Positions 1-64,000 of a stretch of DNA of 64,000 bases are shown in pieces. Source of the stretch: Komagataeibacter sucrofermentans DSM 15973 (GTDB lineage: Bacteria > Pseudomonadota > Alphaproteobacteria > Acetobacterales > Acetobacteraceae); the NCBI RefSeq assembly GCF_040581405.1, contig NZ_CP137157.1:204001-268000 (forward strand). The letters are read 5' to 3'. Both the position numbers and the translations under genes were made by a program. Below the pieces are notes generated by a model. That model worked only from the letters and a program-made list of their open reading frames with translations. It was not told where the DNA came from and did no database searches. Numbering within the stretch: position 1 is the first letter of the stretch; each line of letters starts with the position of its first letter.

Positions 1-80
1 GCAATGGCGTGGTCGCGGCGCACCTGTTCGAGTTCACGCTCAAGATCGGTGGTGGACGGCATGTGATGGTCTGCGGACAT
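1..80 (-). CDS. Small coiled-coil protein, 5' end only (partial)
   Basis: The reverse strand opens with an ATG at 80 and stays open to the window edge, giving 26 residues starting MSADHHMPSTTDLERELEQV. The charged heptad-like stretch (DLERELEQVRRDHA) suggests a short helical protein of the YdcH/DUF465 kind. That is only an impression from 26 residues, and the rest of the gene lies outside the window. No function is assigned. Confidence 0.4.
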   Translation of the reverse strand, partial: MSADHHMPSTTDLERELEQVRRDHAI

Positions 81-273
81 GAACTGGCTCCATGAAAATG
101 TGGTTTCCGTTCATGTCGGAACGTGTCGGGGCTGGCGCAACCTGTTTTTTGCGCGGATGTGCTATGTCGTGGCGGATCAGTGGCTTGCAGCGTGCAGGGG
201 CGCTGGCATGATGGGCATGGCGATGTTCAACGCGCCCGCACGCGGGGGCATGAGGGATAGGGAGTAAGGGCTG

Positions 274-450
274 ATGGATTTCAAGGACGGCGATATCGTG
301 GTGGTGAAGGATGATGCGGTGGTCAAGCCCGAACAGCGCGGCTTCAAGGGCGCCATCGTTGAGATGATTGAAAACGGGCAGGTTCGCGTGCGCAATGACA
401 GCACCGGTAATGATGCCTGGTTCTCGACCAGCGACCTGCGTCACGAATGA
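274..450 (+). CDS. Conserved small protein, 58 aa
   Basis: This acidic 58-residue protein begins MDFKDGDIVVVKDDAVVKPE. An AGGGAG-type ribosome site lies about ten bases before the ATG. The pattern DGDIVVVKDDA...GFKGAIVEMIENGQVRVRND looks like a small beta-barrel (KOW/SH3-like) fold with alternating hydrophobic strands. It has no signal peptide and no cysteines, so it should be cytosolic. No family is recognised with certainty. Confidence 0.6.
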   Translation: MDFKDGDIVVVKDDAVVKPEQRGFKGAIVEMIENGQVRVRNDSTGNDAWFSTSDLRHE

Positions 451-466
451 AGAACGGGGGCTGTGG

Positions 467-583
467 TCAGTCTCCATCCCACAGGCGCAGGAAGGCGTAT
501 GGATAGGCCATGCAGGTCCGCATCAGATGCATCATGCGGCTAGACCATTCGGTGCCAGGTGCGGGGGCTGTCAGTATCTGCAT
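467..583 (-). CDS. Candidate 38-residue small protein
   Basis: The reverse strand carries AAGGAG seven bases before an ATG at 583 and a 38-codon frame ending in TGA. The product begins MQILTAPAPGTEWSSRMMHL and ends in RLWDGD. Another ATG two codons upstream sits only one base from the AAGGAG, so 583 is the better start. The support is the ribosome site and open frame only. No family is recognised. Confidence 0.4.
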   Translation of the reverse strand: MQILTAPAPGTEWSSRMMHLMRTCMAYPYAFLRLWDGD

Positions 584-828
584 GGCCATGCTCCTTGAAT
601 GCTTTTGACAGGCGGGCAGGCCATGGAGGCCAGCCTGTAGACCCTGTAACGAAATGCAAGCATGAAAGTGGCATGGGCGGGTATCACATCTGCATGAGTG
701 ATGCGGCGCTGCGCGGCTGGCGCATTGCCGCCGCGCATGCCGGGTTTGGACGGTTGCGCCCACATGGTGATAGAAGTACCCAGACCGGCCCCGCCGGGAA
801 CCGGACCGACAGACAGCGAAGAGATTTG
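584..828. other. Intergenic, nothing identified
   Basis: No supported gene, RNA or repeat is seen here. The DNA stays GC-rich, and open frames that cross it lack ribosome sites and protein-like composition. The promoter of the small membrane-protein gene at 829 probably lies in the second half. Confidence 0.4.
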
Positions 829-1020
829 ATGAACCGCGGCAAGATTGTGAAATGGGGGACCATCGTGTCCCTGCTGCTGATGATGGGCAGCGTGGGCGTG
901 CTGGTACGCGGCATGACGGCTGATGGCATTGGCCCCATCTCATGGATGGTGGCCGAAGGGCTTGCGGGGCTTGGCCTGCTGGGGCTGGGCATCATCAACA
1001 TAAGTGGCGGGCGCGACTGA
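829..1020 (+). CDS. Small inner-membrane protein, 63 aa
   Basis: The 63-residue product starts MNRGKIVKWGTIVSLLLMMG. It contains two hydrophobic segments, at roughly residues 9-27 and 37-56, joined by a short polar turn. This predicts a two-helix membrane hairpin. A GAAGAGA sequence about seven bases upstream serves as ribosome site, and a longer upstream extension of the frame has no such support. Function unknown. Confidence 0.6.
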   Translation: MNRGKIVKWGTIVSLLLMMGSVGVLVRGMTADGIGPISWMVAEGLAGLGLLGLGIINISGGRD

Positions 1021-1042
1021 ACGCCCGCCAGGACCGTGAAGC

Positions 1043-1216
1043 CTAACCGCCCATGCCGGGGCCGCCCGAGCCGCCCGGTCCGTCACTGAGCGAATCCTGG
1101 CCGGGCGAGCCGGTCATGCCGCCCACGCCGCCGCTCTGGTCGGGATCGCTGGGCGGGCGGCTGGACTGGCAGGCCGCCAGCCCGGCAAGAAGCAGCAGAA
1201 CGGTAATTTTTTTCAT
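1043..1216 (-). CDS. Small Gly/Pro-rich lipoprotein
   Basis: The product is about 57 residues. It has a classic lipoprotein signal (MKKITVLLLLAGLAAC, lipobox ending LAAC) followed by a low-complexity tail rich in Gly, Pro, Ser and Asp. AAGGA upstream of the ATG at 1216 fixes the start. After processing only about 40 residues would remain, anchored to a membrane by the lipidated Cys. No catalytic motif is present and the role is unknown. Confidence 0.6.
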   Translation of the reverse strand: MKKITVLLLLAGLAACQSSRPPSDPDQSGGVGGMTGSPGQDSLSDGPGGSGGPGMGG

Positions 1217-1297
1217 TGAGGGTTTGCGTCCTTCGATCACGATATGGCGAGGTATGTAAGGATATTGGCGCCGGAATCAAAGCCTTTCCCCGCATCT

Positions 1298-2485
1298 TTA
1301 AGGGGCGGAGGCTGAAACGGGTTCCACGCCAAAGCGGTAGATGGTCGTTTCATCATATATCTGGCCGGGGCGCAGTTCGATCGAAGGAAAATCGGGGTGG
1401 TTGGGGCTGTCGGGATAATGCTGGGTTTCGAGTGCTATGCCGTCGCCCTGGCGGTAGGTGCGGCCTGAAGGCCCGGCATAGGCGCCATCAAGGGAATTGC
1501 CCGTATAGACCTGCACGCCGGGCTGGGTGGTCAGCACCTCGAGCACCCTGCCAGATGCCGGGTCGCGCAACCGGGCCGCAGGCACCGGTGCTGTTGCATG
1601 GGCATGGTTGATGACCCAGTTCTGGTCATAGCCGTGGGCATAAAGCATCTGGGTCATGCTGTTGTGCAGGCGGGTGCCAATGCGGTGTGGCATGCGAAAA
1701 TCGAGTGGGGTGTCGGCCACGGGGGCGATGGTGCCTAGCGGTAATGAATTGGCATCGGTGGGCGTATAGGCATCGGCATTGAGCTGGAGCACGTGGTTTT
1801 CCACCGTGCCACTGCCTTCGCCGCTCAGGTTGAAGTAGCTGTGGTTGGTCAGGTTGACCACCGTGGGCCGGTCCGTCGTGGCGCGGTAGTGTAGCGAAAG
1901 CTCGTTGCGCGTGTTGAGCGCGAAGGTGACATGCGTGGTCAGCGTGCCGGGAAAGCCCTCCTGCCCGTCGGGGCTGACGAGCTTCAGGGTCACGCTGGCG
2001 GTGTCTGCCGTAAGGCCCGTGCCCTCCACGGTCCAGACCTGTTTGTCAAACCCCCTTCGGCCGCCATGCAGCGCGGTCGTGCCCTCGGTGGGGGGAATAT
2101 GGTAGCGCTGGCCTCCCAGCACGAAGGTGCCGTGGGCAATGCGGTTGGCCACGCGCCCTACCGTCGCCCCAAAAAACAGGCCGCCCTTCGCGTTGTCCAC
2201 CGTGTAGCCCGCGAGTGTGGGGAACCCCAGCACCACATCATCGACATGCCCGGTGCGGTCCGGTGCCTCAATGGCGGAAATGATGCCGCCATAGCTCAGC
2301 ACCCGTACGCGCATGCCATGCGCATTGGCCAGGGTGAACTGCTCGACCGGCTGCCCGTCGGGCGTTGCGCCAAACGGCGCGCGGGCTAGGGTGGGCGCGG
2401 GCACGGGCTGCGCCATGGTCGTGCTGGCCATGACCATGGCGGCCGCGCACAGGGCGACGTTCATGCGTAAAAAAAGGGCCTGCAT
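1298..2485 (-). CDS. galM: Aldose 1-epimerase (mutarotase), exported
   Basis: This 395-residue protein interconverts alpha and beta anomers of aldoses such as glucose and galactose. Family motifs are clear: TTALHGG (His140), NLTNHSYFNL (His215, the catalytic acid) and ALETQHYPDSPNH (Glu353, the catalytic base). The N-terminus (about 25 residues ending STTMAQ) is a signal peptide, so it should act in the periplasm, where this group of bacteria oxidises sugars. AGGAAG sits seven bases before the ATG. It is transcribed alone. Length fits the secreted branch of the family. Confidence 0.92.
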   Translation of the reverse strand: MQALFLRMNVALCAAAMVMASTTMAQPVPAPTLARAPFGATPDGQPVEQFTLANAHGMRVRVLSYGGIISAIEAPDRTGHVDDVVLGFPTLAGYTVDNAKGGLFFGATVGRVANRIAHGTFVLGGQRYHIPPTEGTTALHGGRRGFDKQVWTVEGTGLTADTASVTLKLVSPDGQEGFPGTLTTHVTFALNTRNELSLHYRATTDRPTVVNLTNHSYFNLSGEGSGTVENHVLQLNADAYTPTDANSLPLGTIAPVADTPLDFRMPHRIGTRLHNSMTQMLYAHGYDQNWVINHAHATAPVPAARLRDPASGRVLEVLTTQPGVQVYTGNSLDGAYAGPSGRTYRQGDGIALETQHYPDSPNHPDFPSIELRPGQIYDETTIYRFGVEPVSASAP

Positions 2486-2628
2486 GGCGGCTTCCTGTCA
2501 GCGCGAAGCGATATGCGATGTGTTTGCGGGTGGTTTATCTTGCCGCTATTGGCATGATCCTGCAAAACAGTCTCGTGATGTGGGGTCTGGCATGCATGGG
2601 CATCGCGCATGCACATGAAAGGGAGACG

Positions 2629-3093
2629 ATGGGATACAGGGTAGTGTTGGCAGTGATGGCCGGAGGACTCGCCTGTAGTGGCCTGGCGGGCGGCGCGCGG
2701 GCGGCACTGGCGCAGGAACCTGCTTCCCCCGCCCCGCATGTGGCGGCAAACCTGCAGAAACTGCCACCGTACCAGAACAAGGTGAATGAATATATCGACC
2801 TTGCTTCGGTGCAGGCGCGTGGCACCCATTCGTCGGCTACGTTCATCCAGGATTTTGACGAGGACATGATCCGTCACGGTCTGCCTTTTGCCTCGGTGCG
2901 GTTTTCCGTCGTCTATAACTGCGCGGCCGATACCTATCGCACAATGGCCTATTCCACCTGGTCAGGGCATATGGGCACCGGCCACCGCATTGCCGATGGC
3001 CCGGTGCCCCGTGGGGAAATGACGGTCGACCCCTCCCTGCGCGACGGGCGCCGCATTGCCTGCGGCAAAGGCGCGCATGGCGAGGGGGAGTGA
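2629..3093 (+). CDS. Exported protein of unknown function, 154 aa
   Basis: The start follows AAGGGAGA. The N-terminus (MGYRVVLAVMAGGLACSGLA, then GGARAALAQ) is a signal peptide with likely cleavage after AQ. The mature domain has YIDLASVQARG, an FSVVYNCAADTYRTMAYSTW stretch and a second Cys near the end (RRIACGKG). The two Cys could form a disulphide. The layout resembles small periplasmic surface-adhesin-E-like domains, but that match is weak. It lies just upstream of two DnaA boxes. Confidence 0.65.
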   Translation: MGYRVVLAVMAGGLACSGLAGGARAALAQEPASPAPHVAANLQKLPPYQNKVNEYIDLASVQARGTHSSATFIQDFDEDMIRHGLPFASVRFSVVYNCAADTYRTMAYSTWSGHMGTGHRIADGPVPRGEMTVDPSLRDGRRIACGKGAHGEGE

Positions 3094-3103
3094 GTCTCCG
3101 CCC

Positions 3104-3133
3104 TGTGGATAAAACGGTAAATAATGTGGATAA
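3104..3133 (+). promoter_or_regulatory. Two exact DnaA boxes, 21 bp apart
   Basis: TGTGGATAA, the complement of the consensus DnaA box TTATCCACA, occurs at 3104-3112 and again at 3125-3133 in the same orientation. The centre-to-centre distance is 21 bp, two helical turns. They lie between a secreted-protein gene and the membrane-protein gene at 3182. Known roles of such pairs are replication control, DnaA titration and DnaA-dependent promoter control. Which applies here is not shown. Confidence 0.6.
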
Positions 3134-3181
3134 ACGGGTGGACGGGCCACGGGCTTACGCACCACATGGCTTAGGGAACAC

Positions 3182-3556
3182 ATGAAAATGAGCGATGAGG
3201 CGACTGTGGACAATCAGGTGATTGATGCCGTGGCAACCGCCCTGAAAGGGGATGCGGCCACTCCTGCGCTTACTCCCGCCGCACGCGCGCAGGCCCGCGC
3301 CTTCGTGCAGCGTCTGGAACAGCAGGGGCTGAGCGTGACCCCGGCAGATGGCGGATCCGCCCTGCGCCTGATTTCAGACGGGTTTATCGACCTGTTCTCA
3401 AGCGAGGACCGCAAGCTGAAATACAGCTCCCTCCTTGTGCTGTTCGTGGTGCTGGTGGTGCTTTACGTGCAGCCGCTGGTCATTCTGTTCGGCCTGCTGT
3501 TGAGCGGCGTGATCTTTTTCATACAGGCGCTGCGGCGCGACAACGCGGCGAACTGA
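3182..3556 (+). CDS. Membrane protein with soluble N-terminal domain, 124 aa
   Basis: The first about 80 residues are soluble and rich in Ala and acidic residues (MKMSDEATVDNQVIDAVATA). They are followed by one long or two closely spaced hydrophobic segments (about residues 81-116, YSSLLVLFVVLVVLYVQPLV onward) and a basic end. This predicts an inner-membrane protein with a cytosolic N-terminus. AGGGAAC precedes the ATG; a second in-frame ATG two codons later is possible. The start is 50 bp after the paired DnaA boxes. Function unknown. Confidence 0.6.
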   Translation: MKMSDEATVDNQVIDAVATALKGDAATPALTPAARAQARAFVQRLEQQGLSVTPADGGSALRLISDGFIDLFSSEDRKLKYSSLLVLFVVLVVLYVQPLVILFGLLLSGVIFFIQALRRDNAAN

Positions 3557-3613
3557 CCGCACAACGGCTGGGCTGCGCGCAGGTTGCACGCCCCGCCCGC
3601 CTTGCCGGTCATA

Positions 3614-3662
3614 ACAGTTTCCGGGTGCCGCCTTTTTTAAAAAGCTTCACCAAGAACTTTTA
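3614..3662. repeat. Dispersed palindromic intergenic repeat, copy 1
   Basis: This is a short degenerate copy of the repeat found throughout the window: GTTTCCGGGTGCCGCCTTTT, then AAAAAGCTTCACC, then AAGAACTTTTA. It overlaps the stop codon of the reverse-strand gene ending at 3660 and sits between two convergent genes. Confidence 0.6.
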
Positions 3663-4574
3663 GTGTTTCTGCTCAGGGGTCTGTCCTGTCGCGGCCGCGT
3701 TCTTGGCGGGCAGGATGTCGTCGCTGCCGCTCGAACCCGATACGAGCTGCCACTGCCGCCGGTCATCCTGATAGCGTGAGAGGCACATGAGCAGGGCCTG
3801 ATATTTTTCCAGCCGGCCCGGATCATTCACCAGCGACAGGCACGCCCCGCGCAGGTCGCTGTCATAGCCGGTCCAGTGCGCGCTCAGCATGGCCTGGCTT
3901 TTCTGCTCGGCGCTGACGCATTCGCCATCCGTATCGAGCATTTCCACATGGGCGCGGTCGCAGTTGGCGGCAATGTCGTATTGCGGCAGCGCCACCTTGC
4001 GCCCGCGCTGGGTGTCATACGGGTGGTGGGCCAGTTTTTCTATGTCCAGCCCCGGCTGGGCGGGGGCTGCTGCTGCGGCGGGTTGCAGCGGTGGCGGCAG
4101 GCTCTCGCCATGGGCCATCGCGTAATGGGCCAGATCCTCAAGCGCAGGCATCGCGCCCTTGAGCGAAAACGGCACGGGATCATGCTCGAAGGGAATAAGC
4201 GCGCCGGTGCTGGCGTTTTTCAGCGCGTTGACCATGTCGGGCACGGTATCGGGCTTGAGGTCGCCGCCTGCGGTGTCCCATTTCTGGCCGGTCAGAAAGG
4301 TCTGGAGGGCTATGGTGAACTTGCCGATCATCGCCATGGCGGTTTCCACGCCCTTGGGGTTGCGGTACTTGCCATGGCGCTGGTGAAAGGCAATGCCCAG
4401 CGTGCTGCTGGCCGCGCGGTAGAACATCACATCCAGCGTGCCCTGATGCGATATGATCATGGGCTGGCCGCCGGGGCCACTATTGGCAAAGATCCAGTCT
4501 GGATCGGCAGCGCGTGCCTGTGTGGTGGCGCAGAGGGTTCCGATTGCCAGGATGGCAGCAGGTAACAGGCGCAT
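3660..4574 (-). CDS. Exported protein of unknown function, 304 aa
   Basis: A 22-residue signal peptide ends in TTQARAADPDW, so the protein is periplasmic or secreted. GGAAGGA precedes the ATG. The mature protein starts DWIFANSGPGGQPMIISHQG and includes HQRHGKYRNPKG. A proline/alanine linker (PPPLQPAAAAAPAQPG) then leads to a C-terminal half with three Cys residues (ANCDRAHVEM, GECVSAEQ, ACLSLV). That suggests two domains with disulphides in the second. No enzyme motif is recognised. Confidence 0.65.
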   Translation of the reverse strand: MRLLPAAILAIGTLCATTQARAADPDWIFANSGPGGQPMIISHQGTLDVMFYRAASSTLGIAFHQRHGKYRNPKGVETAMAMIGKFTIALQTFLTGQKWDTAGGDLKPDTVPDMVNALKNASTGALIPFEHDPVPFSLKGAMPALEDLAHYAMAHGESLPPPLQPAAAAAPAQPGLDIEKLAHHPYDTQRGRKVALPQYDIAANCDRAHVEMLDTDGECVSAEQKSQAMLSAHWTGYDSDLRGACLSLVNDPGRLEKYQALLMCLSRYQDDRRQWQLVSGSSGSDDILPAKNAAATGQTPEQKH

Positions 4575-4902
4575 CCCGGCTTTTTCCTTCCAGATTCATG
4601 AAAAAACAGTGTGAGGGAACTGCATGATAACGGCCCCGCGCCCGCAGGCCAATGCCGCGCACGCACGGCGGCCGTGTCCGGGGCGTGTCGGGGCGCGAAA
4701 ATGAAAATCTTCTTTACTATTATTATGCGCGCCTGCGTGGCAGGCATCGGCTGGGTGAAGAGACATGCTTTGTCGCAGGGGCGGCGAGACCCCTTTCTTT
4801 ATCCATAATTATGACAATATATGTCAACATCACGCCTGGGTGATGCTGAAACCGTCCACCATTCCGATTCGTCGGTCCTTGTTGCAATGGGATTGTCGCA
4901 AA
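4575..4902. other. Intergenic region with one short palindrome
   Basis: This gap lies between two divergent genes for exported proteins. The only structure noted is TGACAATATATGTCA at 4812-4826, a 5-bp inverted repeat around ATATA, of operator size. A 35-codon frame from 4701 (MKIFFTIIMRACVAG...) has no convincing ribosome site and is not called. Confidence 0.35.
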
Positions 4903-5514
4903 GTGAGCACGAAATTTAAGGTTCTTCTGGGTTGCCTCGCCTGTCTTGCCCTGCCGGGCGGGGCGTGGGCGCAGTCCTATGATGACACGGCGCATGCCAT
5001 GCCGGTGGCCATGCAGCCCCAGGATGAAAACAGCAGCCCCAGCCCGTCGCAGATGCTCGTTGATGAACATGGCGGCGGCTGGGTTGCCATCCATCACACG
5101 CCCGATGCCGGGGTGCATACCGACCTGTGCATTGCCGGGTCGGAAAGTGAGATCCTGATGTTCCGCGCCGATGCCGACTCGCTGCAGGTGCGCAGCGCGG
5201 ATGATCACTGGACCCTGGCCAATGGCGAAAAAGGCGACATGACGGTAACGGTCGGCGCCTATACGCATGTCTTTCACATGCAGGCCAATGACGCCACGAC
5301 GCTGGCGGCCACCATGCCTGCGGCCGACATGACCCGCCTGCTCGATGCCATGGCCCGTCAGCACCTTGCGGTGGTGCGCTTTGGGGACCAGCCGCCGCTC
5401 AGCGTCAATCTCGCGGGCAGCGTGCCCGTGCTCGACCGCTTTCGCGGCTGCGCGGAAACCCAGCATTTTGCCGATCTTGGTCAGGGGGCAGGGCAGAAAT
5501 CCTCGCCGTTCTGA
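4903..5514 (+). CDS. Exported protein of unknown function, about 203 aa
   Basis: The GTG at 4903 gives a compact signal peptide (VSTKFKVLLGCLACLALPGG, then AWAQ). An upstream in-frame ATG at 4843 would add twenty residues ahead of it, and ribosome sites are weak for both. The mature protein carries GWVAIHHTPDAGVHTDLCIA and ends near FRGCAETQHFADL. The two Cys could pair. The pattern of a short beta-rich N-terminal half and a helix around DMTRLLDAMARQHL is not one I can assign to a family. Confidence 0.6.
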   Translation: MSTKFKVLLGCLACLALPGGAWAQSYDDTAHAMPVAMQPQDENSSPSPSQMLVDEHGGGWVAIHHTPDAGVHTDLCIAGSESEILMFRADADSLQVRSADDHWTLANGEKGDMTVTVGAYTHVFHMQANDATTLAATMPAADMTRLLDAMARQHLAVVRFGDQPPLSVNLAGSVPVLDRFRGCAETQHFADLGQGAGQKSSPF

Positions 5515-5643
5515 GCGTTTGTCCAGCCGCGCATGCATGGCTGCCCGCACGTTGCGTTGTGGTGACAAGCCGCGTGTCTATGGCAAAAACTGCCTTCCGA
5601 ATGCCAGCCGCAGGCTGATTTCTTGACGGAAGGAAGACACGAC

Positions 5644-6171
5644 GTGAGGCGACGTTTTCATCTTGGTGCGCTGGCCGGGCTGGCTCTCATGGCCACGGGC
5701 ATGGCTGCAGCACCCGCCATGGCCCGCGACCCAAGGGGGCATGGCGCCCCGCCCGCGCCGCCACCCACGCTGGATGTCGCGTCTTTTCAGGCGCAGGCGG
5801 CGCAGTATGTGGGCAGGCCCGTGCGCATCGAGGGGTGCACCATCACCTCCGCCAATTCGGGCGGGGCGGACTGCGCGGCCTTCCGTATTGCCGACCTGCC
5901 GGGCAAGGTGGACTGGAACGGCGCCATACCGCTCGATGGCCCCACGATGGAGGATGCCTCCTTTCGCAAGGCGCAGCAGATCTGTGGAGATACCGGCCAG
6001 CATGAGCAGTGCCGTGCCGATGTGACGGGCGTGGTCTATGACCCGTTTGGGGATATGGGTGTGCAGGGCCAGCGCAATTTCGAGCTGCGTCAGGTCCGCA
6101 TTCACTGGCTGGCGGAACCGGCCCCTAAAAAGGGTGATGGCCACCGCGTCATGCGGCACGCGACCCGATAA
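5644..6171 (+). CDS. Exported protein of unknown function, 175 aa
   Basis: GGAAGGAAG lies seven bases before a GTG at 5644, which gives an arginine-led signal peptide (VRRRFHLGALAGLALMATGM). A TTG further upstream lacks this support. The mature region has AQYVGRPVRIEGCTITSANS, two more Cys around ICGDTGQHEQC and VTGVVYDPFGD. A small OB-like periplasmic domain is possible but unproven. A strong terminator hairpin follows the stop codon. Confidence 0.65.
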   Translation: MRRRFHLGALAGLALMATGMAAAPAMARDPRGHGAPPAPPPTLDVASFQAQAAQYVGRPVRIEGCTITSANSGGADCAAFRIADLPGKVDWNGAIPLDGPTMEDASFRKAQQICGDTGQHEQCRADVTGVVYDPFGDMGVQGQRNFELRQVRIHWLAEPAPKKGDGHRVMRHATR

Positions 6172-6214
6172 GCCGCCCGTTTGGGGCCAGAAGCCGAGAC
6201 CATTTTTTGAAAGA

Positions 6215-6247
6215 CGCCGCCCTGTTGCGCAAGGGCGGCGTTTTTTT
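6215..6247. terminator. Rho-independent terminator
   Basis: A perfect 9-bp stem (CGCCGCCCT at 6215-6223, AGGGCGGCG at 6232-6240) with an 8-base loop is followed by seven T. It ends the forward gene that stops at 6171. The small reverse gene also stops inside the T-run, so the hairpin separates two convergent genes. Confidence 0.9.
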
Positions 6248-6425
6248 ATCCCGCGTGGTCCAGCAGGTGTGAAAGCAGGGTGAACACGCCGCCGCACAGC
6301 ACGCTGCCCATGACCACGATCGGCACGATCCAGGCCTCGCGGATGAAGGTTGTCACATGCGTCATGGCGCGGCGTGTGGCCGGGTTGCGCGCGGGCGACA
6401 GGGATGGATTGAACATGGTTGTCAT
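6246..6425 (-). CDS. Small single-pass membrane protein, 59 aa
   Basis: The frame from the ATG at 6425 encodes a basic N-terminal half (MTTMFNPSLSPARNPATRRA) and one hydrophobic segment near the C-terminus (IVPIVVMGSVLCGGVFTLLS). A short LLDHAG tail follows. This predicts one membrane helix. The upstream extension of the frame is rich in Arg and Pro and looks non-coding. Function unknown. Confidence 0.5.
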   Translation of the reverse strand: MTTMFNPSLSPARNPATRRAMTHVTTFIREAWIVPIVVMGSVLCGGVFTLLSHLLDHAG

Positions 6426-6813
6426 GGCGTGACGTCCCGGGGCGCGAAGGCCCAAAAAAGCGACTGCGGTGCGTGACCGGTGGCGCGTAATGGAGACAGG
6501 GCGCGACGCTGTCAAGCACGAAAAACGGCTGCGTGCGGAGCGAGGAGCCAGGGGGCGGAAAAAAGGCTGGTTTTCCGCCCATTTTCCACGCCAGCATGTT
6601 TTGCATGCAGGCCGGTCCTGCTGCGCCTGATGGGGTCAGGCAGGGCAACATGCCCGTGGCGTTTCAGCGTGTGGTGATTCGCGGGGGGGAGGTTGGCTGG
6701 CGTGCGGGGTGGGGCTGCGACTGAGGGGTAAAGATGCCCGATCAACAGGGCTGCGCCTTTTTGGAACGGTGTATGGACTACTGTTTTTAATGGATGTGGT
6801 GACAGGATCGTTC
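6426..6813. other. Intergenic region with one hairpin
   Basis: No gene is supported here. A 10-bp perfect inverted repeat, GGGCGGAAAA (6553-6562) and TTTTCCGCCC (6571-6580), could form an RNA hairpin. It lacks a clean T-run on either side, so it is not called a terminator. The promoter of the split gene at 6814 should lie near the right end. Confidence 0.4.
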
Positions 6814-7320
6814 ATGCGTTTTTATCAATGGATCATTGCGGCGGCCTGCCTCGCTGGTGTGTCCCCGGCCCATGCGCAAACGCCAAGTGAAAAACAGGCC
6901 GTGCCCGATATCAGGGCGGCCCTTGCCAGTCCGGACATAAAAAATGCTGTCCATTGCAACGCATGAAAAGTACAGGTTTTGTATAGAATACAAAAATTGG
7001 AATGACCGGTATGATACCTGCAATATCTTTCTATACAGCATAAACAACAGGTTCTTCAGCAACGCAGAGATATTTGGGAATAATAATACGAATCTGGTTT
7101 TCTTTGGGTTCTTTCCGCCGCCGCAAGCGAGAATCATGTGATTGGCCAGAACATCAATGGCATTCAGGTTGTGACCAATGGCCAGTCTTATGATGAGAAA
7201 GCAACAGGCACCTGCATGCTCTCGCCCGAGACACAGGAACTGGTCTGCAGTGCCCAGGACAGCGACAGGATTGGAAAGGTTTCCGTCAATGAAGCCGGGG
7301 CCATTAAAAAGTTGAAATAA
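6814..7320 (+). pseudogene. Small exported-protein gene split by a 189-bp insertion
   Basis: The 5' part (AGGA seven bases upstream; MRFYQWIIAAACLAGVSPAH, then AQ) is a signal peptide followed by SPDIKNAV. The 3' part resumes as IGQNINGIQVVTNGQSYDEK and ends AGAIKKLK at 7320. Joining base 6950 to base 7140 restores one frame across KNA-V-IGQN with no lost or added residue. As it stands, translation from 6814 stops at 6964-6966 after 50 residues. The rebuilt protein would be about 105 residues with Cys in TGTC and LVCSAQ. Function unknown. Confidence 0.7.
6951..7139. mobile_element. 189-bp AT-rich insertion of unknown origin
   Basis: This segment interrupts the flanking gene exactly. It is much richer in A and T than its surroundings and ends in TGT, matching the TGT just before it, which would fit a 3-bp target duplication. 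It contains the palindrome TTTTGTAT-AGA-ATACAAAA. No clear terminal inverted repeats or transposase are present. It may be a MITE-like element, a decayed mobile fragment or a relic of illegitimate recombination. Confidence 0.45.
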
Positions 7321-7354
7321 ACGCCTCTCTGTTCGGGGCGGCATAAACCAAACG

Positions 7355-7417
7355 AACCGCCCGCCTACAGGCAGCCGCCGGGCGCGGCTCAGCGGGCCGC
7401 AGGCCCCCCGGGCGGTT
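7355..7417. promoter_or_regulatory. Strong GC-rich stem-loop
   Basis: AACCGCCCG (7355-7363) pairs perfectly with CGGGCGGTT (7409-7417), and the 45 bases between contain further GC-rich inverted segments. It lies between the split gene and the gluconate permease. It could be a terminator-like end, a leader structure of the permease mRNA or part of a small RNA. No T-run follows. Confidence 0.4.
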
Positions 7418-7569
7418 GTCTGGTGCGGTGGCTGCGCCCGCATTGCAGGGGCGTGTGGCGCGGCCTGTTCGGGGCAGGTGCGCAAGGTTGTTGCTTTCTC
7501 GCAGGGCTGCCCCTTAAAAGGCGCGTTTGGCTGGACGAGACTGGCCACTCTCACGCACGGGACCGCCCC

Positions 7570-8979
7570 ATGACTCCGCTCGCGCTGATCCTGACCGGCA
7601 TTGGCTCCATTGCCGTCCTGCTCCTGCTTATCCTCAAACTCCGGCTGCATCCCTTCGTTGCCCTGCTGGTGGTGGCCGTGGCCGTGGCCCTGCTCACCGG
7701 CATGCCCGTAACAAAGCTGGCCGATGCCATTCAGGGCAGCATGGGCCGCATCATGGGCCATATCGCCATTATCGTGGCCTTCGGGGCCATGATCGGGCGC
7801 ATGGTTGACCTTTCGGGTGGGGCGGCAACCGTGGCCAATGCGCTGATCCGCCGCGTGGGGTCCGCCCATGTGCCGCTGGCGCTGGTCATTGCCGCCTTTG
7901 GCGTGGGCATTCCGGTGTTTTTTGAGGTAGGCGTGATCATGCTCATGCCGCTGGTCTATGGCATGGCGCGGCAGACGGGCCGCGTGCCTGCCGTGTTCGG
8001 CATTCCCATGGCCGTGACCATGCTCACCGTCCATGCCCTGCTGCCGCCCCACCCCGGTGCCGTGGCGGTGGCGGCGGCACTGGGCGTTGGCGCAGGGCAC
8101 ATGCTGTTGCTCGGCCTGCCGCTGGCAGCCGTGGCCACGGTGCTGACCTATGTGCTGACCCGGCCCATCATGGCGCAGCCGCTGCGCTGCGCGCCCGATA
8201 TCCGCGCCGTGGTGGACGAAGCCCGCACGCCCGTGCAGGGGCAGGAGGCGGGGCATGACGCAGCGGCTGCCTTCATGCAGGCCACCGCGCGCAGCCCGGT
8301 GGGCGTGGGCGAGATCCTGACCGTCATCGCCGTGCCGGTGGTGCTGATGGTGGCGGGCACGCTGGCGGGCGAACTGATGGGCTCAGGGCGGTTGCGCACG
8401 GTGCTGGTCTTTGCCGGGATTCCCTTCGTGGCGCTGGGGCTGGATGTGCTGCTGTGCGCGTGGCTGCTGGGGCTGCGGCGCGGCATGGCGCTGGCCACGG
8501 TGTCCGACGTCGTGGCTGCCGCCCTGCCGGGCACGGCCATCATCATCCTCATTACAGGGGCGGGCGGGGCGTTCGCGCAGGTGCTGGTGGGCAGCGGCGT
8601 GGGCGATGCGCTGGGCGGCCTGCTGGCGTCGACCGGCCTGCCGCTGCTGGTGCTGGCCTTTGTGCTGACCATGATCCTGCGCGTGGCCCAGGGGCCGACG
8701 ACCGTGGCGCTCATGACCACGGCAGGCATCCTTGGCCCCATGATCGGCCGCCTGCACCTTGACCAGACCCATCTGGCGCTGATGGCGCTGGCCATGGGTG
8801 CGGGCGGCATGGCGCTGTCGCACGTGAATGATGCGGGGTTCTGGATCGTGACAAGGCTGTGCGGCGTGAGCGTGCGCGAGGGGTTGCGGAGCTGGAGCCT
8901 CATGACGCTGGTGGCGGCCCTGCTGGTCTTCGCGGGCGTTGCGGCAATGTGGGGCGTGCTGCCTGCATCAAAGGGATAA
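7570..8979 (+). CDS. GntP-family gluconate:H+ permease
   Basis: This 469-residue, highly hydrophobic protein has about twelve membrane helices. It carries GntP-family hallmarks: IPVFFEVGVIMLMPLVYGMA, ALLPPHPGAVAVAAALG, the AQGPTTVALMTTAGILG stretch and a C-terminal ALSHVNDAGFWIV motif. It should import gluconate or a similar sugar acid across the inner membrane. The start at 7570 directly precedes the first helix; the long upstream extension is Arg-rich and unlikely. A palindromic repeat with a terminator hairpin follows. A second GntP protein lies at 60870-62219. Confidence 0.9.
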   Translation: MTPLALILTGIGSIAVLLLLILKLRLHPFVALLVVAVAVALLTGMPVTKLADAIQGSMGRIMGHIAIIVAFGAMIGRMVDLSGGAATVANALIRRVGSAHVPLALVIAAFGVGIPVFFEVGVIMLMPLVYGMARQTGRVPAVFGIPMAVTMLTVHALLPPHPGAVAVAAALGVGAGHMLLLGLPLAAVATVLTYVLTRPIMAQPLRCAPDIRAVVDEARTPVQGQEAGHDAAAAFMQATARSPVGVGEILTVIAVPVVLMVAGTLAGELMGSGRLRTVLVFAGIPFVALGLDVLLCAWLLGLRRGMALATVSDVVAAALPGTAIIILITGAGGAFAQVLVGSGVGDALGGLLASTGLPLLVLAFVLTMILRVAQGPTTVALMTTAGILGPMIGRLHLDQTHLALMALAMGAGGMALSHVNDAGFWIVTRLCGVSVREGLRSWSLMTLVAALLVFAGVAAMWGVLPASKG

Positions 8980-9057
8980 AAGTTTTTGGGCGCCGCCTTT
9001 TTTCAAAAAGGCGGCGTTTTTTGGTGAAGCTTTTAAAAAACGCTTCACCAGGAACCT
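8978..9057. repeat. Dispersed palindromic intergenic repeat, copy 2 (full), with terminator
   Basis: This is a complete copy with both hairpins. The first is CGCCGCCTTTTTT...AAAAAGGCGGCG (8991-9016) followed by six T, a good terminator for the permease. The second is GGTGAAGC...GCTTCACC (9023-9049). The UvrA-like gene converges on it from the right. Confidence 0.85.
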
Positions 9058-9069
9058 TGACCTTATCAA

Positions 9070-11610
9070 TCAGCCGGTAAGGGGCAGCAGGAAGGGCGCG
9101 GTGGCGCTGCCGTGGGCGCGGGCCACGTCATGCGGCGTGCCAGCGGCCACGATCGTGCCGCCCCCGTCGCCCGCGCCCGGCCCCATGTCGATAATCCAGT
9201 CGCTTCTGGCCGCCACCCGCATGTCGTGCTCGGCCACCACCACGGTGTGTCCGCCATCCACCAGCGATTGCAGGTGGGCCTGCAGCCGGTCCACATCGGC
9301 GGGGTGCAGGCCGGTTGTCGGTTCATCAAGAATATACAGCGTATGGCCCCGGCGCTGCTTGCGCAGTTCGGTGGCAAGCTTGATGCGCTGCGCCTCCCCG
9401 CCCGAAAGCTCGGTGGCGGGCTGGCCCAGCCGCAGGTAGCCAAGCCCACCCTGCTGGAGTGTGGCGAGCGTGGTGGACAGGGTCGGGTTGTGGGCAAAAA
9501 AGGCAGCCGCTTCATCCACCGTCATGGCCAGCACATCGGCAATGGATCTGCCGCCTATGGTCACTTCCAGCACCTCGGGCCGGTAGCGTGTGCCGTGGCA
9601 GGTGGGGCAGGGGGAATACACGCTGGGCAGGAACAGCAGTTCCACCATCACCGAGCCCGCGCCCTCACAGGTGGGGCAGCGGCCTTTTGGCAGGTTGAAC
9701 GAAAAACGGCCCGCATCATAGCCGCGCGATCTGGCCAGGTCGGTCGCGGCATAGATCTGGCGGATCGTGTCGAACAGGCCGGTATAGGTGGCCAGGTTAG
9801 AGCGCGGGGTGCGGCCGATGGGTTTCTGGTCGATCATGACCAGCCGGCTGATTTTCTTCACGCCCTCCACGACATGCCCCTGCGGCGTGCCTTCGGGCAT
9901 GTCCTCGATGGCGTCGGCGTCTGGCGCATCGGGCAGTTTCTGCCCCAGCGCATGCGCCATGATGGCGGGCAGCGCCTGACTGACAAGGCTGGATTTGCCC
10001 GAGCCTGACAGGCCGGTCACGGTCACGAATGTCCCTAGCGGAATATCCACGCTCAGGTCGTGCAGGTTGTTCCACGTCATGCCCGCAAGCTTCAGCCACC
10101 CTCTGGCCGGGCGGGGCGTGCGGGCAATCGGGGCATTGCTGCCAATCAGGTAGGGTGCGGTGCGGGAGTTTTTGACAGCCCGCAGGCCATCGGGCAGGCC
10201 GCTATACAGCACCTCGCCCCCGCGCGTGCCCGCATCGGGGCCGACATCGACAATCCAGTCCGCCCGGCGGATGAGGTAGAGGTTATGCTCGACAATGAAC
10301 AGCGAGTTGCCTGCCTGCTTCAGCCCCTCCAGCGCATCGAGCAGGTTGTGGGCATCGGCGGGGTGCAGCCCGCTTGAGGGCTCATCGAGCACATACACCA
10401 CGCCAAACAGGCTGGAGCGGATCTGCGTGCCCAGCCGCAGGCGCTGGTACTCACCGGGCGAAAGCGTGGTGACCGAGCGGTCGGCCTGCAGGTAGCCAAG
10501 GCCCAGATGCTCCAGCACCGCAATGCGGCCAAGCAGGTCGGTGGCCATGCGGCGGGCGGCAATGGCGGTGGCATCACCTGCCTGCGGGGCCTGTTCGGGC
10601 ACATGCGTGCCATCAGCCAGCGGGGCCAGCGTGCGGGCGATGGCGGCAAGCGGCAGGCGGGTGAGCCGGGCAATGTTCAGCCCCGCGATGGTCACACGCA
10701 GCGCATCGGGGTTCAGCCGCGCGCCATGGCAGGTGGGGCACGGCGTGGCGGTGAGAAACCGCTCGGCCCGCCTGCGCATGTTCGCACTCTGCGATGTGGC
10801 AAAGGTGTGCAGCACATAGCGCCGCGCGCCGGTGAAGGTGCCGTTATAGGCAGGGGGCACCTTGTCGCGTATCGCGCGCTGCACGGCGGCATGGTCCAGT
10901 CCGGGATAGACGGGGTAGGTGGGTGTTTCCTCGGTGTAGAGAATCCATTCACGGGTCTTGGCGGGCAGGTCGCGCCAGGGGCAGTCCACATCCACGCCTT
11001 TGGTGATGAGAATATCGCGCAGGTTCTGCCCCTGCCATGCCGTGGGCCATGCCGCGACCGCGCGCTCGCGGATCGAGAGGCTGTCATCGGGCACCAGCAG
11101 CGCGGTCGTGGTGTCCATGATGCGGCCCTGGCCGTGGCATTGCGGGCATGCGCCTTCGGGCGTGTTGGTGGAGAATGATTCCGCCTCCAGCCGTTTCATG
11201 CCCGCAGGGTAATGCCCCGCGCGGGAATAGAGCATGCGCAGCAGGTTCGACAGCGTGGTGATGCTGCCCACCGTGGAGCGCCCGGTGCCCGTGCCGCGCT
11301 GCTGCTGGAGTGCGATGGCGGGCGGCAGCCCCTCGATTGACGTGACATCGGGCACCGGCATCTGCCGGAACAGCCGGCGGGCATAGGGCGAGACTGACTC
11401 CAGGTACCGCCGCTGTGCCTCCGCATACAGCGTGCCGAAGGCCAGCGAGGATTTGCCCGAGCCCGAAACCCCGGTGAACACGACCAGCCGGTCACGCGGA
11501 ATGTCCACGCTCACATCCTTGAGGTTGTGCTCGCGCGCGCCACGCACATGCACGAAGTCGGGCCGGGTGGACGGGTCAGCCGCGGGAGCGGGAACGGGGC
11601 GCTGTGACAT
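9070..11610 (-). CDS. UvrA-like ABC ATPase (UvrA paralogue)
   Basis: This protein of about 846 residues has two ABC ATPase modules of the UvrA type. Walker A motifs are [13 protein letters not shown] and [13 protein letters not shown]. Signature motifs are [12 protein letters not shown] and [12 protein letters not shown]. Zinc-type Cys pairs include [24 protein letters not shown] and CPTCHGTR. Housekeeping UvrA is usually about 940-960 residues, so this is probably the shorter paralogue class, which is associated with DNA-damage or drug tolerance. No ribosome site is clear; the frame continues upstream to 11790 but 11610 begins the recognisable protein. It stands alone. Confidence 0.85.
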
Positions 11611-11835
11611 GGGGAGAACGGGCCTTTGATGCAGTGGGCGGCCACGGGGCCGACAGGGTGCACTGTTATAACCCGCCTGCCTGGGTCTGTGCGCGCCTTC
11701 TTGCGTTAAGATATTATCACTCATGACACAATTGCTGATGCCGGGGCCTGCCAGCTCCGGCTTGACCGATGCAGGCGGGCAGCGCATCACAACAAAAGCA
11801 AGCTATGGCAATATGAATGATCAGGCGGTGGAAGC

Positions 11836-12282
11836 ATGAAACGAGTCATTATACTGGGCGTGTCGCTCTGCCTGTATTCCGGGCTGGCCCATGCGGCGGG
11901 CGGTGCCGCCATCATTACCGAAGCCGAGCGCCACGTGGCCGCCACCCTGCCTGACCCGCATGCCGCAACCTTCCGCAATGCCACGGTGCATGCCATGGAT
12001 GGCGCATCGGTGGTGTGTGGCGAGATGGCGGAGCACAACCCGCCTGCCGATGGGGTCTATAAGAAATTCGGCTATGTGCAGGGTCAGGATGATCCGGTGA
12101 TTTTCAGCGGGCGCCCGGTCCCGGCGAAGATCCAGTTCAACGAGGTCAATTCCTGGCTCAATGACAGCATCAAGCTTGAAGACCTTGAGGAGATGGGCTG
12201 CGTGCCAAAGGGCACCTATCACCATTACAACGAGCAGCTCAATCAGGTCATGGCCAAGCGCAGCCAGTTTGGCGTGAACTAG
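11836..12282 (+). CDS. Exported protein of unknown function, 148 aa
   Basis: A 20-residue signal peptide (MKRVIILGVSLCLYSGLAHA) precedes a 128-residue mature protein. Its features are an ATLPDPHAATFRNATVHAMD stretch, VVCGEMAEHNP, GVYKKFGYVQ and EMGCVPKG. The two Cys may form a disulphide. The arrangement (Phe/Arg near an early helix, VCGE, then a YxxFxY segment) recurs in short periplasmic proteins of Proteobacteria, but I cannot name the family. No operon partner. Confidence 0.65.
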   Translation: MKRVIILGVSLCLYSGLAHAAGGAAIITEAERHVAATLPDPHAATFRNATVHAMDGASVVCGEMAEHNPPADGVYKKFGYVQGQDDPVIFSGRPVPAKIQFNEVNSWLNDSIKLEDLEEMGCVPKGTYHHYNEQLNQVMAKRSQFGVN

Positions 12283-12497
12283 GCCAGGACAACTTCGGCC
12301 CGTGCCGGGCGTTGAACCCGCAGATACGCCCGCACGGATCTGTGCCGGGTGACCGTGCGCGGCATGGGTAAGGCCGGAACGGTTGCTGTAAAGGCGCCGG
12401 CGCACGGAAGGCGGCCGACAGGGTCCGCCATGTGAAAAACAGGGCATGGGGCGGCACGCAGGTGCCTGCCCGCATGTCCGGCAAGGAAAGGGAATTC

Positions 12498-12731
12498 ATG
12501 ACGGAAGTAACGCAGGCCATGCTGGGTCAGGACGTGATCGCGGCGGGCACGGGCCGCATGGGCACGCTCACGGCAGTCAATGCCGATGGCACGATTCAGG
12601 TGACCGTTGATGGCCCGGCAGAGAGCGCCTTTACCATTCCCGCCGCATGGGTGCAGTCTGCCGATAACGGCAAGATCCTGCTCAGCCATACGGTGGAAGA
12701 TGTACAATCCTACACACCGCCCACGAACTGA
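12498..12731 (+). CDS. DUF2171/PRC-barrel-like small protein, 77 aa
   Basis: GGAAAGGG precedes the ATG at 12498. The product MTEVTQAMLGQDVIAAGTGR...GTLTAVNADGTIQVTVDG...IPAAWVQSAD is a single small beta-rich domain like those of DUF2171 and other PRC-barrel-related proteins, which often appear as stress-linked cytosolic proteins. There is no signal or membrane helix. It is 33 bp upstream of the dipeptidase gene and could share its transcript. Confidence 0.6.
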   Translation: MTEVTQAMLGQDVIAAGTGRMGTLTAVNADGTIQVTVDGPAESAFTIPAAWVQSADNGKILLSHTVEDVQSYTPPTN

Positions 12732-12764
12732 AGGGCCGGTACTGCCCCTGACCGGGGTGCGGTA

Positions 12765-13469
12765 ATGCCCGCTTCCCCGCCCGGCCCCGTGCTTGAGGGC
12801 GATGACCTGTTTCGCGTGCCCGCGCGCCTTGCGCCCGATGCGCTGCGGGCTTTGGCCGGGCAGGCGGTCATGCCTGCCTTTGCACCCGCACCAAGGGTTG
12901 CGGACCTGGTTGACATTACGCAGGTTGATCCGGCGATTGCGCTGGATGTCCGTTATGCTTCTAGCCGCAATTTTCTGGGTTTTCCGGTTTATCCGGCGGC
13001 GCGGGCGTTTTTGCAGCGCCCGGCGGCGCTGGCCCTGTCGCATGCGCGCGGCCTTGCGGCGTGGCATGGTTACGGCCTGCTGGTTTATGATGCCTATCGG
13101 CCATGGCATGTCACGGCGCTGTTCCGCGCTGCCGTGCCGGAGGCATTGCATGAATTCGTGGGGGATCCGGCCATGGGGTCACGCCATAACCGGGGCTGTG
13201 CGGTGGACCTGACCCTATGGGATCTGGCAACGTACCAGGTCGTGCCCATGCCGTCGGGCTTTGATGAAATGACGCCCCGCGCTCATGTTGACTATGCCGG
13301 TGGGGATGCCCTGGCGCGGCAGCGGCGCGACCTGCTGGCGCGCATCATGCAGGCCAGTGGCTTTGTGCCCCTGGCGGAGGAATGGTGGCATTTCGACTTC
13401 GCGGACTGGGCAGATTACCCGGTGCTCGATCTTTCGTTTGATGCGGTAGCGCAGGCTGAAAAGAAGTAA
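12765..13469 (+). CDS. D-alanyl-D-alanine dipeptidase (VanX/DdpX family)
   Basis: This 234-residue zinc peptidase matches the VanX family. It has YDAYRPW (Arg112, transition-state Arg), GSRHNRGCAVDL (zinc ligands His141 and Asp148) and EEWWHF (Glu206 base and zinc ligand His209). The family hydrolyses D-Ala-D-Ala. In non-resistant bacteria it recycles D-Ala from peptidoglycan turnover. No vanH or vanA ligase and no VanRS genes are nearby, so glycopeptide resistance is not implied. No signal peptide is evident, so it is probably cytosolic. Confidence 0.88.
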   Translation: MPASPPGPVLEGDDLFRVPARLAPDALRALAGQAVMPAFAPAPRVADLVDITQVDPAIALDVRYASSRNFLGFPVYPAARAFLQRPAALALSHARGLAAWHGYGLLVYDAYRPWHVTALFRAAVPEALHEFVGDPAMGSRHNRGCAVDLTLWDLATYQVVPMPSGFDEMTPRAHVDYAGGDALARQRRDLLARIMQASGFVPLAEEWWHFDFADWADYPVLDLSFDAVAQAEKK

Positions 13470-13550
13470 AAGTTTTTGGGTGCTGCCTTTTTCCAAAAAG
13501 GCGTCGTTTTTCTGGAACTTTTGAAAAAATATTCACCAAAAACGTTTATC
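13468..13550. repeat. Dispersed palindromic intergenic repeat, copy 3
   Basis: The copy begins at the stop codon of the dipeptidase gene (TAAAAGTTTTTGGGTGCTGC) and ends in the AAAAACGTTTAT type. The main hairpin (GCTGCCTTTTT / AAAAAGGCGTCG) is imperfect but is followed by five T. Confidence 0.75.
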
Positions 13551-13561
13551 TGCATAATAAA

Positions 13562-13600
13562 AATACCGCCCTGTTGAAGTGAAAGGCGGCATTTTTCAAT
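13562..13600. terminator. Bidirectional terminator
   Basis: An ACCGCC...GGCGGC hairpin is flanked by A/T-rich runs on both sides (ATAAAAATACC before and CATTTTTC after). It can end the lipoprotein gene on the reverse strand and any read-through from the left. Confidence 0.55.
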
Positions 13601-13615
13601 ATTTCCTACAAAATA

Positions 13616-13939
13616 TCAGTCATCATGCAGGGTGCGGTCTATCGTGCGGCCTGCCTTTTCCCCCGGGCCTTTGGGCGGGTCGAAGGTGTCCTGCATCTTG
13701 TCGCCAAAATGATCGATTTTCTCGCCCGTTGTCTCGTGGTGGCGCTTGCACCCGCTCAGCCCCGTGCCCGCGACCACAAGGGCCAAGCCAATGGCGGCTA
13801 CCGAGCGCAGGCGCCGCTGGCCAGCAGGCGCACGGGCCGTGGTGGCGGGCGCGCAATGGCGCAGGGCAATGCGGAACTGGAGGCGGGCTGGTTCTGTGCT
13901 GGAGGGGGTCTGCGTGCGGTTGCGTAAAGCGCTATCCAT
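13616..13939 (-). CDS. Small lipoprotein with entericidin-like layout
   Basis: The frame from 13939 gives 107 residues. A basic, Pro-rich lead precedes a hydrophobic stretch (VAAIGLALVVAGTGLSGC) ending in a lipobox Cys. The mature tail, KRHHETTGEKIDHFGDKMQD...GRTIDRTLHDD, is charged and helical. An internal start closer to the hydrophobic segment would give a more usual signal, so the true start is uncertain. Likely membrane-anchored. Function unknown. Confidence 0.5.
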   Translation of the reverse strand: MDSALRNRTQTPSSTEPARLQFRIALRHCAPATTARAPAGQRRLRSVAAIGLALVVAGTGLSGCKRHHETTGEKIDHFGDKMQDTFDPPKGPGEKAGRTIDRTLHDD

Positions 13940-14024
13940 GCCCGGTATCCTGTTGCGATGTCATATGCACCTTTAAGTGAGCAATCCCCGGTCCGGTTCC
14001 GACATCACGGGAATGTGAGCATCG

Positions 14025-14351
14025 TTAGCTGAACATGGCCCGGCATTCCGGGCACAGCCGCAAAAAGCGGCCATCGGCCACAAAGGCGGTGTCGCAGTTC
14101 AGGCAGGTGCGGCGCACCTGGTCGGGGCGGTCCATCGGTATGGCATGGCGGATGCGGTGGCGGCGCAGATGGGCCTCGAGTGTCTTGATGTTCATGTCCA
14201 GCCTGCGGGCGGTCTCGCGCGTGGAACAGCCCTGCGCCCGCAGGGTGGCCACGCGCGGGGCAAGGGCGGCCCAGTCAACACGCGGTGGGCGTGTGCGGCG
14301 TGGCGGAACAGGGGAGGGTGCAGTGGTGGATGTGTTGTGCATATTTTTCAT
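14025..14351 (-). CDS. HTH plus zinc-ribbon DNA-binding regulator, 108 aa
   Basis: A Pro/Thr-rich arm is followed by a helix-turn-helix of the resolvase/GcrA-like type (LRAQGCSTRETARRLDMN, then IKTLEAHLRRHRI). A C-terminal zinc ribbon follows (CLNC...CPEC, 17-18 residues between pairs). This combination points to a small sequence-specific DNA-binding protein. Two starts are possible (14351 MKNMHN, 14342 MHNT). A CATAC/GTATG palindrome overlaps the first, which would fit self-regulation. The divergent gene at 14471 may be a target. Confidence 0.65.
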   Translation of the reverse strand: MKNMHNTSTTAPSPVPPRRTRPPRVDWAALAPRVATLRAQGCSTRETARRLDMNIKTLEAHLRRHRIRHAIPMDRPDQVRRTCLNCDTAFVADGRFLRLCPECRAMFS

Positions 14352-14457
14352 ACACAGAGTATGTGCTGAAAAAACACACATACAGCAAGAACTTTATGAG
14401 AACATCTGCGCCTGCATCGCTGCCTTCCATGTCATTGTGTATCTTATTCACACACAT
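14349..14457. promoter_or_regulatory. Cluster of CACATAC/TGTGTAT sites in divergent promoter
   Basis: Between the divergent genes are CATAC-ACAGA-GTATG (14349-14363), the overlapping GTATGTG, CACATAC (about 14377-14383), and TGTGTAT followed by CACACA (about 14437-14455). The sites repeat one theme in both orientations in AT-rich DNA. A single regulator binding several sites, perhaps the adjacent HTH protein, is an inference. Confidence 0.4.
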
Positions 14458-14470
14458 GGAGTGCAAACAG

Positions 14471-14722
14471 ATGCAAAGTGCCTATCTGCCGGCCGGGTGC
14501 ACGCAGGCTGATGTCGATGCCCGATTCGCACCCGATGAACCCGCATGGGTTGCCCGCTACACCACCCAGCTTGCCCGCCAGCTTGAGCGGATTGCCGCCA
14601 TGCGGGCCGAACTCGCGGCCACCCGGTTTGATGGCGCATATGACACCACCGACATCGTGGGTTACCTTGATGACGAGATGCACACACTGCGCCAGCACAT
14701 GGCGCACCCCGTGCCGGAATAG
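14471..14722 (+). CDS. Small helical protein, 83 aa
   Basis: GGAG nine bases before the ATG at 14471 supports this start. The product begins MQSAYLPAGCTQADVDARFA and is mostly helical and charged (QLARQLERIAAMRAELAATR, then a GYLDDEMHTLRQHM segment). It has no signal or membrane helix. It shares the control region with the HTH/zinc-ribbon regulator and is followed, 72 bp later, by a deaminase gene. Function unknown. Confidence 0.55.
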   Translation: MQSAYLPAGCTQADVDARFAPDEPAWVARYTTQLARQLERIAAMRAELAATRFDGAYDTTDIVGYLDDEMHTLRQHMAHPVPE

Positions 14723-14794
14723 GCCGGTCGGGGTTTGCAGAACGGGCTGCGCGCACAAGGCCTGCTCTGCACGATATACGATGAAGGATGCCTC

Positions 14795-15307
14795 ATGACC
14801 GACCTGCTGCCCGATCTTGATCACGCGCATTTCCTGCGTCGCGCCTTTGCAGTGGCCGAGCAGGCGCGGCAGGGGGGTGATCATCCTTTTGGCTGCATTC
14901 TGGTCGATGCGCAGGGGCAGGTGGTGCTGGAACAGGGCAACGGCTTCACTGCTGAAGGCGGTGACATGACCGCCCATGCCGAGCGCCTGCTGGCCACGCG
15001 GGCCTCGAAGCGCTTCCCGCCCGCCGTGCTGGCGTCGCACACCATGTACACATCAGCCGAGCCGTGTGCGATGTGTGCAGGTGCGGTGTACTGGAGCGGC
15101 ATTGGCCGGGTGGTTTTTGGCCAGAGCGAACACAGCCTTAAGGAAATGACGGGCAACCACCCCGAGAACCCGACCCTCGACCTGCCCTGCCGCACGGTTT
15201 TTGCTGCCGGGCAGCGCCCGGTGGCGGTGATCGGCCCGCTGCTGGAAGCCGAGGCCGCGGCCCTGCAGCAGGCTTTCTGGAATGAAAGCAAGACCTCCGA
15301 GTCATAA
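14795..15307 (+). CDS. Nucleoside/base deaminase (CDA superfamily, guanine deaminase-like)
   Basis: This 170-residue enzyme has the zinc-binding signature of cytidine deaminase-like hydrolases: HAE (His61, catalytic Glu63) and PCAMC (Cys91, Cys94). The early GGDHPFGCILVD segment and the short length are like the GuaD guanine deaminase branch and TadA relatives. The substrate cannot be fixed from sequence. AAGGA precedes the ATG at 14795. Cytosolic. A palindromic repeat begins at its stop codon. Confidence 0.82.
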   Translation: MTDLLPDLDHAHFLRRAFAVAEQARQGGDHPFGCILVDAQGQVVLEQGNGFTAEGGDMTAHAERLLATRASKRFPPAVLASHTMYTSAEPCAMCAGAVYWSGIGRVVFGQSEHSLKEMTGNHPENPTLDLPCRTVFAAGQRPVAVIGPLLEAEAAALQQAFWNESKTSES

Positions 15308-15384
15308 AAGTTTCTGGTGAGGCTTTTTTCAAAAAGCTTCGAAGAACGCCGCCTTTTGAAAGAAGGTCGTCCCCGAAAACTTTC
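15305..15384. repeat. Dispersed palindromic intergenic repeat, copy 4
   Basis: The copy runs from the stop codon of the deaminase gene: AAAAGTTTCTGGTGAGGC, then TTTTTTCAAAAAGCTTCG, a GCCGCCTTTTGAAAGAAGG hairpin and a closing CGAAAACTTTCG. The order of the two hairpins is inverted relative to copy 2. Confidence 0.75.
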
Positions 15385-15513
15385 GTTCTCCCTGCCCGCC
15401 ATCAGTCGGGCCTGCCTTCCCTTGCATGCGCGTTTCTGGCCAATCGTTTCGGATTCAATCTATAACGACAGATGAAATCGGGCATGATGCCGTGGCGGCA
15501 AAGGGAGAGTCAT

Positions 15514-17622
15514 ATGGGATTGGCACGGAAGTGGCGGCTGGGGCTGTGCCTCGGCGCGGGCCTGGCCGTGGCGGGTGGAAGCCACGTGGCCCGGGCCGCC
15601 AAGGCAGGGCATGATGAAATTCTGTGGGACACGTTTGGCGTGCCCCATATCTATGCCACGACCGAGGCCGGTGCCTTCTACGGCTTTGGCTGGGCGCAGG
15701 CGCATAGTCACGGCAATATTGTCCTGAAGCTTTATGGCACCGCCCGCGGCCGGGCCGCCGAATACTGGGGCGTGACAGAAGAAGAGTCGGATCGCTGGGT
15801 GCGGGGCAATGGCGTGTATGAACGCGCCAGAACCTTTTATGCCCGCCAGACGCCGGGCTTTCGCAGGGATCTCGATGCGTTCGCGCGCGGCATCAACGAT
15901 TATGCCGCAGGCCACCCCGCTGATATTGCCGATGACATGCGCGCCGTCCTGCCGGTCAGTGGGGTTGATGTCGTGGCCCACGGCCTGCGGCTGATGAATT
16001 ATGTCTATATTGCCGAGGAGCGGAAAATGCTCGGCGATGCGCCCGAGCGCAGGGCAGGCGGGTCGAATGCCTGGGCCATTGCCCCTTCGCGCACGACCGA
16101 TGGGCACGCCGTGCTGCTGGCCAACCCGCACCTGCCGTGGAGCACGCCGTTCTATACCTATTATGAGGCGCAGCTGAATGGTCCCGGCTTCAGCATTTAC
16201 GGCGCAACGCATGTGGGCCTGCCGGTGCTGCGCTTTGCCTTTACGCCGGATGTCGCGTTTACCAATACCGTCAACACCATTCTGGGCGCCGTGCGCTACA
16301 GGCTCACCCCCGATGGCGACGGCTACCGGCTCGATGGCCGGAAGCGGAAATTTGCCACCCGCACCCTGTCCTATAAGGTAAAGATGCCGGACGGCACGCT
16401 GGCCACCCGTAGTTTCGTGCAGCGTTATGCAAAACAGGGGCCGGTCTTTAATGAGGCGGATGGCACGCCCATTGCGCTGTATGTGGCGGGCCTCGATCGC
16501 CCCGGCATGCTCAGGCAGTATTGGGACATGGCGCGATCGCACAATTTTAATGAGTTCCAGGCAGCGCTCAGAAAGCTGCAGGTGCCCATGTTCAACATTG
16601 TCTATGCCGATCATGATGGGCATGTCATGTATCTCGACAACGGTATCCTGCCAAAACACAATAATGGCGACTTTGATTACTGGAACAGCATCGTGCCGGG
16701 TGACCGGTCGGATAACATACCCAAAGGCGTTGTTGCTTATGACAATCTGCCCAAAGTGATTGATCCGGCATCAGGCTTTGTGCAGAACGCCAATGATCCA
16801 CCCTGGCTTGCCACCTATCCGCGCCTGCTCGACCCCAAGACCTATCCGGCCTATGTGGCGCAGACCGGCCCGATGACATTGCGCGCCCAGATGTCGACCC
16901 GCATGCTCGCGGGCGAGGTGAAAATGTCGTTTGACGACATCATGGCCCGCAAGCTCAATACCCGTTCGCTGCTGGCCGAGCGTATTCTGCCCGAACTCCT
17001 TGCCGCCGCCCGCAAGGACCGCCGCGCTGATGTGAAGGCGGCCGTGAAGGTGCTGCAAGACTGGGATGGCGCCGATGACGCCACCAGCCGCGGCGCATTG
17101 CTGTTCGAGACATGGGCGCGGCTGTTCATGGGCCCCAGATTTGCAGGATCGGATGGATTTGCCCGGCAATGGTCGCTTGATGACCCGATCAGCACGCCAT
17201 CGGGCCTGAAGGATCCCGCCCATGCGGTCAACCTGCTTGCACAGGCGGCGGTCGAGACCAGAAAGCTGTATGGCGCAATCGACCGCCCGTTTGGCGATGT
17301 ATCACGCTTTCACATCAATAATGTCGACCTGCCGGGCAATGGTGGCTTTGGCAATACCGGCATTTTCCGCACCATCACCTGGGGGCCCATGAAAGATGGC
17401 GAGCGCACGCCGCTGCATGGCGAGACATGGGTTTCGCTGGTCAGTTTCTCCACGCCCATGAAGGCGAAGGGACTGCTGAGCTATGGCAATTCCAGCCAGC
17501 CCGGCTCGCCCCATCATGCCGATCAGCTTTCCTATCTGAGCAGCAAGACCCTGCGTGATCTGTGGCTGAGCCGCGATGTGGTGGAGCAGCATGTGGAATC
17601 CGTTGACCGGCTGCCTGACTGA
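15514..17622 (+). CDS. Penicillin-acylase family N-terminal nucleophile hydrolase
   Basis: This 702-residue precursor has a signal peptide (MGLARKWRLGLCLGAGLAVA...ARAA). An alpha-chain-like region follows (DTFGVPHIYATTEAGAFYGF), then the GGSNAWA motif. Ser184 would be freed by self-cleavage and act as the nucleophile. Members cleave amide bonds in acyl-homoserine lactones, penicillins or other N-acyl compounds, usually in the periplasm. Length and the paired domains fit acyl-homoserine lactone acylases, but the substrate is unproven. AGGGAGA precedes the ATG. The M1 peptidase and TonB receptor genes follow. Confidence 0.88.
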   Translation: MGLARKWRLGLCLGAGLAVAGGSHVARAAKAGHDEILWDTFGVPHIYATTEAGAFYGFGWAQAHSHGNIVLKLYGTARGRAAEYWGVTEEESDRWVRGNGVYERARTFYARQTPGFRRDLDAFARGINDYAAGHPADIADDMRAVLPVSGVDVVAHGLRLMNYVYIAEERKMLGDAPERRAGGSNAWAIAPSRTTDGHAVLLANPHLPWSTPFYTYYEAQLNGPGFSIYGATHVGLPVLRFAFTPDVAFTNTVNTILGAVRYRLTPDGDGYRLDGRKRKFATRTLSYKVKMPDGTLATRSFVQRYAKQGPVFNEADGTPIALYVAGLDRPGMLRQYWDMARSHNFNEFQAALRKLQVPMFNIVYADHDGHVMYLDNGILPKHNNGDFDYWNSIVPGDRSDNIPKGVVAYDNLPKVIDPASGFVQNANDPPWLATYPRLLDPKTYPAYVAQTGPMTLRAQMSTRMLAGEVKMSFDDIMARKLNTRSLLAERILPELLAAARKDRRADVKAAVKVLQDWDGADDATSRGALLFETWARLFMGPRFAGSDGFARQWSLDDPISTPSGLKDPAHAVNLLAQAAVETRKLYGAIDRPFGDVSRFHINNVDLPGNGGFGNTGIFRTITWGPMKDGERTPLHGETWVSLVSFSTPMKAKGLLSYGNSSQPGSPHHADQLSYLSSKTLRDLWLSRDVVEQHVESVDRLPD

Positions 17623-17640
17623 GAGGGATTTCAGACCATT

Positions 17641-17692
17641 AAAGAAGTTTTTGGTGAAGCTTTTTTCAACAAGCTTCGAACAACGCCGCAGC
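17641..17692. repeat. Dispersed palindromic intergenic repeat, copy 5 (partial)
   Basis: This partial copy is AAGTTTTTGGTGAAGCTTTT, then TTCAACAAGCTTCGAACAAC, breaking off in GCCGC. It lacks the second hairpin and lies between the acylase and M1 peptidase genes. Confidence 0.7.
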
Positions 17693-17736
17693 ACATTATC
17701 GGCCCCCGATCAGGGGTGATGAGGAGACACCCCCTG

Positions 17737-19782
17737 ATGTCAGCCCCTTACATGATGCGGCTTTGCTATCTGGCGGCCTGTGGCGTGCTTGTCAGCCTGT
17801 CGCCCCGGCCGGTTCGGGCGCAGGTTGCGGTGCCGGACCCCAACCAGATCTTCAGCCCGGTCGTGATGCCAACCCCGGTCAGCGCCTACCGCTCGGGTGA
17901 TGGCACACCAGGGCCGATGGCATGGAAAAACCAGGCTGATTACCGCATTGCCGTCACCCTTGACCCCACGACCCATGAACTCTCGGGCGAGGAAACGGTC
18001 ACCTATCACAACAACAGCCCGAGCAGCCTGCCGGTGCTGTGGGTGCAGCTTGACCAGAACATGTACCGCGCCGACAGCAGGCGGGCCGGCCTGTCCAGCC
18101 CCGCTGGCGCGCCGCATACGGATGGGGTGCAGATCGGGGCGGTGACCCTTATGGAGGGCACCGCCACGCATGAGGTAACGCCGCTGATCTCCGATACCCG
18201 CATGCAGATCACCCTGCCACACCCGCTGGCGCCGGGCAGGACGCAGGTGTTCCGGGTGCGGTGGCATTACACCATGCCCGGCGCATGGGGCGGGCGCACG
18301 GCGGTCAGCCCCTCCAAAAACGGCGATCTTTACGAAATCGCCCAGTTCTACCCCCGCATGGCCGTGTTTGATGACGTGCACGGGTGGGATACGCTGCCCT
18401 ATGTGGGCGATGAGTTCTATCTCGATTACGGCAATTTTGATTACGCGGTGACCGTTCCCGCCAGTTTCATGGTCGTGGGCTCAGGCGCGCTGGTCAACCC
18501 GGCGGAGGTGCTTTCACACGCGCAGCAGCAGCGCCTTGCGCAGGCCCGGCGTAGCGAAACGCGCGTCATGATCCGTGATCAGGCGGATGTGGAGGCGGCA
18601 GCCCACGCGCCGCCCGCAGGCAGCCGCACGTGGCGCTTTCATATGGACAGCACGCGCGACGTGGCCTTCGTCGCCTCGCCCGCCCTGTTGTGGGATGCAG
18701 CCAGGCTGGACCTGCCGCCCATCGCCCCCGCGCCGGGCATGAAGCCCGAGGCCCGGCTTGGCATGTCGGTCTACCCCGTTGAGGCCATGGGGCCGCAGGC
18801 ATGGGACCGCTCGACCGAATACGTAAAACACACGATCGAGTATTTCTCGCATGACTGGTACCCCTACCCGTGGGCCACGGCCATCAATGTGGGCGGCCAC
18901 GGCGCGGGCATGGAATATCCGGGCATCGTGTTCGATGGCATGAAGGACCGCGATGCCAAGCTGTTCTGGATCACCACCCATGAACTTGGCCACACGTGGT
19001 TTCCCATGATTGTCGGCTCGAATGAACGCCGCAACGGCTTTATGGATGAAGGCTTCAATACGTTTATCGATTCACTGGCGTCGCTGCATTTCAACAAAGG
19101 CGAGTTCGCGCCCAAGCATGATGGCGAATACGCGCCCGATACCGGCAGGCCCGCGGATGATATCGTCAAGGTGCTCAAAGACCCGGTCTACCAGCCCATC
19201 ATGGGGCCTTCCTACATCCCCGGCAGGGGCGACCGGCATGCCATCGCGTATTTCAAGGCGGCTTACGGGCTGGAACTGCTGCGCAGCCAGATCCTTGGCC
19301 CCGCGCGGTTTGACCCGGCCTTTCGCCACTACATTGCCGCCTGGGCCTATCGCCACCCCACGCCGTCGGACTTCTTCCGCCTGATGGAAAGTGACGCGGG
19401 GGAGGATCTGTCATGGTTCTGGCGTGGCTGGTATTTCACCAATGCCGCACCGGATTACGCGCTGGCGGGGCTGGAATATGTCAAGAATGACCCGGCAAAA
19501 GGCGTGCAGGTAAAGGTGCGGAACAAGGGCGCCCTGCCGCTGCCGGTTACGTTGCAGGTAACATGGGCCGATGGGGCGACCACGCGGCGCATCCTGCCCA
19601 CCGGTATATGGGCGAAGGGCAATGAGACCGTCGTGTTCCTGCCTGATGGCAGGCCGGTGCGCTCTGCCATTCTCGATCCCGACCACGCCATTCCTGACAT
19701 CGACCGCAGCAATAATGAAAGCACATCCATAATACCGGAGGGCGCTGGCATGGTCGTGGCGCGGCGCAACCTCAAGCCGTGA
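17737..19782 (+). CDS. M1-family metallopeptidase, exported
   Basis: This protein of about 681 residues has a signal peptide ending in RPVRAQ and the zinc peptidase signature HELGHTWFP (His415, Glu416, His419). Glu438 is the third ligand, with eighteen residues between it and His419. GGHGAGMEYPG matches the GxMEN substrate-binding motif of M1 aminopeptidases. GAGGAG lies ten bases before the ATG at 17737. It would act on peptides in the periplasm. The C-terminal beta region has weak M1 character, as is common in this subgroup. It follows the acylase gene and precedes a TonB receptor. Confidence 0.88.
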   Translation: MSAPYMMRLCYLAACGVLVSLSPRPVRAQVAVPDPNQIFSPVVMPTPVSAYRSGDGTPGPMAWKNQADYRIAVTLDPTTHELSGEETVTYHNNSPSSLPVLWVQLDQNMYRADSRRAGLSSPAGAPHTDGVQIGAVTLMEGTATHEVTPLISDTRMQITLPHPLAPGRTQVFRVRWHYTMPGAWGGRTAVSPSKNGDLYEIAQFYPRMAVFDDVHGWDTLPYVGDEFYLDYGNFDYAVTVPASFMVVGSGALVNPAEVLSHAQQQRLAQARRSETRVMIRDQADVEAAAHAPPAGSRTWRFHMDSTRDVAFVASPALLWDAARLDLPPIAPAPGMKPEARLGMSVYPVEAMGPQAWDRSTEYVKHTIEYFSHDWYPYPWATAINVGGHGAGMEYPGIVFDGMKDRDAKLFWITTHELGHTWFPMIVGSNERRNGFMDEGFNTFIDSLASLHFNKGEFAPKHDGEYAPDTGRPADDIVKVLKDPVYQPIMGPSYIPGRGDRHAIAYFKAAYGLELLRSQILGPARFDPAFRHYIAAWAYRHPTPSDFFRLMESDAGEDLSWFWRGWYFTNAAPDYALAGLEYVKNDPAKGVQVKVRNKGALPLPVTLQVTWADGATTRRILPTGIWAKGNETVVFLPDGRPVRSAILDPDHAIPDIDRSNNESTSIIPEGAGMVVARRNLKP

Positions 19783-20035
19783 CGCCCGGCCATGCGCCCC
19801 GGCGGGCGGGGGAACGTAAAGGAGATGTTTGAAAATATATAATGACGTATAAAAAATAAATCATGGATATGGCAGAATAAATTTGTGATCCCGACTGCCT
19901 TCATAAAAAATTCACGCAAGTAACCACTGTTGTTTTGTGGGTGTGGCACTGCTGCACTGTCATGAAACCTTCACATCAAAAAGAGTAACCGCGCTGATAG
20001 ACGATGATTCGCCTTCTCATCGCGGAGATCTTCAG

Positions 20036-22456
20036 GTGTCGATCAAGTTACTATGTAATGGTCATGTTGCTTTTGGTCTGTTCTGTTCTGCCCTGGCGCT
20101 CTCCACGGCGCATGCACAGACGGTCCAGCCTGCCCTCAGGGAAAAAAATCCTGAGCGGGCACCGCATAAAAAGATGGCCGGGGCGCGCAGTGATGATGCG
20201 CGGCCTTCTGCCGCCAGTGTCGAGCAGATCATGGCAACGGCCCGTCGCACGCGCTCCGAGCAGACCGTCAACCGCACCCAGTTGCAGCGCATCCTGCCCG
20301 GCATCAACCCGGTCAAGGCGCTTGAGATCCTGCCGGGCGTCGTGTTTGAAAATGCTGACCCGTGGGGCAATAACGAACAGAATTCATCGCTCTACATCCA
20401 CGGCTTCAACCAGAACCAGCTCGGCTTTACGCTTGATGGCGTGCCGCTTGGCGACCAGTCATATGGCAATTATAACGGTCTCTCCCCCCAGCGCGCGGCC
20501 ATAAGCGAAAACATCGGCTCCGCTACCGTTGCAACGGGTGCGGGCGCGCTTGGCACGGCCTCGACCAGCAACCTTGGCGGCTCGCTGGAATTCACGACAC
20601 AGGACCCGCTGCACAAGGCCGGTGGCCAGCTTTCCCAGACCTTTGGCAGCTGGTCCACCTTCCGCACCTTTGCCCGGGTTGATACGGGTGATTTTGGCCA
20701 TAACAATGCGGCCTATGTTTCATGGGCGCGACAGGATGCGCGGGCCTGGGACTTTGCAGGCCATCAGGGCGGCAATCAGGTCAACGCCAAGTTCGTGCAT
20801 GACGGGTCGCACGACAGGATCACGACTTTCTTTGACTGGTCCGACAAGGTGGAACCCAATGAGGACGGGATTGTCGAGCCATCAGGCGGCAGCATGTACG
20901 TACGCCCGTTCCTGTACCCCAACCTGAACGAAGCCGTGAACTATTACAAAAACGCAGCCAATATTGCGGGCAATAATTACCGTAACTATTACTCTGATGC
21001 CCAGCGTGAGGATTTCCTGGCCTATACAAAATGGACACATGATTTCAGCGCGCACCTGCACTGGACCAACCAGATCTACTACCATCATGACATGGGCGAG
21101 GGCGTCGTGGCCGGCCCGATCAGCGCGGCCGGATTGCCGACCCTTTTCGGGGCCTATTTCCCCAATCAGTCTTCCACCGACCTGTCCAACGTGTTTGGCG
21201 GCTCGGGCATGGCAACGCGCACGACCGAATACTGGGATAATCGTGGCGGCCTGATGTCCACCCTGCGCTACGAGGTGGGCCACCACCATATTGAACTTGG
21301 TGGCTGGTACGAGCGCAACAACAACACCCAGGCCCGGCGCTGGTATGCCTTTGACATCAATAACCCCACAACACCCTATGACCGCCAGCAGAACCCGCTG
21401 ATCCACCAGTACACCAACTATTTCTATACCAATACCTGGACCACGCACCTGCAGGATAGCTGGCAGATCACCAAAAACTTCATGCTGAATGCGGGCTTCA
21501 AGTCGGAGCTGGTCTATACAAACGGCACCCTACCGGTTGCTGCCCTGCCGGGATCACTCTCCCCCAAAACGGCTGAAACCATTCCCGGCGGCCGGATTGC
21601 GGCGGTCAGGCCGTTCCTGCCTTCCTTTGGTGCATTGTGGAATTTTACGCCGCATGAGCAGTGGTTCGCCAACATTCAGGAAAACATGCGCTCGTTCCAG
21701 GATACGGGCTACGGCAATGCCAGCCCCTGGGGCATGACCAGCCAGGAGGCATTCGAGAACTTCAAGAAAAACGGCAAGCCCGAAACGGCATGGACCTACG
21801 AAACCGGCCTACGTACCAACCGCAGCGTCAAGCTCGGCCCACTCACCCATATCAGCGGGCAGCTTGAATACTATCACGTCCATTTCTCCAACCGCCTGCT
21901 TGCCGTAGCCTCATCGGCTTACAATAGCAACGTTTCCTATATTATTGGTTCATCCACTATTCTGACCAATGTCGGTTCCGTTTCGACCGATGGCATGGAT
22001 TTCTCGTTCACGGCACAGTTCGGGCCGCATTTCTCTTTCTATAATGCGCTGTCCTATAACAAATCTGTCTATAATGATGATTATTTTTCAGGCACCACAC
22101 AGGTGCATACGGCGGGCAAGAATGTTGTCGGCCTGCCTGACTGGACCGAAAAATTCGTGGCCTCCACCAACTGGGGCAATTTCTATGGCCAGTTTATCGG
22201 TGATGTCATCGGCCGCCGTTACACGACCTATACCAATGACCTTTCGGTCAAGTCCTATGCTCTGTTCAGCATCAATGCCGGTTATACCATCAAGGGCATT
22301 CCGCATGTGCAGGGGCTCAAGGTGCAGGGCAACATCACCAACCTGACCAATACCCGCGCCTGGTCCACCCTCAACACCTCGCAGGCCAGCGGGCAGTATA
22401 CGGCCTACCCGATGGCGCCGCGCATGTTCTTCCTGACGGTTGGCGCAAGCTTCTGA
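20036..22456 (+). CDS. TonB-dependent outer-membrane receptor
   Basis: GGAGA seven bases before a GTG at 20036 supports this start. The signal peptide ends in ALSTAHAQ. The 806-residue protein has a plug domain (RILPGINPVKALEILPGV...SLYIHGFNQNQLGFTLDGVP) and a long beta-barrel with aromatic-rich strands, closing in MFFLTVGASF with the usual terminal Phe. It imports an unknown ligand, such as a siderophore, cobalamin or saccharide, using TonB energy. The 250-bp AT-rich upstream region (TATAAT-like at about 19840-19850) probably holds a regulated promoter. Confidence 0.88.
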   Translation: MSIKLLCNGHVAFGLFCSALALSTAHAQTVQPALREKNPERAPHKKMAGARSDDARPSAASVEQIMATARRTRSEQTVNRTQLQRILPGINPVKALEILPGVVFENADPWGNNEQNSSLYIHGFNQNQLGFTLDGVPLGDQSYGNYNGLSPQRAAISENIGSATVATGAGALGTASTSNLGGSLEFTTQDPLHKAGGQLSQTFGSWSTFRTFARVDTGDFGHNNAAYVSWARQDARAWDFAGHQGGNQVNAKFVHDGSHDRITTFFDWSDKVEPNEDGIVEPSGGSMYVRPFLYPNLNEAVNYYKNAANIAGNNYRNYYSDAQREDFLAYTKWTHDFSAHLHWTNQIYYHHDMGEGVVAGPISAAGLPTLFGAYFPNQSSTDLSNVFGGSGMATRTTEYWDNRGGLMSTLRYEVGHHHIELGGWYERNNNTQARRWYAFDINNPTTPYDRQQNPLIHQYTNYFYTNTWTTHLQDSWQITKNFMLNAGFKSELVYTNGTLPVAALPGSLSPKTAETIPGGRIAAVRPFLPSFGALWNFTPHEQWFANIQENMRSFQDTGYGNASPWGMTSQEAFENFKKNGKPETAWTYETGLRTNRSVKLGPLTHISGQLEYYHVHFSNRLLAVASSAYNSNVSYIIGSSTILTNVGSVSTDGMDFSFTAQFGPHFSFYNALSYNKSVYNDDYFSGTTQVHTAGKNVVGLPDWTEKFVASTNWGNFYGQFIGDVIGRRYTTYTNDLSVKSYALFSINAGYTIKGIPHVQGLKVQGNITNLTNTRAWSTLNTSQASGQYTAYPMAPRMFFLTVGASF

Positions 22457-22503
22457 TCGGGTGGTAAAGACTTTTTTCTAGAAACTACTAATATATTGGA
22501 ATT

Positions 22504-22578
22504 ACAAAAGTTTTTGGTGAAGCTTTTTTCAAAAAGCTTTAGACGGTGTCGCCTTTTTGGAAAAAGGTGACACCGTCC
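22504..22578. repeat. Dispersed palindromic intergenic repeat, copy 6
   Basis: AAAAGTTTTTGGTGAAGC, then TTTTTTCAAAAAGCTTTAGA, then a long hairpin ACGGTGTCGCCTTTTT / AAAAAGGTGACACCGT (22540-22576). It lies between the TonB receptor gene and a convergent gene. Confidence 0.8.
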
Positions 22579-22592
22579 GTGGCTTCTGCCCG

Positions 22593-23132
22593 CTAGAACC
22601 CGTTCACCGTCGTCTGCCCGGTGGCCATGGAATATGAGCAGGCGCGGTCGCCATCGGTTACGACCAGCCAGATGATGTTGCGCAGCCCGATATAGAACTG
22701 CCCTGCATCGCGCAGCGAGGTGTAGCCATGGTGGCGGAACCATGAGGCGATGATGGTGGTGGGCTGGTTGCCAAACGATTTGTGGATCGTATCAAGCAGC
22801 TTGTCGCATTGCGCGCGGCTGAAGCTGTCATGGTTCTGGTACCATATGCCCACCAGGATGCTGTTGCGCCTTGGGTCAAAATCGGCCACCGGCACCATGT
22901 CGCTGTCATAGGTGTCGGGCAGGCTGTCAATTTCGTGCTGCATGGCGCGCTCGGCGCGGATCAGGCCAAGGTCCATCATGGTCAGCTTGTCGGAAAACAG
23001 GGTGCTGATGACCTGTGAGGCCGGTGTCTGGGCCGCAGCGGTGGCACACCCCCACCCCAGCAGGGCAAGAAACACGAACAGATGGCGCAAGATATCCCCC
23101 ATGGCGGACTGAAGTCGGTTCATCCTTGTCAT
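22593..23132 (-). CDS. Exported protein of unknown function, 179 aa
   Basis: An N-terminal basic and hydrophobic region (ILRHLFVFLALLGWGCATAA, then AQ) gives a signal peptide; a Cys near the cleavage site could instead be a lipobox. The mature protein has LFSDKLTMMDLGLIRAERAM, a WYQNHDSFSRAQCDKLLDTI segment and a C-terminal LVVTDGDRACSYSMATG. No family is recognised. The start is uncertain: ATGs at 23132 and 23123 are both possible and neither has a strong ribosome site. Confidence 0.6.
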   Translation of the reverse strand: MTRMNRLQSAMGDILRHLFVFLALLGWGCATAAAQTPASQVISTLFSDKLTMMDLGLIRAERAMQHEIDSLPDTYDSDMVPVADFDPRRNSILVGIWYQNHDSFSRAQCDKLLDTIHKSFGNQPTTIIASWFRHHGYTSLRDAGQFYIGLRNIIWLVVTDGDRACSYSMATGQTTVNGF

Positions 23133-23302
23133 GGATGGGCGGGCATGATGGCGCGCGCCGTGGCGGCAGCATTCATGTCATGACAGGAATTAAATAAAAA
23201 TAACCTTTCAGGCCATATATGTTGACTTGAATGTTATGCACATAAGACTTATCTGCCATGAACATAACGACTGACTTGGCGATAAACGGGAGTGCGCGCG
23301 AT

Positions 23303-23494
23303 ATGACACGGATGAAACTTGCCCTGCGTGGCTGGTTGCAGGTGCTGTGGGGCCAGATCGTACGCGAAACCGGTTACGCCATCAGCCATGAACGCCTGCA
23401 GCGCCGGGGCCTGCTGATTGAAAAGCTCGGCCATGGCCTGCTGTACCGCGCCCATCGCCTTGAGGCCACGACCGCCCGCGCTACGGAAGGCTGA
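23303..23494 (+). CDS. Small CsbD-like protein, 63 aa
   Basis: GGGAG ten bases before the ATG at 23303 supports this start; an ATG at 23258 in the same frame lacks a site. The product MTRMKLALRGWLQVLWGQIV...ERLQRRGLLIEKLGHGLLYR has the spacing of Trp, Gly and charged residues seen in CsbD stress-response proteins (W-x3-WG-x-VRE-x-G). The match is loose. It may be a stress protein. Confidence 0.45.
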   Translation: MTRMKLALRGWLQVLWGQIVRETGYAISHERLQRRGLLIEKLGHGLLYRAHRLEATTARATEG

Positions 23495-23647
23495 AGCCGG
23501 GTGCGGCCATCGTGCCTGTTATTTGCAGGATTCGTGACAAACGTGCCCGTTTTCCCCTGTTTCTGACAGGTCTTTCCACAGGGTTGCCCGAAAATCCTTC
23601 CCCCGAATCTGGGGATAAACCAAGCCCCGCAGTGCTGATGAAAAAGA

Positions 23648-23705
23648 AAAAAAGCTTTGGAAGACGTCGCCTTTTTGAAAAAAGGCGACACCCAAAAGCT
23701 TTTAT
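23648..23705. repeat. Dispersed palindromic intergenic repeat, copy 7
   Basis: GAAAAAAAGCTTTGGAAGAC precedes a GTCGCCTTTTT / AAAAAAGGCGAC hairpin (23665-23691), and the copy closes with CCCAAAAGCTTTTAT. It lies just past the stop codon of the HlyD-type gene and is probably its terminator. Confidence 0.75.
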
Positions 23706-23719
23706 CACTTCACCTGCCT

Positions 23720-24670
23720 TTAACGGTGCCCCGCCAGATGCTGCATGTCATCGCCCACATGCCGCAGTGCGTCACGCACCGACATGTGGCGGCGGTTTCC
23801 CGCCTCTGATACGACCGTGACGGTAGCGGTCATGCCCGCGGCCAGCACGAGGCCGGGCGGCACGGTATCAATATGCACCCGCACGGGAATGCGCTGCGCC
23901 AGCCGCACCCAGGTATAGACCGGGTCCACCGCCGGCAGGCCCTGTATGGAGGTGGCGGCGTTGTTGCTGGCAATGCCGCGCGTAATGCTTTCCACATGGC
24001 CGAACAGCGGTTCATGAAACCCCATCAGGTCCAGCCGCACGGGTTCGCCTTCACGGATGGAATGGATTTTCGTCTCCTCGAAATAGCCATCCACCCAATA
24101 GGAATCCGCATCGATGATCTGGATGTTCACATGCCCTGCGCTGGCATAGTCGCCCGCGCGCATGGTCAGGTTGGTGACATAACCGTTGATCGAACTGCGC
24201 ACTTCGGTGCGCTCCAGGTCGATGCGCGCCTGCCGCAGATCGGCCAGGGCCGAGGCATACTGCGCTTCCGCCTGCTGGGCCACGGCCTCGAACTGCTGCT
24301 TTTCCTCGCCCGATACCGCCACGCCCGAGATCTTCTGGCGGCGTTCGTATTGCGATGTCTTGAACTCAAGGTCGGCACGGCGTTCGTTGACCGCCGCCTC
24401 GGCAATATCCACCTTCACCCGGAAGTCGAACGGGTCGATCACGTACAGCACGTCGCCCTTGTGCACGAAGGCGTTGTCATGCACGCGCACTTCATTGATC
24501 TGGCCCGAAATGCGCGGCGCGATATTGGCCACCTGCGCGCGGACCTGCCCGTTCCGCGTCCACGGTGAGGCGGTATAGTAATCCCACAGCACGATCACCA
24601 CGATGGCCGCGACACAAAGAATGGTCGCGGTAATGGCCAGGCGTACGAAGCGGTTTGCATATGCGAACAC
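23720..24670 (-). CDS. HlyD/EmrA-family membrane fusion protein (AaeA-like)
   Basis: This is the periplasmic adaptor of an efflux pump. An N-terminal membrane anchor (residues about 9-32) is followed by a lipoyl half (NIAPRISGQINEVRVHDNAF), a helical hairpin rich in Ala, Glu and Gln, a second lipoyl half (RSSINGYVTNLTMRAGDY) and a beta-barrel (DSYWVDGYFEETKIHSIREG). The 316-residue length matches AaeA. It is the last gene of a three-gene operon with a DUF1656 protein and a FUSC permease, an arrangement known for aromatic carboxylic acid export. Confidence 0.88.
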   Translation of the reverse strand: MFAYANRFVRLAITATILCVAAIVVIVLWDYYTASPWTRNGQVRAQVANIAPRISGQINEVRVHDNAFVHKGDVLYVIDPFDFRVKVDIAEAAVNERRADLEFKTSQYERRQKISGVAVSGEEKQQFEAVAQQAEAQYASALADLRQARIDLERTEVRSSINGYVTNLTMRAGDYASAGHVNIQIIDADSYWVDGYFEETKIHSIREGEPVRLDLMGFHEPLFGHVESITRGIASNNAATSIQGLPAVDPVYTWVRLAQRIPVRVHIDTVPPGLVLAAGMTATVTVVSEAGNRRHMSVRDALRHVGDDMQHLAGHR

Positions 24671-24682
24671 GTCAGCAGTCTT

Positions 24683-24877
24683 TCACAACATCAGGGTATA
24701 CAGGCCGACAAGGCAGATCAGCAGGCCGAACTGGGCCAGCGGCGGGTTCCACACAAAGCGCCACAGGTTGAACCACGAGAGTGCCACCCGCAGCACGAGC
24801 AGCGTGCACAGCGCCAGCCCGAGATTCATGACAAAGGCCGAGACCAGCACGCCTTCCACATCCACAACCTGCCGCAT
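24683..24877 (-). CDS. DUF1656 small membrane protein (AaeX-like)
   Basis: The 64-residue product begins MRQVVDVEGVLVSAFVMNLG. It has two membrane helices and the WFNLWRFVWNPPLAQFG motif typical of the DUF1656 family, which almost always sits between a FUSC permease and a HlyD adaptor. Its ATG overlaps the permease stop codon (TGATG), so it is translationally coupled. Twelve bases separate it from the adaptor gene. Confidence 0.85.
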   Translation of the reverse strand: MRQVVDVEGVLVSAFVMNLGLALCTLLVLRVALSWFNLWRFVWNPPLAQFGLLICLVGLYTLML

Positions 24878-26949
24878 CAGCCTGCCTTCCCTGTCTTGAT
24901 GATGCCGTAATGGCGCAGCCGCGGTTGGGCCGCGCGCCATGAGTGCAGCACCGCATCGAGCCCCGCCAGCAGGTTGATCGCGGCCACCTGCTCGGGTTGC
25001 GGCAGGTGGGCGGAGGGGGCGGGCACGGCGGCACAGGCGTGTTGCAGGCGCGCGTCAAGATCGCCCCATGGCGCGTGCAGTTGCAGTTCGCGTGCCGCCA
25101 GTTCGGCCGCGGGCCGCAGCAGGGCGTAGCCCGTGGCCTGGCGGGCATAGACCCGCGCCCGCGCCAGCGCGCCATCGAGTTCGGTAAAGGCGGTAAAGCT
25201 TTCAAGCTGTCGGGTATTGCTGGGGCTGGAGGGCAGGCGGTCGCACCAGAACTGCATCTGCGCCAGCCGGTCATAGGCGCGGGTGAGGCGGGTCGGGCCA
25301 TCGGCCTCGCCCCGGCCCGCCATCTGGCGTTCAAGCGCGCGCACGATGGTGGATGCCATCCAGAAGCGCTGCCTGCGCGCTGATGGCGGAAACAGCAGCA
25401 CGAGGATGATGAAGGCCAGCAGGGCGGCGAGCAGATAGAAGATGTTGCGGTTGAGGAATTCGGTCGGGTTGTAGCTCTGGTGGTTGTCCAGCCCCAGAAT
25501 GGCGAAGAAGAACACCCCGTAATTGAACCCGATCGCAGCCGTGCCCGGGCGCATGAGCAGCAGGCAGGCCAGAAAGGTCTGCGGCAGCAGCGCCAGGGCA
25601 AGGAAGGGCATGTCCGCCCCGTGCAGAAGCACAAAGAAGTTCAGTGCCGCCGCCGCCAGCACGCTGCACGGAATGCCGATCACCGCCCCCATGCCAAAGC
25701 GGGCCGTATCGACATTGGTGGCCGCCAGCGTCAGGGTCAGCGCGGTCTGCGCCAGCGCTACGGTCGCACCCGGCAGGCCGGTGATCACGCACACCCCCGC
25801 CGCGAACGAGAAACCCACCAGCACCCGCAGCGCCCCGATGAAGGCAAGCAGGATGTTGGGTTGCGTTGCGATGGCAATGGTCTTGCTGTCAGCAGCGCTC
25901 CCGGTGCCATCGACCAGCATCTGCTGGCCTGCATGCAGGCGCACGCGGGCGGTGAGCATGCGGGCCGCGCGCTCTATGGCGAACGCCTCATCGGCATTGG
26001 GCGCATGGGCGGGGCGTTCCTCCGTACGGATGGCCTCGAGGATGCGCAGCGTAAACCCCGCCTGATCCAGCCGCAGGTCGGTCTGGCGCGCGATGCGGGC
26101 AATGGCGTCCTCCACAGCGGGGTCAATGTTGCCATGGCCCGTGTGGCGGCCAAGGCCACGCGCGCAGTCCAGCACCGTCAGCATGGACACCATGGCCAGG
26201 CGCGCCCCGTTGGTCCGCGTGCCGCCACGCTCGAATTCCGTGCGGGCATAGGACAGGCGCGTGGTCAGGGCCAGAATGCCCCCGGCCAGCTTGATGTCGG
26301 TCTGCGCGCCCCGGTCATACAGGTGTTGCAGGGCCGCGCGCGCGGTCTCGCTGATGGGGCGGGTGAGCTGCTTCAGCCCGGCTGCCAGCCCGCGCGAGGC
26401 CTCGGGCGAGCCGGAGATGATATTGACCACCGCCACCGCAAACACCCCGATGGTGATGGCGGAGGCACGCGAGACGGCAATGTTGAACACGTTCTGCGGC
26501 GTGTCGATGCAGTTGACCGCCACAAGTGCGACCGTATAGCCCGACAGCAGCGCGCCATAGGAGCGGAAGTCACGCTCGAGCGACCCCACGAACGCACACG
26601 CCGCCAGCCACAGCGCCACGCCGCCCAGAAACGGCCCGCGCTGCTGGTTCCACACCGCCACGAGCACGATGGACACGCCCATGCCCACCACCGTGCCGAC
26701 AATGCGGTAAAATGCTTTGGAGAGCGCCTGCCCGCGCAATGGCTGCGCCAGGATCATGACGGTCACGCCCACAAGCAGCGGGTTGTCGATCTGGACCCAG
26801 AATGCCGTGGCCAGCCCGATGACAAGCGAGAACCACGTGCGCAGGCTGAAACCCAGCCACCCGGGCGGCAGCCGCTCGGCCCAGGGGAAATGGAGACGTG
26901 CCATATCGCGCAGGCGATGCCCTGCGTTAGCTGCCGATGTGTCGGACAT
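24877..26949 (-). CDS. FUSC-family efflux permease (AaeB-like)
   Basis: The 690-residue protein has two repeats, each of a multi-helix membrane block followed by a cytosolic part. The first block is at about residues 25-185 (FSLRTWFSLVIGLATAFWVQ) and the second at about 365-510 (NILLAFIGALRVLVGFSFAA). This is the fusaric acid resistance/AaeB layout. GGGAGG directly precedes the ATG at 26949; an upstream ATG at 26985 lacks a site. It should export aromatic acids or similar small acids together with the two downstream gene products. An outer-membrane partner is not encoded here. Confidence 0.88.
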   Translation of the reverse strand: MSDTSAANAGHRLRDMARLHFPWAERLPPGWLGFSLRTWFSLVIGLATAFWVQIDNPLLVGVTVMILAQPLRGQALSKAFYRIVGTVVGMGVSIVLVAVWNQQRGPFLGGVALWLAACAFVGSLERDFRSYGALLSGYTVALVAVNCIDTPQNVFNIAVSRASAITIGVFAVAVVNIISGSPEASRGLAAGLKQLTRPISETARAALQHLYDRGAQTDIKLAGGILALTTRLSYARTEFERGGTRTNGARLAMVSMLTVLDCARGLGRHTGHGNIDPAVEDAIARIARQTDLRLDQAGFTLRILEAIRTEERPAHAPNADEAFAIERAARMLTARVRLHAGQQMLVDGTGSAADSKTIAIATQPNILLAFIGALRVLVGFSFAAGVCVITGLPGATVALAQTALTLTLAATNVDTARFGMGAVIGIPCSVLAAAALNFFVLLHGADMPFLALALLPQTFLACLLLMRPGTAAIGFNYGVFFFAILGLDNHQSYNPTEFLNRNIFYLLAALLAFIILVLLFPPSARRQRFWMASTIVRALERQMAGRGEADGPTRLTRAYDRLAQMQFWCDRLPSSPSNTRQLESFTAFTELDGALARARVYARQATGYALLRPAAELAARELQLHAPWGDLDARLQHACAAVPAPSAHLPQPEQVAAINLLAGLDAVLHSWRAAQPRLRHYGIIKTGKAG

Positions 26950-27047
26950 GGCCTCCCTGACCGTCTGGTGGTCTTGGCATTCCATACAACGGAAGTTGCA
27001 GCAAAATCATAACAAATGATGTACGGCGTCCTGCCTTTCGGCGGGTT

Positions 27048-28445
27048 TCATGCAGGCGAGAGCACCCGGTGGCGCACCACTTCGCCCACAATGATCAGCG
27101 CGGGGCTGGCTACGCCCGCCTGCGCGGCCTGCGTGGGCAGGTTGCCCAGCGTGCCGGTCAGCACGCGCTGGTCGGCACGCGTGCCGCGCTCGACAATGGC
27201 GGCGGGCCACTGGGGCGGCAGGCCGTGTTCGATCAGCTTCGCGCACAAGGCGGGCAGGGCGGAAACACCCATATAGATCACCACCGTCTGGCCGGGGCGG
27301 GCCATGCTGTCCCATGGCAGGTGCAGGGTGCCGTCGGCGCGGGCGTGGCCGGTCACGAACAGGCAGGCCTGCGCGCAGTCGCGGTGAGTGAGCGGAATGC
27401 CCGCATAGGCCGCGCAGCCATTGGCCGCCGTAATGCCCGGCACCACCTGGAAAGGAATGGCGGATTCAAGCAGCGCCTCGATCTCTTCTCCACCGCGCCC
27501 GAACACGAACGGGTCGCCGCCCTTGAGCCGTAGCACGCGCTGGCCCGCCTGCGCGCGGCGGATCAGCTCGGCGTTGATCTCCTCCTGCGGCATGGTGTGC
27601 CTGTTGCGCTGCTTGCCCACGAACACCAGCTCCGCATCGCGGCGCACGCGGTCGAGCAGGGCGGGCGAGAGAAGCTGGTCATACAGCACGCAGTCGGCAT
27701 TCTGCATCAGGTGCAGGGCGCGCAGCGTGAGCAGGTCCGGGTCGCCGGGGCCTGCGCCCACCAGCCAGACCTCGCCCCGGGTGGCGGTGGTGGCGATGAT
27801 GTCATCAAGCACCGCGCGGGCGCGGGTGGTGTCGCCATTGCGGGCGGCCTGTGCGCCCGTGCCATCGAGAAAGGTTTCCCATACCTGCCTGCGCCGCGAG
27901 ATGTCGGGGCAGGCGGTGCCCACATGCTCGCGCTGCTGCTGCATGAACACGGCCAGCGCCCCGGTGCCCTCAGGTATGGTGCTTTCCACCTGCTCGCGCA
28001 GGCGGCGCGCCAGAACGGGCGCGGCCCCGCCAGTGGAAATGGCGATGCGCACCAGCCCGCGATGGATCTGCGCAGGCGTGATGAAGGTGGAGGGCTGCGG
28101 GTCATCAACCGCGCAGACGGGAATGTTCATGCCGCGCGCGATGCCTGCCGCCTCGCGGTTGACATCACGATCATCGGTCGCGGCATAGACCAGCCGGCAG
28201 CCGGGCATGGCGGCGCGCAGCGTGGTTTCATCCGCCGTGGGCGCGATGCGGGTGATGCGGCCATCGTCTTCCCAGCGCTGCATCTCGGGATCGAGGCGGC
28301 CTGCAATCACCTCAACCCGCGCACGGTGGGCGAGCAGCAGGCGCACCTTGTTGGCGGCGATCATGCCGCCACCCACCACCAGCACCCGGACACCGTCCAG
28401 CCGCAGCGCGATGGGAAACCATGCGGGTTCGGAAATATTGGTCAT
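27048..28445 (-). CDS. cysG: Sirohaem synthase (trifunctional CysG)
   Basis: The protein has 465 residues and makes sirohaem from uroporphyrinogen III. The N-terminal half is precorrin-2 dehydrogenase and ferrochelatase, with a Rossmann motif VLVVGGGMIAANK (about 21-33) and VYAATDDRDVN. The C-terminal half from about residue 225 is the SAM-dependent methyltransferase (LVGAGPGDPDLLTLRAL, LRLKGGDPFVFGRGGEE). Sirohaem serves sulfite and nitrite reductases. No such genes lie next to it in this window, and it is transcribed alone. Confidence 0.95.
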   Translation of the reverse strand: MTNISEPAWFPIALRLDGVRVLVVGGGMIAANKVRLLLAHRARVEVIAGRLDPEMQRWEDDGRITRIAPTADETTLRAAMPGCRLVYAATDDRDVNREAAGIARGMNIPVCAVDDPQPSTFITPAQIHRGLVRIAISTGGAAPVLARRLREQVESTIPEGTGALAVFMQQQREHVGTACPDISRRRQVWETFLDGTGAQAARNGDTTRARAVLDDIIATTATRGEVWLVGAGPGDPDLLTLRALHLMQNADCVLYDQLLSPALLDRVRRDAELVFVGKQRNRHTMPQEEINAELIRRAQAGQRVLRLKGGDPFVFGRGGEEIEALLESAIPFQVVPGITAANGCAAYAGIPLTHRDCAQACLFVTGHARADGTLHLPWDSMARPGQTVVIYMGVSALPALCAKLIEHGLPPQWPAAIVERGTRADQRVLTGTLGNLPTQAAQAGVASPALIIVGEVVRHRVLSPA

Positions 28446-28530
28446 GCGCTTGAAATCGCCGGGCGTGCCGGCATCCTGTCAACTGAGGAAAGCGTGTCGG
28501 TTCCGCGCCGGGCAGGGGCGTGGGGCGGGT

Positions 28531-28680
28531 TTAGTGGGAGGCGACGTTCTTCACCCCTTCGGCATAGCCCCAGCGTGCCCATGTCGAGCGGTCCTTGACC
28601 GATCCCGGCGTGTTGGTGGCACAGGCGGCCAGTGACAGCACGATGGCACAGATGCCAAGAACGGGAAGAAAACGGGCCAA
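28531..28680 (-). CDS. 49-residue lipoprotein with TTG start
   Basis: GGAGG (28690-28686) lies five bases before TTG at 28680. The product starts MARFLPVLGICAIVLSLAAC, with a clean lipobox (LAAC) at residue 20. A 29-residue mature tail of the ATNTPGSVKDRSTWARWGYA type follows. The excellent ribosome site, the start adjacent to it and the lipobox make it a real gene although it is short. It would be a membrane-anchored small lipoprotein. Role unknown. Confidence 0.7.
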   Translation of the reverse strand: MARFLPVLGICAIVLSLAACATNTPGSVKDRSTWARWGYAEGVKNVASH

Positions 28681-28856
28681 AAAAACCTCCTGCACGACGC
28701 AGCCGCCAGCCTAGCAGAAAAGCCCCGCCATCACCACGCCCCGCGTGAAGGGATGTGCACGCGCCCCGCCCCTCGCCTGTTACGGCCAAAAGATGGTAAG
28801 CCGCACAGGCATGAAGCCCGTGGCACGCCGGGGCACGAACAGGGGAGTTGCCGCTG

Positions 28857-29714
28857 ATGGAAACCGTAAGCACCGTGGCTGAACTGCGCGCGCATGTCCG
28901 TGCATGGAAAAAGGCAGGCGCGCGCGTGGGCGTGGTGCCGACCATGGGCGCGCTGCATGAAGGGCATCTTTCGCTGATGCAGGCGGCGCGCGCGCAGGCG
29001 GACCGGGTGATCGCGACTGTTTTCGTCAACCCCATCCAGTTCGACAATGCCGATGATCTGGCAACCTATCCCCGCACGCTTGAACAGGACGGGCGGCTCC
29101 TTGCCGGGGCCGGGGTGGACCTGCTCTATGCCCCCACCGTGGGGCAGATGTACCCGCCAGGCTTCGCCACGCGCATCAGCGTATCGGGCGTGTCGGAGGG
29201 GCTGTGCGGTGGCGCCCGCCCCGGTCACTTTGATGGCGTGGCCACGGTCGTGTGCAAGCTGTTCATGCAGACGCTGGCCGACTGCGCCTTTTTTGGCGAG
29301 AAGGATTTCCAGCAGGTGCAGGTCGTGCGCCGCATGGTGACCGATCTTGACCTGCCTATCGAGATCGTATCCTGCCCCACCCTGCGCGAGGCGGACGGGC
29401 TGGCGCTTTCCTCACGCAACCGGCGGCTGAGCGATGCGCAGCGGCAGGTGGCCGTGGCCCTGCCGCGTGCCCTTGCCGCCTGCGCGGACGAAATCGCTGC
29501 TGGCGCGGATGTGGCCACGGCGCTGGAGCGGGTGGCGCAACAGTTACGCGCGGCGGGCTTCGGCCCGGTGGATTACGTGGAACTGCGCCACGCAGCCAGC
29601 CTGCAGCCGCTGGCCACCTGCCCGCCCGGCACGCCCGCGCGCGTGCTGGCCGCCGCATGGCTGGGCGATGTGCGGCTCATTGATGGCATGGCCGTGCCCA
29701 CGGTAGCAGGCTGA
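28857..29714 (+). CDS. panC: Pantothenate synthetase
   Basis: The protein has 285 residues and joins pantoate and beta-alanine using ATP, the last step of pantothenate synthesis. Motifs are [13 protein letters not shown] (ATP-binding His34 and His37), [17 protein letters not shown] and [14 protein letters not shown] lies nine bases before the ATG at 28857. The product is cytosolic. No panB or panD is adjacent. A palindromic repeat follows. Confidence 0.95.
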
Positions 29715-29720
29715 AGAAAG

Positions 29721-29763
29721 AGAAAAGTTTTTGGGCGCCGCCTTTATTTCAAAAAGGCGGCGT
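29721..29763. repeat. Dispersed palindromic intergenic repeat, copy 8 (short), terminator-like
   Basis: GAGAAAAGTTTTTGGGCGCC opens the copy, and the hairpin CGCCGCCTTTATTTCAAAAA followed by GGCGGCG closes it. It is the simple one-hairpin form and lies between panC and the convergent Trm112-like gene. Confidence 0.75.
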
Positions 29764-29768
29764 TATGT

Positions 29769-29963
29769 TCAGGCATCCACCCTGCGGGCTTCATCGGGCA
29801 GCATGATGGGAATGCCGTCGCGCACGGGAAAGGCCAGGCCCGCGCGCTTGCTGATCAGTTCACCCGCCTCGCGGTCATAGACCAGCGGCCCCTTGGTCAC
29901 GGGGCAGACGAGGATGGACAGCAGCCGGGGGTCGAGGGGCGGCGCGAGGGGCTTTTCGGTCAT
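29769..29963 (-). CDS. Trm112-family zinc-ribbon-like protein
   Basis: This short protein (about 64-69 residues) has [20 protein letters not shown], the [20 protein letters not shown] stretch and IMLPDEARR, all standard for the bacterial Trm112/YcaR family (UPF0434). Only one of the usual Cys residues is kept, as is common in this group. Eukaryotic and archaeal relatives activate methyltransferases; the bacterial role is less clear. The start may be 29978 or 29963. It is the last gene of a unit with the LON-domain and thioredoxin genes. Confidence 0.85.
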
Positions 29964-29999
29964 GGTGGCGGGTTCCATGCAGGTTGCGGTGGGTAATGA

Positions 30000-30770
30000 T
30001 TATGCCGGGGATGCACCCTCATCGGGTTCATGTCCAGTCCCTTCCAGCAGGTCGCGCAGGATGCGCGCGCGGTCGGCAGGCGTAGGGGCTTCGAGCATTT
30101 TCTGGCGCGGGCCGGTGCCAAACGGGCAGATCATGGGCAGGGTGACCAGCAGGGCGGCATCATCCATCTGGTGCAGCGCGTCCCACTGGGTGCTCACGCC
30201 CTGTGCCTCGCAGAAATCATGCAGCGCGTTGAGCAGCCCCTCGCGGTCGAAGGGGATGTCATCTTCCACGTCGGTCAGGTCGGACACGAAGGACGAGGTA
30301 TCGACCCGCGCCACCCGGTAGCCACGGCGCAGCCCCGTCTCGCGCAGCAGGCGGAAACGCGCAATGCCGGTGAGCGTGATGGCGTAGGTGCCATCCGCCC
30401 GCTCGGTCATGGCGGTGATGCGGCCCACGCAGCCGATGTTGTACAGCGGCGGGGTGTGGCTGTAGCCATCATCCATGCCGGGGTCATCGGCTTCATCCTC
30501 AAGCGGGGTGTCGTCCATGCCATTGAGCAGGCGGGGCTGGATCATGCCGATCAGCCGGTTACCCGCCAGCGCGTCCTCCACCAGCGCGATGTAGCGCGGC
30601 TCGAACACGTTGAGCGGCAGCCGCCCCTGCGGCAGCAGCAGGGCCTCATCAAGCGGGAACAGGCCCAGCTCGGCGGGGAAATCCGCCAGCGTCATTTCGC
30701 TTACCAGCGGGATGCGGCGCGGGATGTCGTCATGAATGACGACCACCCCGCTTTCGTCATGCCGCGTCAC
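30000..30770 (-). CDS. LON N-terminal (substrate-binding) domain protein
   Basis: This 256-residue protein consists of a LON N-domain without protease or ATPase parts. Marker segments are LGLFPLDEALLLPQGRLPLN, VFEPRYIALVEDALAG, IGCVGRITAMTERADGTYAI and LTGIARFRLL. Stand-alone proteins of this kind may help present substrates, but their role is not settled. Its GTG start overlaps the stop of the thioredoxin gene (GTGA), so the two are translationally coupled, and the Trm112-like gene follows. Confidence 0.9.
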   Translation of the reverse strand: MTRHDESGVVVIHDDIPRRIPLVSEMTLADFPAELGLFPLDEALLLPQGRLPLNVFEPRYIALVEDALAGNRLIGMIQPRLLNGMDDTPLEDEADDPGMDDGYSHTPPLYNIGCVGRITAMTERADGTYAITLTGIARFRLLRETGLRRGYRVARVDTSSFVSDLTDVEDDIPFDREGLLNALHDFCEAQGVSTQWDALHQMDDAALLVTLPMICPFGTGPRQKMLEAPTPADRARILRDLLEGTGHEPDEGASPA

Positions 30771-31732
30771 GAAAACAGCAGAGAGGACATGCGCCGCCGC
30801 GCGGCCACGGTGTCGGGGTCGGTGTGGCCCCAGGCCTCGAACAGGCGGATGAGCTGCAGGCGGGCGGCATCATCATTCCATTGCCGGTCCTCCTTCATGA
30901 TGGTCAGCAGTTCATCGGCAGCCTCGGCCCGCTTGCCCGCGGCGTTCAGCGCGACCGACAGCTCGAAGCGGGCGGCGTAATCCTTGGGGTTGGCGGCAAT
31001 GCGCGCGCGGATTCCCTCGGCTTCCTCCGCCGCCTTGCGGCCTTCGCGCTTGAGGTCAAGCGCTGCCCTTGCCCCCGTTATCTCGGCATGGGTGGCAATG
31101 GCGGCGGGCACGTCAGCCAGCGCGGTCTCGGCACCTTCGTCATCGCCCATCTCGATCAGCGCGCGGGTCAGGCCACCCCAGGCGGCAGGGTTTTCGGGCT
31201 CGATTTCCAGCACCTGCGAGAACAGGCCAGCCGCTGCTTCCGCCCGGCCTTCGGCCATGTCCTTGCGGGCGGCCTCGATCAGTTCGGCTGCGGGAAGGGC
31301 GCCGCCACCTGCGGCCTTGAGGGCATTCTCGACAAAACGCCGCACTTCGCTTTCGGGCTTGGCACCCTGCATCATGTCCAGGATCTGCCCCTGCCAGAAC
31401 ACGGCCACGAGCGGGATTGACTGCACCGGCAGCCCGATCTGGCCAAGCTGCTGCACCAGCGCGCGGTTTGCATCGACATCAATCTTGACCAGCCGCACGC
31501 GCCCGCGGGCTGCGCGCACCACTTTTTCCAGCACCGGGGTGAGCTGTTTGCACGGGTTGCACCATGTGGCCCAGAAATCGACCAGCACTGGCATGTCGCG
31601 GCTTGCATCCACCACGTCGTGCATGAAGGTGTTCTGCGTGCCGTCCATGACCGGGTCGGGGCCGCCGCCAGGTGCAGCGCCCGCGGGGCCGGAACTGTCA
31701 GGGCGGGGAGTCTGGCCGATGATGTAGTCCAT
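30767..31732 (-). CDS. Thioredoxin/TPR co-chaperone (YbbN/CnoX-like)
   Basis: The product of about 321 residues has a thioredoxin domain (VLVDFWATWCNPCKQLTPVL, Cys58 and Cys61) followed by tetratricopeptide helices from about residue 150 (AARKDMAEGRAEAAAGLFSQ...ENPAAWGGLTRALIE). This is the CnoX/YbbN family, a chaperone-linked redox protein that passes clients to GroEL or DnaK. Unlike the E. coli form, a full CxxC is present. AGGA lies before the ATG at 31732. It heads a unit with the LON-domain and Trm112-like genes. Confidence 0.9.
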   Translation of the reverse strand: MDYIIGQTPRPDSSGPAGAAPGGGPDPVMDGTQNTFMHDVVDASRDMPVLVDFWATWCNPCKQLTPVLEKVVRAARGRVRLVKIDVDANRALVQQLGQIGLPVQSIPLVAVFWQGQILDMMQGAKPESEVRRFVENALKAAGGGALPAAELIEAARKDMAEGRAEAAAGLFSQVLEIEPENPAAWGGLTRALIEMGDDEGAETALADVPAAIATHAEITGARAALDLKREGRKAAEEAEGIRARIAANPKDYAARFELSVALNAAGKRAEAADELLTIMKEDRQWNDDAARLQLIRLFEAWGHTDPDTVAARRRMSSLLFS

Positions 31733-31944
31733 ATGGTCGTATATCCTGTCGGTCTGGCGGCATGCGCGGGCGGGCTGCTCGCGCATGGCCCGTCCTGCCG
31801 GTTCATTGTTGTGCAATAGATTGGCATTCCCCGCTACAGTCGCAACCGCCTTGTGGAGGGATGAAAAAAAACTTCGGAAAACGTATTTTTCCCCCTTGCG
31901 GCCTCTACGGGTTTACCGTAAAAACCGCTTCACCGACACGGAGC

Positions 31945-32019
31945 GCGGGCGTAGCTCAGGGGTAGAGCACAACCTTGCCAAGGTTGGGGTCGTGGGTTCG
32001 AATCCCATCGCCCGCTCCA
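31945..32019 (+). tRNA. tRNA-Gly (GCC)
   Basis: The 75-nt cloverleaf has acceptor GCGGGCG/CGCCCGC, D-arm GCTC...GAGC, anticodon stem CAACC/GGTTG with loop TTGCCAA (anticodon GCC) and T-arm GTGGG TTCGAAT CCCAT. The encoded CCA end lies at 32017-32019. All stems pair. Confidence 0.97.
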
Positions 32020-32045
32020 GATTATAAAAAATCAGTTGGTTACGA

Positions 32046-32069
32046 GAAAGCCGCCATAAGGCGGCTTTC
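32046..32069. terminator. Stem-loop after tRNA-Gly
   Basis: GAAAGCCGCC (32046-32055) and GGCGGCTTTC (32060-32069) form a perfect 10-bp stem with an ATAA loop. The tract after it is mixed rather than pure T, but position and strength fit tRNA transcript termination. Confidence 0.65.
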
Positions 32070-32169
32070 GTCGTTTCAGGCTGTTTCCCCCCGCCGTCCT
32101 GCCCCACAGGGGCAACCCGCTGGCGCCACAGGCGTTGGCGTGGTGATGGATGATGGGAAGGATCACGCC

Positions 32170-32370
32170 ATGACGCATGATGACCCTGAAAAATCTGGCC
32201 CCAACAATGGCGAAGGCGCGCGCTACCCGGCGCCTGGTGTCAGTTCGCCGCCCGAGGCGCAGCCTGACCCGGATGCCCGGAAAACGCCCCGCCCCGAGCC
32301 CGTTCCCACCGATCTGCCTGATCCGCTCACCCTGCCGCAGCATGATGGCGAGGATGATACGGCAGGCTGA
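32170..32370 (+). CDS. Small acidic Pro-rich protein, 66 aa
   Basis: GGGAAGGA precedes the ATG at 32170. The product begins MTHDDPEKSGPNNGEGARYP and is rich in Asp, Glu, Pro and Gly, with no hydrophobic core. It is likely disordered. No signal peptide and no family. It converges on the CorA-family gene. Confidence 0.5.
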   Translation: MTHDDPEKSGPNNGEGARYPAPGVSSPPEAQPDPDARKTPRPEPVPTDLPDPLTLPQHDGEDDTAG

Positions 32371-32382
32371 AGCGGGGCGTGT

Positions 32383-33447
32383 TTACAGCAGCTTCATGAT
32401 CTTGAGCAGGAACCACGTAATCATCATGAAGATGAAGCAGATGCCCCCTGCCTCCACCGTGCCCAACCCGCCCGAGGCCAGGAACATGCCGCCGGTGTTC
32501 ATGCCAAAGAAACCGGTGACGAAGGTGGCAGGCAGCATGAGCGTGGTCACGATGGAGACGGTATAAAGGCGGCGGTTGGTTTCTTCCGCCTGGCCTGATG
32601 CCAGTTCATCCTGCAGCGAGCGCGCGCGGTCCTGCAGGGCCAGAAGGTCATCAAGGGCCGCATGGATCTGGCGCTGCGAGCGGTCGCGTATGTCATCTTC
32701 CGCCCATTCGGGCAGTTCAAGGTCTTCGTTGTGGAAGATGCGGTCCACGGGCGAGATCACGCGCCGCAATTCGGTCGAGCGGCGACGCACGCGCCCGATC
32801 AGCCCGCTGATGCGACCGAAATCGGTGTGCTGGTCCAGCGTCAGCAGCAGGTCCTCGGCGCGGTCGAGCTGGTCATCGAGCATGGCAATGTTGCGCCGTA
32901 CGGTATCGGCGAATTCCAGCAGCGTGTGGTCCACGACCTCGGCAGGCGAATCAAAGGATTCATTGCGTTGCAACGCGCGGTACACCACGCCAAGCGCGGG
33001 CACCGGCTGGCGGCGTGTGGTGATGAGCAGGTCGGGCAGCACGGCAAAGCGCCAGGCGGAGAGGTTCTTGTCATCCTCCGACATGGCATCATCAAAGCCG
33101 GGCAGCGCGCCGTACACGATGTCGCCTTCCGCCTCGACATTGGTGCCACGATCGGTGCTACCGAGTGCGAGGCGCACTTCCTCGGGCAGGCAGGGTATGG
33201 CCTGAATATGGGCGCGGCTGGCGGTGTGAACGATATCGTAATGCAGCCAGACCCATGAATCGGGGGTGTCGGGTGAGCCGCCTTCAAGCGCCCGCGCAAT
33301 CTGCTCATCATTGAGGCGCACGGGGCGGTGGCCGGACTGGCAGCCAACGGCCCAGACCAGCCCGTTCGAGATGGACGAGGCGGGCGGTCTGCCCTCCATC
33401 GGCATGGCGGTGGCGTCCACTGCGGGAAAGTCGGGAACGGTTTCCAT
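32383..33447 (-). CDS. CorA/ZntB-family divalent cation transporter
   Basis: The 354-residue protein has a long cytosolic N-terminal domain with an alpha-rich helix bundle. Two C-terminal membrane helices follow, the first ending in the family's FFGMNTGG motif (GMN). The final KIMKLL is a basic tail. The N-terminal part (WVWLHYDIVHTASRAHIQAI, LPDLLITTRRQPVPAL) is closer to the ZntB branch, which moves zinc, than to Mg-specific CorA. This is an inference. GGAGG lies eight bases before the ATG. Confidence 0.88.
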   Translation of the reverse strand: METVPDFPAVDATAMPMEGRPPASSISNGLVWAVGCQSGHRPVRLNDEQIARALEGGSPDTPDSWVWLHYDIVHTASRAHIQAIPCLPEEVRLALGSTDRGTNVEAEGDIVYGALPGFDDAMSEDDKNLSAWRFAVLPDLLITTRRQPVPALGVVYRALQRNESFDSPAEVVDHTLLEFADTVRRNIAMLDDQLDRAEDLLLTLDQHTDFGRISGLIGRVRRRSTELRRVISPVDRIFHNEDLELPEWAEDDIRDRSQRQIHAALDDLLALQDRARSLQDELASGQAEETNRRLYTVSIVTTLMLPATFVTGFFGMNTGGMFLASGGLGTVEAGGICFIFMMITWFLLKIMKLL

Positions 33448-33564
33448 CGCTTGTCCCTCCATCATGCCGCCTGCTGCGGCTGTCGAGTCCGGGCGGTGGC
33501 TGACATGAAAACGGGCGGGCGGCGGCCATAGGCCACGCGTCCGCCCGCTTCAGGCAACCGTGCC

Positions 33565-33954
33565 TTATTTCATCAGGTCGGGGGAGACCTTGCCGCCATT
33601 GGCCGCAAGCTTCTGCATGACCTGCTTGATCAGCCAGACATTCATGGAAGCGGAATCGTTCATGTCACCGCTGTAGTGCAGTTCGGTGGCCAGTTCCTTG
33701 CGCGCGGCAAGCGAGCTGTCCAGGCCGAGTAGCTTCATCAGGTCAACGATCGAGGTCTGCCAGTTCAGCTTCTCGGGGTTCTTGGCGGCCAGCGCGCTCA
33801 GCACGGCGTCCACGTCAACCGGCTGGGCCGGCGCTGCGGGGGCAGCGGCAGGCGTCGCGGCGGCGGGGGCTGCAGCGGGGGTTGCCGCCGGGGTGGCGGC
33901 AGCAGCGGTGTGGCTGCCAAAAATCTTGGACAGGATCGTACCAAAAATGCTCAT
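33565..33954 (-). CDS. DUF3597-domain protein
   Basis: The protein has 129 residues. It begins MSIFGTILSKIFG and has a low-complexity Ala/Pro/Thr linker (residues about 16-46). The C-terminal domain includes VLSALAAKNPEKLNWQTSIV and DLMKLLGLDSSLAARKELAT, the pattern of DUF3597. That domain is small, helical and cytosolic, and its function is unknown. GGAG is a little far (twelve bases) from the ATG. Confidence 0.8.
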   Translation of the reverse strand: MSIFGTILSKIFGSHTAAAATPAATPAAAPAAATPAAAPAAPAQPVDVDAVLSALAAKNPEKLNWQTSIVDLMKLLGLDSSLAARKELATELHYSGDMNDSASMNVWLIKQVMQKLAANGGKVSPDLMK

Positions 33955-34019
33955 GGTATCTTTCAACTCCATCAAATCGGCCCGGCAGGTGCCGGGCCTT
34001 TCAGGCCGTATGGCTGGCC

Positions 34020-35318
34020 TTAGTAGCGGTAGTCCTTGTTCTTGAACGGACCGTTGACCGGCACGTCAATGTATTTGGCCTGTTCGTCCGACATCCGCGA
34101 CAGGTGGGCCCCGACCTTGGCCAGGTGCAGGAAGGCCACCTTTTCATCAAGGTGCTTGGGCAGGGTGTAGACCCTGTTCTTGTACTTGCCCTCAGGCGCC
34201 TGCCACAGCTCGAGCTGCGCCAGCGTCTGGTTGGTGAACGACGCGGACATGACGAAGGAGGGGTGGCCCGTGGCGTTGCCAAGGTTCACCAGGCGGCCTT
34301 CGGACAGCACGATCAGGCGCTTGCCATCGGGGAAGACGACCTCATCGACCTGCGGCTTGATGTTGTCCCACGTGTAGTTGCGCAGGGCATTGATCTGGAT
34401 CTCGGAATCGAAATGCCCGATGTTGCACACGATGGCGCGGTGCTTCATCTCGCGCATGTGCTCGATGGTGATGATGTCGATGTTGCCCGTGGCGGTAACG
34501 AAGATGTCGCCGCGCGGGGCGGCTTCTTCCATCGTCACGACCTCATAGCCTTCCATCGCGGCCTGCAGCGCGCAGATGGGGTCGACCTCGGTCACGAGCA
34601 CGCGGCAGCCCGCGTTGCGCAGCGATGCGGCGGAACCCTTGCCCACGTCGCCATAACCGGCGACCACGGCCACCTTGCCGGCCATCATCACGTCCGTGCC
34701 ACGGCGGATGGCGTCAACGAGGCTTTCGCGGCAGCCATACAGGTTGTCGAACTTCGACTTGGTCACGCTGTCATTGACGTTGATGGCCGGAACCTTCAGC
34801 GTGCCCTTCTTTTCCATCTCCCACAGGCGGTGCACGCCGGTGGTGGTCTCTTCCGACAGGCCGCGCACGTTCTCGAGCAGTTCGGGATACTTGTCGTGCA
34901 TCATGACGGTCAGGTCGCCGCCATCATCGAGGATCATGTTGGGCGTCCAGCCATCGGGCCCATGAATGGTCTGCTCGATGCACCAGTTGAACTCGTCTTC
35001 CGTCAGGCCCTTCCAGGCGAACACGGGCACGCCGGTGGCCGCGATGGCGGCGGCGGCCTGGTCCTGCGTCGAGAAGATGTTGCATGACGACCAGCGCACC
35101 TCGGCGCCGAGCGCCGTCAGGGTCTCGATCAGCACGGCGGTCTGGATCGTCATGTGCAGGCAGCCTGCGATCCGCGCGCCCTTGAGCGGCTGGGTGGGGC
35201 CATATTCCGCGCGCAGGGCCATCAGGCCGGGCATTTCGCCTTCAGCGATCGAGATTTCCTTGCGGCCCCACTCGGCGAGCGAGATGTCCTTGACCTTGTA
35301 GTCGGTGCTGGTGGTCAT
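34020..35318 (-). CDS. ahcY: Adenosylhomocysteinase
   Basis: The protein has 432 residues and hydrolyses S-adenosylhomocysteine to adenosine and homocysteine, clearing the product of SAM-dependent methylation. Motifs are [16 protein letters not shown] (His55), [17 protein letters not shown] (catalytic Lys), [16 protein letters not shown] (NAD+ binding) and the C-terminal KNKDYRY tail that reaches into the partner subunit. AGGAT precedes the ATG at 35318. The product is cytosolic. No SAH riboswitch consensus was seen in the short leader. Confidence 0.96.
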
Positions 35319-35397
35319 GTTTTATCCTGTATTCGTTAATTCGGCACAGGATATACCCGTTTGGGCGCGACTGATCCAGAGCGGGCGGGATTTGCGT

Positions 35398-36423
35398 TCA
35401 CGCGGTCGTGCGGGCGACCGTGTCGGCCTGGTCGAGCAGGCGCAGGAAGTTCTCGCCCCACAGCGCCGCGATCTGGGCGTGGTCATAGCCCCGGCGCAGG
35501 AGTTCGGCGGTGAGGTTGCCCGATTCCGAGGCATCGGCCCAGCCGCGTATGCCGCCGCCGCCATCGAAATCCGATGAGATGCCGACATGCTTGATGCCGA
35601 TTCGCTGCACGGCGTAATCGATATGGTCCACGAAATCCGCCACCGTGACGGGGCGGATGTCGCGCACGTCGCGCGGGCGCAGGAAGGCGTCCATCGCGGT
35701 GATGTGGATCACGCCGCCACATGCGCGTAGCGCATCAAGCTGGCCATCATCGAGGTTGCGGGGGTGATCGCACAGCGCCCGCACGCAGGAATGGCTGGCA
35801 AAGACCGGCGCGCGCGAGAGTTCGACCGCCTGCATCATGGTGTCGCGCGCGGTGTGCGACACATCGATGAGCATGCCGGTGCGGTTCATCTCGGCAATGG
35901 CTGCCCGGCCCAGCGCCGACAGGCCGCCATGCAGGCTTTCGGGGTCGTTGAGGTGGTGCATGGGGCGCGCCGAGTCGGCCAGGCTGTTATGGCCGTTATG
36001 GGTCAGCGTCATGTAACGCGCGCCAAGCGCGCGGAACTGCCCGATCAGTGACAGGTTGTCGCCCATCGCGTAGCCGTTCTCCACGGCGGGGATGATGGCG
36101 ATGTCGCCGGCTTCATACGCCGCGCGCACGCCTGCCGCCGTATCGCACACGCGCACGCCCTCGACCCGGCCCGCATCGTTGATCACGCGCAGCATGGCCA
36201 GCGCGCGGGCCGAGGCGGCCGCATGCCCGTCCGTATCGCACGCGCCCTGGCCCACATAGGCCACGAGGCACGCCGCCCGCAGGCCGCCTGCGCGCATGCG
36301 CGGCAGGTCCACCCGGCGCGAGGGCGCGCCGGTGGCGAAGTCACCCCGGTCGGGCCATGGAATATCGACATGGGTATCGAGGGTCAGGATGCTGTGGTGC
36401 AGGTCGGCGGATGTATCGGTCAT
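35398..36423 (-). CDS. Membrane-dipeptidase family (M19) dipeptidase
   Basis: This 341-residue metalloenzyme has LTLDTHVDIPW (zinc ligands His18 and Asp20), IIPAVENGY (bridging Glu), LIDVSHTARDT and FASHSCVRAL, the usual M19 renal-dipeptidase set. It cleaves dipeptides, often including D-residue-containing ones. GAGG precedes the ATG at 36423; the longer upstream frame is not supported. There is no signal peptide, so it is probably cytosolic. It is transcribed alone. Confidence 0.9.
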   Translation of the reverse strand: MTDTSADLHHSILTLDTHVDIPWPDRGDFATGAPSRRVDLPRMRAGGLRAACLVAYVGQGACDTDGHAAASARALAMLRVINDAGRVEGVRVCDTAAGVRAAYEAGDIAIIPAVENGYAMGDNLSLIGQFRALGARYMTLTHNGHNSLADSARPMHHLNDPESLHGGLSALGRAAIAEMNRTGMLIDVSHTARDTMMQAVELSRAPVFASHSCVRALCDHPRNLDDGQLDALRACGGVIHITAMDAFLRPRDVRDIRPVTVADFVDHIDYAVQRIGIKHVGISSDFDGGGGIRGWADASESGNLTAELLRRGYDHAQIAALWGENFLRLLDQADTVARTTA

Positions 36424-36611
36424 TCGGTCCTCGTCTGGTGCTGATAATGAACCACATGCAGCCCAGTCCTGAAAACTGGGCATAAAACAAAAGCCGCGTG
36501 ATGTCGTTAGGGTGACAGACGGCGACACGTCCTGCCCCGGCCTGGTCGCCACCCTGCCGCCCTTGCGCCGGGGCACCATGCAACGCCGGGGCGCCAGGCG
36601 AAGGAACGACC

Positions 36612-37445
36612 ATGACCACCATCCCCCTGCTGACCCTCAATGACGGACGCAATATCCCCGCAATCGGGTTTGGCACCTATCCCCTCGACAACCCCCAGGC
36701 CGAGGCCGCCGTGCGCGAGGCGCTCGACGCGGGCTACCGCCTGTTCGACACGGCCGCGCGTTACGGTAACGAAAGCGGGGTGGGCACCGGCCTCCTCAGC
36801 TATGATGTGGGGCGGGAAGATATCTTTGTCACCACCAAGCTGCGCGGGGCCGAACAGGGCTTTGACAGCACGCTGCGTGCCTTCGAGGCCAGCCTCGAGC
36901 GGCTCAAGATGAGCTATATCGATATGTATCTCATTCACTGGCCGCTGCCGACCAAGGATCTGTACGTGGAAAGCTGGAAGGCGATGATCCGCCTGCAGAA
37001 GGAGGGGCGGGTGCGCTCCATTGGCGTATCCAACTTCCTGCCCGAGCACCTGCAGCGCCTTGTGGATGAAACGGGCGTGACCCCCGCGGTCAACCAGATC
37101 GAGATGCATGTCGATTTCGCGCAGGCGGCACAGCGTGAAGTTGATGGCAAGCTGGGCATTCTCACGCAGGCCTGGAGCCCGCTGGGGCGTGGCGAGATCC
37201 TGAAAGACCCCACGCTGGCCCGCGTGGCTGAGCGGCATGGCCGCACGCCCGCGCAGGTCATGCTGCGCTGGGTGGTGCAGACGGGCTCGGTGCCCATTCC
37301 CAAAAGCGCCCACCCCGAGCGCATGCGCGCCAACCTGCGCGTGTTCGACTTCCAGTTGACCGATGAGGACATGCGCGACCTCGCCACCCTCGATGCCCCG
37401 AGCCACCGCACCGGCGGCGACCCGGCCACCTATATCGAGGAATAA
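36612..37445 (+). CDS. Aldo-keto reductase (AKR5-like)
   Basis: The 277-residue NADPH-dependent reductase carries the AKR catalytic tetrad: Asp46 (FDTAARYGNE), Tyr51, Lys76 (VTTKLRG) and His109 (YLIHWPLP). GVSNFLPEHL and the C-terminal cofactor-binding IPKSAHPERMRANL are also present. It is closest to the group with 2,5-diketo-D-gluconate reductases, which fits a sugar-acid-oxidising bacterium. The real substrate is not shown. A GAAGGAACGACC site precedes the ATG. Confidence 0.9.
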   Translation: MTTIPLLTLNDGRNIPAIGFGTYPLDNPQAEAAVREALDAGYRLFDTAARYGNESGVGTGLLSYDVGREDIFVTTKLRGAEQGFDSTLRAFEASLERLKMSYIDMYLIHWPLPTKDLYVESWKAMIRLQKEGRVRSIGVSNFLPEHLQRLVDETGVTPAVNQIEMHVDFAQAAQREVDGKLGILTQAWSPLGRGEILKDPTLARVAERHGRTPAQVMLRWVVQTGSVPIPKSAHPERMRANLRVFDFQLTDEDMRDLATLDAPSHRTGGDPATYIEE

Positions 37446-37607
37446 CCACGCCGGAACCGTCCTGCCGCCACCACGCCACGGTGGCGGCAGGCAGGATTGC
37501 ACAAGCCTGAACCACGCTGTTATGGTGCGGCGCCCGTTCCCTGCCGGGCGGGCCATGTCGGCACGTCCTTTACGGGTGCGCGGGCATGAGCAGGATCACG
37601 GCACGAC

Positions 37608-38741
37608 ATGGCAGTAGCGCAGGCATACGCAGCATCCGGCAAGGCAGGTCATCGGACAGGCAGACCATCGGGTCCATCGCCCCGCAGCCTCCTGCGCTGG
37701 CTGGCGCTTGGGCTTGCGGGCGCGCTTGCGGCCTGCGCCCATAATGGCGCGGGCACCATGAGCGAAGAGCAGATGATTCACGAGGCCGAGTCCTACCGCG
37801 CCCGTGCCCATTCCAATTACACCCCGCCCGGCCCGCCCGATGACCCGTGGGGGCCTTACATCAACGAGGCTTCGCAGCGCTTTGACGTGCCTGCGGTGTG
37901 GATCCGCGAGGTGATGCAGCGCGAGTCGGGTGGCCAGCTTTACCGCAACGGGCAGTTCGTGACCTCGCTGCCCGGCGCCATGGGGCTGATGCAGCTGATG
38001 CCGCCCACCTATGACGAGATGCGCACGCGCTACAATCTTGGCCCCGACGCCTTCGAGCCGCATGACAACATCACGGCGGGCACCGCCTATATCCGCGGCA
38101 TGTATGACATCTACGGCTCGCCCGGCTTTCTGGCCGCCTATAATAGCGGGCCGGGGCGGCTCGATGATTTTGTCGATCACTACCATACCCTGCCCAAGGA
38201 AACGCGCGACTACGTGGCCGCCATCGGGCCGCGCATCGCGGGGAGTTCGCCGGTCAACCGCTCGCAGGCCGACCTGCTGATCGAGGCGCGCGCCATGGCC
38301 CGCGCGCAGGCCGCCCAGAACAGCCGGGGCAGCCGCAGCCGGGGGCGGCAGCTGCTGGCATCCGTGCCCAGGGGGCGCGCGCCCGATACATCCTCGCCCG
38401 AGGCGTCCGCCGTGCGGGCCGCCTGGCGTGCGCGTGAGCAGACCGGCGAGGCCCCCATGTCGGCTGCGGGCGAGCACCCTGGCGTGATCAGCATGGCCGG
38501 TGGGCATGACTGGAGCGTGCAGGTGGGGGCCTATGGCTCGGCCGGGCAGGCGGAGCACGCGGCGGGGCAGGCGCGGGCCAAGGTTTCGCTCAACGGCGTG
38601 CGCACGCAGGTTGCAAGCGTTGCATCCGGGCATGGTCATGTCTATCGTGCAAGGCTGATCGGCCTTTCGCACGATGCTGCGCAGCAGTTGTGCCAGAGGC
38701 TGGGCGGCTCAGGCTGTCAGGTTCTGCCGCCTGCCACATGA
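37608..38741 (+). CDS. Lytic transglycosylase lipoprotein with SPOR domain
   Basis: The protein has 377 residues. Lipobox AGALAAC (Cys43) anchors it to the outer membrane. The SLT domain (residues about 80-210) has the catalytic Glu106 in MQRESGG, then GAMGLMQLMP, NITAGTAYIRGMYD and AAYNSGPG. An Arg/Ala-rich linker leads to a C-terminal SPOR domain (about 298-377, DWSVQVGAYGS) that binds bare glycan strands at division sites. It cleaves peptidoglycan glycan chains to form 1,6-anhydro ends. The peroxiredoxin gene follows after 34 bp. Confidence 0.9.
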   Translation: MAVAQAYAASGKAGHRTGRPSGPSPRSLLRWLALGLAGALAACAHNGAGTMSEEQMIHEAESYRARAHSNYTPPGPPDDPWGPYINEASQRFDVPAVWIREVMQRESGGQLYRNGQFVTSLPGAMGLMQLMPPTYDEMRTRYNLGPDAFEPHDNITAGTAYIRGMYDIYGSPGFLAAYNSGPGRLDDFVDHYHTLPKETRDYVAAIGPRIAGSSPVNRSQADLLIEARAMARAQAAQNSRGSRSRGRQLLASVPRGRAPDTSSPEASAVRAAWRAREQTGEAPMSAAGEHPGVISMAGGHDWSVQVGAYGSAGQAEHAAGQARAKVSLNGVRTQVASVASGHGHVYRARLIGLSHDAAQQLCQRLGGSGCQVLPPAT

Positions 38742-38775
38742 TGGCATTGGCCTCTGTAACGGGGTGTGAGGAAAC

Positions 38776-39399
38776 ATGAGGTATTTTTACAGGCGCCCAC
38801 GCGGGGCGCTGCCGGGGCTGTGCCTGCCGCTGGTGGGCCTGGTGGCCTTTGCGGGGTTCATCTGCTTCTCCCCCGCGCGCGCGGCCCTGCCGGTGGGTAG
38901 CCAGGCCCCCCTGTTCGATGCCCAGGCCACACGCAATGGCAGCGAGTTCAGTTTTCGGCTGGCCGATGCGCTCAAGCAGGGGCCGGTAGTGCTGTATTTC
39001 TACCCCGCCGCCTTCACCCGTGGCTGCACCATAGAAGCGCATGATTTTGCTGATGCCATGGACCAGTACAAGGCGCTGGGCGCCACGGTCATTGGCGTTT
39101 CCACCGATGATATGCCCACGCTGGACCGTTTCTCGGTCAGTGAAGGGCATGGCCGCTTTCCCGTGGCCGCCGACCCGCATGGCGAGATCGCGCGCAAGTA
39201 TGACAGCCGCCTGCCGCTGCTCAACCGCGCGAGTCGCACATCCTATGTCATCGCGCCTGATGGCAAGGTGATCTATGCCTACAGCGCGCTTTCGCCTTCA
39301 GGTCATGTGAGCAAAACGCTTGATGCGCTCAGGCAGTGGCAGGCTGCGCAGGGCCGGGCCACCAGGGTATCGCTGCCCGCAGGCCCTGCGGCTCAATAG
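38776..39399 (+). CDS. Exported peroxiredoxin (AhpC/TSA, BCP-like)
   Basis: This 207-residue thiol peroxidase has an N-terminal signal or anchor (LVAFAGFICFSPARAA) and the thioredoxin-fold core. The peroxidatic Cys84 lies in YPAAFTRGCTIEAHDF. The usual second Cys of BCP proteins, five residues on, is replaced by His, so it would be a one-Cys type or use an external thiol. It should reduce peroxides on the periplasmic side. It may be co-transcribed with the transglycosylase gene. Confidence 0.87.
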   Translation: MRYFYRRPRGALPGLCLPLVGLVAFAGFICFSPARAALPVGSQAPLFDAQATRNGSEFSFRLADALKQGPVVLYFYPAAFTRGCTIEAHDFADAMDQYKALGATVIGVSTDDMPTLDRFSVSEGHGRFPVAADPHGEIARKYDSRLPLLNRASRTSYVIAPDGKVIYAYSALSPSGHVSKTLDALRQWQAAQGRATRVSLPAGPAAQ

Positions 39400-39442
39400 T
39401 AAAAGTTTCTGGGCGCCGCCTTTTTTCAAAAAAAGCGGTGTT
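39400..39442. repeat. Dispersed palindromic intergenic repeat, copy 9 (short)
   Basis: AAAAGTTTCTGGGCGCCGCC, then TTTTTTCAAAAAAAGCGGTG: the one-hairpin form, beginning at the stop codon of the peroxiredoxin gene and ending where the cobalamin riboswitch starts. Confidence 0.75.
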
Positions 39443-39612
39443 TGCTGGTGCCCGCTGCCCTCATGCCCGTGCGCCGCACCAACATTGACTTGGCACGTCC
39501 GCGCGGTATTGACAGCCCGCGCACCCTGCCGCGGTGGGGGGAGCCGGTCGAATGCCGGCACGGTTGCGCCACTGTGCGCCGCAGGGACCATGCGGAAGTC
39601 AGGACAGTGCAC
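39443..39612 (+). promoter_or_regulatory. Cobalamin (B12) riboswitch
   Basis: The leader of cbtA holds the ordered signals of a cobalamin riboswitch. GGTGCCCGC lies near 39447, GGGGGAGCCGGT...AATGCCGG at about 39537-39558, the B12 box GCCACTG at 39568-39574 (within GCGCCACTGT), and GGAAGTCAGGACA at 39594-39606. These match the known core (GGGAA..CCGGT..CCGG..GCCACTG..GGAAG). It should repress cobalt uptake genes when adenosylcobalamin is plentiful. Confidence 0.85.
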
Positions 39613-39663
39613 AAGCCTCATTTCCGTTACGGGACGCGCTTTCGCGACAGGAGCACAGCCATC

Positions 39664-39705
39664 ATGATCATCCTTTCCTCCCCTTCACGCCGGGGCATGG
39701 CCTGA
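39664..39705 (+). CDS. 13-residue leader peptide coupled to cbtA
   Basis: AGGAG precedes an ATG at 39664. The frame encodes MIILSSPSRRGMA and stops with TGA at 39703-39705, sharing its last base with the ATG of cbtA (TGATG). It is probably a translated leader that passes ribosomes to cbtA, so the riboswitch could act by hiding this upstream ribosome site. Too short for a separate function to be judged. Confidence 0.45.
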   Translation: MIILSSPSRRGMA

Positions 39706-40436
39706 TGGCCGGTCGCCTGCTGCTGCGTGGCATGCTGGCCGGTATTGTGGCCGCCTGCCTTGCCTTCCTCTTCGCGCGTGTGTTTGGCGAGCCCCAGGTC
39801 AATCTTGCCATCGGCTATGAAGCTGCGATGGATGCTGCCGCCGGCGAGCCGCCGGAGGTGGAACTCGTCAGCCGCGCGGTGCAGGCCACGGCAGGGCTGC
39901 TGACGGCGGCGGTCATGTATGGCGCGGCCTATGGCGGGGTGTTCGCGCTGGTATTCGCCACCGCCTATGGTCGTATTGGCCGTTTCTCGCCGCGCATGCT
40001 GGCCATGCTGCTGGCGGGGGCGGGTTTTCTGGCCGTGGTGCTGGTGCCTGACCTCAAATACCCCGCCAACCCGCCCGGCGTGGGCAATCATGAAACGATT
40101 GGCCTGCGCACGGCAGCCTATTTCGAGATGGTGGTCTTTTCCATCTGCGCCCTGATCATGGCGGTGCTGGCCGGGCGGCGGCTTGCGGCAAGGCTGGGCA
40201 ACTGGAACGCCAGCCTGTGCGGCGGGGTGGCGTTTGTGGTGCTGGCAGGCCTGCTGCAATGGGCGCTGCCCACCGTCAATGAAGTGCCGGACAACTTCCC
40301 CGCCCAGGTGCTGTGGCACTTCCGTGAGGCGGCGCTGGGCATGCAGCTTGTGCTGTGGGGCAGCATGGGCTTTGGCTTCGGCCTGCTGGCCGAGCGCGTG
40401 CTCGGCCGCCCCGGCACCCTACGGCATTACGGCTGA
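39705..40436 (+). CDS. cbtA: CbtA-family cobalt transporter subunit
   Basis: The 243-residue product (MAGRLLLRGMLAGIVAACLA) has about five membrane helices and the CbtA-like segments AYGGVFALVFATAYGR, FLAVVLVPDLKYPANPPGVG and ETIGLRTAAYF. CbtA works in cobalt uptake for B12 synthesis. It is controlled by the cobalamin riboswitch upstream. The usual small partner CbtB, a roughly 60-residue one-helix protein with a His-rich tail, is not present before it. Its end overlaps a convergent gene by ten bases. Confidence 0.87.
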   Translation: MAGRLLLRGMLAGIVAACLAFLFARVFGEPQVNLAIGYEAAMDAAAGEPPEVELVSRAVQATAGLLTAAVMYGAAYGGVFALVFATAYGRIGRFSPRMLAMLLAGAGFLAVVLVPDLKYPANPPGVGNHETIGLRTAAYFEMVVFSICALIMAVLAGRRLAARLGNWNASLCGGVAFVVLAGLLQWALPTVNEVPDNFPAQVLWHFREAALGMQLVLWGSMGFGFGLLAERVLGRPGTLRHYG

Positions 40437-41629
40437 GAAGCCGGAGCCTCCGCCGTGGCCGCATCGCCCGCGGGTTGCGGTGTGGCCATGGTGGCAGGCG
40501 TAGGCGGGTTGGCGTCCGCAGCATTCTTCATCACGTCGGCCCACAGCGCGCGCAGCTTCGCATCCATGGCGTCATTCACGATGGGGAAGGTGTGGCTCGC
40601 TGCGATATAGGCGGGCTGCTGCGCCCAGTGCAGGGCGGTGCGGGTGGTATCATCAAGCGGGGCGCGCGTATTGGCGGGCATGCCCCAGTAGCACGATGAC
40701 GTGGCCAGCCGTGCCTGGGCCTCTGGCGTGCGCAGGTATCTGGCAAAGGCCAGCGCCAGCGCCTTGCGCTGCGAGGCCTCGACAATCGAGATGCCATGCT
40801 GCCAGCGGATGCCGCCCTGCCGGGGCACGGTAAAGGTCAGGTCCGGCCGGGGCTGCGGGGCATGGGCATCGGCCGTTGTCACGGTGCCGCCTTCGTCCAC
40901 GCCTGCCGTGGTCCAGCCGCCGCCGCCCACTACAATATCCACCTGCCCGTCGGCCAGGGCCTGCTGCACGCTGGCGGTGTCGCCCACCAGGGTGGCGCTT
41001 GCGCGCAGCGCCGCCAGCCTGTCGTGCAGGGCGGGCAGGTCGGCCTCGGTCAGATGGGCCGGGTCAAGGCCGAGTGCGAGCGCCACGTAGGACAGGATGG
41101 GCAGGTAGCTGTCATAGATGGCGATGCGCCCGTTATAGCGGGGCTGCCAGGGGGCGTTGATGTCGTCCATGTCTGCGGCGGAAACGCGGGTCTGGTTGAA
41201 GGCCACGGCATGGAAGCCATATTTTTCCGGCACGGAATAAAGCTGCCCCTGATACGACCCGCTTGCAGGGCTGGCGATGGCGGGGGGAATGTCTGTCGTG
41301 GGGAAATCCGCCGGGTCGAGCGGGGCAAGCAGCCCTGCCGCCGCAAGTTGCGGGGCGGCTGTCTCCTCCATGATCACCACATCCCAGTCACCGGCCTGTG
41401 CCTGGCGCAGGATGCCGCGCACGGCCTCGGTGCCGTCGATATCCTTGAAGTGGATGCGCACCTTGTTGGCCTGCTCGAACGGGCCGAGCAGTTCGGGGTC
41501 TTCATGGTCGCACCATGTCAGCACGTTCAGGACCTCGTCGGCCGCCCGCAACGGCGCAGGGGCCATGGCGGCAAGGAGCGAGAAGGCGGTCGCGGCAGCA
41601 AGGACGCTGCGACGGCTGCGTGCGGACAT
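40427..41629 (-). CDS. ABC transporter substrate-binding protein (polyamine type)
   Basis: GGAGGAG precedes the ATG at 41629. The signal peptide has an SRRSVLAAA start, giving possible Tat export, and ends in APLRAADE. The 400-residue product has the PotD/SBP-bac-8 layout: LNVLTWCDHEDPELLGPFEQ, WDVVIMEETAAPQLAAAGLL, SVPEKYGFHAVAFN and WGMPANTRAP. It should bind spermidine/putrescine or a related cation in the periplasm. No permease or ATPase genes are adjacent, so it is an orphan binding protein here. The C-terminal Pro/Ala tail is low-complexity. Confidence 0.85.
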   Translation of the reverse strand: MSARSRRSVLAAATAFSLLAAMAPAPLRAADEVLNVLTWCDHEDPELLGPFEQANKVRIHFKDIDGTEAVRGILRQAQAGDWDVVIMEETAAPQLAAAGLLAPLDPADFPTTDIPPAIASPASGSYQGQLYSVPEKYGFHAVAFNQTRVSAADMDDINAPWQPRYNGRIAIYDSYLPILSYVALALGLDPAHLTEADLPALHDRLAALRASATLVGDTASVQQALADGQVDIVVGGGGWTTAGVDEGGTVTTADAHAPQPRPDLTFTVPRQGGIRWQHGISIVEASQRKALALAFARYLRTPEAQARLATSSCYWGMPANTRAPLDDTTRTALHWAQQPAYIAASHTFPIVNDAMDAKLRALWADVMKNAADANPPTPATMATPQPAGDAATAEAPASQP

Positions 41630-41823
41630 GGGAAATTCTCCTCCAGGATCAACCCCCAGCATGAACGGGTCGGCGGGTGAGGTCCAGTGTACAGGTGGCG
41701 TTTCACGCGGTCATTCCGCACTCCCAACGGGAGAGGGGGCGTGTCATGACAGGCGTGGCGTGCAGGACACGCCGGGCTGCCCGCCCGTCTGTCCCATATT
41801 GTCGCACGCCATGATGGCGGGCT

Positions 41824-42957
41824 ATGGATAGCCGCATGATCGCCGATTTCATCCGCCGCCTGACCCGGCGCCGTTCCCCGTCGCCCGCCATCTCCCGATC
41901 CGCCATGCGGGCCTCGCGGCAGGTGATTGCGCCCAGCCCGGGCTCGGCGGCGGCCGTGGCCATTGCCACGACCACGGTCATGCCCTCGGGCCGCCTGCGT
42001 GAATATGCCCGGACAGCGCGCGCCGTGGGGCGGCTTGCGGCCATTACGGTGTGGGTGCCGCTTTCGGTCGGGTTCGAGGCGGTGCTGCTGCTCGTGCCCG
42101 GCACTGCCAAGATCCGCTGGACGCGCATGGTCTGGGGCGGGCTGTGCCTGCTTCTGTCGCTGCGCATCCGCGTGGTGGGGCGCAGGGCCGGTGGCGTGGG
42201 CGGGCGCAGGGCGCGCCAGAATGGCGAGCGGCCTGTCATCTATGTTTCCAACCACTCCACATGGCTTGACGTGCCGGTGCTCGGCACGGTGCTGCCATCG
42301 AATTTCGTGGCCAAGGGCGATATCGAGGGCTGGCCCATCATGGGGCTGGTCTCGCGCATTGGCCGCACCATATTCGTCAGCCGCCAGCGCAGCACCACGG
42401 GGCGCGAGCGCGACGAGATGCTGCACCGCCTGATGGTGGAAGGCGACAACCTGATCCTGTTCCCCGAAGGAACATCATCGGATGGCTCGCGCGTGCTGCC
42501 CTTCCTGTCCGCCTTCTTCGCCATTGCCAAGCCGCCGCGCCTGCCCAAAGGCAAGGGGCCGGTCGAGCCTGACAGCGAGGCCGCCGCCATTGCCGCCCGC
42601 CCGGGCATGACGCCGCTGATCCAGCCGGTCTCGGTCGTGTATGACGAACTCGAGGGCCTGCCGGTCAACCACGCCCGTCGCCCGGTCTTTGCGTGGTATG
42701 GCGACATGGAACTCGGGCCGCATGTGTGGCAGCTGCTCAAATGGCGCTCCATGCGCGCAACCGTGCTGCTGCACCCCGCACTCGACCCCGATGACTTTCC
42801 CAGCCGCAAGGCGCTGGCGCAGGCAGCCTGGCGGGCCGTGGCGGCAGGTGCGGCCGAACTGCGCCAGAACCAGCCCCAGCCCGAGCAGGACAGTGCCTAT
42901 GCCTGCCGCCCGCTTGCAGGCATGCTGCCGCAGGATCTTGAGCGCCACGGCGGCTGA
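41824..42957 (+). CDS. plsC: 1-acyl-sn-glycerol-3-phosphate acyltransferase (PlsC)
   Basis: The 377-residue membrane acyltransferase makes phosphatidic acid. It has the NHSTWLD motif (His144, Asp149), a GRTIFVSRQRS substrate-binding block and FPEGTSSDGSRVLPF, all PlsC/LPAAT marks. A hydrophobic segment at about residues 62-85 anchors it to the inner membrane. The basic N-terminus (SRMIADFIRRLTRRR) and long C-terminus make it longer than typical PlsC proteins (about 250). It is transcribed alone. Confidence 0.9.
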   Translation: MDSRMIADFIRRLTRRRSPSPAISRSAMRASRQVIAPSPGSAAAVAIATTTVMPSGRLREYARTARAVGRLAAITVWVPLSVGFEAVLLLVPGTAKIRWTRMVWGGLCLLLSLRIRVVGRRAGGVGGRRARQNGERPVIYVSNHSTWLDVPVLGTVLPSNFVAKGDIEGWPIMGLVSRIGRTIFVSRQRSTTGRERDEMLHRLMVEGDNLILFPEGTSSDGSRVLPFLSAFFAIAKPPRLPKGKGPVEPDSEAAAIAARPGMTPLIQPVSVVYDELEGLPVNHARRPVFAWYGDMELGPHVWQLLKWRSMRATVLLHPALDPDDFPSRKALAQAAWRAVAAGAAELRQNQPQPEQDSAYACRPLAGMLPQDLERHGG

Positions 42958-43107
42958 GGCGCGAAGCTGGCCGCTTTGTGTCAAGATTGAGGCATGTCAT
43001 GTTTCCGCATCGGCATAAATCATAGTATGATGCCCGTGCCGAGTGGTCCGGTGCCCGTTATCGCATGGTCATGATCGAATCTGGCCGCGTGATGACGCGC
43101 CGGGCGG

Positions 43108-45366
43108 ATGCCTGCCCAGGTCAGGGAAATGATCTCACATGGCGCGGTTGGTCGTGCCGATGTTCTGGAGTTTACGGTGGATCAGCCGAAGATTAGCGCC
43201 GATGTCCTGCTTTCTGCGATGGAACAGGCCATTGATCCCATGGTCGTGATTGATGAGCATAATCTCATCATCTTCTTCAACGCGGCGGCCGAGAAGATAT
43301 GGGGCTGCTCGCGCGAAGAGGTCATGGGCCACAATGTCAGCTGCCTCGTGCCCGAACCCGAGCGCGCCAGCCATGATGGCTACATCAACCGCAACCGTGA
43401 AACCGGGATTGGCCGGATTGTCGGCACCTCGCGCGAGGTCGAATTCCGCCGGGCCAATGGCGAATATGTGTGCGGCGAGCTGTCCATCTCGCGCGTGCAG
43501 GTAAGTGACTGCGGCAAGATCTACTACATTGCCGTCATGAAGGACGTGACCGAGCCCAGCCGCCAGCGCAAGATCCTGGTGCTGCAGAATGACGTGCTTC
43601 AGGCCCTCGCCTCCGACATGAGCATACAGGAAGTGGGCGACCTCCTGTGCCGCCGGGCGGACAGTTTCGTGCCCGGCGCGGTTGGCGCGCTGATGCTGAT
43701 CGACCGCTCGCGCAAGCTTTCGGTCAGCGCCTCGCCCTCCATGCCCAAGCGCTACCGGGCAGCGCTCGACAGCATGGAACTCACCCCCGAGCAGCTTGAA
43801 ATGCTGCGCGCGAACCCCGCGGCCAGCAACACCGTGGTGTGGGATGGCTATGCCTCCCTGGCCCGCTCGCTGGGGCTGGAGCGGTGCTGTTCATCCACCA
43901 TCATCTCGCGCACGGGGCAGGTCATTGGCGTGTTCGCGCTGTACCTGCGTGGCGATGAGGTCGATCTGGCCTGGGCGCAGCGCGTGGTCTCGACCAGCAT
44001 GCCGTTCTGCGCGCTGGCCATCGAGGAGAGCGAGACGCGCCAGCATATTGCCCAGCTCTCCAATTTCGACAGCCTGACCGGGCTGCTCAACCGCACCTCG
44101 CTGCACAATATCATCGAGCGCCTGATCATGCGCGGGGGCGATAGCCAGTTCTCGCTGTTCATGGTCGATATCGACCGTTTCCGCGACATCAATGACGCGC
44201 TTGGCCATGTGAATGCCGACCGCTTCCTCATCGAGATCGGCCGCCGCATCCGCCATCTGGTCAAGGATGAATACATTGTCAGCCGCTCCGGCGGCGACGA
44301 GTTCATCATCATCGTGCCCGAATGCTCGCACGAGCGTGCCGAGAAGTTTGCCGAGAACCTGATCAACGTCATCGCCAGGCCGCTACAGGTGGGCGAGAAC
44401 ACGCTCAGCATCTCGTGCTGCGTTGGCATCAGCACCTTCCCCGCCAACGGGCCGGACAGCGAATCGCTGCTCAGCCATGCCGATGCCGCCACCCGCCAGG
44501 CCAAGGAGGACGGGCGCGGCCTGTACCGCTTTGCAGGGCAGGAAAAGAACCAGGTGGCGCAGGACCGGCTGGTGCTTGGCTCGGCGCTGCGCGATTCGCT
44601 CTCCAAGGGCATGCTCAACCTGAATTACCAGCCGCAGGTCGAGACCATGACCGGCGGGCTTTATGGCGTGGAGGCGCTCTCGCGCTGGCACCACCCCACG
44701 CTGGGCAACATCTATCCCTCCCGCTTCATCGCGGTGGCGGAGGAGACCGGCCAGATCGAGGCCATTGGCCGCTGGTCGCTTGAGGAAGCATGCAGCCAGA
44801 TGGTGAAGTGGGACCGCGACGGCGTGCGGGTGCCGACCGTGGCGGTCAACCTTTCCGCCGTGCATTTCCGCAACCGGGGCCTGCCCGAGCACATCGCCAA
44901 CCTGCTCAAGCACCATGGCCTGACGCCGGACCGCCTGACGGTGGAAATAACCGAGAGCGTGATGATGGACAGCAGCAACGAGACCGAGGAGGTGCTGCAT
45001 GCCATCCGCAGGCTCGATGTTGGCCTGTCGATGGATGATTTCGGCACGGGCTATTCATCGCTCTCGCGGCTGACCCGCCTGCCGCTGACCGAGATCAAGA
45101 TCGACCGCAGTTTCATTAACGATTTCGAGCATGATACCAACGCTCAGGCCGTGACCATGGCGGTGATCGGCATCGGCTCGCGGCTGGGCATGACGGTGGT
45201 GACCGAAGGCGTGGAAACCGAGCAGCAGTGGCGCCTTTTGGAGGAATTGCATTGCGATGTGATGCAGGGCTATCTTTTCTCCAGGCCACAGCCCCCGGCG
45301 GAACTGGAAAAATGGTTCCGTGAGCGTCAGGAGCGTGGCTCTTTCCTTATTCCAACGACGGCATAG
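43108..45366 (+). CDS. pdeA: PAS-GAF-GGDEF-EAL c-di-GMP phosphodiesterase (PdeA-like)
   Basis: This 752-residue protein resembles A. xylinum PDEA. The PAS domain (about 31-140) is close to E. coli DosP PAS-A and has His89 (PERASHDGYINRN) at the haem-ligand position. A GAF-like region spans about 165-310. The GGDEF domain (SRSGGDEF, about 394) has no I-site. The EAL domain is intact: VEALSRW (about 521), AVNLSAVHF, VEITESVMM, SMDDFGTGYSS, EIKIDRSF and VTEGVETEQQ. It should hydrolyse c-di-GMP, with gas or redox control. Starts at 43129 (ATG) and 43177 (GTG) are also possible. First gene of the operon. Confidence 0.92.
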   Translation: MPAQVREMISHGAVGRADVLEFTVDQPKISADVLLSAMEQAIDPMVVIDEHNLIIFFNAAAEKIWGCSREEVMGHNVSCLVPEPERASHDGYINRNRETGIGRIVGTSREVEFRRANGEYVCGELSISRVQVSDCGKIYYIAVMKDVTEPSRQRKILVLQNDVLQALASDMSIQEVGDLLCRRADSFVPGAVGALMLIDRSRKLSVSASPSMPKRYRAALDSMELTPEQLEMLRANPAASNTVVWDGYASLARSLGLERCCSSTIISRTGQVIGVFALYLRGDEVDLAWAQRVVSTSMPFCALAIEESETRQHIAQLSNFDSLTGLLNRTSLHNIIERLIMRGGDSQFSLFMVDIDRFRDINDALGHVNADRFLIEIGRRIRHLVKDEYIVSRSGGDEFIIIVPECSHERAEKFAENLINVIARPLQVGENTLSISCCVGISTFPANGPDSESLLSHADAATRQAKEDGRGLYRFAGQEKNQVAQDRLVLGSALRDSLSKGMLNLNYQPQVETMTGGLYGVEALSRWHHPTLGNIYPSRFIAVAEETGQIEAIGRWSLEEACSQMVKWDRDGVRVPTVAVNLSAVHFRNRGLPEHIANLLKHHGLTPDRLTVEITESVMMDSSNETEEVLHAIRRLDVGLSMDDFGTGYSSLSRLTRLPLTEIKIDRSFINDFEHDTNAQAVTMAVIGIGSRLGMTVVTEGVETEQQWRLLEELHCDVMQGYLFSRPQPPAELEKWFRERQERGSFLIPTTA

Positions 45367-45374
45367 ACCCTATG

Positions 45375-45399
45375 GCTTTCCGCGCGGTGCGCGGGAAGC
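45375..45399. promoter_or_regulatory. Intercistronic stem-loop between pde and dgc
   Basis: GCTTTCCGCGC (45375-45385) pairs with GCGCGGGAAGC (45389-45399) across a three-base loop with one G-T pair. It lies just after the phosphodiesterase stop codon and 57 bases before the cyclase gene, with no T-run. Such hairpins often stabilise the upstream message or set the ratio of two co-transcribed genes. Confidence 0.5.
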
Positions 45400-45456
45400 A
45401 GTTTGAGTTCATGAAGCATAACAGTTTGTTTTTCATTACGGATTCCAGGCGGGAAC

Positions 45457-47181
45457 ATGGCATTGCAACACGATGATCGGCTGCGGGCCCTGACGCACCA
45501 GGATGCGGATTTCTGGGCTGATCTGGTTGATAATGTCCTGATCGTCGCAATTACGGATAGCGAGGGGGTCATCACCTATGTCAATGACCGCTTCTGCGAG
45601 ATAAGCCAGTACTCGCGCGAGGAACTGGTGGGGTCGACGCACCGGATCGTCAATTCCGGCTATCATGATGCCGATTTCTTCCGGGATCTGTACCGCACCA
45701 TCAAGGCGGGGCAGCTGTGGCGCGGCAATATCTGCAATCGCGCCAAGGATGGGTCGCTGTACTGGGTGGCCACCACCATCATCCCCAAGACCGACCGGCA
45801 GGGCACGATTACGGGGTACGTGGCCAGCCGGTTCGAGATTACCGAACTCATGAACACGCGCGACCGGCTGTGTGAACTGGCCGAGACCGATACCCTGACC
45901 GGCCTGCTCAACCGGGGTGGCTTCAACACCGCGCTCGCTGATGAGATCGCGCGCTGCCGCGAGCCGGGCATGACCGCCCACCCGGCACTGGCCATGTTCG
46001 ACCTTGATGGCTTCAAGCAGATCAATGACGTGCACGGCCACCATGCGGGTGACATCGTGCTGCGCGCCATCGCCTCGCGGCTGATTGAACTCACCCACCC
46101 TGATGATCCGGTCAGCCGGCTGGGTGGTGACGAGTTTGCCGTCATCCTGCACCGCACGCTCGAGGATGTATCGCTTGAGCGGTACATGGACCGCCTGCAG
46201 GCCATTCTTGAACGCCCCATCGATATCGAGACGGTCACTGTCAGCGTGGCAGGCAGTATTGGCGCCGTGCTGCTCGATGGCACCGACACGATGGAAGACG
46301 TGCAGAAAAACGCCGACATGGCGATGTATGCCGCCAAGCGCGCGGGCGGCAAGCAGTCGCAGATGTTCACCAAGAACCTGCGCGAGCGCGCGCAGGCGCG
46401 TGTTTCCATTCTCAGCGAGGCGCGGTGCGGTGTCGAGCGCAACCAGTTCGAGGTCTATTACCAGCCGATCGTGAACTGCAACACGATGCAGGTGGACCAG
46501 ATCGAGGCGCTGCTGCGCTGGCAGCACCCCGAGCGCGGCCTGCTCGCGGCGGAAGACTTCTCCGACGTGTTTACCGATGCGGGGCTGGCCCAGGCGATGG
46601 GCCCGCGCATGATCGAGGCCTTCAGGCGCGATGTGCACATGTGGAACGAAAAGGGCCAGCCGCCCCGCCAGCTTGCCATCAACCTTTCGCGCATGGACCT
46701 GATCCGCGATGACTACCAGCGCGAACTTGAGGAATCGCTGCGGCGCTTCAACATGTCGCCTGACAGCTTCGTGCTGGAAGTAACCGAGACCATGCTGCAT
46801 GGCCGCAGGGCCGAGCAGGGCATCCGCAACCTGCGTGAACTGGCGCGGGCGGGGTTCCGTATCGCGCTCGATAATTTTGGCAAGGGCATCACGGTGCTGA
46901 ATCACCTGCGTGAGCTGCCGTTCTCGCAGGTCAAGATCGACCAGAGCATGGTGGCGAACATCGTGGGCAATCCCGATGCCTGCATGGTCCTGTCCAGCCT
47001 GATCGACATGGGGCAGGGCTTCAACATGGAAGTTACGGTCGAAGGTGTTGAAAACCGCGAGCAGTTTGAGCTCGTCAAGGCGCTCAAACCCGAACGCATC
47101 CAGGGCTTCTTTATCTCCTCGGCGCTGTCCTCGCAGGATATTCTCAAGCTGCCCGAGCGTTTTGAAGGGGTCACGCTGTGA
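45457..47181 (+). CDS. dgc: PAS-GGDEF-EAL diguanylate cyclase (AxDGC-like)
   Basis: This 574-residue protein resembles the A. xylinum diguanylate cyclases. An N-terminal PAS domain (about 20-130) has NICNRAKDGSLYWVATTI, as in NifL/Aer flavin-binding domains. The GGDEF domain (about 145-310) is intact (SRLGGDEFAVI, about 222). The place of the I-site Arg is taken by His (HPDD), so product inhibition may be absent. The EAL domain keeps IEALLRW, KIDQS and VTVEGVEN, but loop 6 is LDNFGKGIT instead of DDFGTGYS, so it is probably not an active phosphodiesterase. A third gene overlaps its stop. Confidence 0.92.
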   Translation: MALQHDDRLRALTHQDADFWADLVDNVLIVAITDSEGVITYVNDRFCEISQYSREELVGSTHRIVNSGYHDADFFRDLYRTIKAGQLWRGNICNRAKDGSLYWVATTIIPKTDRQGTITGYVASRFEITELMNTRDRLCELAETDTLTGLLNRGGFNTALADEIARCREPGMTAHPALAMFDLDGFKQINDVHGHHAGDIVLRAIASRLIELTHPDDPVSRLGGDEFAVILHRTLEDVSLERYMDRLQAILERPIDIETVTVSVAGSIGAVLLDGTDTMEDVQKNADMAMYAAKRAGGKQSQMFTKNLRERAQARVSILSEARCGVERNQFEVYYQPIVNCNTMQVDQIEALLRWQHPERGLLAAEDFSDVFTDAGLAQAMGPRMIEAFRRDVHMWNEKGQPPRQLAINLSRMDLIRDDYQRELEESLRRFNMSPDSFVLEVTETMLHGRRAEQGIRNLRELARAGFRIALDNFGKGITVLNHLRELPFSQVKIDQSMVANIVGNPDACMVLSSLIDMGQGFNMEVTVEGVENREQFELVKALKPERIQGFFISSALSSQDILKLPERFEGVTL

Positions 47182-47627
47182 GTGATGATGTACTCCGCAC
47201 GGTGGCCGCGCGCATTGGCGATGACCTGCCGCGCGTGGACGTGATTGGCCTGGCCAATACGCGGCGCATCATGCATGCGGAGCGACATAATGATGGCTCG
47301 CGCATGCCGCTGTTCATTCCCGCGGCCTCATGGGCGCGGTTGCTGGAACTGCATTGCACGGGCGAGAACGACGGGCCACGCCTTGCGCCTTCACGCGTCA
47401 TGGACGGGCTGGAGCGCGCCCTTGGCCGCATCATGACCGAGGTGGTGCGCCATGACGCGGCGCATGATGAACCGCTGCGCCCGGCCTATGAAGTGACATC
47501 CGACCTGTTCGGGCCGGAAGGGCCGGTTGATATCCGCATGCTTGTTGACCGCACGACCGGCGTGGCCTGCATGTTGGCCGGACCACCTGCGGATATTGCG
47601 GCGCTGCATCTTGAGGCCGACATTTAA
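47178..47627 (+). CDS. Unknown protein coupled to the c-di-GMP operon, 149 aa
   Basis: The GTG start overlaps the cyclase stop codon (GTGA), so translation is coupled. The product (VSDDVLRTVAARIGDDLPRV) is soluble and has no signal peptide. Visible segments are RIMHAERHNDGSRMPLFIPA, the GPRLAPSRVMDGLERALGRI helix and a C-terminal beta region (GPVDIRMLVDRTTGVACMLA). No c-di-GMP-binding PilZ motif is present. Its fixed position suggests a role tied to the pde/dgc pair. Confidence 0.7.
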   Translation: MSDDVLRTVAARIGDDLPRVDVIGLANTRRIMHAERHNDGSRMPLFIPAASWARLLELHCTGENDGPRLAPSRVMDGLERALGRIMTEVVRHDAAHDEPLRPAYEVTSDLFGPEGPVDIRMLVDRTTGVACMLAGPPADIAALHLEADI

Positions 47628-47628
47628 T

Positions 47629-47691
47629 TATAAAAAGCTGCAGGAACGCGCTTTTTTGTAAGAATTAAGGCGGCGCTGCAAAACTTTTATC
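47629..47691. repeat. Dispersed palindromic intergenic repeat, copy 10 (degenerate)
   Basis: A degenerate copy: ATAAAAAGCTGCAGGAACGC, then TTTTTTGTAAGAATTAAGGC, then GGCGCTGCAAAACTTTTATC. It closes the c-di-GMP operon and touches the end of the convergent lipoprotein gene. Confidence 0.6.
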
Positions 47692-48262
47692 TGGTGTTTG
47701 CCGGTGTTGGCTGCGCGTCCAGCTTGGGCGAGTGAAAGGCGGAGACGGGGCTGAAGACCCCTTTCTTCACATGTCGCATGGACGGGACCGGCTGGCGCAC
47801 GCAGCCGCGGGTTACGATGGAACACACCCCGTCCGTCCCCATCATTTCATCATCATCGCCGCTATAGTGCACTTGGGTGACCCTGTCGTTTTCAAAGCGG
47901 ATATCGGCAATACAGGTCTTGCCTGCGCCGCCGAGTGTCGTTTCGGTCAGGTTGACGACCGACTGGAGCGGGATCAGCGTCGAATCATTGGTGGAGGGAA
48001 TGTTCAGGGTGCGGGAATATTCAAAAATCTGCACCGTATCGCTGATTTTCCTGGTCTTGTCCGGAATGCCCACGCAGGACTGCACATCCATGCTGTTCAT
48101 GCCGATCATGGTCATCTGCGCACGATGGGCAGCACGCGAGTCCGTATAACCACACCCTGAAAGCCCGCTAAGGCCCAGTAGTCCCGTTACAAGCATACCG
48201 GCCTGCCACAAGCGCAGACAGGGCCGCAGGGCAGGGAAACGGGCGGTTACGGATACATTCAT
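47687..48262 (-). CDS. Lipoprotein with SmpA/BamE-like motif, 191 aa
   Basis: AGAGG precedes the ATG at 48262. The signal ends in a lipobox (GLSGLSGC). The mature start, GYTDSRAAHRAQMTMIGMNS, followed by MDVQSCVGIPDKTRKI and QIFEYSR, follows the SmpA/OmlA/BamE pattern (GM..DV...G.P......W.Y). It contains four more Cys residues. Likely outer-membrane anchored. Not the housekeeping BamE; a related lipoprotein. Confidence 0.6.
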   Translation of the reverse strand: MNVSVTARFPALRPCLRLWQAGMLVTGLLGLSGLSGCGYTDSRAAHRAQMTMIGMNSMDVQSCVGIPDKTRKISDTVQIFEYSRTLNIPSTNDSTLIPLQSVVNLTETTLGGAGKTCIADIRFENDRVTQVHYSGDDDEMMGTDGVCSIVTRGCVRQPVPSMRHVKKGVFSPVSAFHSPKLDAQPTPANTR

Positions 48263-48416
48263 ATTGCCTCTGTCAAATGTCCGGGTCCGCGCAGGCTCCT
48301 GTGCGCAGGTGCGTGATGCCGGAAGCGCTGGCCCCTGATTGAACAAACCTGCCTGTAAAAGCAGCCTGAAAAAGCGTGCGCCCAAAATATCCTGCATACT
48401 GAAGGATGTTTGTGAT

Positions 48417-48486
48417 GAATATTTTTTCAAAAAGCTTTAACGAGCGCCGTCTTGTTTAAAAAAAGCGACACTTCAAAACTTTTATT
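48417..48486. repeat. Dispersed palindromic intergenic repeat, copy 11
   Basis: TGAATATTTTTTCAAAAAGC, then TTTAACGAGCGCCGTCTTGT, then TTAAAAAAAGCGACACTTCA, closing AAAACTTTTATTC. It lies upstream of the lipoprotein gene at 48262 and before a gene-poor stretch. Confidence 0.65.
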
Positions 48487-48563
48487 CTTTTTATCAGTGC
48501 GTTGTTTCGAAACCATCTTGTGCATTGCAACAGTAACGCAGCAGGGAGGAAGGAGTTTTTGCG

Positions 48564-48680
48564 GTGCGGACCGGCGATTGGTGCGGCCTGCGCTTCATCA
48601 TATCCGTGCAATGGGGATGGCAATGGCCGAAATGCCATTTGACATGGTTGCCAGATTTTTGGGGAGCGGTGTCGAAATGA
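48564..48680 (+). CDS. Candidate 38-residue Trp-rich small protein
   Basis: A very strong ribosome site (GGGAGGAAGGAG) lies eight bases before GTG at 48564, and the frame is open for 38 codons. The product (VRTGDWCGLRFIISVQWGWQ...WGAVSK) has seven Trp and two Cys. No family is recognised. The gene is supported only by the ribosome site; the surrounding stretch (48263-48809) otherwise holds just the repeat copy. Confidence 0.3.
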   Translation: MRTGDWCGLRFIISVQWGWQWPKCHLTWLPDFWGAVSK

Positions 48681-48809
48681 CCCGAGCGCATTGATGGGCA
48701 CCATAGTCCGGACCGGCTGAAAGGAGGCCGTGGACGCTATGCCGGTGTTCTCTGGTCCGCATGGACCAGACAGCATTGGCACGCCGTGCAGATAAATCTA
48801 GGGAAATTA

Positions 48810-48884
<75 letters not shown>

Positions 48885-48981
48885 ACGGTATGCGGGCTTC
48901 CTAACTTTTCCTGCACCGGCTGGCAACCCCCTTTTATCGCCTTTTGGCAAATTGGGGCGTTTCAGCCGGGCAGGGAAGGGG

Positions 48982-49395
48982 TCAGTCGTCGCGGTGAATG
49001 CGTTCCATGCGTTCGTGGCGCTCCTGCGCCTCGATCGACAGGGTGGCGATGGGGCGGGCCTCAAGGCGCTTCAGCCCGATCGGCTCGCCGGTTTCCTCGC
49101 AAAAGCCATAGGTGCCCGCTTCAACGCGCAGCAGGGCCTGGTTGATCTTGGAGATCAGCTTGCGCGCGCGGTCACGGGTGCGCAGTTCGAGCGCGCGGTC
49201 GGTCTCGACACTGGCGCGGTCGGTAATGTCGGCCTCATGGATGCCGCCTTCCGACAGGCTGGCCAGCGTTTCATCCGCTTCCTTGAGAAGGTCCGCCCGC
49301 CATTTCAGCAACTTGAGGCGGAAATACTCCACCTGCTGCGGATTCATGAATTCCTCATCATCCGAGGGGCGATAGTCGGGGGGCAATGTAATCAT
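48982..49395 (-). CDS. dksA: DksA-family RNA polymerase-binding regulator
   Basis: The protein has about 137 residues. A coiled-coil arm with DITDRASVETDRALELRTRD carries the DxxA-type tip that enters the polymerase secondary channel and works with ppGpp. The C-terminal globular part, GTYGFCEETGEPIGLKRLEA then RPIATLSIEAQERHE, keeps the fold but has only one of the four zinc Cys (C, T, S, A at those positions), as in many alphaproteobacteria. AGGGA precedes the ATG at 49395; 49416 is possible. Confidence 0.92.
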   Translation of the reverse strand: MITLPPDYRPSDDEEFMNPQQVEYFRLKLLKWRADLLKEADETLASLSEGGIHEADITDRASVETDRALELRTRDRARKLISKINQALLRVEAGTYGFCEETGEPIGLKRLEARPIATLSIEAQERHERMERIHRDD

Positions 49396-49507
49396 ACGAA
49401 CAGGTCCCTGCGCCATGCTTCCGTGTGGCAGTTACGGGCCTGCCAGTCGGGAACGGGGCGGCTTATACTAGCAAGGGGCGCGCGCGCCAAGCTTTTAACG
49501 CAGGCCA

Positions 49508-51136
49508 TCAGCCAGGCTGGCGCGGCGTGGTGGCAGGAGCGGGGGTGGCAGGCGTGCCACCTGTTGCAGCCGGGCGGGCGGTGGCGGCGGCCTGCTTGTG
49601 GCGTGACGTGTCGGGATAGGTGGTCTCCCACCCGCCGCCAAGCGCGTTGTACAGCCGCACCAGATTGCCCGATATGGCGGCGGTGCTGGTGGTGAGGTCG
49701 GACTCGGCGCCCAGGTACTGGCGCTGGGCATCAAGCACGTTGAGGTAGGTCACCATGCCGTTACGGTACTGGCTCTGCGCCAGTTCCAGCGCGTGGTGGC
49801 TGGCCTGCATGCGCTGCTCGAGGCTGTCATGGCGGCGCTGCTCATCGGTATAGGCGGTGAGCGCGTTATCCACGTCGTGCCAGGCGCCGAGCACGGTTTT
49901 CTGGTAGTTGATGGCGGCTTCCTTCTGGGCGGCCTTGCGCAGTTCAAGCTGGCCGCGCAGGCGCCCGCCCTGGAACAGGGGCAGCGTGATGGAGGGGCCG
50001 ACATTCCACGCCTTGGCGTTCCAGAACCCCAGATCACGGAAGGAGAGGGATTCGAAGCCGAAGCCTGCATTGATGGTCACGCGCGGGTAGAACTCGGCCA
50101 CGGCCTCGCCCACCTGGGCGGTGGCGGCGTGCAGGTTGGCCTCCGCGCGGCGGATGTCGGGGCGGCGGCGGGCCAGTTCCGAGGGCACGCCCACCGGCAC
50201 GCGCGGCGGCACGGGCGGAATGGCGGCGGCGGTGAGCAGTTCATCGGACAGCGCGCGTGGCGGCGCGCCCATGAGCAGGCTCAGCGCATTGACCTGCATG
50301 GCAAGCTGCTGCTCAAGCTGCGGGATCTGGGCCAGCGTGTTTTCGTACTGCGCGCGGGCCTGCTCCACCTCAAGGTTGCTGGCCAGGCCCTTGGTGTAGC
50401 GCTGCTGGTTCAGGTTCAGCATGGATTGCGCCACGTCGCGGTTTTCCAGCACGATGCGGAGCTGCTGCTGCGTGTTGCGCAGTTCCATGTAATCACGCGC
50501 CACTTCCGACTGGCGCGAGATCAGCATGCCACGGCGGGATTCGTTGACTGCCTGCGCACTTGCGGCCGCAGCCTCGTATTCACGCCGCACGCGGCCCCAC
50601 AGGTCCAGCTCCCATGTGGCGTCCACGCTGTCGCGCCACTGGTTGAACAGCGGAATCTTGGCCTGGCCGGGCCTGCCAAGCTGCTCGAGTTCAGGGTGTT
50701 CGCTCTGCACGTCGGTCACGATGCGCTGCAGCATCTTGGTGCTGTACTGCTGCCGGGCGTAGGAGCCGGTGGCCGACATGGCGGGGTAACGCTCGGCACC
50801 GGCAATGCGCAGTTCTGCCCGGCTCTGGGCCATGCGGTAGCCATAGGCGCGCACGTCAAGGTTATCGCTTGCCACGCGCTGCTCGAGCTTTGTCAGCTCG
50901 GCATCATTGAAAATGGCCCACCAGGCGGTATCGGGGTCATCGGGCGTGGTCTGGCTGGCCACTTCGGCGGGTTTGCCATTTTTGTCGGTTGCGGCCGCGA
51001 TGCGGTCCGGGCCGCCATACTGGTTGGGAACCCATGGCTTGGGTTTATGGAAATTAGGGCCAACCGCACACCCGGCGGTCATGACCGATAACCCGACCAC
51101 GGCCGTGCGCCATGAAATTCCCCTACCCACCAACAT
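49508..51136 (-). CDS. NodT-family outer-membrane efflux lipoprotein
   Basis: The 542-residue OprM-like protein has a lipobox (SVMTAGC) and two outer-membrane-factor repeats with long helices (ELTKLEQRVASDNLDVRAYG; then RRPDIRRAEANLHAATAQVG, the family hallmark) and beta-strands. It forms the trimeric exit duct of a tripartite pump. No inner-membrane pump or adaptor is next to it. It is divergent from the TetR gene at 51304, with two palindromic operators between, so it is likely the regulated target. The C-terminal Pro/Ala/Thr tail is variable. Confidence 0.92.
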   Translation of the reverse strand: MLVGRGISWRTAVVGLSVMTAGCAVGPNFHKPKPWVPNQYGGPDRIAAATDKNGKPAEVASQTTPDDPDTAWWAIFNDAELTKLEQRVASDNLDVRAYGYRMAQSRAELRIAGAERYPAMSATGSYARQQYSTKMLQRIVTDVQSEHPELEQLGRPGQAKIPLFNQWRDSVDATWELDLWGRVRREYEAAAASAQAVNESRRGMLISRQSEVARDYMELRNTQQQLRIVLENRDVAQSMLNLNQQRYTKGLASNLEVEQARAQYENTLAQIPQLEQQLAMQVNALSLLMGAPPRALSDELLTAAAIPPVPPRVPVGVPSELARRRPDIRRAEANLHAATAQVGEAVAEFYPRVTINAGFGFESLSFRDLGFWNAKAWNVGPSITLPLFQGGRLRGQLELRKAAQKEAAINYQKTVLGAWHDVDNALTAYTDEQRRHDSLEQRMQASHHALELAQSQYRNGMVTYLNVLDAQRQYLGAESDLTTSTAAISGNLVRLYNALGGGWETTYPDTSRHKQAAATARPAATGGTPATPAPATTPRQPG

Positions 51137-51185
51137 GGCCCCCCTGTTGTACCTGAAACAGCTGATGTAAATTCTGCATTCTTGG

Positions 51186-51229
51186 CATGGTTTTTAAACC
51201 ATGGCATGAATGACCGATCAGTTCGGTCA
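51186..51229. promoter_or_regulatory. Two palindromic operators between nodT-type and tetR genes
   Basis: CATGGTTT-TT-AAACCATG (51186-51203) is a perfect 8-bp inverted repeat, and TGACCGA-TCAGT-TCGGTCA (51211-51229) is a perfect 7-bp one. Both sit in the 167-bp gap between divergent genes. The second has the size and form of TetR-family operators. Control of both genes by the TetR protein is the natural reading. Confidence 0.65.
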
Positions 51230-51303
51230 GTCCCCTAGCCTATCGGCTTTCCTCACGGGGTCAATCGAAAGTACGCGCCAACCGCGGGAGCAGGATGATT
51301 TCA

Positions 51304-51993
51304 ATGGGCAGCACGCCAGGCCAGTCAGGCAAAATGCAGGCCGATGAGAGCCTGCCCCCGGGTGCCTCCGCCGCCAAGCGCCAGCAGATCCTCGCCGGTG
51401 CCGCGCGTGTCTTTGCCCAGAATGGCTACGAGGGGGCCAGCATGTCGGGCATCGCGCGGGATGCCGGGGTGTCGAAGGGCACGCTGTACAATTACTTTGA
51501 CAGCAAGGCCACGCTGTTCTCCGCCTTTGTCGAGCAGTGCGCGTGCGAGAAGATGCCGCTCCTGTTCAGCCGCATTGATGAAGGGGCGAACCTGACGGAA
51601 TCGCTCGAGCATCTGGCCGTGGCCATGATCCGGCTGCTCACCTCGCCGCTGTCGCTCATGCTCAACCGCATCATCATCTCCGAGGCGGGCAATTTTCCCG
51701 AACTGGCCGAGACATTCTGGAAGCACGGGCCGCAGAAGGCCATCAACATCCTCTCGGCGTGGCTGATGCAGCACAATAATTCCGGTGTGCTGAACATTCC
51801 CGACCCGGTTTTTGCCGCCGAGCAGTTCTACGCCCTGTGCCAGACCCGCATTACCGCCCGCTCGCGCCTGCAACTGCCGGTCAGTACCGATCAGGCGCAT
51901 ATTGATTTCATCGCGCGTTCGGCGGTGCGTACCTTCCTCAACGCCTATCTGCGCGAAGGCCCGCGCCTGCCGCCGGTGGTGATGGAGGGATAA
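51304..51993 (+). CDS. TetR/AcrR-family transcriptional regulator
   Basis: The product of about 229 residues has an N-terminal TetR helix-turn-helix (RQQILAGAARVFAQNGYEGA, then SMSGIARDAGVSKGTLYNYF). A helical ligand-binding C-terminal domain follows, with an AefR-like tail (FYALCQTRITARSRLQLPVS). AGGA lies eight bases before the ATG at 51304; the ATG at 51295 has a worse spacing. It faces the NodT outer-membrane factor gene across two palindromes and probably represses it until an effector binds. Confidence 0.9.
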   Translation: MGSTPGQSGKMQADESLPPGASAAKRQQILAGAARVFAQNGYEGASMSGIARDAGVSKGTLYNYFDSKATLFSAFVEQCACEKMPLLFSRIDEGANLTESLEHLAVAMIRLLTSPLSLMLNRIIISEAGNFPELAETFWKHGPQKAINILSAWLMQHNNSGVLNIPDPVFAAEQFYALCQTRITARSRLQLPVSTDQAHIDFIARSAVRTFLNAYLREGPRLPPVVMEG

Positions 51994-52040
51994 AGGCGGG
52001 TTCTGGCAGGGCGTTTTGAAAAAAACTGCCCCAAGATGTT

Positions 52041-52074
<34 letters not shown>

Positions 52075-52200
52075 GCTGGCGCGGACCCGGACGATGACGC
52101 TGCCCCGATGGCATAAAGAGGGGCAGGTAAAAAGGGCGTTTTGGTTGGTAGTTTCTTTGACAGTAAAATGAGGCTGTAGAAGCAACAGGTTCCATGAAGA

Positions 52201-52284
52201 GTGTTCCCTGCACATGCGGGGATCAACCGATGGAGCAGCGTTCATCCACACCTTCATGTTCCCTGCGCACGCTGGGATAAGGAA
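52201..52284. CRISPR. Type I-E CRISPR remnant: one good and one degenerate repeat
   Basis: The 29-base sequence at 52201-52229 (GTGTTCCCTGCACATGCGGG, then GATCAACCG) matches the form of type I-E repeats, including the hairpin and the terminal CCG. A second, degraded copy lies at 52256-52284 (ATGTTCCCTGCGCACGCTGG, then GATAAGGAA). The 26 bases between are shorter than the normal 32-base spacer. AT-rich DNA before it (TTGGTTGGTAGTTTC) could be a relic leader. No cas genes are in the window. Confidence 0.6.
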
Positions 52285-52337
52285 TGGTCTTGTTGCTCTC
52301 GTAAGGCGCATCCTCGTTTGCTTCTGTAGCCTTGCGC

Positions 52338-52716
52338 CTAACCGCACTGATAGACCACACGCGCCCGGTCGAACCGGCGGGCCATGATATCGGCCTCGCG
52401 CATCATCACGTAATAGGCTCCGACATCGGGAAACCGCGTATGCGGGTCCGCCCCGATCTGCACGACAATCCGTCGCCACTGCCCGCGCCTTGGCCCGGTA
52501 GTCGTTGCTGAACCATTCGACTCCCTTGGTGTGTGCCCATGAGGGCGGATTTTCCAGCAGGTCATGCGCCTGGCGGTTGTCGTATTGCGCCCGCCTGTCG
52601 GCATCGGGGTAGGGCGGGCGCAGGGGCCAGGCCATGCCCTGTGGCAGGTCCGGGCGGCCACCAAGTTTCGAGGCCCCTGCGGGAATGGCGTGCTCATCCC
52701 CCGCCATGGTGGACAT
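52338..52716 (-). pseudogene. Broken DUF1963 (YwqG-like) gene
   Basis: Two pieces of a DUF1963 protein lie in different frames on the reverse strand. The first, from 52716, has GASKLGGRPDLPQGMAWPLR onward to NDYRAKARA. The second has RIVVQIGADPHTRFPDVGAY and ends ADIMARRFDRARVVYQCG, the usual C-terminal signature. A one-base frame change falls at about 52480. The combined length (about 126 residues) is roughly half the family norm, so internal loss has occurred too. Non-functional. Confidence 0.55.
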
Positions 52717-52805
52717 GAGCCCGGCAGGCCGCGCCTGCGCAACAGGGGCCGCCTCCCGTTTAGGGAGGGGCGATGACGCGGTGCGCCGTTCTTCACCGAA
52801 CGATT

Positions 52806-52825
52806 ATGTTGCATAAATACAACAT
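52806..52825. promoter_or_regulatory. Palindrome upstream of TonB-dependent receptor
   Basis: ATGTTG-CATAAATA-CAACAT is a perfect 6-bp inverted repeat in a locally AT-rich stretch about 110 bp before the receptor start. A related AT-rich run (GTTATGTTATATTGTACC) lies at about 52863-52880. Metal-responsive control of the receptor is possible but not shown. Confidence 0.35.
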
Positions 52826-52932
52826 CTGGCAGGCCCGGCGAAGGCGACAGCTTTTTCATGTTGTTATGTTATATTGTACCAAATAAAGCTGCGCCTCCCG
52901 AAACCACCTCACCGGATGCGAGCCTTTCCGCC

Positions 52933-55152
52933 ATGACGCGCCTATGGTTTTTCCCCCGTCCCCTTTCCCGTGCCATGCTGGCAGCCATAACCGCGCTGAC
53001 CCCCGTTACCGCCGCCCTTGCGCAGGGCGGGCCTGCCACCACCACAACCCCCGATGCGTCACAGCCCACCACCGGGCAGGCGCAGGCGCTCGACCGCGCC
53101 TCATCCGCGCCCGAGGCCATGACGGTTACCGCGCGCCTCGACCGTGCGCGGGTGCAGTTGCAGCCTTCCACCGGGGCAACGGTGCATGCGTTCAGCCGCA
53201 AGGCGATCGAGACCATTCCCGGTGGCGACAATACCGGGCTGAACAGCGTGCTTTTGCAGGCGCCGGGCGTGGCGCAGGACAGCTACGGCCAGATCCATGT
53301 GCGTGGCGATCATAACGAGGTGCAGTTCCGTCTTGATGGCGTGCAGTTGCCCGAAGGCATGAACGTGTTCGGCCAGACACTCATGACCCGCTTTGCCGAT
53401 AACATGTCGCTCTCCACCGGCGCATTGCCGGTGCAGTACGGCTTCCTGCAGGCTGCCGTCGTCGACATCACCACCAAGAACGGCGCGACCAACAAGGGCG
53501 GCAACGTGTCCATCTATGGTGGCGCGCGTGACTACTTCTTCCCCTCCGCGCAGTATGGGGGGCAGCATGGCAAGTGGGATTACTTCTTCACCGCCGATTA
53601 CGTGCATGACCGGGTGGGCATCGAGAACACCACGCCATCCTTCAACGCGCCGCATGACCTGAGCAACCAGTACCATTTCCTTGGCCATGTGCGGTACACT
53701 GTGGATGAGAACACGCGGCTCAGCCTGATTGCAGGCGTGTCGAACGCCGAGTACCAGCTGCCCAATATCGGCGGCCAGAGCTTTGGCTGTTCAGATGATG
53801 GTGCGCCATGCGTGACTGGCACGGGCGCGCCAAGCCCGTCCAACCTCAATGAACGCCAGAAGCAGATCACCGATTTCGGCATCCTGTCGCTGCAAAAGGA
53901 GATCGGGGCCTTCTCGCTCCAGACATCGGTGTTCTCGCGCTACAGCAGCCTCGGCTACAGCCCCGACCCCAATCTGGGCGATCTGGCCTATATGGGCATA
54001 AGCCAGCATGCCGAGCGCTCGGTCATGTCAACCGGCACCCAGAGCGACGTGACCTGGCGCGTGCGGCCCGATCATACCGTGCGCTTCGGCTTTCAGGTCT
54101 TTGCTGAGCGTAACATTACCAAGGCCGATTCACTGGTGCAGAACAGTGATGGCGGGGCGCTGCGGTCCATTCACACCGGCAATGGCCGCACGGGCGATGT
54201 CTATGGCCTGTACGTGCAGGATGAATGGCGGCCGCTGCGCAATGTCACGGTCAATTACGGCCTGCGTTTTGATGGCGTGGGCGAATACACCAACGAGCAC
54301 CAGCTCAGCCCGCGCATCAACGTGGTGTGGCGCGCGTGGAAGGGGGCAACCCTGCATGCAGGCTACTCGCGCTACTTCACGCCCCCGCCCTTCGAGGTGG
54401 TGGGGGGTGCCGACCTGCAGCAGTTTGCGGGTACATCAGGTGCCGCACCCGGCACCGGCAGCAGCACGGTCAAGGCCGAGCGCGACCATTACTTTGATGC
54501 CGGGATCGATCAGGTCATCCTGCCCGGCTGGCGCGTGTCGTTCGATGCCTATTACAAGCTGGCCCATAACCTGATTGACGAGGGGCAGTTCGGCGCGCCC
54601 ATCATCCTGTCGGGCTTCAATTACCGGCGCGGGCAGGTGAACGGCTATGAGGTCTCGACTTCCTACGATCGCGGGCCGCTTTCGCTTTACGGCAATTTTG
54701 CGTGGTCGCGCGCCATCGGCAAGGACATTACCAGCGCACAGTTCAACTTCGCTTCCGATGACATGAACTATATCAGCCAGCACTGGGTGCATCTCGATCA
54801 TGACCAGCGCTGGACCGCCTCGGCCGGTGGGTCTTACACCTTCTTCCACCGTACCGGGCACCCCACGCGGCTCTCGGCCACCATGGTCTATGGCAGCGGC
54901 CTGCGGCAGGATACCGATACCGTGCCCAATGGCGGCGTGATCCCGCAATACGCCACGTTCAACCTGGCGCTGGTGCAGTCCTTCCGTGATCTGTTCCATT
55001 CGCGCTTCCTGCGCACGACGCAGCTGCGGCTGGACGTGACCAACCTGTTCGACCACCCCTACATGCTGCGCAGTGGCACCGGCATTGGCGTGGGTGCCCC
55101 GCAATACGGGCTGCGGCGCACGATCCTGACCGGTATTTCGCAGAACTTCTGA
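52933..55152 (+). CDS. TonB-dependent outer-membrane receptor
   Basis: The product of about 739 residues has a signal peptide (LAAITALTPVTAALAQGGPA), a plug domain (IETIPGGDNTGLNSVLLQAP, IHVRGDHNEVQFRLDGVQLP) and a 22-strand barrel rich in aromatic residues. It ends in RTILTGISQNF with the terminal Phe. There is no FecA-like signalling extension. The ligand is unknown. The chosen ATG gives the better signal peptide; an in-frame ATG at 52858 adds 25 residues. A palindrome and AT-rich DNA lie upstream, and a repeat copy with a terminator hairpin lies downstream. Confidence 0.9.
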   Translation: MTRLWFFPRPLSRAMLAAITALTPVTAALAQGGPATTTTPDASQPTTGQAQALDRASSAPEAMTVTARLDRARVQLQPSTGATVHAFSRKAIETIPGGDNTGLNSVLLQAPGVAQDSYGQIHVRGDHNEVQFRLDGVQLPEGMNVFGQTLMTRFADNMSLSTGALPVQYGFLQAAVVDITTKNGATNKGGNVSIYGGARDYFFPSAQYGGQHGKWDYFFTADYVHDRVGIENTTPSFNAPHDLSNQYHFLGHVRYTVDENTRLSLIAGVSNAEYQLPNIGGQSFGCSDDGAPCVTGTGAPSPSNLNERQKQITDFGILSLQKEIGAFSLQTSVFSRYSSLGYSPDPNLGDLAYMGISQHAERSVMSTGTQSDVTWRVRPDHTVRFGFQVFAERNITKADSLVQNSDGGALRSIHTGNGRTGDVYGLYVQDEWRPLRNVTVNYGLRFDGVGEYTNEHQLSPRINVVWRAWKGATLHAGYSRYFTPPPFEVVGGADLQQFAGTSGAAPGTGSSTVKAERDHYFDAGIDQVILPGWRVSFDAYYKLAHNLIDEGQFGAPIILSGFNYRRGQVNGYEVSTSYDRGPLSLYGNFAWSRAIGKDITSAQFNFASDDMNYISQHWVHLDHDQRWTASAGGSYTFFHRTGHPTRLSATMVYGSGLRQDTDTVPNGGVIPQYATFNLALVQSFRDLFHSRFLRTTQLRLDVTNLFDHPYMLRSGTGIGVGAPQYGLRRTILTGISQNF

Positions 55153-55156
55153 TAGA

Positions 55157-55227
55157 AAGTAAACGTTTCCGGGTGCCGCCTTTTTTAAAAAAGGCGGCAT
55201 TCCTTTAAAACGGTTGAAAAAACGCTC
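55157..55227. repeat. Dispersed palindromic intergenic repeat, copy 12, terminator-like
   Basis: AAAGTAAACGTTTCCGGGTG, then a strong GCCGCCTTTTTT / AAAAAAGGCGGC hairpin (about 55177-55200), then TTTAAAACGGTTGAAAAAAC. It directly follows the TonB-receptor gene. Confidence 0.8.
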
Positions 55228-55286
55228 ATGCGCGCAGGCAGGGTCAGATCGGTTGCCTGAAACAATGAGGCAAAATCCATTTACCT

Positions 55287-55354
55287 TTCCCGGTTCAGGT
55301 ATTTGATATAAAAATGAACCTTCTGTTTCATTTTTAAAGGCCGGGAATTTTTTG
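55287..55354. terminator. Nested hairpin ending in a T-run
   Basis: An outer stem TTCCCGG (55287-55293) / CCGGGAA (55341-55347) encloses an inner one, AAAAATGAA (55310-55318) / TTCATTTTT (55327-55335). The outer stem is followed by seven T. It could be a second terminator for the receptor gene or an attenuator for the gene at 55451. Confidence 0.55.
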
Positions 55355-55450
55355 TTGAATATTGATTGCAGTATCTTTGGGTTCGGAACCGCTCTTTTCC
55401 ATTTCCCGTTCCTCCTGCCATGCAGGCTGCAGGCAGGGATGTAAGCTGTC

Positions 55451-56643
55451 ATGCACGATGATGCGCCTCCGCCCGGCCCCGTAACGGATGATGCCACAAC
55501 CGAACCGCAGGCCGGGACCGGTTTGCAGCCCATCACGGGCAGGCTCAGGACAACCCCGCTCGATGTACTGGCCGAAATCCTGCTGGGCTGGAAACAGCTG
55601 CTGGCCAATGGAATATTGCTGGGCCTGCTCTGGTCCATCAGTTTGCAGACGCATGAGTATCCTCCTTTCGATCATGCCCTAGGCCAGAGGGAATGGGGGG
55701 TGGCGATGGAACTGATTGCCCTGGCGCCCTCCAGCCTGCAGCGCTGACGTTTACTGTTCTTGTCGCCTCGGGGTGGTGCTGGCGGTGTCATGTTGTGTAC
55801 TGTCGGCGCAATGTCCGGCGTGGTACGACCTACGTCCTCTCTGCCAAGAGCATTTCAGCCTGGGATGCCAATGGATTATATACCGACATTGCGTGGGATG
55901 ATTTCAGGATAATACGTCCGACACGACGCCTTCTGGTCCTGCGCATGCGGAGCCGGAGCAAGTGGCTTGTCATCACCTGGAACAGTTTCGCCCCGCAGGA
56001 CGTGCCCCGGGCGAAGGCGCTCGTCCACATGGTGCGCATGCAGAAGGCGGCCCCGGTTGCCGCATGCCCCCCTGCTGGCACCACGGCCCTCCCGGCACGG
56101 TTGGATGCGGAAGGGGATGAAGTGACCGTTCCCCTGTCGTTTACCAGGGGGGAGCGGTTTTCTATCTTTTTAAAACTTGTTCCCTATGCTGCGTTTATGA
56201 CTTTGGGACTGATGCTCATCCTGCATCTGGTTTTAATGTTCTCGCTAACGGATCGCAGGGCAGTTCTGTCCGGTGCAACGGACATGATTGACAGGGTACG
56301 CCTGCTCCTTGGCCTTGATCCACAGACCCTCTGCGTCAATGCGGGTAGTGTCGTTCTCAGTATTGTATTCCTGTTTGTAAACTACCTGCGCCAGATAAAG
56401 GCACAGCCCATGGCACGGGTGCGCATTGATGCGCAGGGCATCAGGTTGCTGGACATGGACCAGGACACCGTAAGGGTTTTTACCCCGTGGACGGTCGTGC
56501 GCATAATCTCGACTCCGCGCTTTTTGGAGGTAAAGCAGGGAAAGCTGATGTCCTTTTGTTATCCATGGCGTCTCTTCAGCCCGCAGGACCGGGCGCGCAT
56601 ACTGGCTTGGGCCGCGCAGGCCAGAGGCATGGCACAGCCCTGA
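55451..56643 (+). pseudogene. YcxB-like membrane protein gene with apparent frameshift
   Basis: The first frame (55451-55747) has a disordered N-terminus and one membrane helix (LLANGILLGLLWSISLQ). The second frame continues to 56643 with another helix, then RRNVRRGTTYVLSAKSISAW and WDDFRIIRPTRRLLVLRMRS, a YcxB-like domain. Two more helices and a second such domain (VRIDAQGIRLLDMDQDTVRV) follow. The duplicated two-helix-plus-YcxB plan implies one protein of about 395 residues broken by a one-base change between about 55693 and 55747, near a run of six G. A sequencing error or real frameshifting are alternatives. Confidence 0.6.
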
Positions 56644-56697
56644 AACGCCCTGCCGTTTACTGCAGGGGCGGCGCATCATGATCGAGTGGCAGTTGCC

Positions 56698-57234
56698 ATG
56701 ACCTTTTCCATCCGCCCGGCCCGGCCTGAAGAGACAGGTCTCCTGCCCGCTATCGAGCGCTCTGCTGCAAAAGCCTTTCTGGCTGTGCCCGCACTGGCCT
56801 GGCTGGCACAGGCTGACGGGTTGCCACCTGCCGTGCATGCAGGCTGCATTGCTCACGGCCTGTGCTGGGTTGCAGTGGATGGTCGGGATCAGCCCGTTGG
56901 TTTCTTAAGCGCGCGGCAATATGGCGCTGACCTGCATGTGCTTGAAATATCGGTCGCACATCCGGCGCAGGGCAGGGGGCTGGGGCGGAGCCTGCTGGCG
57001 GTCGCCCATGAGGGTGCTGCACGCCTGCCGGGTCTTACTCGCATCACACTGACCACATTCCGCACTGTTGGATGGAACGGGCCCTTTTATGCGCGGGCAG
57101 GCTTCCGGCTGCTCCCGCCTGCTGCACAGGATGCACGTCTGGCAGGTCTGTTGCGTGAGGAGGAAGCTGGTGGTTTTCCCCCAGGTTCCCGCTGCGCCAT
57201 GGTGCGTGACGTGATTCTTGCGGGCGGGACCTGA
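56698..57234 (+). CDS. GNAT-family N-acetyltransferase
   Basis: The 178-residue protein has the acetyl-CoA fold: FSIRPARPEETGLLPAIERS (N-terminal strand), VAVDGRDQPVGFLSAR (beta-hairpin), LEISVAHPAQGRGLGRSLLA (the pyrophosphate-binding QxxGxG/A loop) and TFRTVGWNGPFYARAGFRLL (C-terminal part). The substrate is unknown. Upstream in-frame codons to 56686 lack a ribosome site. It is cytosolic and ends at a bidirectional terminator. Confidence 0.88.
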   Translation: MTFSIRPARPEETGLLPAIERSAAKAFLAVPALAWLAQADGLPPAVHAGCIAHGLCWVAVDGRDQPVGFLSARQYGADLHVLEISVAHPAQGRGLGRSLLAVAHEGAARLPGLTRITLTTFRTVGWNGPFYARAGFRLLPPAAQDARLAGLLREEEAGGFPPGSRCAMVRDVILAGGT

Positions 57235-57271
57235 AAACCGGTTTGGGGCACTGGCCGTGCGCAGGGGCCAG

Positions 57272-57304
57272 AAAAAAAGGGCGGCCCCGCAAGGCAGCCC
57301 TTTT
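57272..57304. terminator. Bidirectional terminator
   Basis: AAAAGGGC (57275-57282) and GCCCTTTT (57297-57304) form an 8-bp stem with GC-rich interior. It has an A-run on the left and a T-run on the right, so it can end both the acetyltransferase gene and the convergent ammonium transporter gene. Confidence 0.75.
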
Positions 57305-57331
57305 CCGTCATGTTGCATGCAGGCAGTCAGG

Positions 57332-58708
57332 TCAGGAATTGATCCGCTCGCCATGCAGGCTCATGTCCAGGCCTTCCATTTCCTCATCGCGGCTCACGCG
57401 CAGGCCGATGGTCAGGTCAATGGCCTTGAGCAGGATGAAGGTCAGCACCGCGCACCACACCACGGTAATGCCCACCGATTCCGCCTGCGCCACGAACTGG
57501 TGAAACGACCCGCTCACCCCTTCCGGGCTGGCATCGGTGGCGGAAAGCGGGCCATAGGCGAACACGCCGGTCAGCAGCGCGCCCACGATGCCGCCAATGC
57601 CATGCACGCCAAAGGCGTCGAGGCTGTCATCATAGCCCATCATGTGCTTGAGGCCCGTCGCCCCCCAGAAGCAGATCACGCCTGCGATCAGCCCGATCAT
57701 CAGCGCCCCGCCCGGCAGCACGAAGCCCGCAGCAGGCGTAATGGCCACCAGGCCACCCACCGCACCCGAGATGATGCCCAGCACGGTCGGCTTGCCGGTC
57801 TTGATCCATTCGGCGCACATCCACGACACGCCAGCGGCGGCGGCTGCGATCTGGGTGGTGGCCATGGCCATGCCCGCGCGCCCGTTGGCGCCACCAGCGG
57901 AGCCTGCGTTGAAGCCGAACCAGCCCACCCACAGCAGGGATGCGCCAATGATGGCATAGGTCAGGTTATAGGGTGAGAGATCGTCCTCCCCATAGCCCTT
58001 GCGCCGCCCCATGACCAGCGCTGCCACAAGGCCCGCGATGCCTGCGTTGATATGCACCACCGTGCCACCGGCAAAGTCGATCGCGCCGATCTTGGCGGCC
58101 ACCCAGCCATCCGGCCCCCACACCCAGTGGGCCACGGGCACGTACACGATCAGCGACCAGATGATGGTGAACACGCACAGGGCGCTGAACTTCATGCGTT
58201 CGGCAAATGCGCCGGTAATCAGCGCAGGCGTGATGATGGCGAAGGTCATCTGGAAGGTCATCCAGACACTTTCGGGAATGGTCATGGTGGTGGCGGCAGG
58301 CGTGCCCGCGGCCATGGTGAAGGCCACGTCACTGCCCTTGCTGATGCCAGCGCCCAGCCCGTTGAGCATCACGCGTGACAGCCCGCCAATGAAGGCGTTG
58401 CCCGAGGTAAAGGTCAGGCTGTAGCCCAGCACCATCCACACCACCGTCATGATGCAGCAGATGGAGAAAGACTGCATGAGGGTGGCCAGCACGTTCTTCT
58501 TGCGCACCATGCCCGCATAGAACAGCGCAAGGCCGGGGATGGTCATCATCAGCACGAGTGCCGTGCTGATCAGCATCCAGGCGGTATCGCCCGTGTCGAT
58601 GGCGGGTGGGGCATCGGCCGCCATGGCGGGCAGGCTGGCCATTGACGCGCCAAAAGCCGCCGCCGCCAGCCCGGCATGGCGGGCGCTTTTGCCAATCTTC
58701 TTGATCAC
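57332..58708 (-). CDS. amtB: Ammonium transporter
   Basis: The protein has 458 residues. A cleavable signal peptide (AAAAFGASMASLPAMAAD) is followed by eleven membrane helices of the Amt/Rh family: DTAWMLISTALVLMMTIPGL, WSLIVYVPVAHWVWGPDGWV, the conserved DFAGGTVVHINAGIAGL (pore His) and HGIGGIVGALLTGVFAYG (second pore His). It conducts ammonium into the cell. Its GTG start overlaps the stop of glnK (GTGA), the standard glnK-amtB pairing, so uptake is gated by the PII protein. Confidence 0.96.
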   Translation of the reverse strand: MIKKIGKSARHAGLAAAAFGASMASLPAMAADAPPAIDTGDTAWMLISTALVLMMTIPGLALFYAGMVRKKNVLATLMQSFSICCIMTVVWMVLGYSLTFTSGNAFIGGLSRVMLNGLGAGISKGSDVAFTMAAGTPAATTMTIPESVWMTFQMTFAIITPALITGAFAERMKFSALCVFTIIWSLIVYVPVAHWVWGPDGWVAAKIGAIDFAGGTVVHINAGIAGLVAALVMGRRKGYGEDDLSPYNLTYAIIGASLLWVGWFGFNAGSAGGANGRAGMAMATTQIAAAAAGVSWMCAEWIKTGKPTVLGIISGAVGGLVAITPAAGFVLPGGALMIGLIAGVICFWGATGLKHMMGYDDSLDAFGVHGIGGIVGALLTGVFAYGPLSATDASPEGVSGSFHQFVAQAESVGITVVWCAVLTFILLKAIDLTIGLRVSRDEEMEGLDMSLHGERINS

Positions 58709-59043
58709 AGCGCGTTTTCTCCGGTTTCCTGTGTCCTGATCCGTATTGCCTGCTGCAGGTCGAGAACGAAAATCTTGCCATCACCGATCTTGCCCGTGCA
58801 CGAGGCGGACTGGATCACTTCCACCACCTTGTCGCACTGTGCGTCGGGCACCGCGATCTCAAGCTTGATCTTGGGCAGGAACTGGATGTTGTATTCGGCG
58901 CCGCGATAGATTTCGGTCTGGCCTTTCTGGCGGCCATATCCCTTCACCTCGGTTGCGGTCAGGGCATCCACCCCGATGGAATGCAACCCTTCGCGTACCT
59001 CATCGAGCTTGAACGGCTTGATGATGGCAATAACGAATTTCAT
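58705..59043 (-). CDS. glnK: PII nitrogen regulatory protein GlnK
   Basis: The protein has 112 residues and begins MKFVIAIIKPFKLDEVREGL. It carries the T-loop with Tyr51 (EIYRGAEYNIQF), the uridylylation site, and the C-terminal signature GKIGDGKIFVLDLQQAIRIR. The trimeric sensor binds ATP, ADP and 2-oxoglutarate and blocks AmtB under nitrogen sufficiency. It is first in the operon with amtB. No sigma-54 promoter consensus was recognised upstream. Confidence 0.96.
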   Translation of the reverse strand: MKFVIAIIKPFKLDEVREGLHSIGVDALTATEVKGYGRQKGQTEIYRGAEYNIQFLPKIKLEIAVPDAQCDKVVEVIQSASCTGKIGDGKIFVLDLQQAIRIRTQETGENAL

Positions 59044-59376
59044 CTCGTCCCCTTCCTGCCTTGCCCCTGAAACGTCACCTGGTGGCTACTGTTCCGTACA
59101 GGCAACCATATCGCGAAGCAATATGAAGTTGCTAGCGCCTTTCAGCGCCATTGTGCAGGGTTCGGGTGTTGCCATTATGGGCATGGCGTGTTCGCCATTT
59201 CTGACCTGCGGCGCGGTGCGGGTGGCGAAGGGCTGCCGGTACGCTGGCCGCCATTGCCGAATCGAACGGGGGCGAGGGCATGATCCCGCCTTGAGCCATG
59301 GGGTGCGGGCCGTGGCGTCCGTGCCCGTTAAACCGGCTTGGCGTTCCACGCCTTATCCGGCATATGCCATGCCATC
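59044..59376. other. Intergenic, divergent promoter region
   Basis: This region lies between the glnK operon (reverse) and the ClC gene (forward). No gene, repeat or RNA is recognised. Promoters for both directions must lie here, with AT-richer DNA at about 59110-59140 (CATATCGCGAAGCAATATGA) closest to glnK. Confidence 0.4.
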
Positions 59377-60708
59377 ATGACCCAACCCGCTCCCGCATCC
59401 GCGCCGCATGGCGCGCCCACCGCATGGCCGGTCATGGCCATGGCGGTCATTGCCACCGGTTTTCTGTCGGGTGTGGGGGGCACGGTGCTGTCTGTGCTGC
59501 TGCACATGATTCAGCATGTCGCCTATGGCTATGGCCAGCCCGGGGGGCCGCATACGTTCGTACAGGGCGTGAGTGCCGCGCCCGCATGGCGCAGGGTTGC
59601 CGCCCTGTGCGCCGCGGGCGTGGTGGCGGGCGTGGGCTGGTGGGCGCTGGGGCGTTTTGGCAGGCCGCTGGTCAGCATTGCGGCTGCTGTGGGCAAGACG
59701 GGTCTGGGCAGGCCCATGCCCGCGCTGTCCACCACGGTGCATGTGCTCCTCCAGATCGTGACGGTGGCCCTTGGCTCGCCGCTTGGCCGCGAGGTCGCGC
59801 CGCGTGAGCTTGGCGCGGTGCTGGCCACCGGCACCGGCCGCGTGCTGGGGCTTGCGCCTGATGACCGGCGCATCATCATCGCCTGCGGGGCGGGGGCCGG
59901 GCTTTCCGCCGTCTATAACGTGCCGCTGGGCGGCGCGCTGTTCATACTCGAGGTGCTGCTCGGCACAGTGGGGCAGCGCGCGGTGCTGTGCGCGGTGGGG
60001 GCTTCAGCCATCGGGGCGTTCGTGCCGTGGGCGGTGCTGGGCAACCTGCACCAGTATGACATCGGGCCGATGGCGGTCACGGCCCCCGTGGTGCTGTGGG
60101 CGCTGTGCGCGGGGCCGGTCATTGGCGTGGGCGCGCAACTGGCCAAGCGGCTGATGGCCGTGGTGCAGAACCGGGCCGCGCGGGGCGGCGCGCGCATTGC
60201 GTGGTGCCTTGTGGTGTTTCCGCTGCTGGGCGTGCTGTCGTGCTTCTACCCGCAACTGCCGGGCAACGGGCGCGGGCCGATGCAGCTTGCGCTGTCGGCG
60301 CAGCTGGGCACGGAGCTTGCCGCTACCGTGCTGGTGCTCAAGATTGTCGTCATCATGGGGGCGCTGCGGGCGGGGGCGGCAGGTGGCCTGCTTACGCCCA
60401 GCCTGACCATGGGCGCCCTGCTGGCCACCGTGCTGGCAGGGGGGTGGAACGCCTGCCTGCCCATGGTTGATGTGGGCACGGTGGCGCTGCTTGGCGGCAT
60501 TGCCTTTCTGGGCACGTTCATGGCCATGCCGCTGACGGCCCTGGCATTGGGCCTCGAGTTCACCCATGTGGGGCATGACATGTGGATCCCGGCTTTCCTT
60601 ACGCTTTCAGGCGCGCTGCTTGCCTTCCGGGTCTGCGCCAGAATGGGCCAGCCGCCTGTCGCCCCGACCCAGCCCGCTGCGCCGGGCAGCATGTCGGCAC
60701 GCTCCTGA
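59377..60708 (+). CDS. ClC-family chloride channel/transporter
   Basis: This 443-residue membrane protein has ClC selectivity-filter motifs: GSPLGREVAP (in place of the usual GxGIPE-type and GREGP set), AGAGLSAVYNVPLGGALFIL and GAAGGLLTPSLTMGA, with the usual internal pseudo-symmetry. It moves chloride or another anion, perhaps in exchange for protons; a gating Glu at the standard site is present in GREVAP. The ATG at 59377 directly precedes the soluble N-terminus. Transcribed alone. Confidence 0.88.
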   Translation: MTQPAPASAPHGAPTAWPVMAMAVIATGFLSGVGGTVLSVLLHMIQHVAYGYGQPGGPHTFVQGVSAAPAWRRVAALCAAGVVAGVGWWALGRFGRPLVSIAAAVGKTGLGRPMPALSTTVHVLLQIVTVALGSPLGREVAPRELGAVLATGTGRVLGLAPDDRRIIIACGAGAGLSAVYNVPLGGALFILEVLLGTVGQRAVLCAVGASAIGAFVPWAVLGNLHQYDIGPMAVTAPVVLWALCAGPVIGVGAQLAKRLMAVVQNRAARGGARIAWCLVVFPLLGVLSCFYPQLPGNGRGPMQLALSAQLGTELAATVLVLKIVVIMGALRAGAAGGLLTPSLTMGALLATVLAGGWNACLPMVDVGTVALLGGIAFLGTFMAMPLTALALGLEFTHVGHDMWIPAFLTLSGALLAFRVCARMGQPPVAPTQPAAPGSMSARS

Positions 60709-60869
60709 AATAGAGGAAGGGCAGAACAGGGGCTGCGTGCGCATCAGGCCCGGCAACGATTTCCCGAAGCCTGCGGTGGAACAGGGTCGTTGCGGGGCGA
60801 CTGATGCCGACGATTCAGAGGCACCAAAAACCCTTCCTTCTTTTCAGAAATACTTTTTCTAGGCAGCCA

Positions 60870-62219
60870 TTACAGGCCACAGGCCTGCAGCAGCACGCAC
60901 ATCGCAAGCCCCACCACGCCAATCAGCGTTTCCAGCACGGACCATGTGCGCAGGGTCTGTGGCACGGTCAGCCCCAGCGCATCGCGCACCTGCCAGAAGC
61001 CGGAATCATTCATCGGGCCGAACATTACCGCTCCCGCCCCGGTGGCCAGCACCACAAGCTCGGGCGAGACCGCGCTGCCATGCGCCATGATGGGGGCGAC
61101 AATGCCCGCCGTGGTGCTCATGGCCACCGTGGCCGACCCCACGGCCACCCGCATGCCTGCCGCCAGCCCGCAGGCCAGCACCAGCAGTGGCACATGCATG
61201 TCCACCGCCGCACGGGCAATGGCGTCGGATATGCCGCTCTCCATCAGTTCAGCGCCAAAGCCGCCACCGGCCCCGATCATGAGCAGCAGCCCCGCCAGCG
61301 GGCCGAGACATTCATTGGAATACGCCAGCACCTTCTCGCGCGTCATGCCGCGCCGCAGCCCCAGCGTCCAGAACGACAGCAACGCCGCCAGCGCCAGCCC
61401 CACATTAGGGTCGCCCGCAAAACGCAGCGCCTCTGCCCACGGCCCGGGCCGGGGCCCCATGAAGCGCGTGGCAGACCCCGCCAGCATCAGCACCATGGGG
61501 GCGAGAATGGTGAACAGGGTCATGCCAAAACCCGGCAGGTCGGCCAGGTGGCGCGGCGTGCTGGCATCGTGCGCGCCTGCGGCGGCGGCACCGGCATCAG
61601 CCGGCAGGCGGGGCACGATGAAGCGGGTATAGAGCGGGCCTGCAATGATGGCGGCAGGCAGGCTGACCAGCGCGCCCATCCAGATCAGGCGGCCAATATC
61701 GGCATGATAGGCCGCCAGCGCGAACATGGTGCCGGGGTGTGGCGGCATGTAGCCCTGCACCACCGACAGCGCCGCCGTAACCGGCAGGGCCACGTGCAGG
61801 ATGGGCATTTTCGTCTGCCGCGCGATGGAAAAGGCCAGCGGCACCAGCACCACGAAGCCCACCGTAAAGAACACCGAAAGCCCGACCAGCAGCCCGATCA
61901 CCATCATGGCCCAGTCCAGCCGTCGTGGCCCGGCAAGGGCCACCACGGTCATGGCGATGCGGTCCGCCCCGCCCGAAACCTCGAGCATCTTGCCCAGCAT
62001 GGTGCCCAGCGCAATGACCGAGGCGATCTGGCCCAGCACCTGCCCGGCCCCTTTTTCGAACGTGCTCACCACATGGTTCGCGGGCATGCCAGCGGCAAAG
62101 CCAAGCAGCATGGAGGCAATGAACAGTGCCAGGAATGGATTGAGCTTGCACCGCTCAATCAGGAACACGACAGCGCATATGGCCACAACAGCCAGCAGCA
62201 GGGCCATTCCGACCGACAT
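60870..62219 (-). CDS. GntP-family gluconate/sugar-acid permease
   Basis: The 449-residue permease has about twelve helices and GntP motifs: FFTVGFVVLVPLAFSIARQT, GYMPPHPGTMFALAAYHADI, VAVGSATVAMSTTAGIVAPI and FGPMNDSGFWQVRDAL. It is a paralogue of the protein at 7570-8979 but clearly different in sequence, so the two probably take up different acids. It is transcribed alone, and the next gene leftward points the opposite way. The SVGMALLLAVV start is the first Met of the first helix. Confidence 0.9.
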   Translation of the reverse strand: MSVGMALLLAVVAICAVVFLIERCKLNPFLALFIASMLLGFAAGMPANHVVSTFEKGAGQVLGQIASVIALGTMLGKMLEVSGGADRIAMTVVALAGPRRLDWAMMVIGLLVGLSVFFTVGFVVLVPLAFSIARQTKMPILHVALPVTAALSVVQGYMPPHPGTMFALAAYHADIGRLIWMGALVSLPAAIIAGPLYTRFIVPRLPADAGAAAAGAHDASTPRHLADLPGFGMTLFTILAPMVLMLAGSATRFMGPRPGPWAEALRFAGDPNVGLALAALLSFWTLGLRRGMTREKVLAYSNECLGPLAGLLLMIGAGGGFGAELMESGISDAIARAAVDMHVPLLVLACGLAAGMRVAVGSATVAMSTTAGIVAPIMAHGSAVSPELVVLATGAGAVMFGPMNDSGFWQVRDALGLTVPQTLRTWSVLETLIGVVGLAMCVLLQACGL

Positions 62220-62248
62220 CCGATGTCTCTCCTTTTCCTGCCCGGCGT

Positions 62249-63688
62249 CTAGTGCGAAACCGGCGTTGCCTCCTGCCAGCCCCCGCCCAGCACGCGGGCC
62301 AGCTGAATGGTGGCCTGCGTGCGCGAGTCCTGATTGGACAGGACTGCCCCCTGCGCATCCAGCGCCTGCATGCGGGCCTGAAGCACATCGCCAAGCGTGC
62401 GCTGCCCACCGGCATACAGACCGGCCAGATCATGCGCAACCTGCCCGGCCTGCGCCTGCGCGCGCGTCAGTTCCACGTCGCGGGCATCGAGGCCGAGGCG
62501 GTTTTCATAGCCATCTTCCACCTCGGCAAGGGCGTGCAGCAGGCTCTTGTCATAACCCGCCACCGCCGCATCGAGCCGGGCGCTGGCAGCATGAATGCGT
62601 GCCTGGATGCGGTTGGCGGTGAAGATGGGCAGGTAGGTGGTCAGCGCAATCAGGCCGCCCGTGCCGGACAGGCCGGGAATGCCATCAAAATGCAGCCGCC
62701 CGTCGCCGCCAAAGAATTCCAGCCCGAAACGGGGCAGCAGGTCGGTCTTGGCGCTCTTGAGCCGGTTGAGCGCCGCATCCACCTGATCGCGCCGGGCACG
62801 CACGTCGGGCCTGCGCTCGAGCACCGTGTCAGGCATCTGCCCCACGGGGGCGGGCGGCACGAAATAGGCCGGGGGCGCGGCAGGGGCAGGCAGCCCCTCC
62901 GGCGTCTTGCCGGACAGCACGGCAAGCCTGCGGTGCATGAGGTCAAGCCGGGCGACGAGCAGGGGCCTGCGCGCCTTCATTTCCGAAAGCTTCTGGTCAA
63001 TCAGCTGCACATCCGCCGCCGTGGCCTGCCCCGATGCAAAACGCGCCTGCCCGTAGGCCCGCAACTGCCCCAGGGTTGCAATGCCCTGGTCTGTCAGGGC
63101 GATCTGGCGCTGCACGCCCTGGGCGCGCAGGTAACTGTCAGCCGCATCGGCGGCGATGACCATCTGCACGCCGTGGAAATATTCTTCCTCCGCCTTCACG
63201 CCATCCTTCGCCGCTTTCGCATCGGCATGGCGGCCGCCAAACAGGTCCGGTTCCCACGAGGCGGTGATGCCCGCAAGGTGACCATCCGCGCTGCGGTTTG
63301 AGTCGGGCAGGCCATCGGCATCGCGCCAGTCAATATCGCCGCCCATCATGTTGCCGGTAGCCCCCACGGTGGGGTAGAGCGCCGATCGCACCACCGTATG
63401 CATGGCGCGTGCCTCAAGCACGCGGTCGCGCGCGATGCGGATGTCGGGGCTTGCGGCCAGCGCGGTCTCGACCGCCTGCGTCAGCCCGGGGTCATGCCAT
63501 GCCTCCCACCAGCGCGTCATGTCGGTGGGGGGCTGCGTGCCCGCCATGCCCGCCTGCGTGAACTGCCCGGGCACCGTTACGTGCGATGGCGGCGCATGCG
63601 TGCGGAAGGGTGAGCACCCCGCCACAAGCCCTACGGCCACCGCCATGCTTCCCATGCGGGCAGCCCGCGCCAATCTGTTCCTCATCAT
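62249..63688 (-). CDS. NodT-family outer-membrane efflux lipoprotein
   Basis: The 479-residue product has a lipobox (AVGLVAGC) and the outer-membrane-factor repeats: RDRVLEARAMHTVVRSALYP, ERRPDVRARRDQVDAALNRL and LYAGGQRTLGDVLQARMQAL. Its start overlaps the stop of the ABC-2 permease gene, so it belongs to that exporter operon and provides its outer-membrane duct. This differs from the NodT protein at 49508, which has no pump beside it. Confidence 0.9.
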   Translation of the reverse strand: MMRNRLARAARMGSMAVAVGLVAGCSPFRTHAPPSHVTVPGQFTQAGMAGTQPPTDMTRWWEAWHDPGLTQAVETALAASPDIRIARDRVLEARAMHTVVRSALYPTVGATGNMMGGDIDWRDADGLPDSNRSADGHLAGITASWEPDLFGGRHADAKAAKDGVKAEEEYFHGVQMVIAADAADSYLRAQGVQRQIALTDQGIATLGQLRAYGQARFASGQATAADVQLIDQKLSEMKARRPLLVARLDLMHRRLAVLSGKTPEGLPAPAAPPAYFVPPAPVGQMPDTVLERRPDVRARRDQVDAALNRLKSAKTDLLPRFGLEFFGGDGRLHFDGIPGLSGTGGLIALTTYLPIFTANRIQARIHAASARLDAAVAGYDKSLLHALAEVEDGYENRLGLDARDVELTRAQAQAGQVAHDLAGLYAGGQRTLGDVLQARMQALDAQGAVLSNQDSRTQATIQLARVLGGGWQEATPVSH

Positions 63689-64000
63689 TCCTGCCTTGCC
63701 AACATGGATCTGAAGCGCATGAGCGCGAATACAAGAAATACAATGCCTGTCACCGTCACGGTCAGCAGCGGCAGCGCGATCGCGCCCAGCCCCGCATCGC
63801 GGTACAGAATGGCCTGCGACAGGTTGACGAACTGCGTGGTGGGCAGAAAGCGCACCACCACCTGCATCACCTGCGGCATGCTTTCCACCGGCGTCGCAGC
63901 TCCCGACAGCAGGTAGGCCACCGCATAGACCGGCACCACCAGCAGGCCGAACTGCGGCATGGTGGGGGCCACCGTGGCCAGCATGATGCCCAGCGCCGTG
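63685..64000 (-). CDS. ABC-2 type transporter permease, C-terminal part (partial)
   Basis: The 3' end of a permease gene enters from the right edge. The segment TALGIMLATVAPTMPQFGLL, then VYAVAYLLSGAATPVESMPQ and ATQFVNLSQAILYRDAGLGA-like residues (here PTTQFVNLSQAILYRDAG), is typical of the YhhJ/YbhR/YbhS permeases. These pair with an HlyD adaptor and a fused or separate ATPase, which should lie outside the window. The stop codon overlaps the start of the NodT gene. Confidence 0.88.
   Translation of the reverse strand, partial: TALGIMLATVAPTMPQFGLLVVPVYAVAYLLSGAATPVESMPQVMQVVVRFLPTTQFVNLSQAILYRDAGLGAIALPLLTVTVTGIVFLVFALMRFRSMLARQE

Follow-up and report, generated by a model that had tools for sequence, protein, structure and literature searches.

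The second messenger c-di-GMP was first found in this bacterial group, and an operon that joins a phosphodiesterase gene (pde) to a diguanylate cyclase gene (dgc) is the textbook c-di-GMP system. DosC and DosP of Escherichia coli are an opposed diguanylate cyclase (DGC) and phosphodiesterase (PDE) with oxygen-type sensing, where the sensor of DosC is a globin. The cdg operons of Acetobacter xylinum were reportedly the subject of Tal et al. in 1998. In the accessible parts of later accounts, the cdg operons of A. xylinum and Komagataeibacter have pde upstream of dgc, both genes encode PAS-GGDEF-EAL proteins, and three such operons are present per genome (PMC6559022, PMC6667682). The cdg1 operon is described in the available text of two of these accounts as preceded by a CRP/FNR gene and followed by a single Rrf2 gene, cdg1d (PMC6667682, PMC4646962). 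K. hansenii strains are given as lacking PdeA1 and Dgc1 in the available part of another account (PMC6528568). AxPDEA1 is a haem-PAS PDE and AxDGC2 is an FAD-PAS DGC, as told in the accessible text of later papers.

A cdg-type operon with a third gene

The window, which is the whole stretch of 64,000 nucleotides from Komagataeibacter sucrofermentans DSM 15973 that was analysed, contains pde, dgc, and a third gene that is referred to here as X (Table 1). The three co-oriented open reading frames lie exactly where the original prediction had placed them, including the GTGA overlap of 4 nt in which the GTG start of X begins at 47178 and the TGA stop of dgc occupies 47179-47181.

Table 1. Coordinates of the operon genes and of neighbouring features in the window.
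Feature	Position	Strand	Product	Description
Acyltransferase gene 5' of pde	41824..42957	+		Pfam Acyltransferase 2.2e-19
pde	43108..45366	+	752 aa	PAS (haem type)-GGDEF-EAL; predicted O2-sensing c-di-GMP phosphodiesterase
His89 codon of PDE	43372..43374	+		cat; same alignment column as the histidine in RPAHPEY of DosP
pde-dgc intercistronic stretch	45367..45456	+		potential strong hairpin at 45375-45399, plus a second stem
dgc	45457..47181	+	574 aa	PAS (flavin type)-GGDEF-degenerate EAL; predicted redox-sensing diguanylate cyclase
X	47178..47627	+	149 aa, GTG start	alpha/beta protein (predicted); Acetobacteraceae family without Pfam or NCBIfam name
A/T-rich stem, then T run, 3' of X	47628..47660	+		weak; possible transcript end

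The arrangement is the same as that of the A. xylinum cdg operons in that pde lies directly upstream of a co-oriented dgc, both products are tandem PAS-GGDEF-EAL proteins by Pfam, and three homologous operons are present. The source genome (3.44 Mb in five contigs) has two further loci, each with a DGC that is 56% identical and an upstream PDE that is 66-67% identical to those of the window. One of them (L048) is preceded by a CRP/FNR gene and followed by two Rrf2 genes, whereas the window operon has neither kind of neighbour and is instead flanked by an acyltransferase gene upstream and X downstream. The operon in the window therefore belongs to the long-known cdg type, as cdg2 or cdg3 rather than cdg1. 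X accompanies only this one of the three pde-dgc operons.

DGCs of this kind number two in each of three genomes of a sister genus (g113), compared with three per genome in 14 genomes of Komagataeibacter. The two DGCs fit the report on K. hansenii, and we infer that g113 is that group (Novacetimonas).

Predicted activities and sensors of the two enzymes

Pfam matches of the PDE are EAL (1.4e-71), GGDEF (5.5e-38), and PAS, and a weak GAF match between the domains lies below the GAF cut-off. All EAL motifs of the PDE are intact (EAL, NLS, EITE, DDFGTG, KID, EGVE, and QGY), and its GGDEF signature is intact as well. The DGC also has an intact GGDEF signature, and its EAL domain carries DNFGKG instead of DDFG. 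The DGC of the second operon (L047) likewise has DNFG, and the third (L048) has DDFG but is without the KID and EGVE motifs. Since the EAL motifs are intact in the upstream product and the downstream product combines an intact GGDEF with DNFG in EAL, the former is likely a PDE and the latter likely a DGC. Opposite activities are thus predicted for the two enzymes, as in DosP and DosC, and the Pfam matches, the motifs, and the three operons agree with the original prediction that a sensor PDE is paired here with a sensor DGC in the manner of A. xylinum.

The PAS domain of the PDE matches DosP best (E 1.8e-26) and also FixL (E 2.2e-20). His89 falls in the same alignment column as the DosP histidine of RPAHPEY, which we take to be the axial haem ligand. 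These matches support a haem-type PAS as the putative sensor of the PDE. The score of the PDE against the NCBIfam DosP equivalog (699 bits) is below the cut-off of 857 bits, and the protein is therefore not filed as DosP. The closest match of the PAS domain of the DGC is 3ewk (E 1.5e-45), which we take to be the flavin PAS protein MmoS, followed by an aerotaxis receptor (4.8e-20) and 2gj3 (1.5e-9), presumably NifL; the NCBIfam NifL match of the DGC is 7.7e-16. Matches to phototropin LOV domains are present as well (4.3e-11), but a histidine occupies the LOV cysteine column. A flavin-type PAS of the MmoS/Aer/NifL kind is supported as the predicted sensor of the DGC, which differs from the globin of DosC. 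The haem-like and flavin-like PAS types that had been proposed for the two proteins are both borne out at the level of these matches.

The pair resembles AxPDEA1 and AxDGC2 in the haem-type PAS on the PDE and the flavin-type PAS on the DGC, as judged from the sequence matches to DosP, FixL, 3ewk, the aerotaxis receptor, and 2gj3. The biochemistry in that case has been published on family members, while the window proteins are known from their sequences. The haem-PAS PDE and the flavin-PAS DGC would read oxygen and redox state, and would set c-di-GMP for cellulose synthase. By analogy with the accessible accounts of AxPDEA1 and AxDGC2, oxygen and oxidised flavin would raise c-di-GMP. The opposite direction is given in the available text of one paper, where PDE activity in Komagataeibacter increases and c-di-GMP decreases at high oxygen (PMC13068021).

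Conservation of X behind dgc

X was found in all 18 congeners and is a single-copy gene in the source genome. The order dgc-X is kept in 18/18 congeners with pde upstream in all of them, where one contig (G017) ends inside pde. The overlap between dgc and X, counted over the source genome and the 18 congeners, is 4 nt in 15/19 and 8 nt in 2/19, and a gap of 11 nt is present in 1/19. The remaining genome (G005) has an in-frame TAG in dgc, hence no proper dgc end was found, and X stays open. We rejected the idea that the overlap is confined to the seven genomes with GTG starts, as ATG starts also overlap the dgc stop. The gaps in two g113 loci are 3 and 8 nt. X follows dgc in 14 Komagataeibacter and three g113 genomes out of the 63 genomes that carry X, and the identity of dgc falls to 72% across these two genera. 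Translation of X is probably coupled to that of dgc.

The median dN/dS of X is 0.12 (19 sequences, 171 pairs). For dgc it is 0.07 over 153 pairs from 18 sequences, G005 having been excluded because of the in-frame stop. For pde, where one of the 19 sequences is a contig-end fragment, it is 0.14 over 171 pairs. X is a real gene under purifying selection because it is present in all congeners and has this low dN/dS.

Family and fold of the X protein

The searches of X against Pfam and NCBIfam gave no match, including PilZ or any other known c-di-GMP domain, as the original prediction had stated. Forty-seven members of the X family gave scattered weak matches in Pfam (best E 0.014) and one weak SseB match for one member in NCBIfam (E 0.073). 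The PDB sequence profile search for X gave one chance-like match (E 0.73). A named function for X by profile was rejected, given that these matches are weak, scattered, or chance-like. No description of X was found among the titles and abstract beginnings listed by searches of an open-licence library.

The AlphaFold2 model of X (pLDDT 82.1, pTM 0.76) has the order helix, strand, strand, two helices, three strands, and helix. Structure comparison of this predicted alpha/beta model gave no convincing fold match, and its weak matches include several Ragulator, Ego3, MglB, and PAS chains. The predicted order of elements may resemble that of the roadblock/LC7 and PAS (profilin-like) folds, which gives a weak lead towards roadblock/profilin-type adaptors.

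Distribution and genomic context of the X family

The profile that was built from both groups of X (dgc-linked and M29-linked) matched 63/397 Acetobacteraceae genomes in 15/102 genera, with one copy in each at E 0.001. All 63 genomes match at E 7e-31 or better, which is by construction for the profile's own rows. A single Komagataeibacter X as the query reaches other genera at E down to 1.5e-16, and the closest named relatives of X are from Komagataeibacter species. The class-wide profile search matched 2/385 genomes, and both are Acetobacteraceae. The X family was found here only in Acetobacteraceae. One hit outside this family (G074, E 2.6e-4, 61 residues of a 997-aa frame) was rejected as chance, since the profile has no match there.

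The context of X outside Komagataeibacter and g113 was compiled from 55 loci, i.e. 23 of the 46 other genomes and 32 named loci from Gluconobacter, Bombella, Neokomagataea, and others, where some of the 55 are one genome under two handles. An M29 aminopeptidase gene adjoins X or is one gene away in 55/55 loci, a CtrA-like regulator is present in 49/55, and fliI is present in 25/55. No match to pde or dgc at E 1e-3 was found in the fetched 12-20 kb around X in any of the 55. This cluster of M29 aminopeptidase, an unnamed neighbour, and X thus shares the X family with the window operon and differs from it in being without pde and dgc. The expectation that X would stay beside pde-dgc pairs across Komagataeibacter and relatives holds for the 18 congeners and g113 and fails in the 55 loci from elsewhere; outside Komagataeibacter and one further genus, the homologues in the loci examined lie away from c-di-GMP genes, an outcome that the original prediction had itself named as refuting it.

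GGDEF was tested in 24 of the 46 other X-bearing genomes, with small genomes favoured on purpose. Fourteen of the 24 (11 of g33 and three of g141, all rated 100% complete) have no GGDEF match, and the same 14 have no EAL match. The other ten have one to eight GGDEF matches, and the source genome has 15 GGDEF and 16 EAL matches. In control genomes, GGDEF was detected in 8/14 and EAL in 6/14. The presence of X in genomes without GGDEF and EAL indicates that the job of the X family needs no GGDEF or EAL proteins.

These findings do not favour X as a c-di-GMP component by origin; the original prediction had presented it as the best candidate for an undescribed component. An effector or regulator dedicated to c-di-GMP from the start would agree with the constant position of X beside one pde-dgc pair in Komagataeibacter and with the GGDEF proteins in 10/24 of the other X genomes tested, but the M29 setting of all 55 loci and the 14 complete genomes devoid of both domains make such an origin highly improbable. 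X is probably no dedicated element of the c-di-GMP switch. Its neighbourhood alone is no ground for naming it a c-di-GMP component.

Evolutionary history of X

The 17 dgc-linked X proteins form one branch (100/100) in the tree of 63 X rows, and a single origin of the dgc-linked X is well supported. The stem of this branch is 3.67 changes per column. Long branches in the X tree may attract each other, so that the deep placement is unsure. The identity between the two groups of X is 24-36%, and 18 columns are invariant over both groups.

This low identity and the very long stem could also arise if the groups were two unrelated families, or if X had been replaced horizontally, rather than the same gene having moved. 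The joint profile that recovers all 63 genomes, the reach of a single Komagataeibacter X into other genera, the 18 shared invariant columns, and the single copy of X in every genome with a match argue against it, and we regard this alternative as rather improbable.

The M29 gene and its neighbour are still found together in the source genome, two g113 genomes, and three g83 genomes, but the sequence fetched there contains neither X nor CtrA nor the rest of the old neighbourhood. The g83 genomes have a DGC at 46-49% without an adjoining PDE, and g83 is absent among the matches of the X profile. Most simply, the old locus would have broken up, with X moving behind dgc in the line of Komagataeibacter and g113 and being lost in g83.

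The distance ratio was calculated as the mean -ln identity from the own lineage to other genera against that among those genera, using 12 chosen non-Komagataeibacter loci (11 for thiD). The ratio is 1.65 for X, 1.83 for the M29 neighbour, and 1.68 for CtrA, and the slower set consists of M29 (1.24), glmM (1.13), and thiD (0.98). The faster change of X was rejected as a proof that it has taken on a new role in c-di-GMP control, as CtrA and the M29 neighbour accelerate too. The joint acceleration of these three fits X still belonging with the old module.

Migrant or recruited partner

Our preferred reading, to which we give a probability of about 0.6, is that pde and dgc form a known cdg-type switch and that X is a migrant that has kept its old function and borrows its expression from the operon. 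The ancestral home of X would be the M29 aminopeptidase locus, mostly beside the CtrA-like regulator, with a function independent of GGDEF and EAL. A single move, in the ancestor that Komagataeibacter shares with one sister genus, would have brought X to the position directly behind dgc, and X may since then have merely ridden in the operon or have been recruited later. The survival of the 18 invariant columns through the move suggests that X would keep its old cytosolic role, with only its expression coming from the operon.

Two observations sit uneasily with the migrant reading. The overlap in 17/19 genomes and the retention of X through two genera are more than idle riding needs, and the very long stem means that the function of X may have changed.

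X is retained with one pde-dgc pair in 18/18 congeners, which leaves room for a later recruitment into c-di-GMP control. X would then be a small protein that binds the DGC and/or the PDE and either tunes the pair or determines its location, with translational coupling keeping the partners in a fixed ratio. This alternative would explain the 4- or 8-nt overlap, the dgc-X order that extends to three g113 genomes, the long stem followed by strong constraint, and the lack of an X in both remaining cdg operons of the genome, where cdg1 comes with accessory genes of its own (CRP/FNR and Rrf2). However, the acceleration is common to CtrA and the M29 neighbour, neither of which moved to the pde-dgc operon; the residues at the core of the family have been retained; dgc of G005 has an in-frame TAG while X is open; and X shows neither a known c-di-GMP domain nor a convincing match in fold. 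We consider recruitment to be unlikely on balance. A more specific version, in which X was captured from the old M29-aminopeptidase/CtrA-side module and is now the stoichiometric, coupled partner of the O2/redox PDE-DGC pair in the cellulose-producing genera, is put forward as speculative and slightly less likely still. If it were true, the PDE-DGC pair would now carry input from that old module.

In comparison with the known cdg operons, what is added here is an operon, one of three in the genome, with a gene from a family that also occurs in genomes free of GGDEF and EAL. X overlapping dgc in one lineage and the same gene away from c-di-GMP genes in Gluconobacter and Bombella provide a clean natural test.

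Flanking and intercistronic sequences

The stem after X folds at -8.3 kcal/mol (z -1.4), 19/200 shuffles fold equally well, and the stem is not among the entries of the terminator scan. The intercistronic stretch between pde and dgc folds at -32.5 kcal/mol (z -3.1) and is terminator-like in that scan. Among six chosen relatives, 1/27 pairs of the intercistronic stem is changed on both sides and some pairs are broken (covariation term 0.14), and the predicted fold thus has little covariation support.

The acyltransferase gene, presumably of the PlsC type, is upstream of pde in 17/18 congeners (in two pieces in G012), and the 18th is a contig end. It is also upstream of pde in both g113 loci examined, and it is possibly co-transcribed with pde.

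CtrA-like regulator and aminopeptidase cluster of the old X locus

The features are listed in the table below. The CtrA-like regulator that adjoins the old locus of X (the third gene of the window operon) was compared among 50 loci (L049, L083, and 48 more, with some genomes entered twice), of which 48 show the phosphoacceptor Asp column. This column is occupied by Glu in 44 of the 48 loci and by Ala in the remaining four. The D to E change was also seen when the regulator was aligned with a response regulator of known structure. In response regulators, the replacement of Asp by Glu at the phosphoacceptor position can have a phosphomimetic-like effect. A CtrA-like regulator that is naturally phosphomimetic-like in acetic acid bacteria would be worth a look; a literature search covering open-licence titles and the starts of abstracts found no paper on such a Glu-for-Asp CtrA.

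The cluster of M29 aminopeptidase, neighbour, and X recurs in Gluconobacter, Bombella, and others, and it is retained in small genomes. Its middle gene, which went undetected in the loci from Bombella, has no Pfam match; on visual inspection its product seems to carry a signal peptide.

Coordinates and characteristics of the features
Feature	Location	Strand	Remark
M29 aminopeptidase, neighbour, and X	L049 (old-type locus):7671-9840		Conserved cluster
CtrA-like regulator	L049:5008-5793	-	Adjoins old X locus
CtrA-like regulator	L083 (own genome):6459-7250	+	
Acyltransferase gene	window 41824-42957		5' of pde
pde-dgc gap	window 45367-45456		Strongly folding; -32.5 kcal/mol, z -3.1
TGCC repeat	window 52040-52074		Perfect tetranucleotide repeat, 8.8 copies
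Two tandem Rrf2 genes	L048 (own genome):5168-6329	-	After cdg1 operon

Window operon and other cdg operons

The acyltransferase gene is kept 5' of pde in 17 of the 18 congeners (in the remaining one the contig stops there) and also at two loci of g113, the second genus with X after dgc; the operon may therefore comprise four genes, this one included. The hairpin in the pde-dgc gap, whose middle part differs in length between close relatives, has small covariation backing. The gap could serve to uncouple pde from dgc-X, as an attenuator or a site of processing. In congener G005, dgc contains an in-frame TAG and the reading frame of X is intact.

The own genome has two tandem Rrf2 genes after cdg1, whereas the accessible part of the published description gives a single one, cdg1d (PMC6667682).

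The TGCC repeat, a possible slippage site, closely follows an ORF (51295-51993) that resembles a TetR-type regulator by eye.
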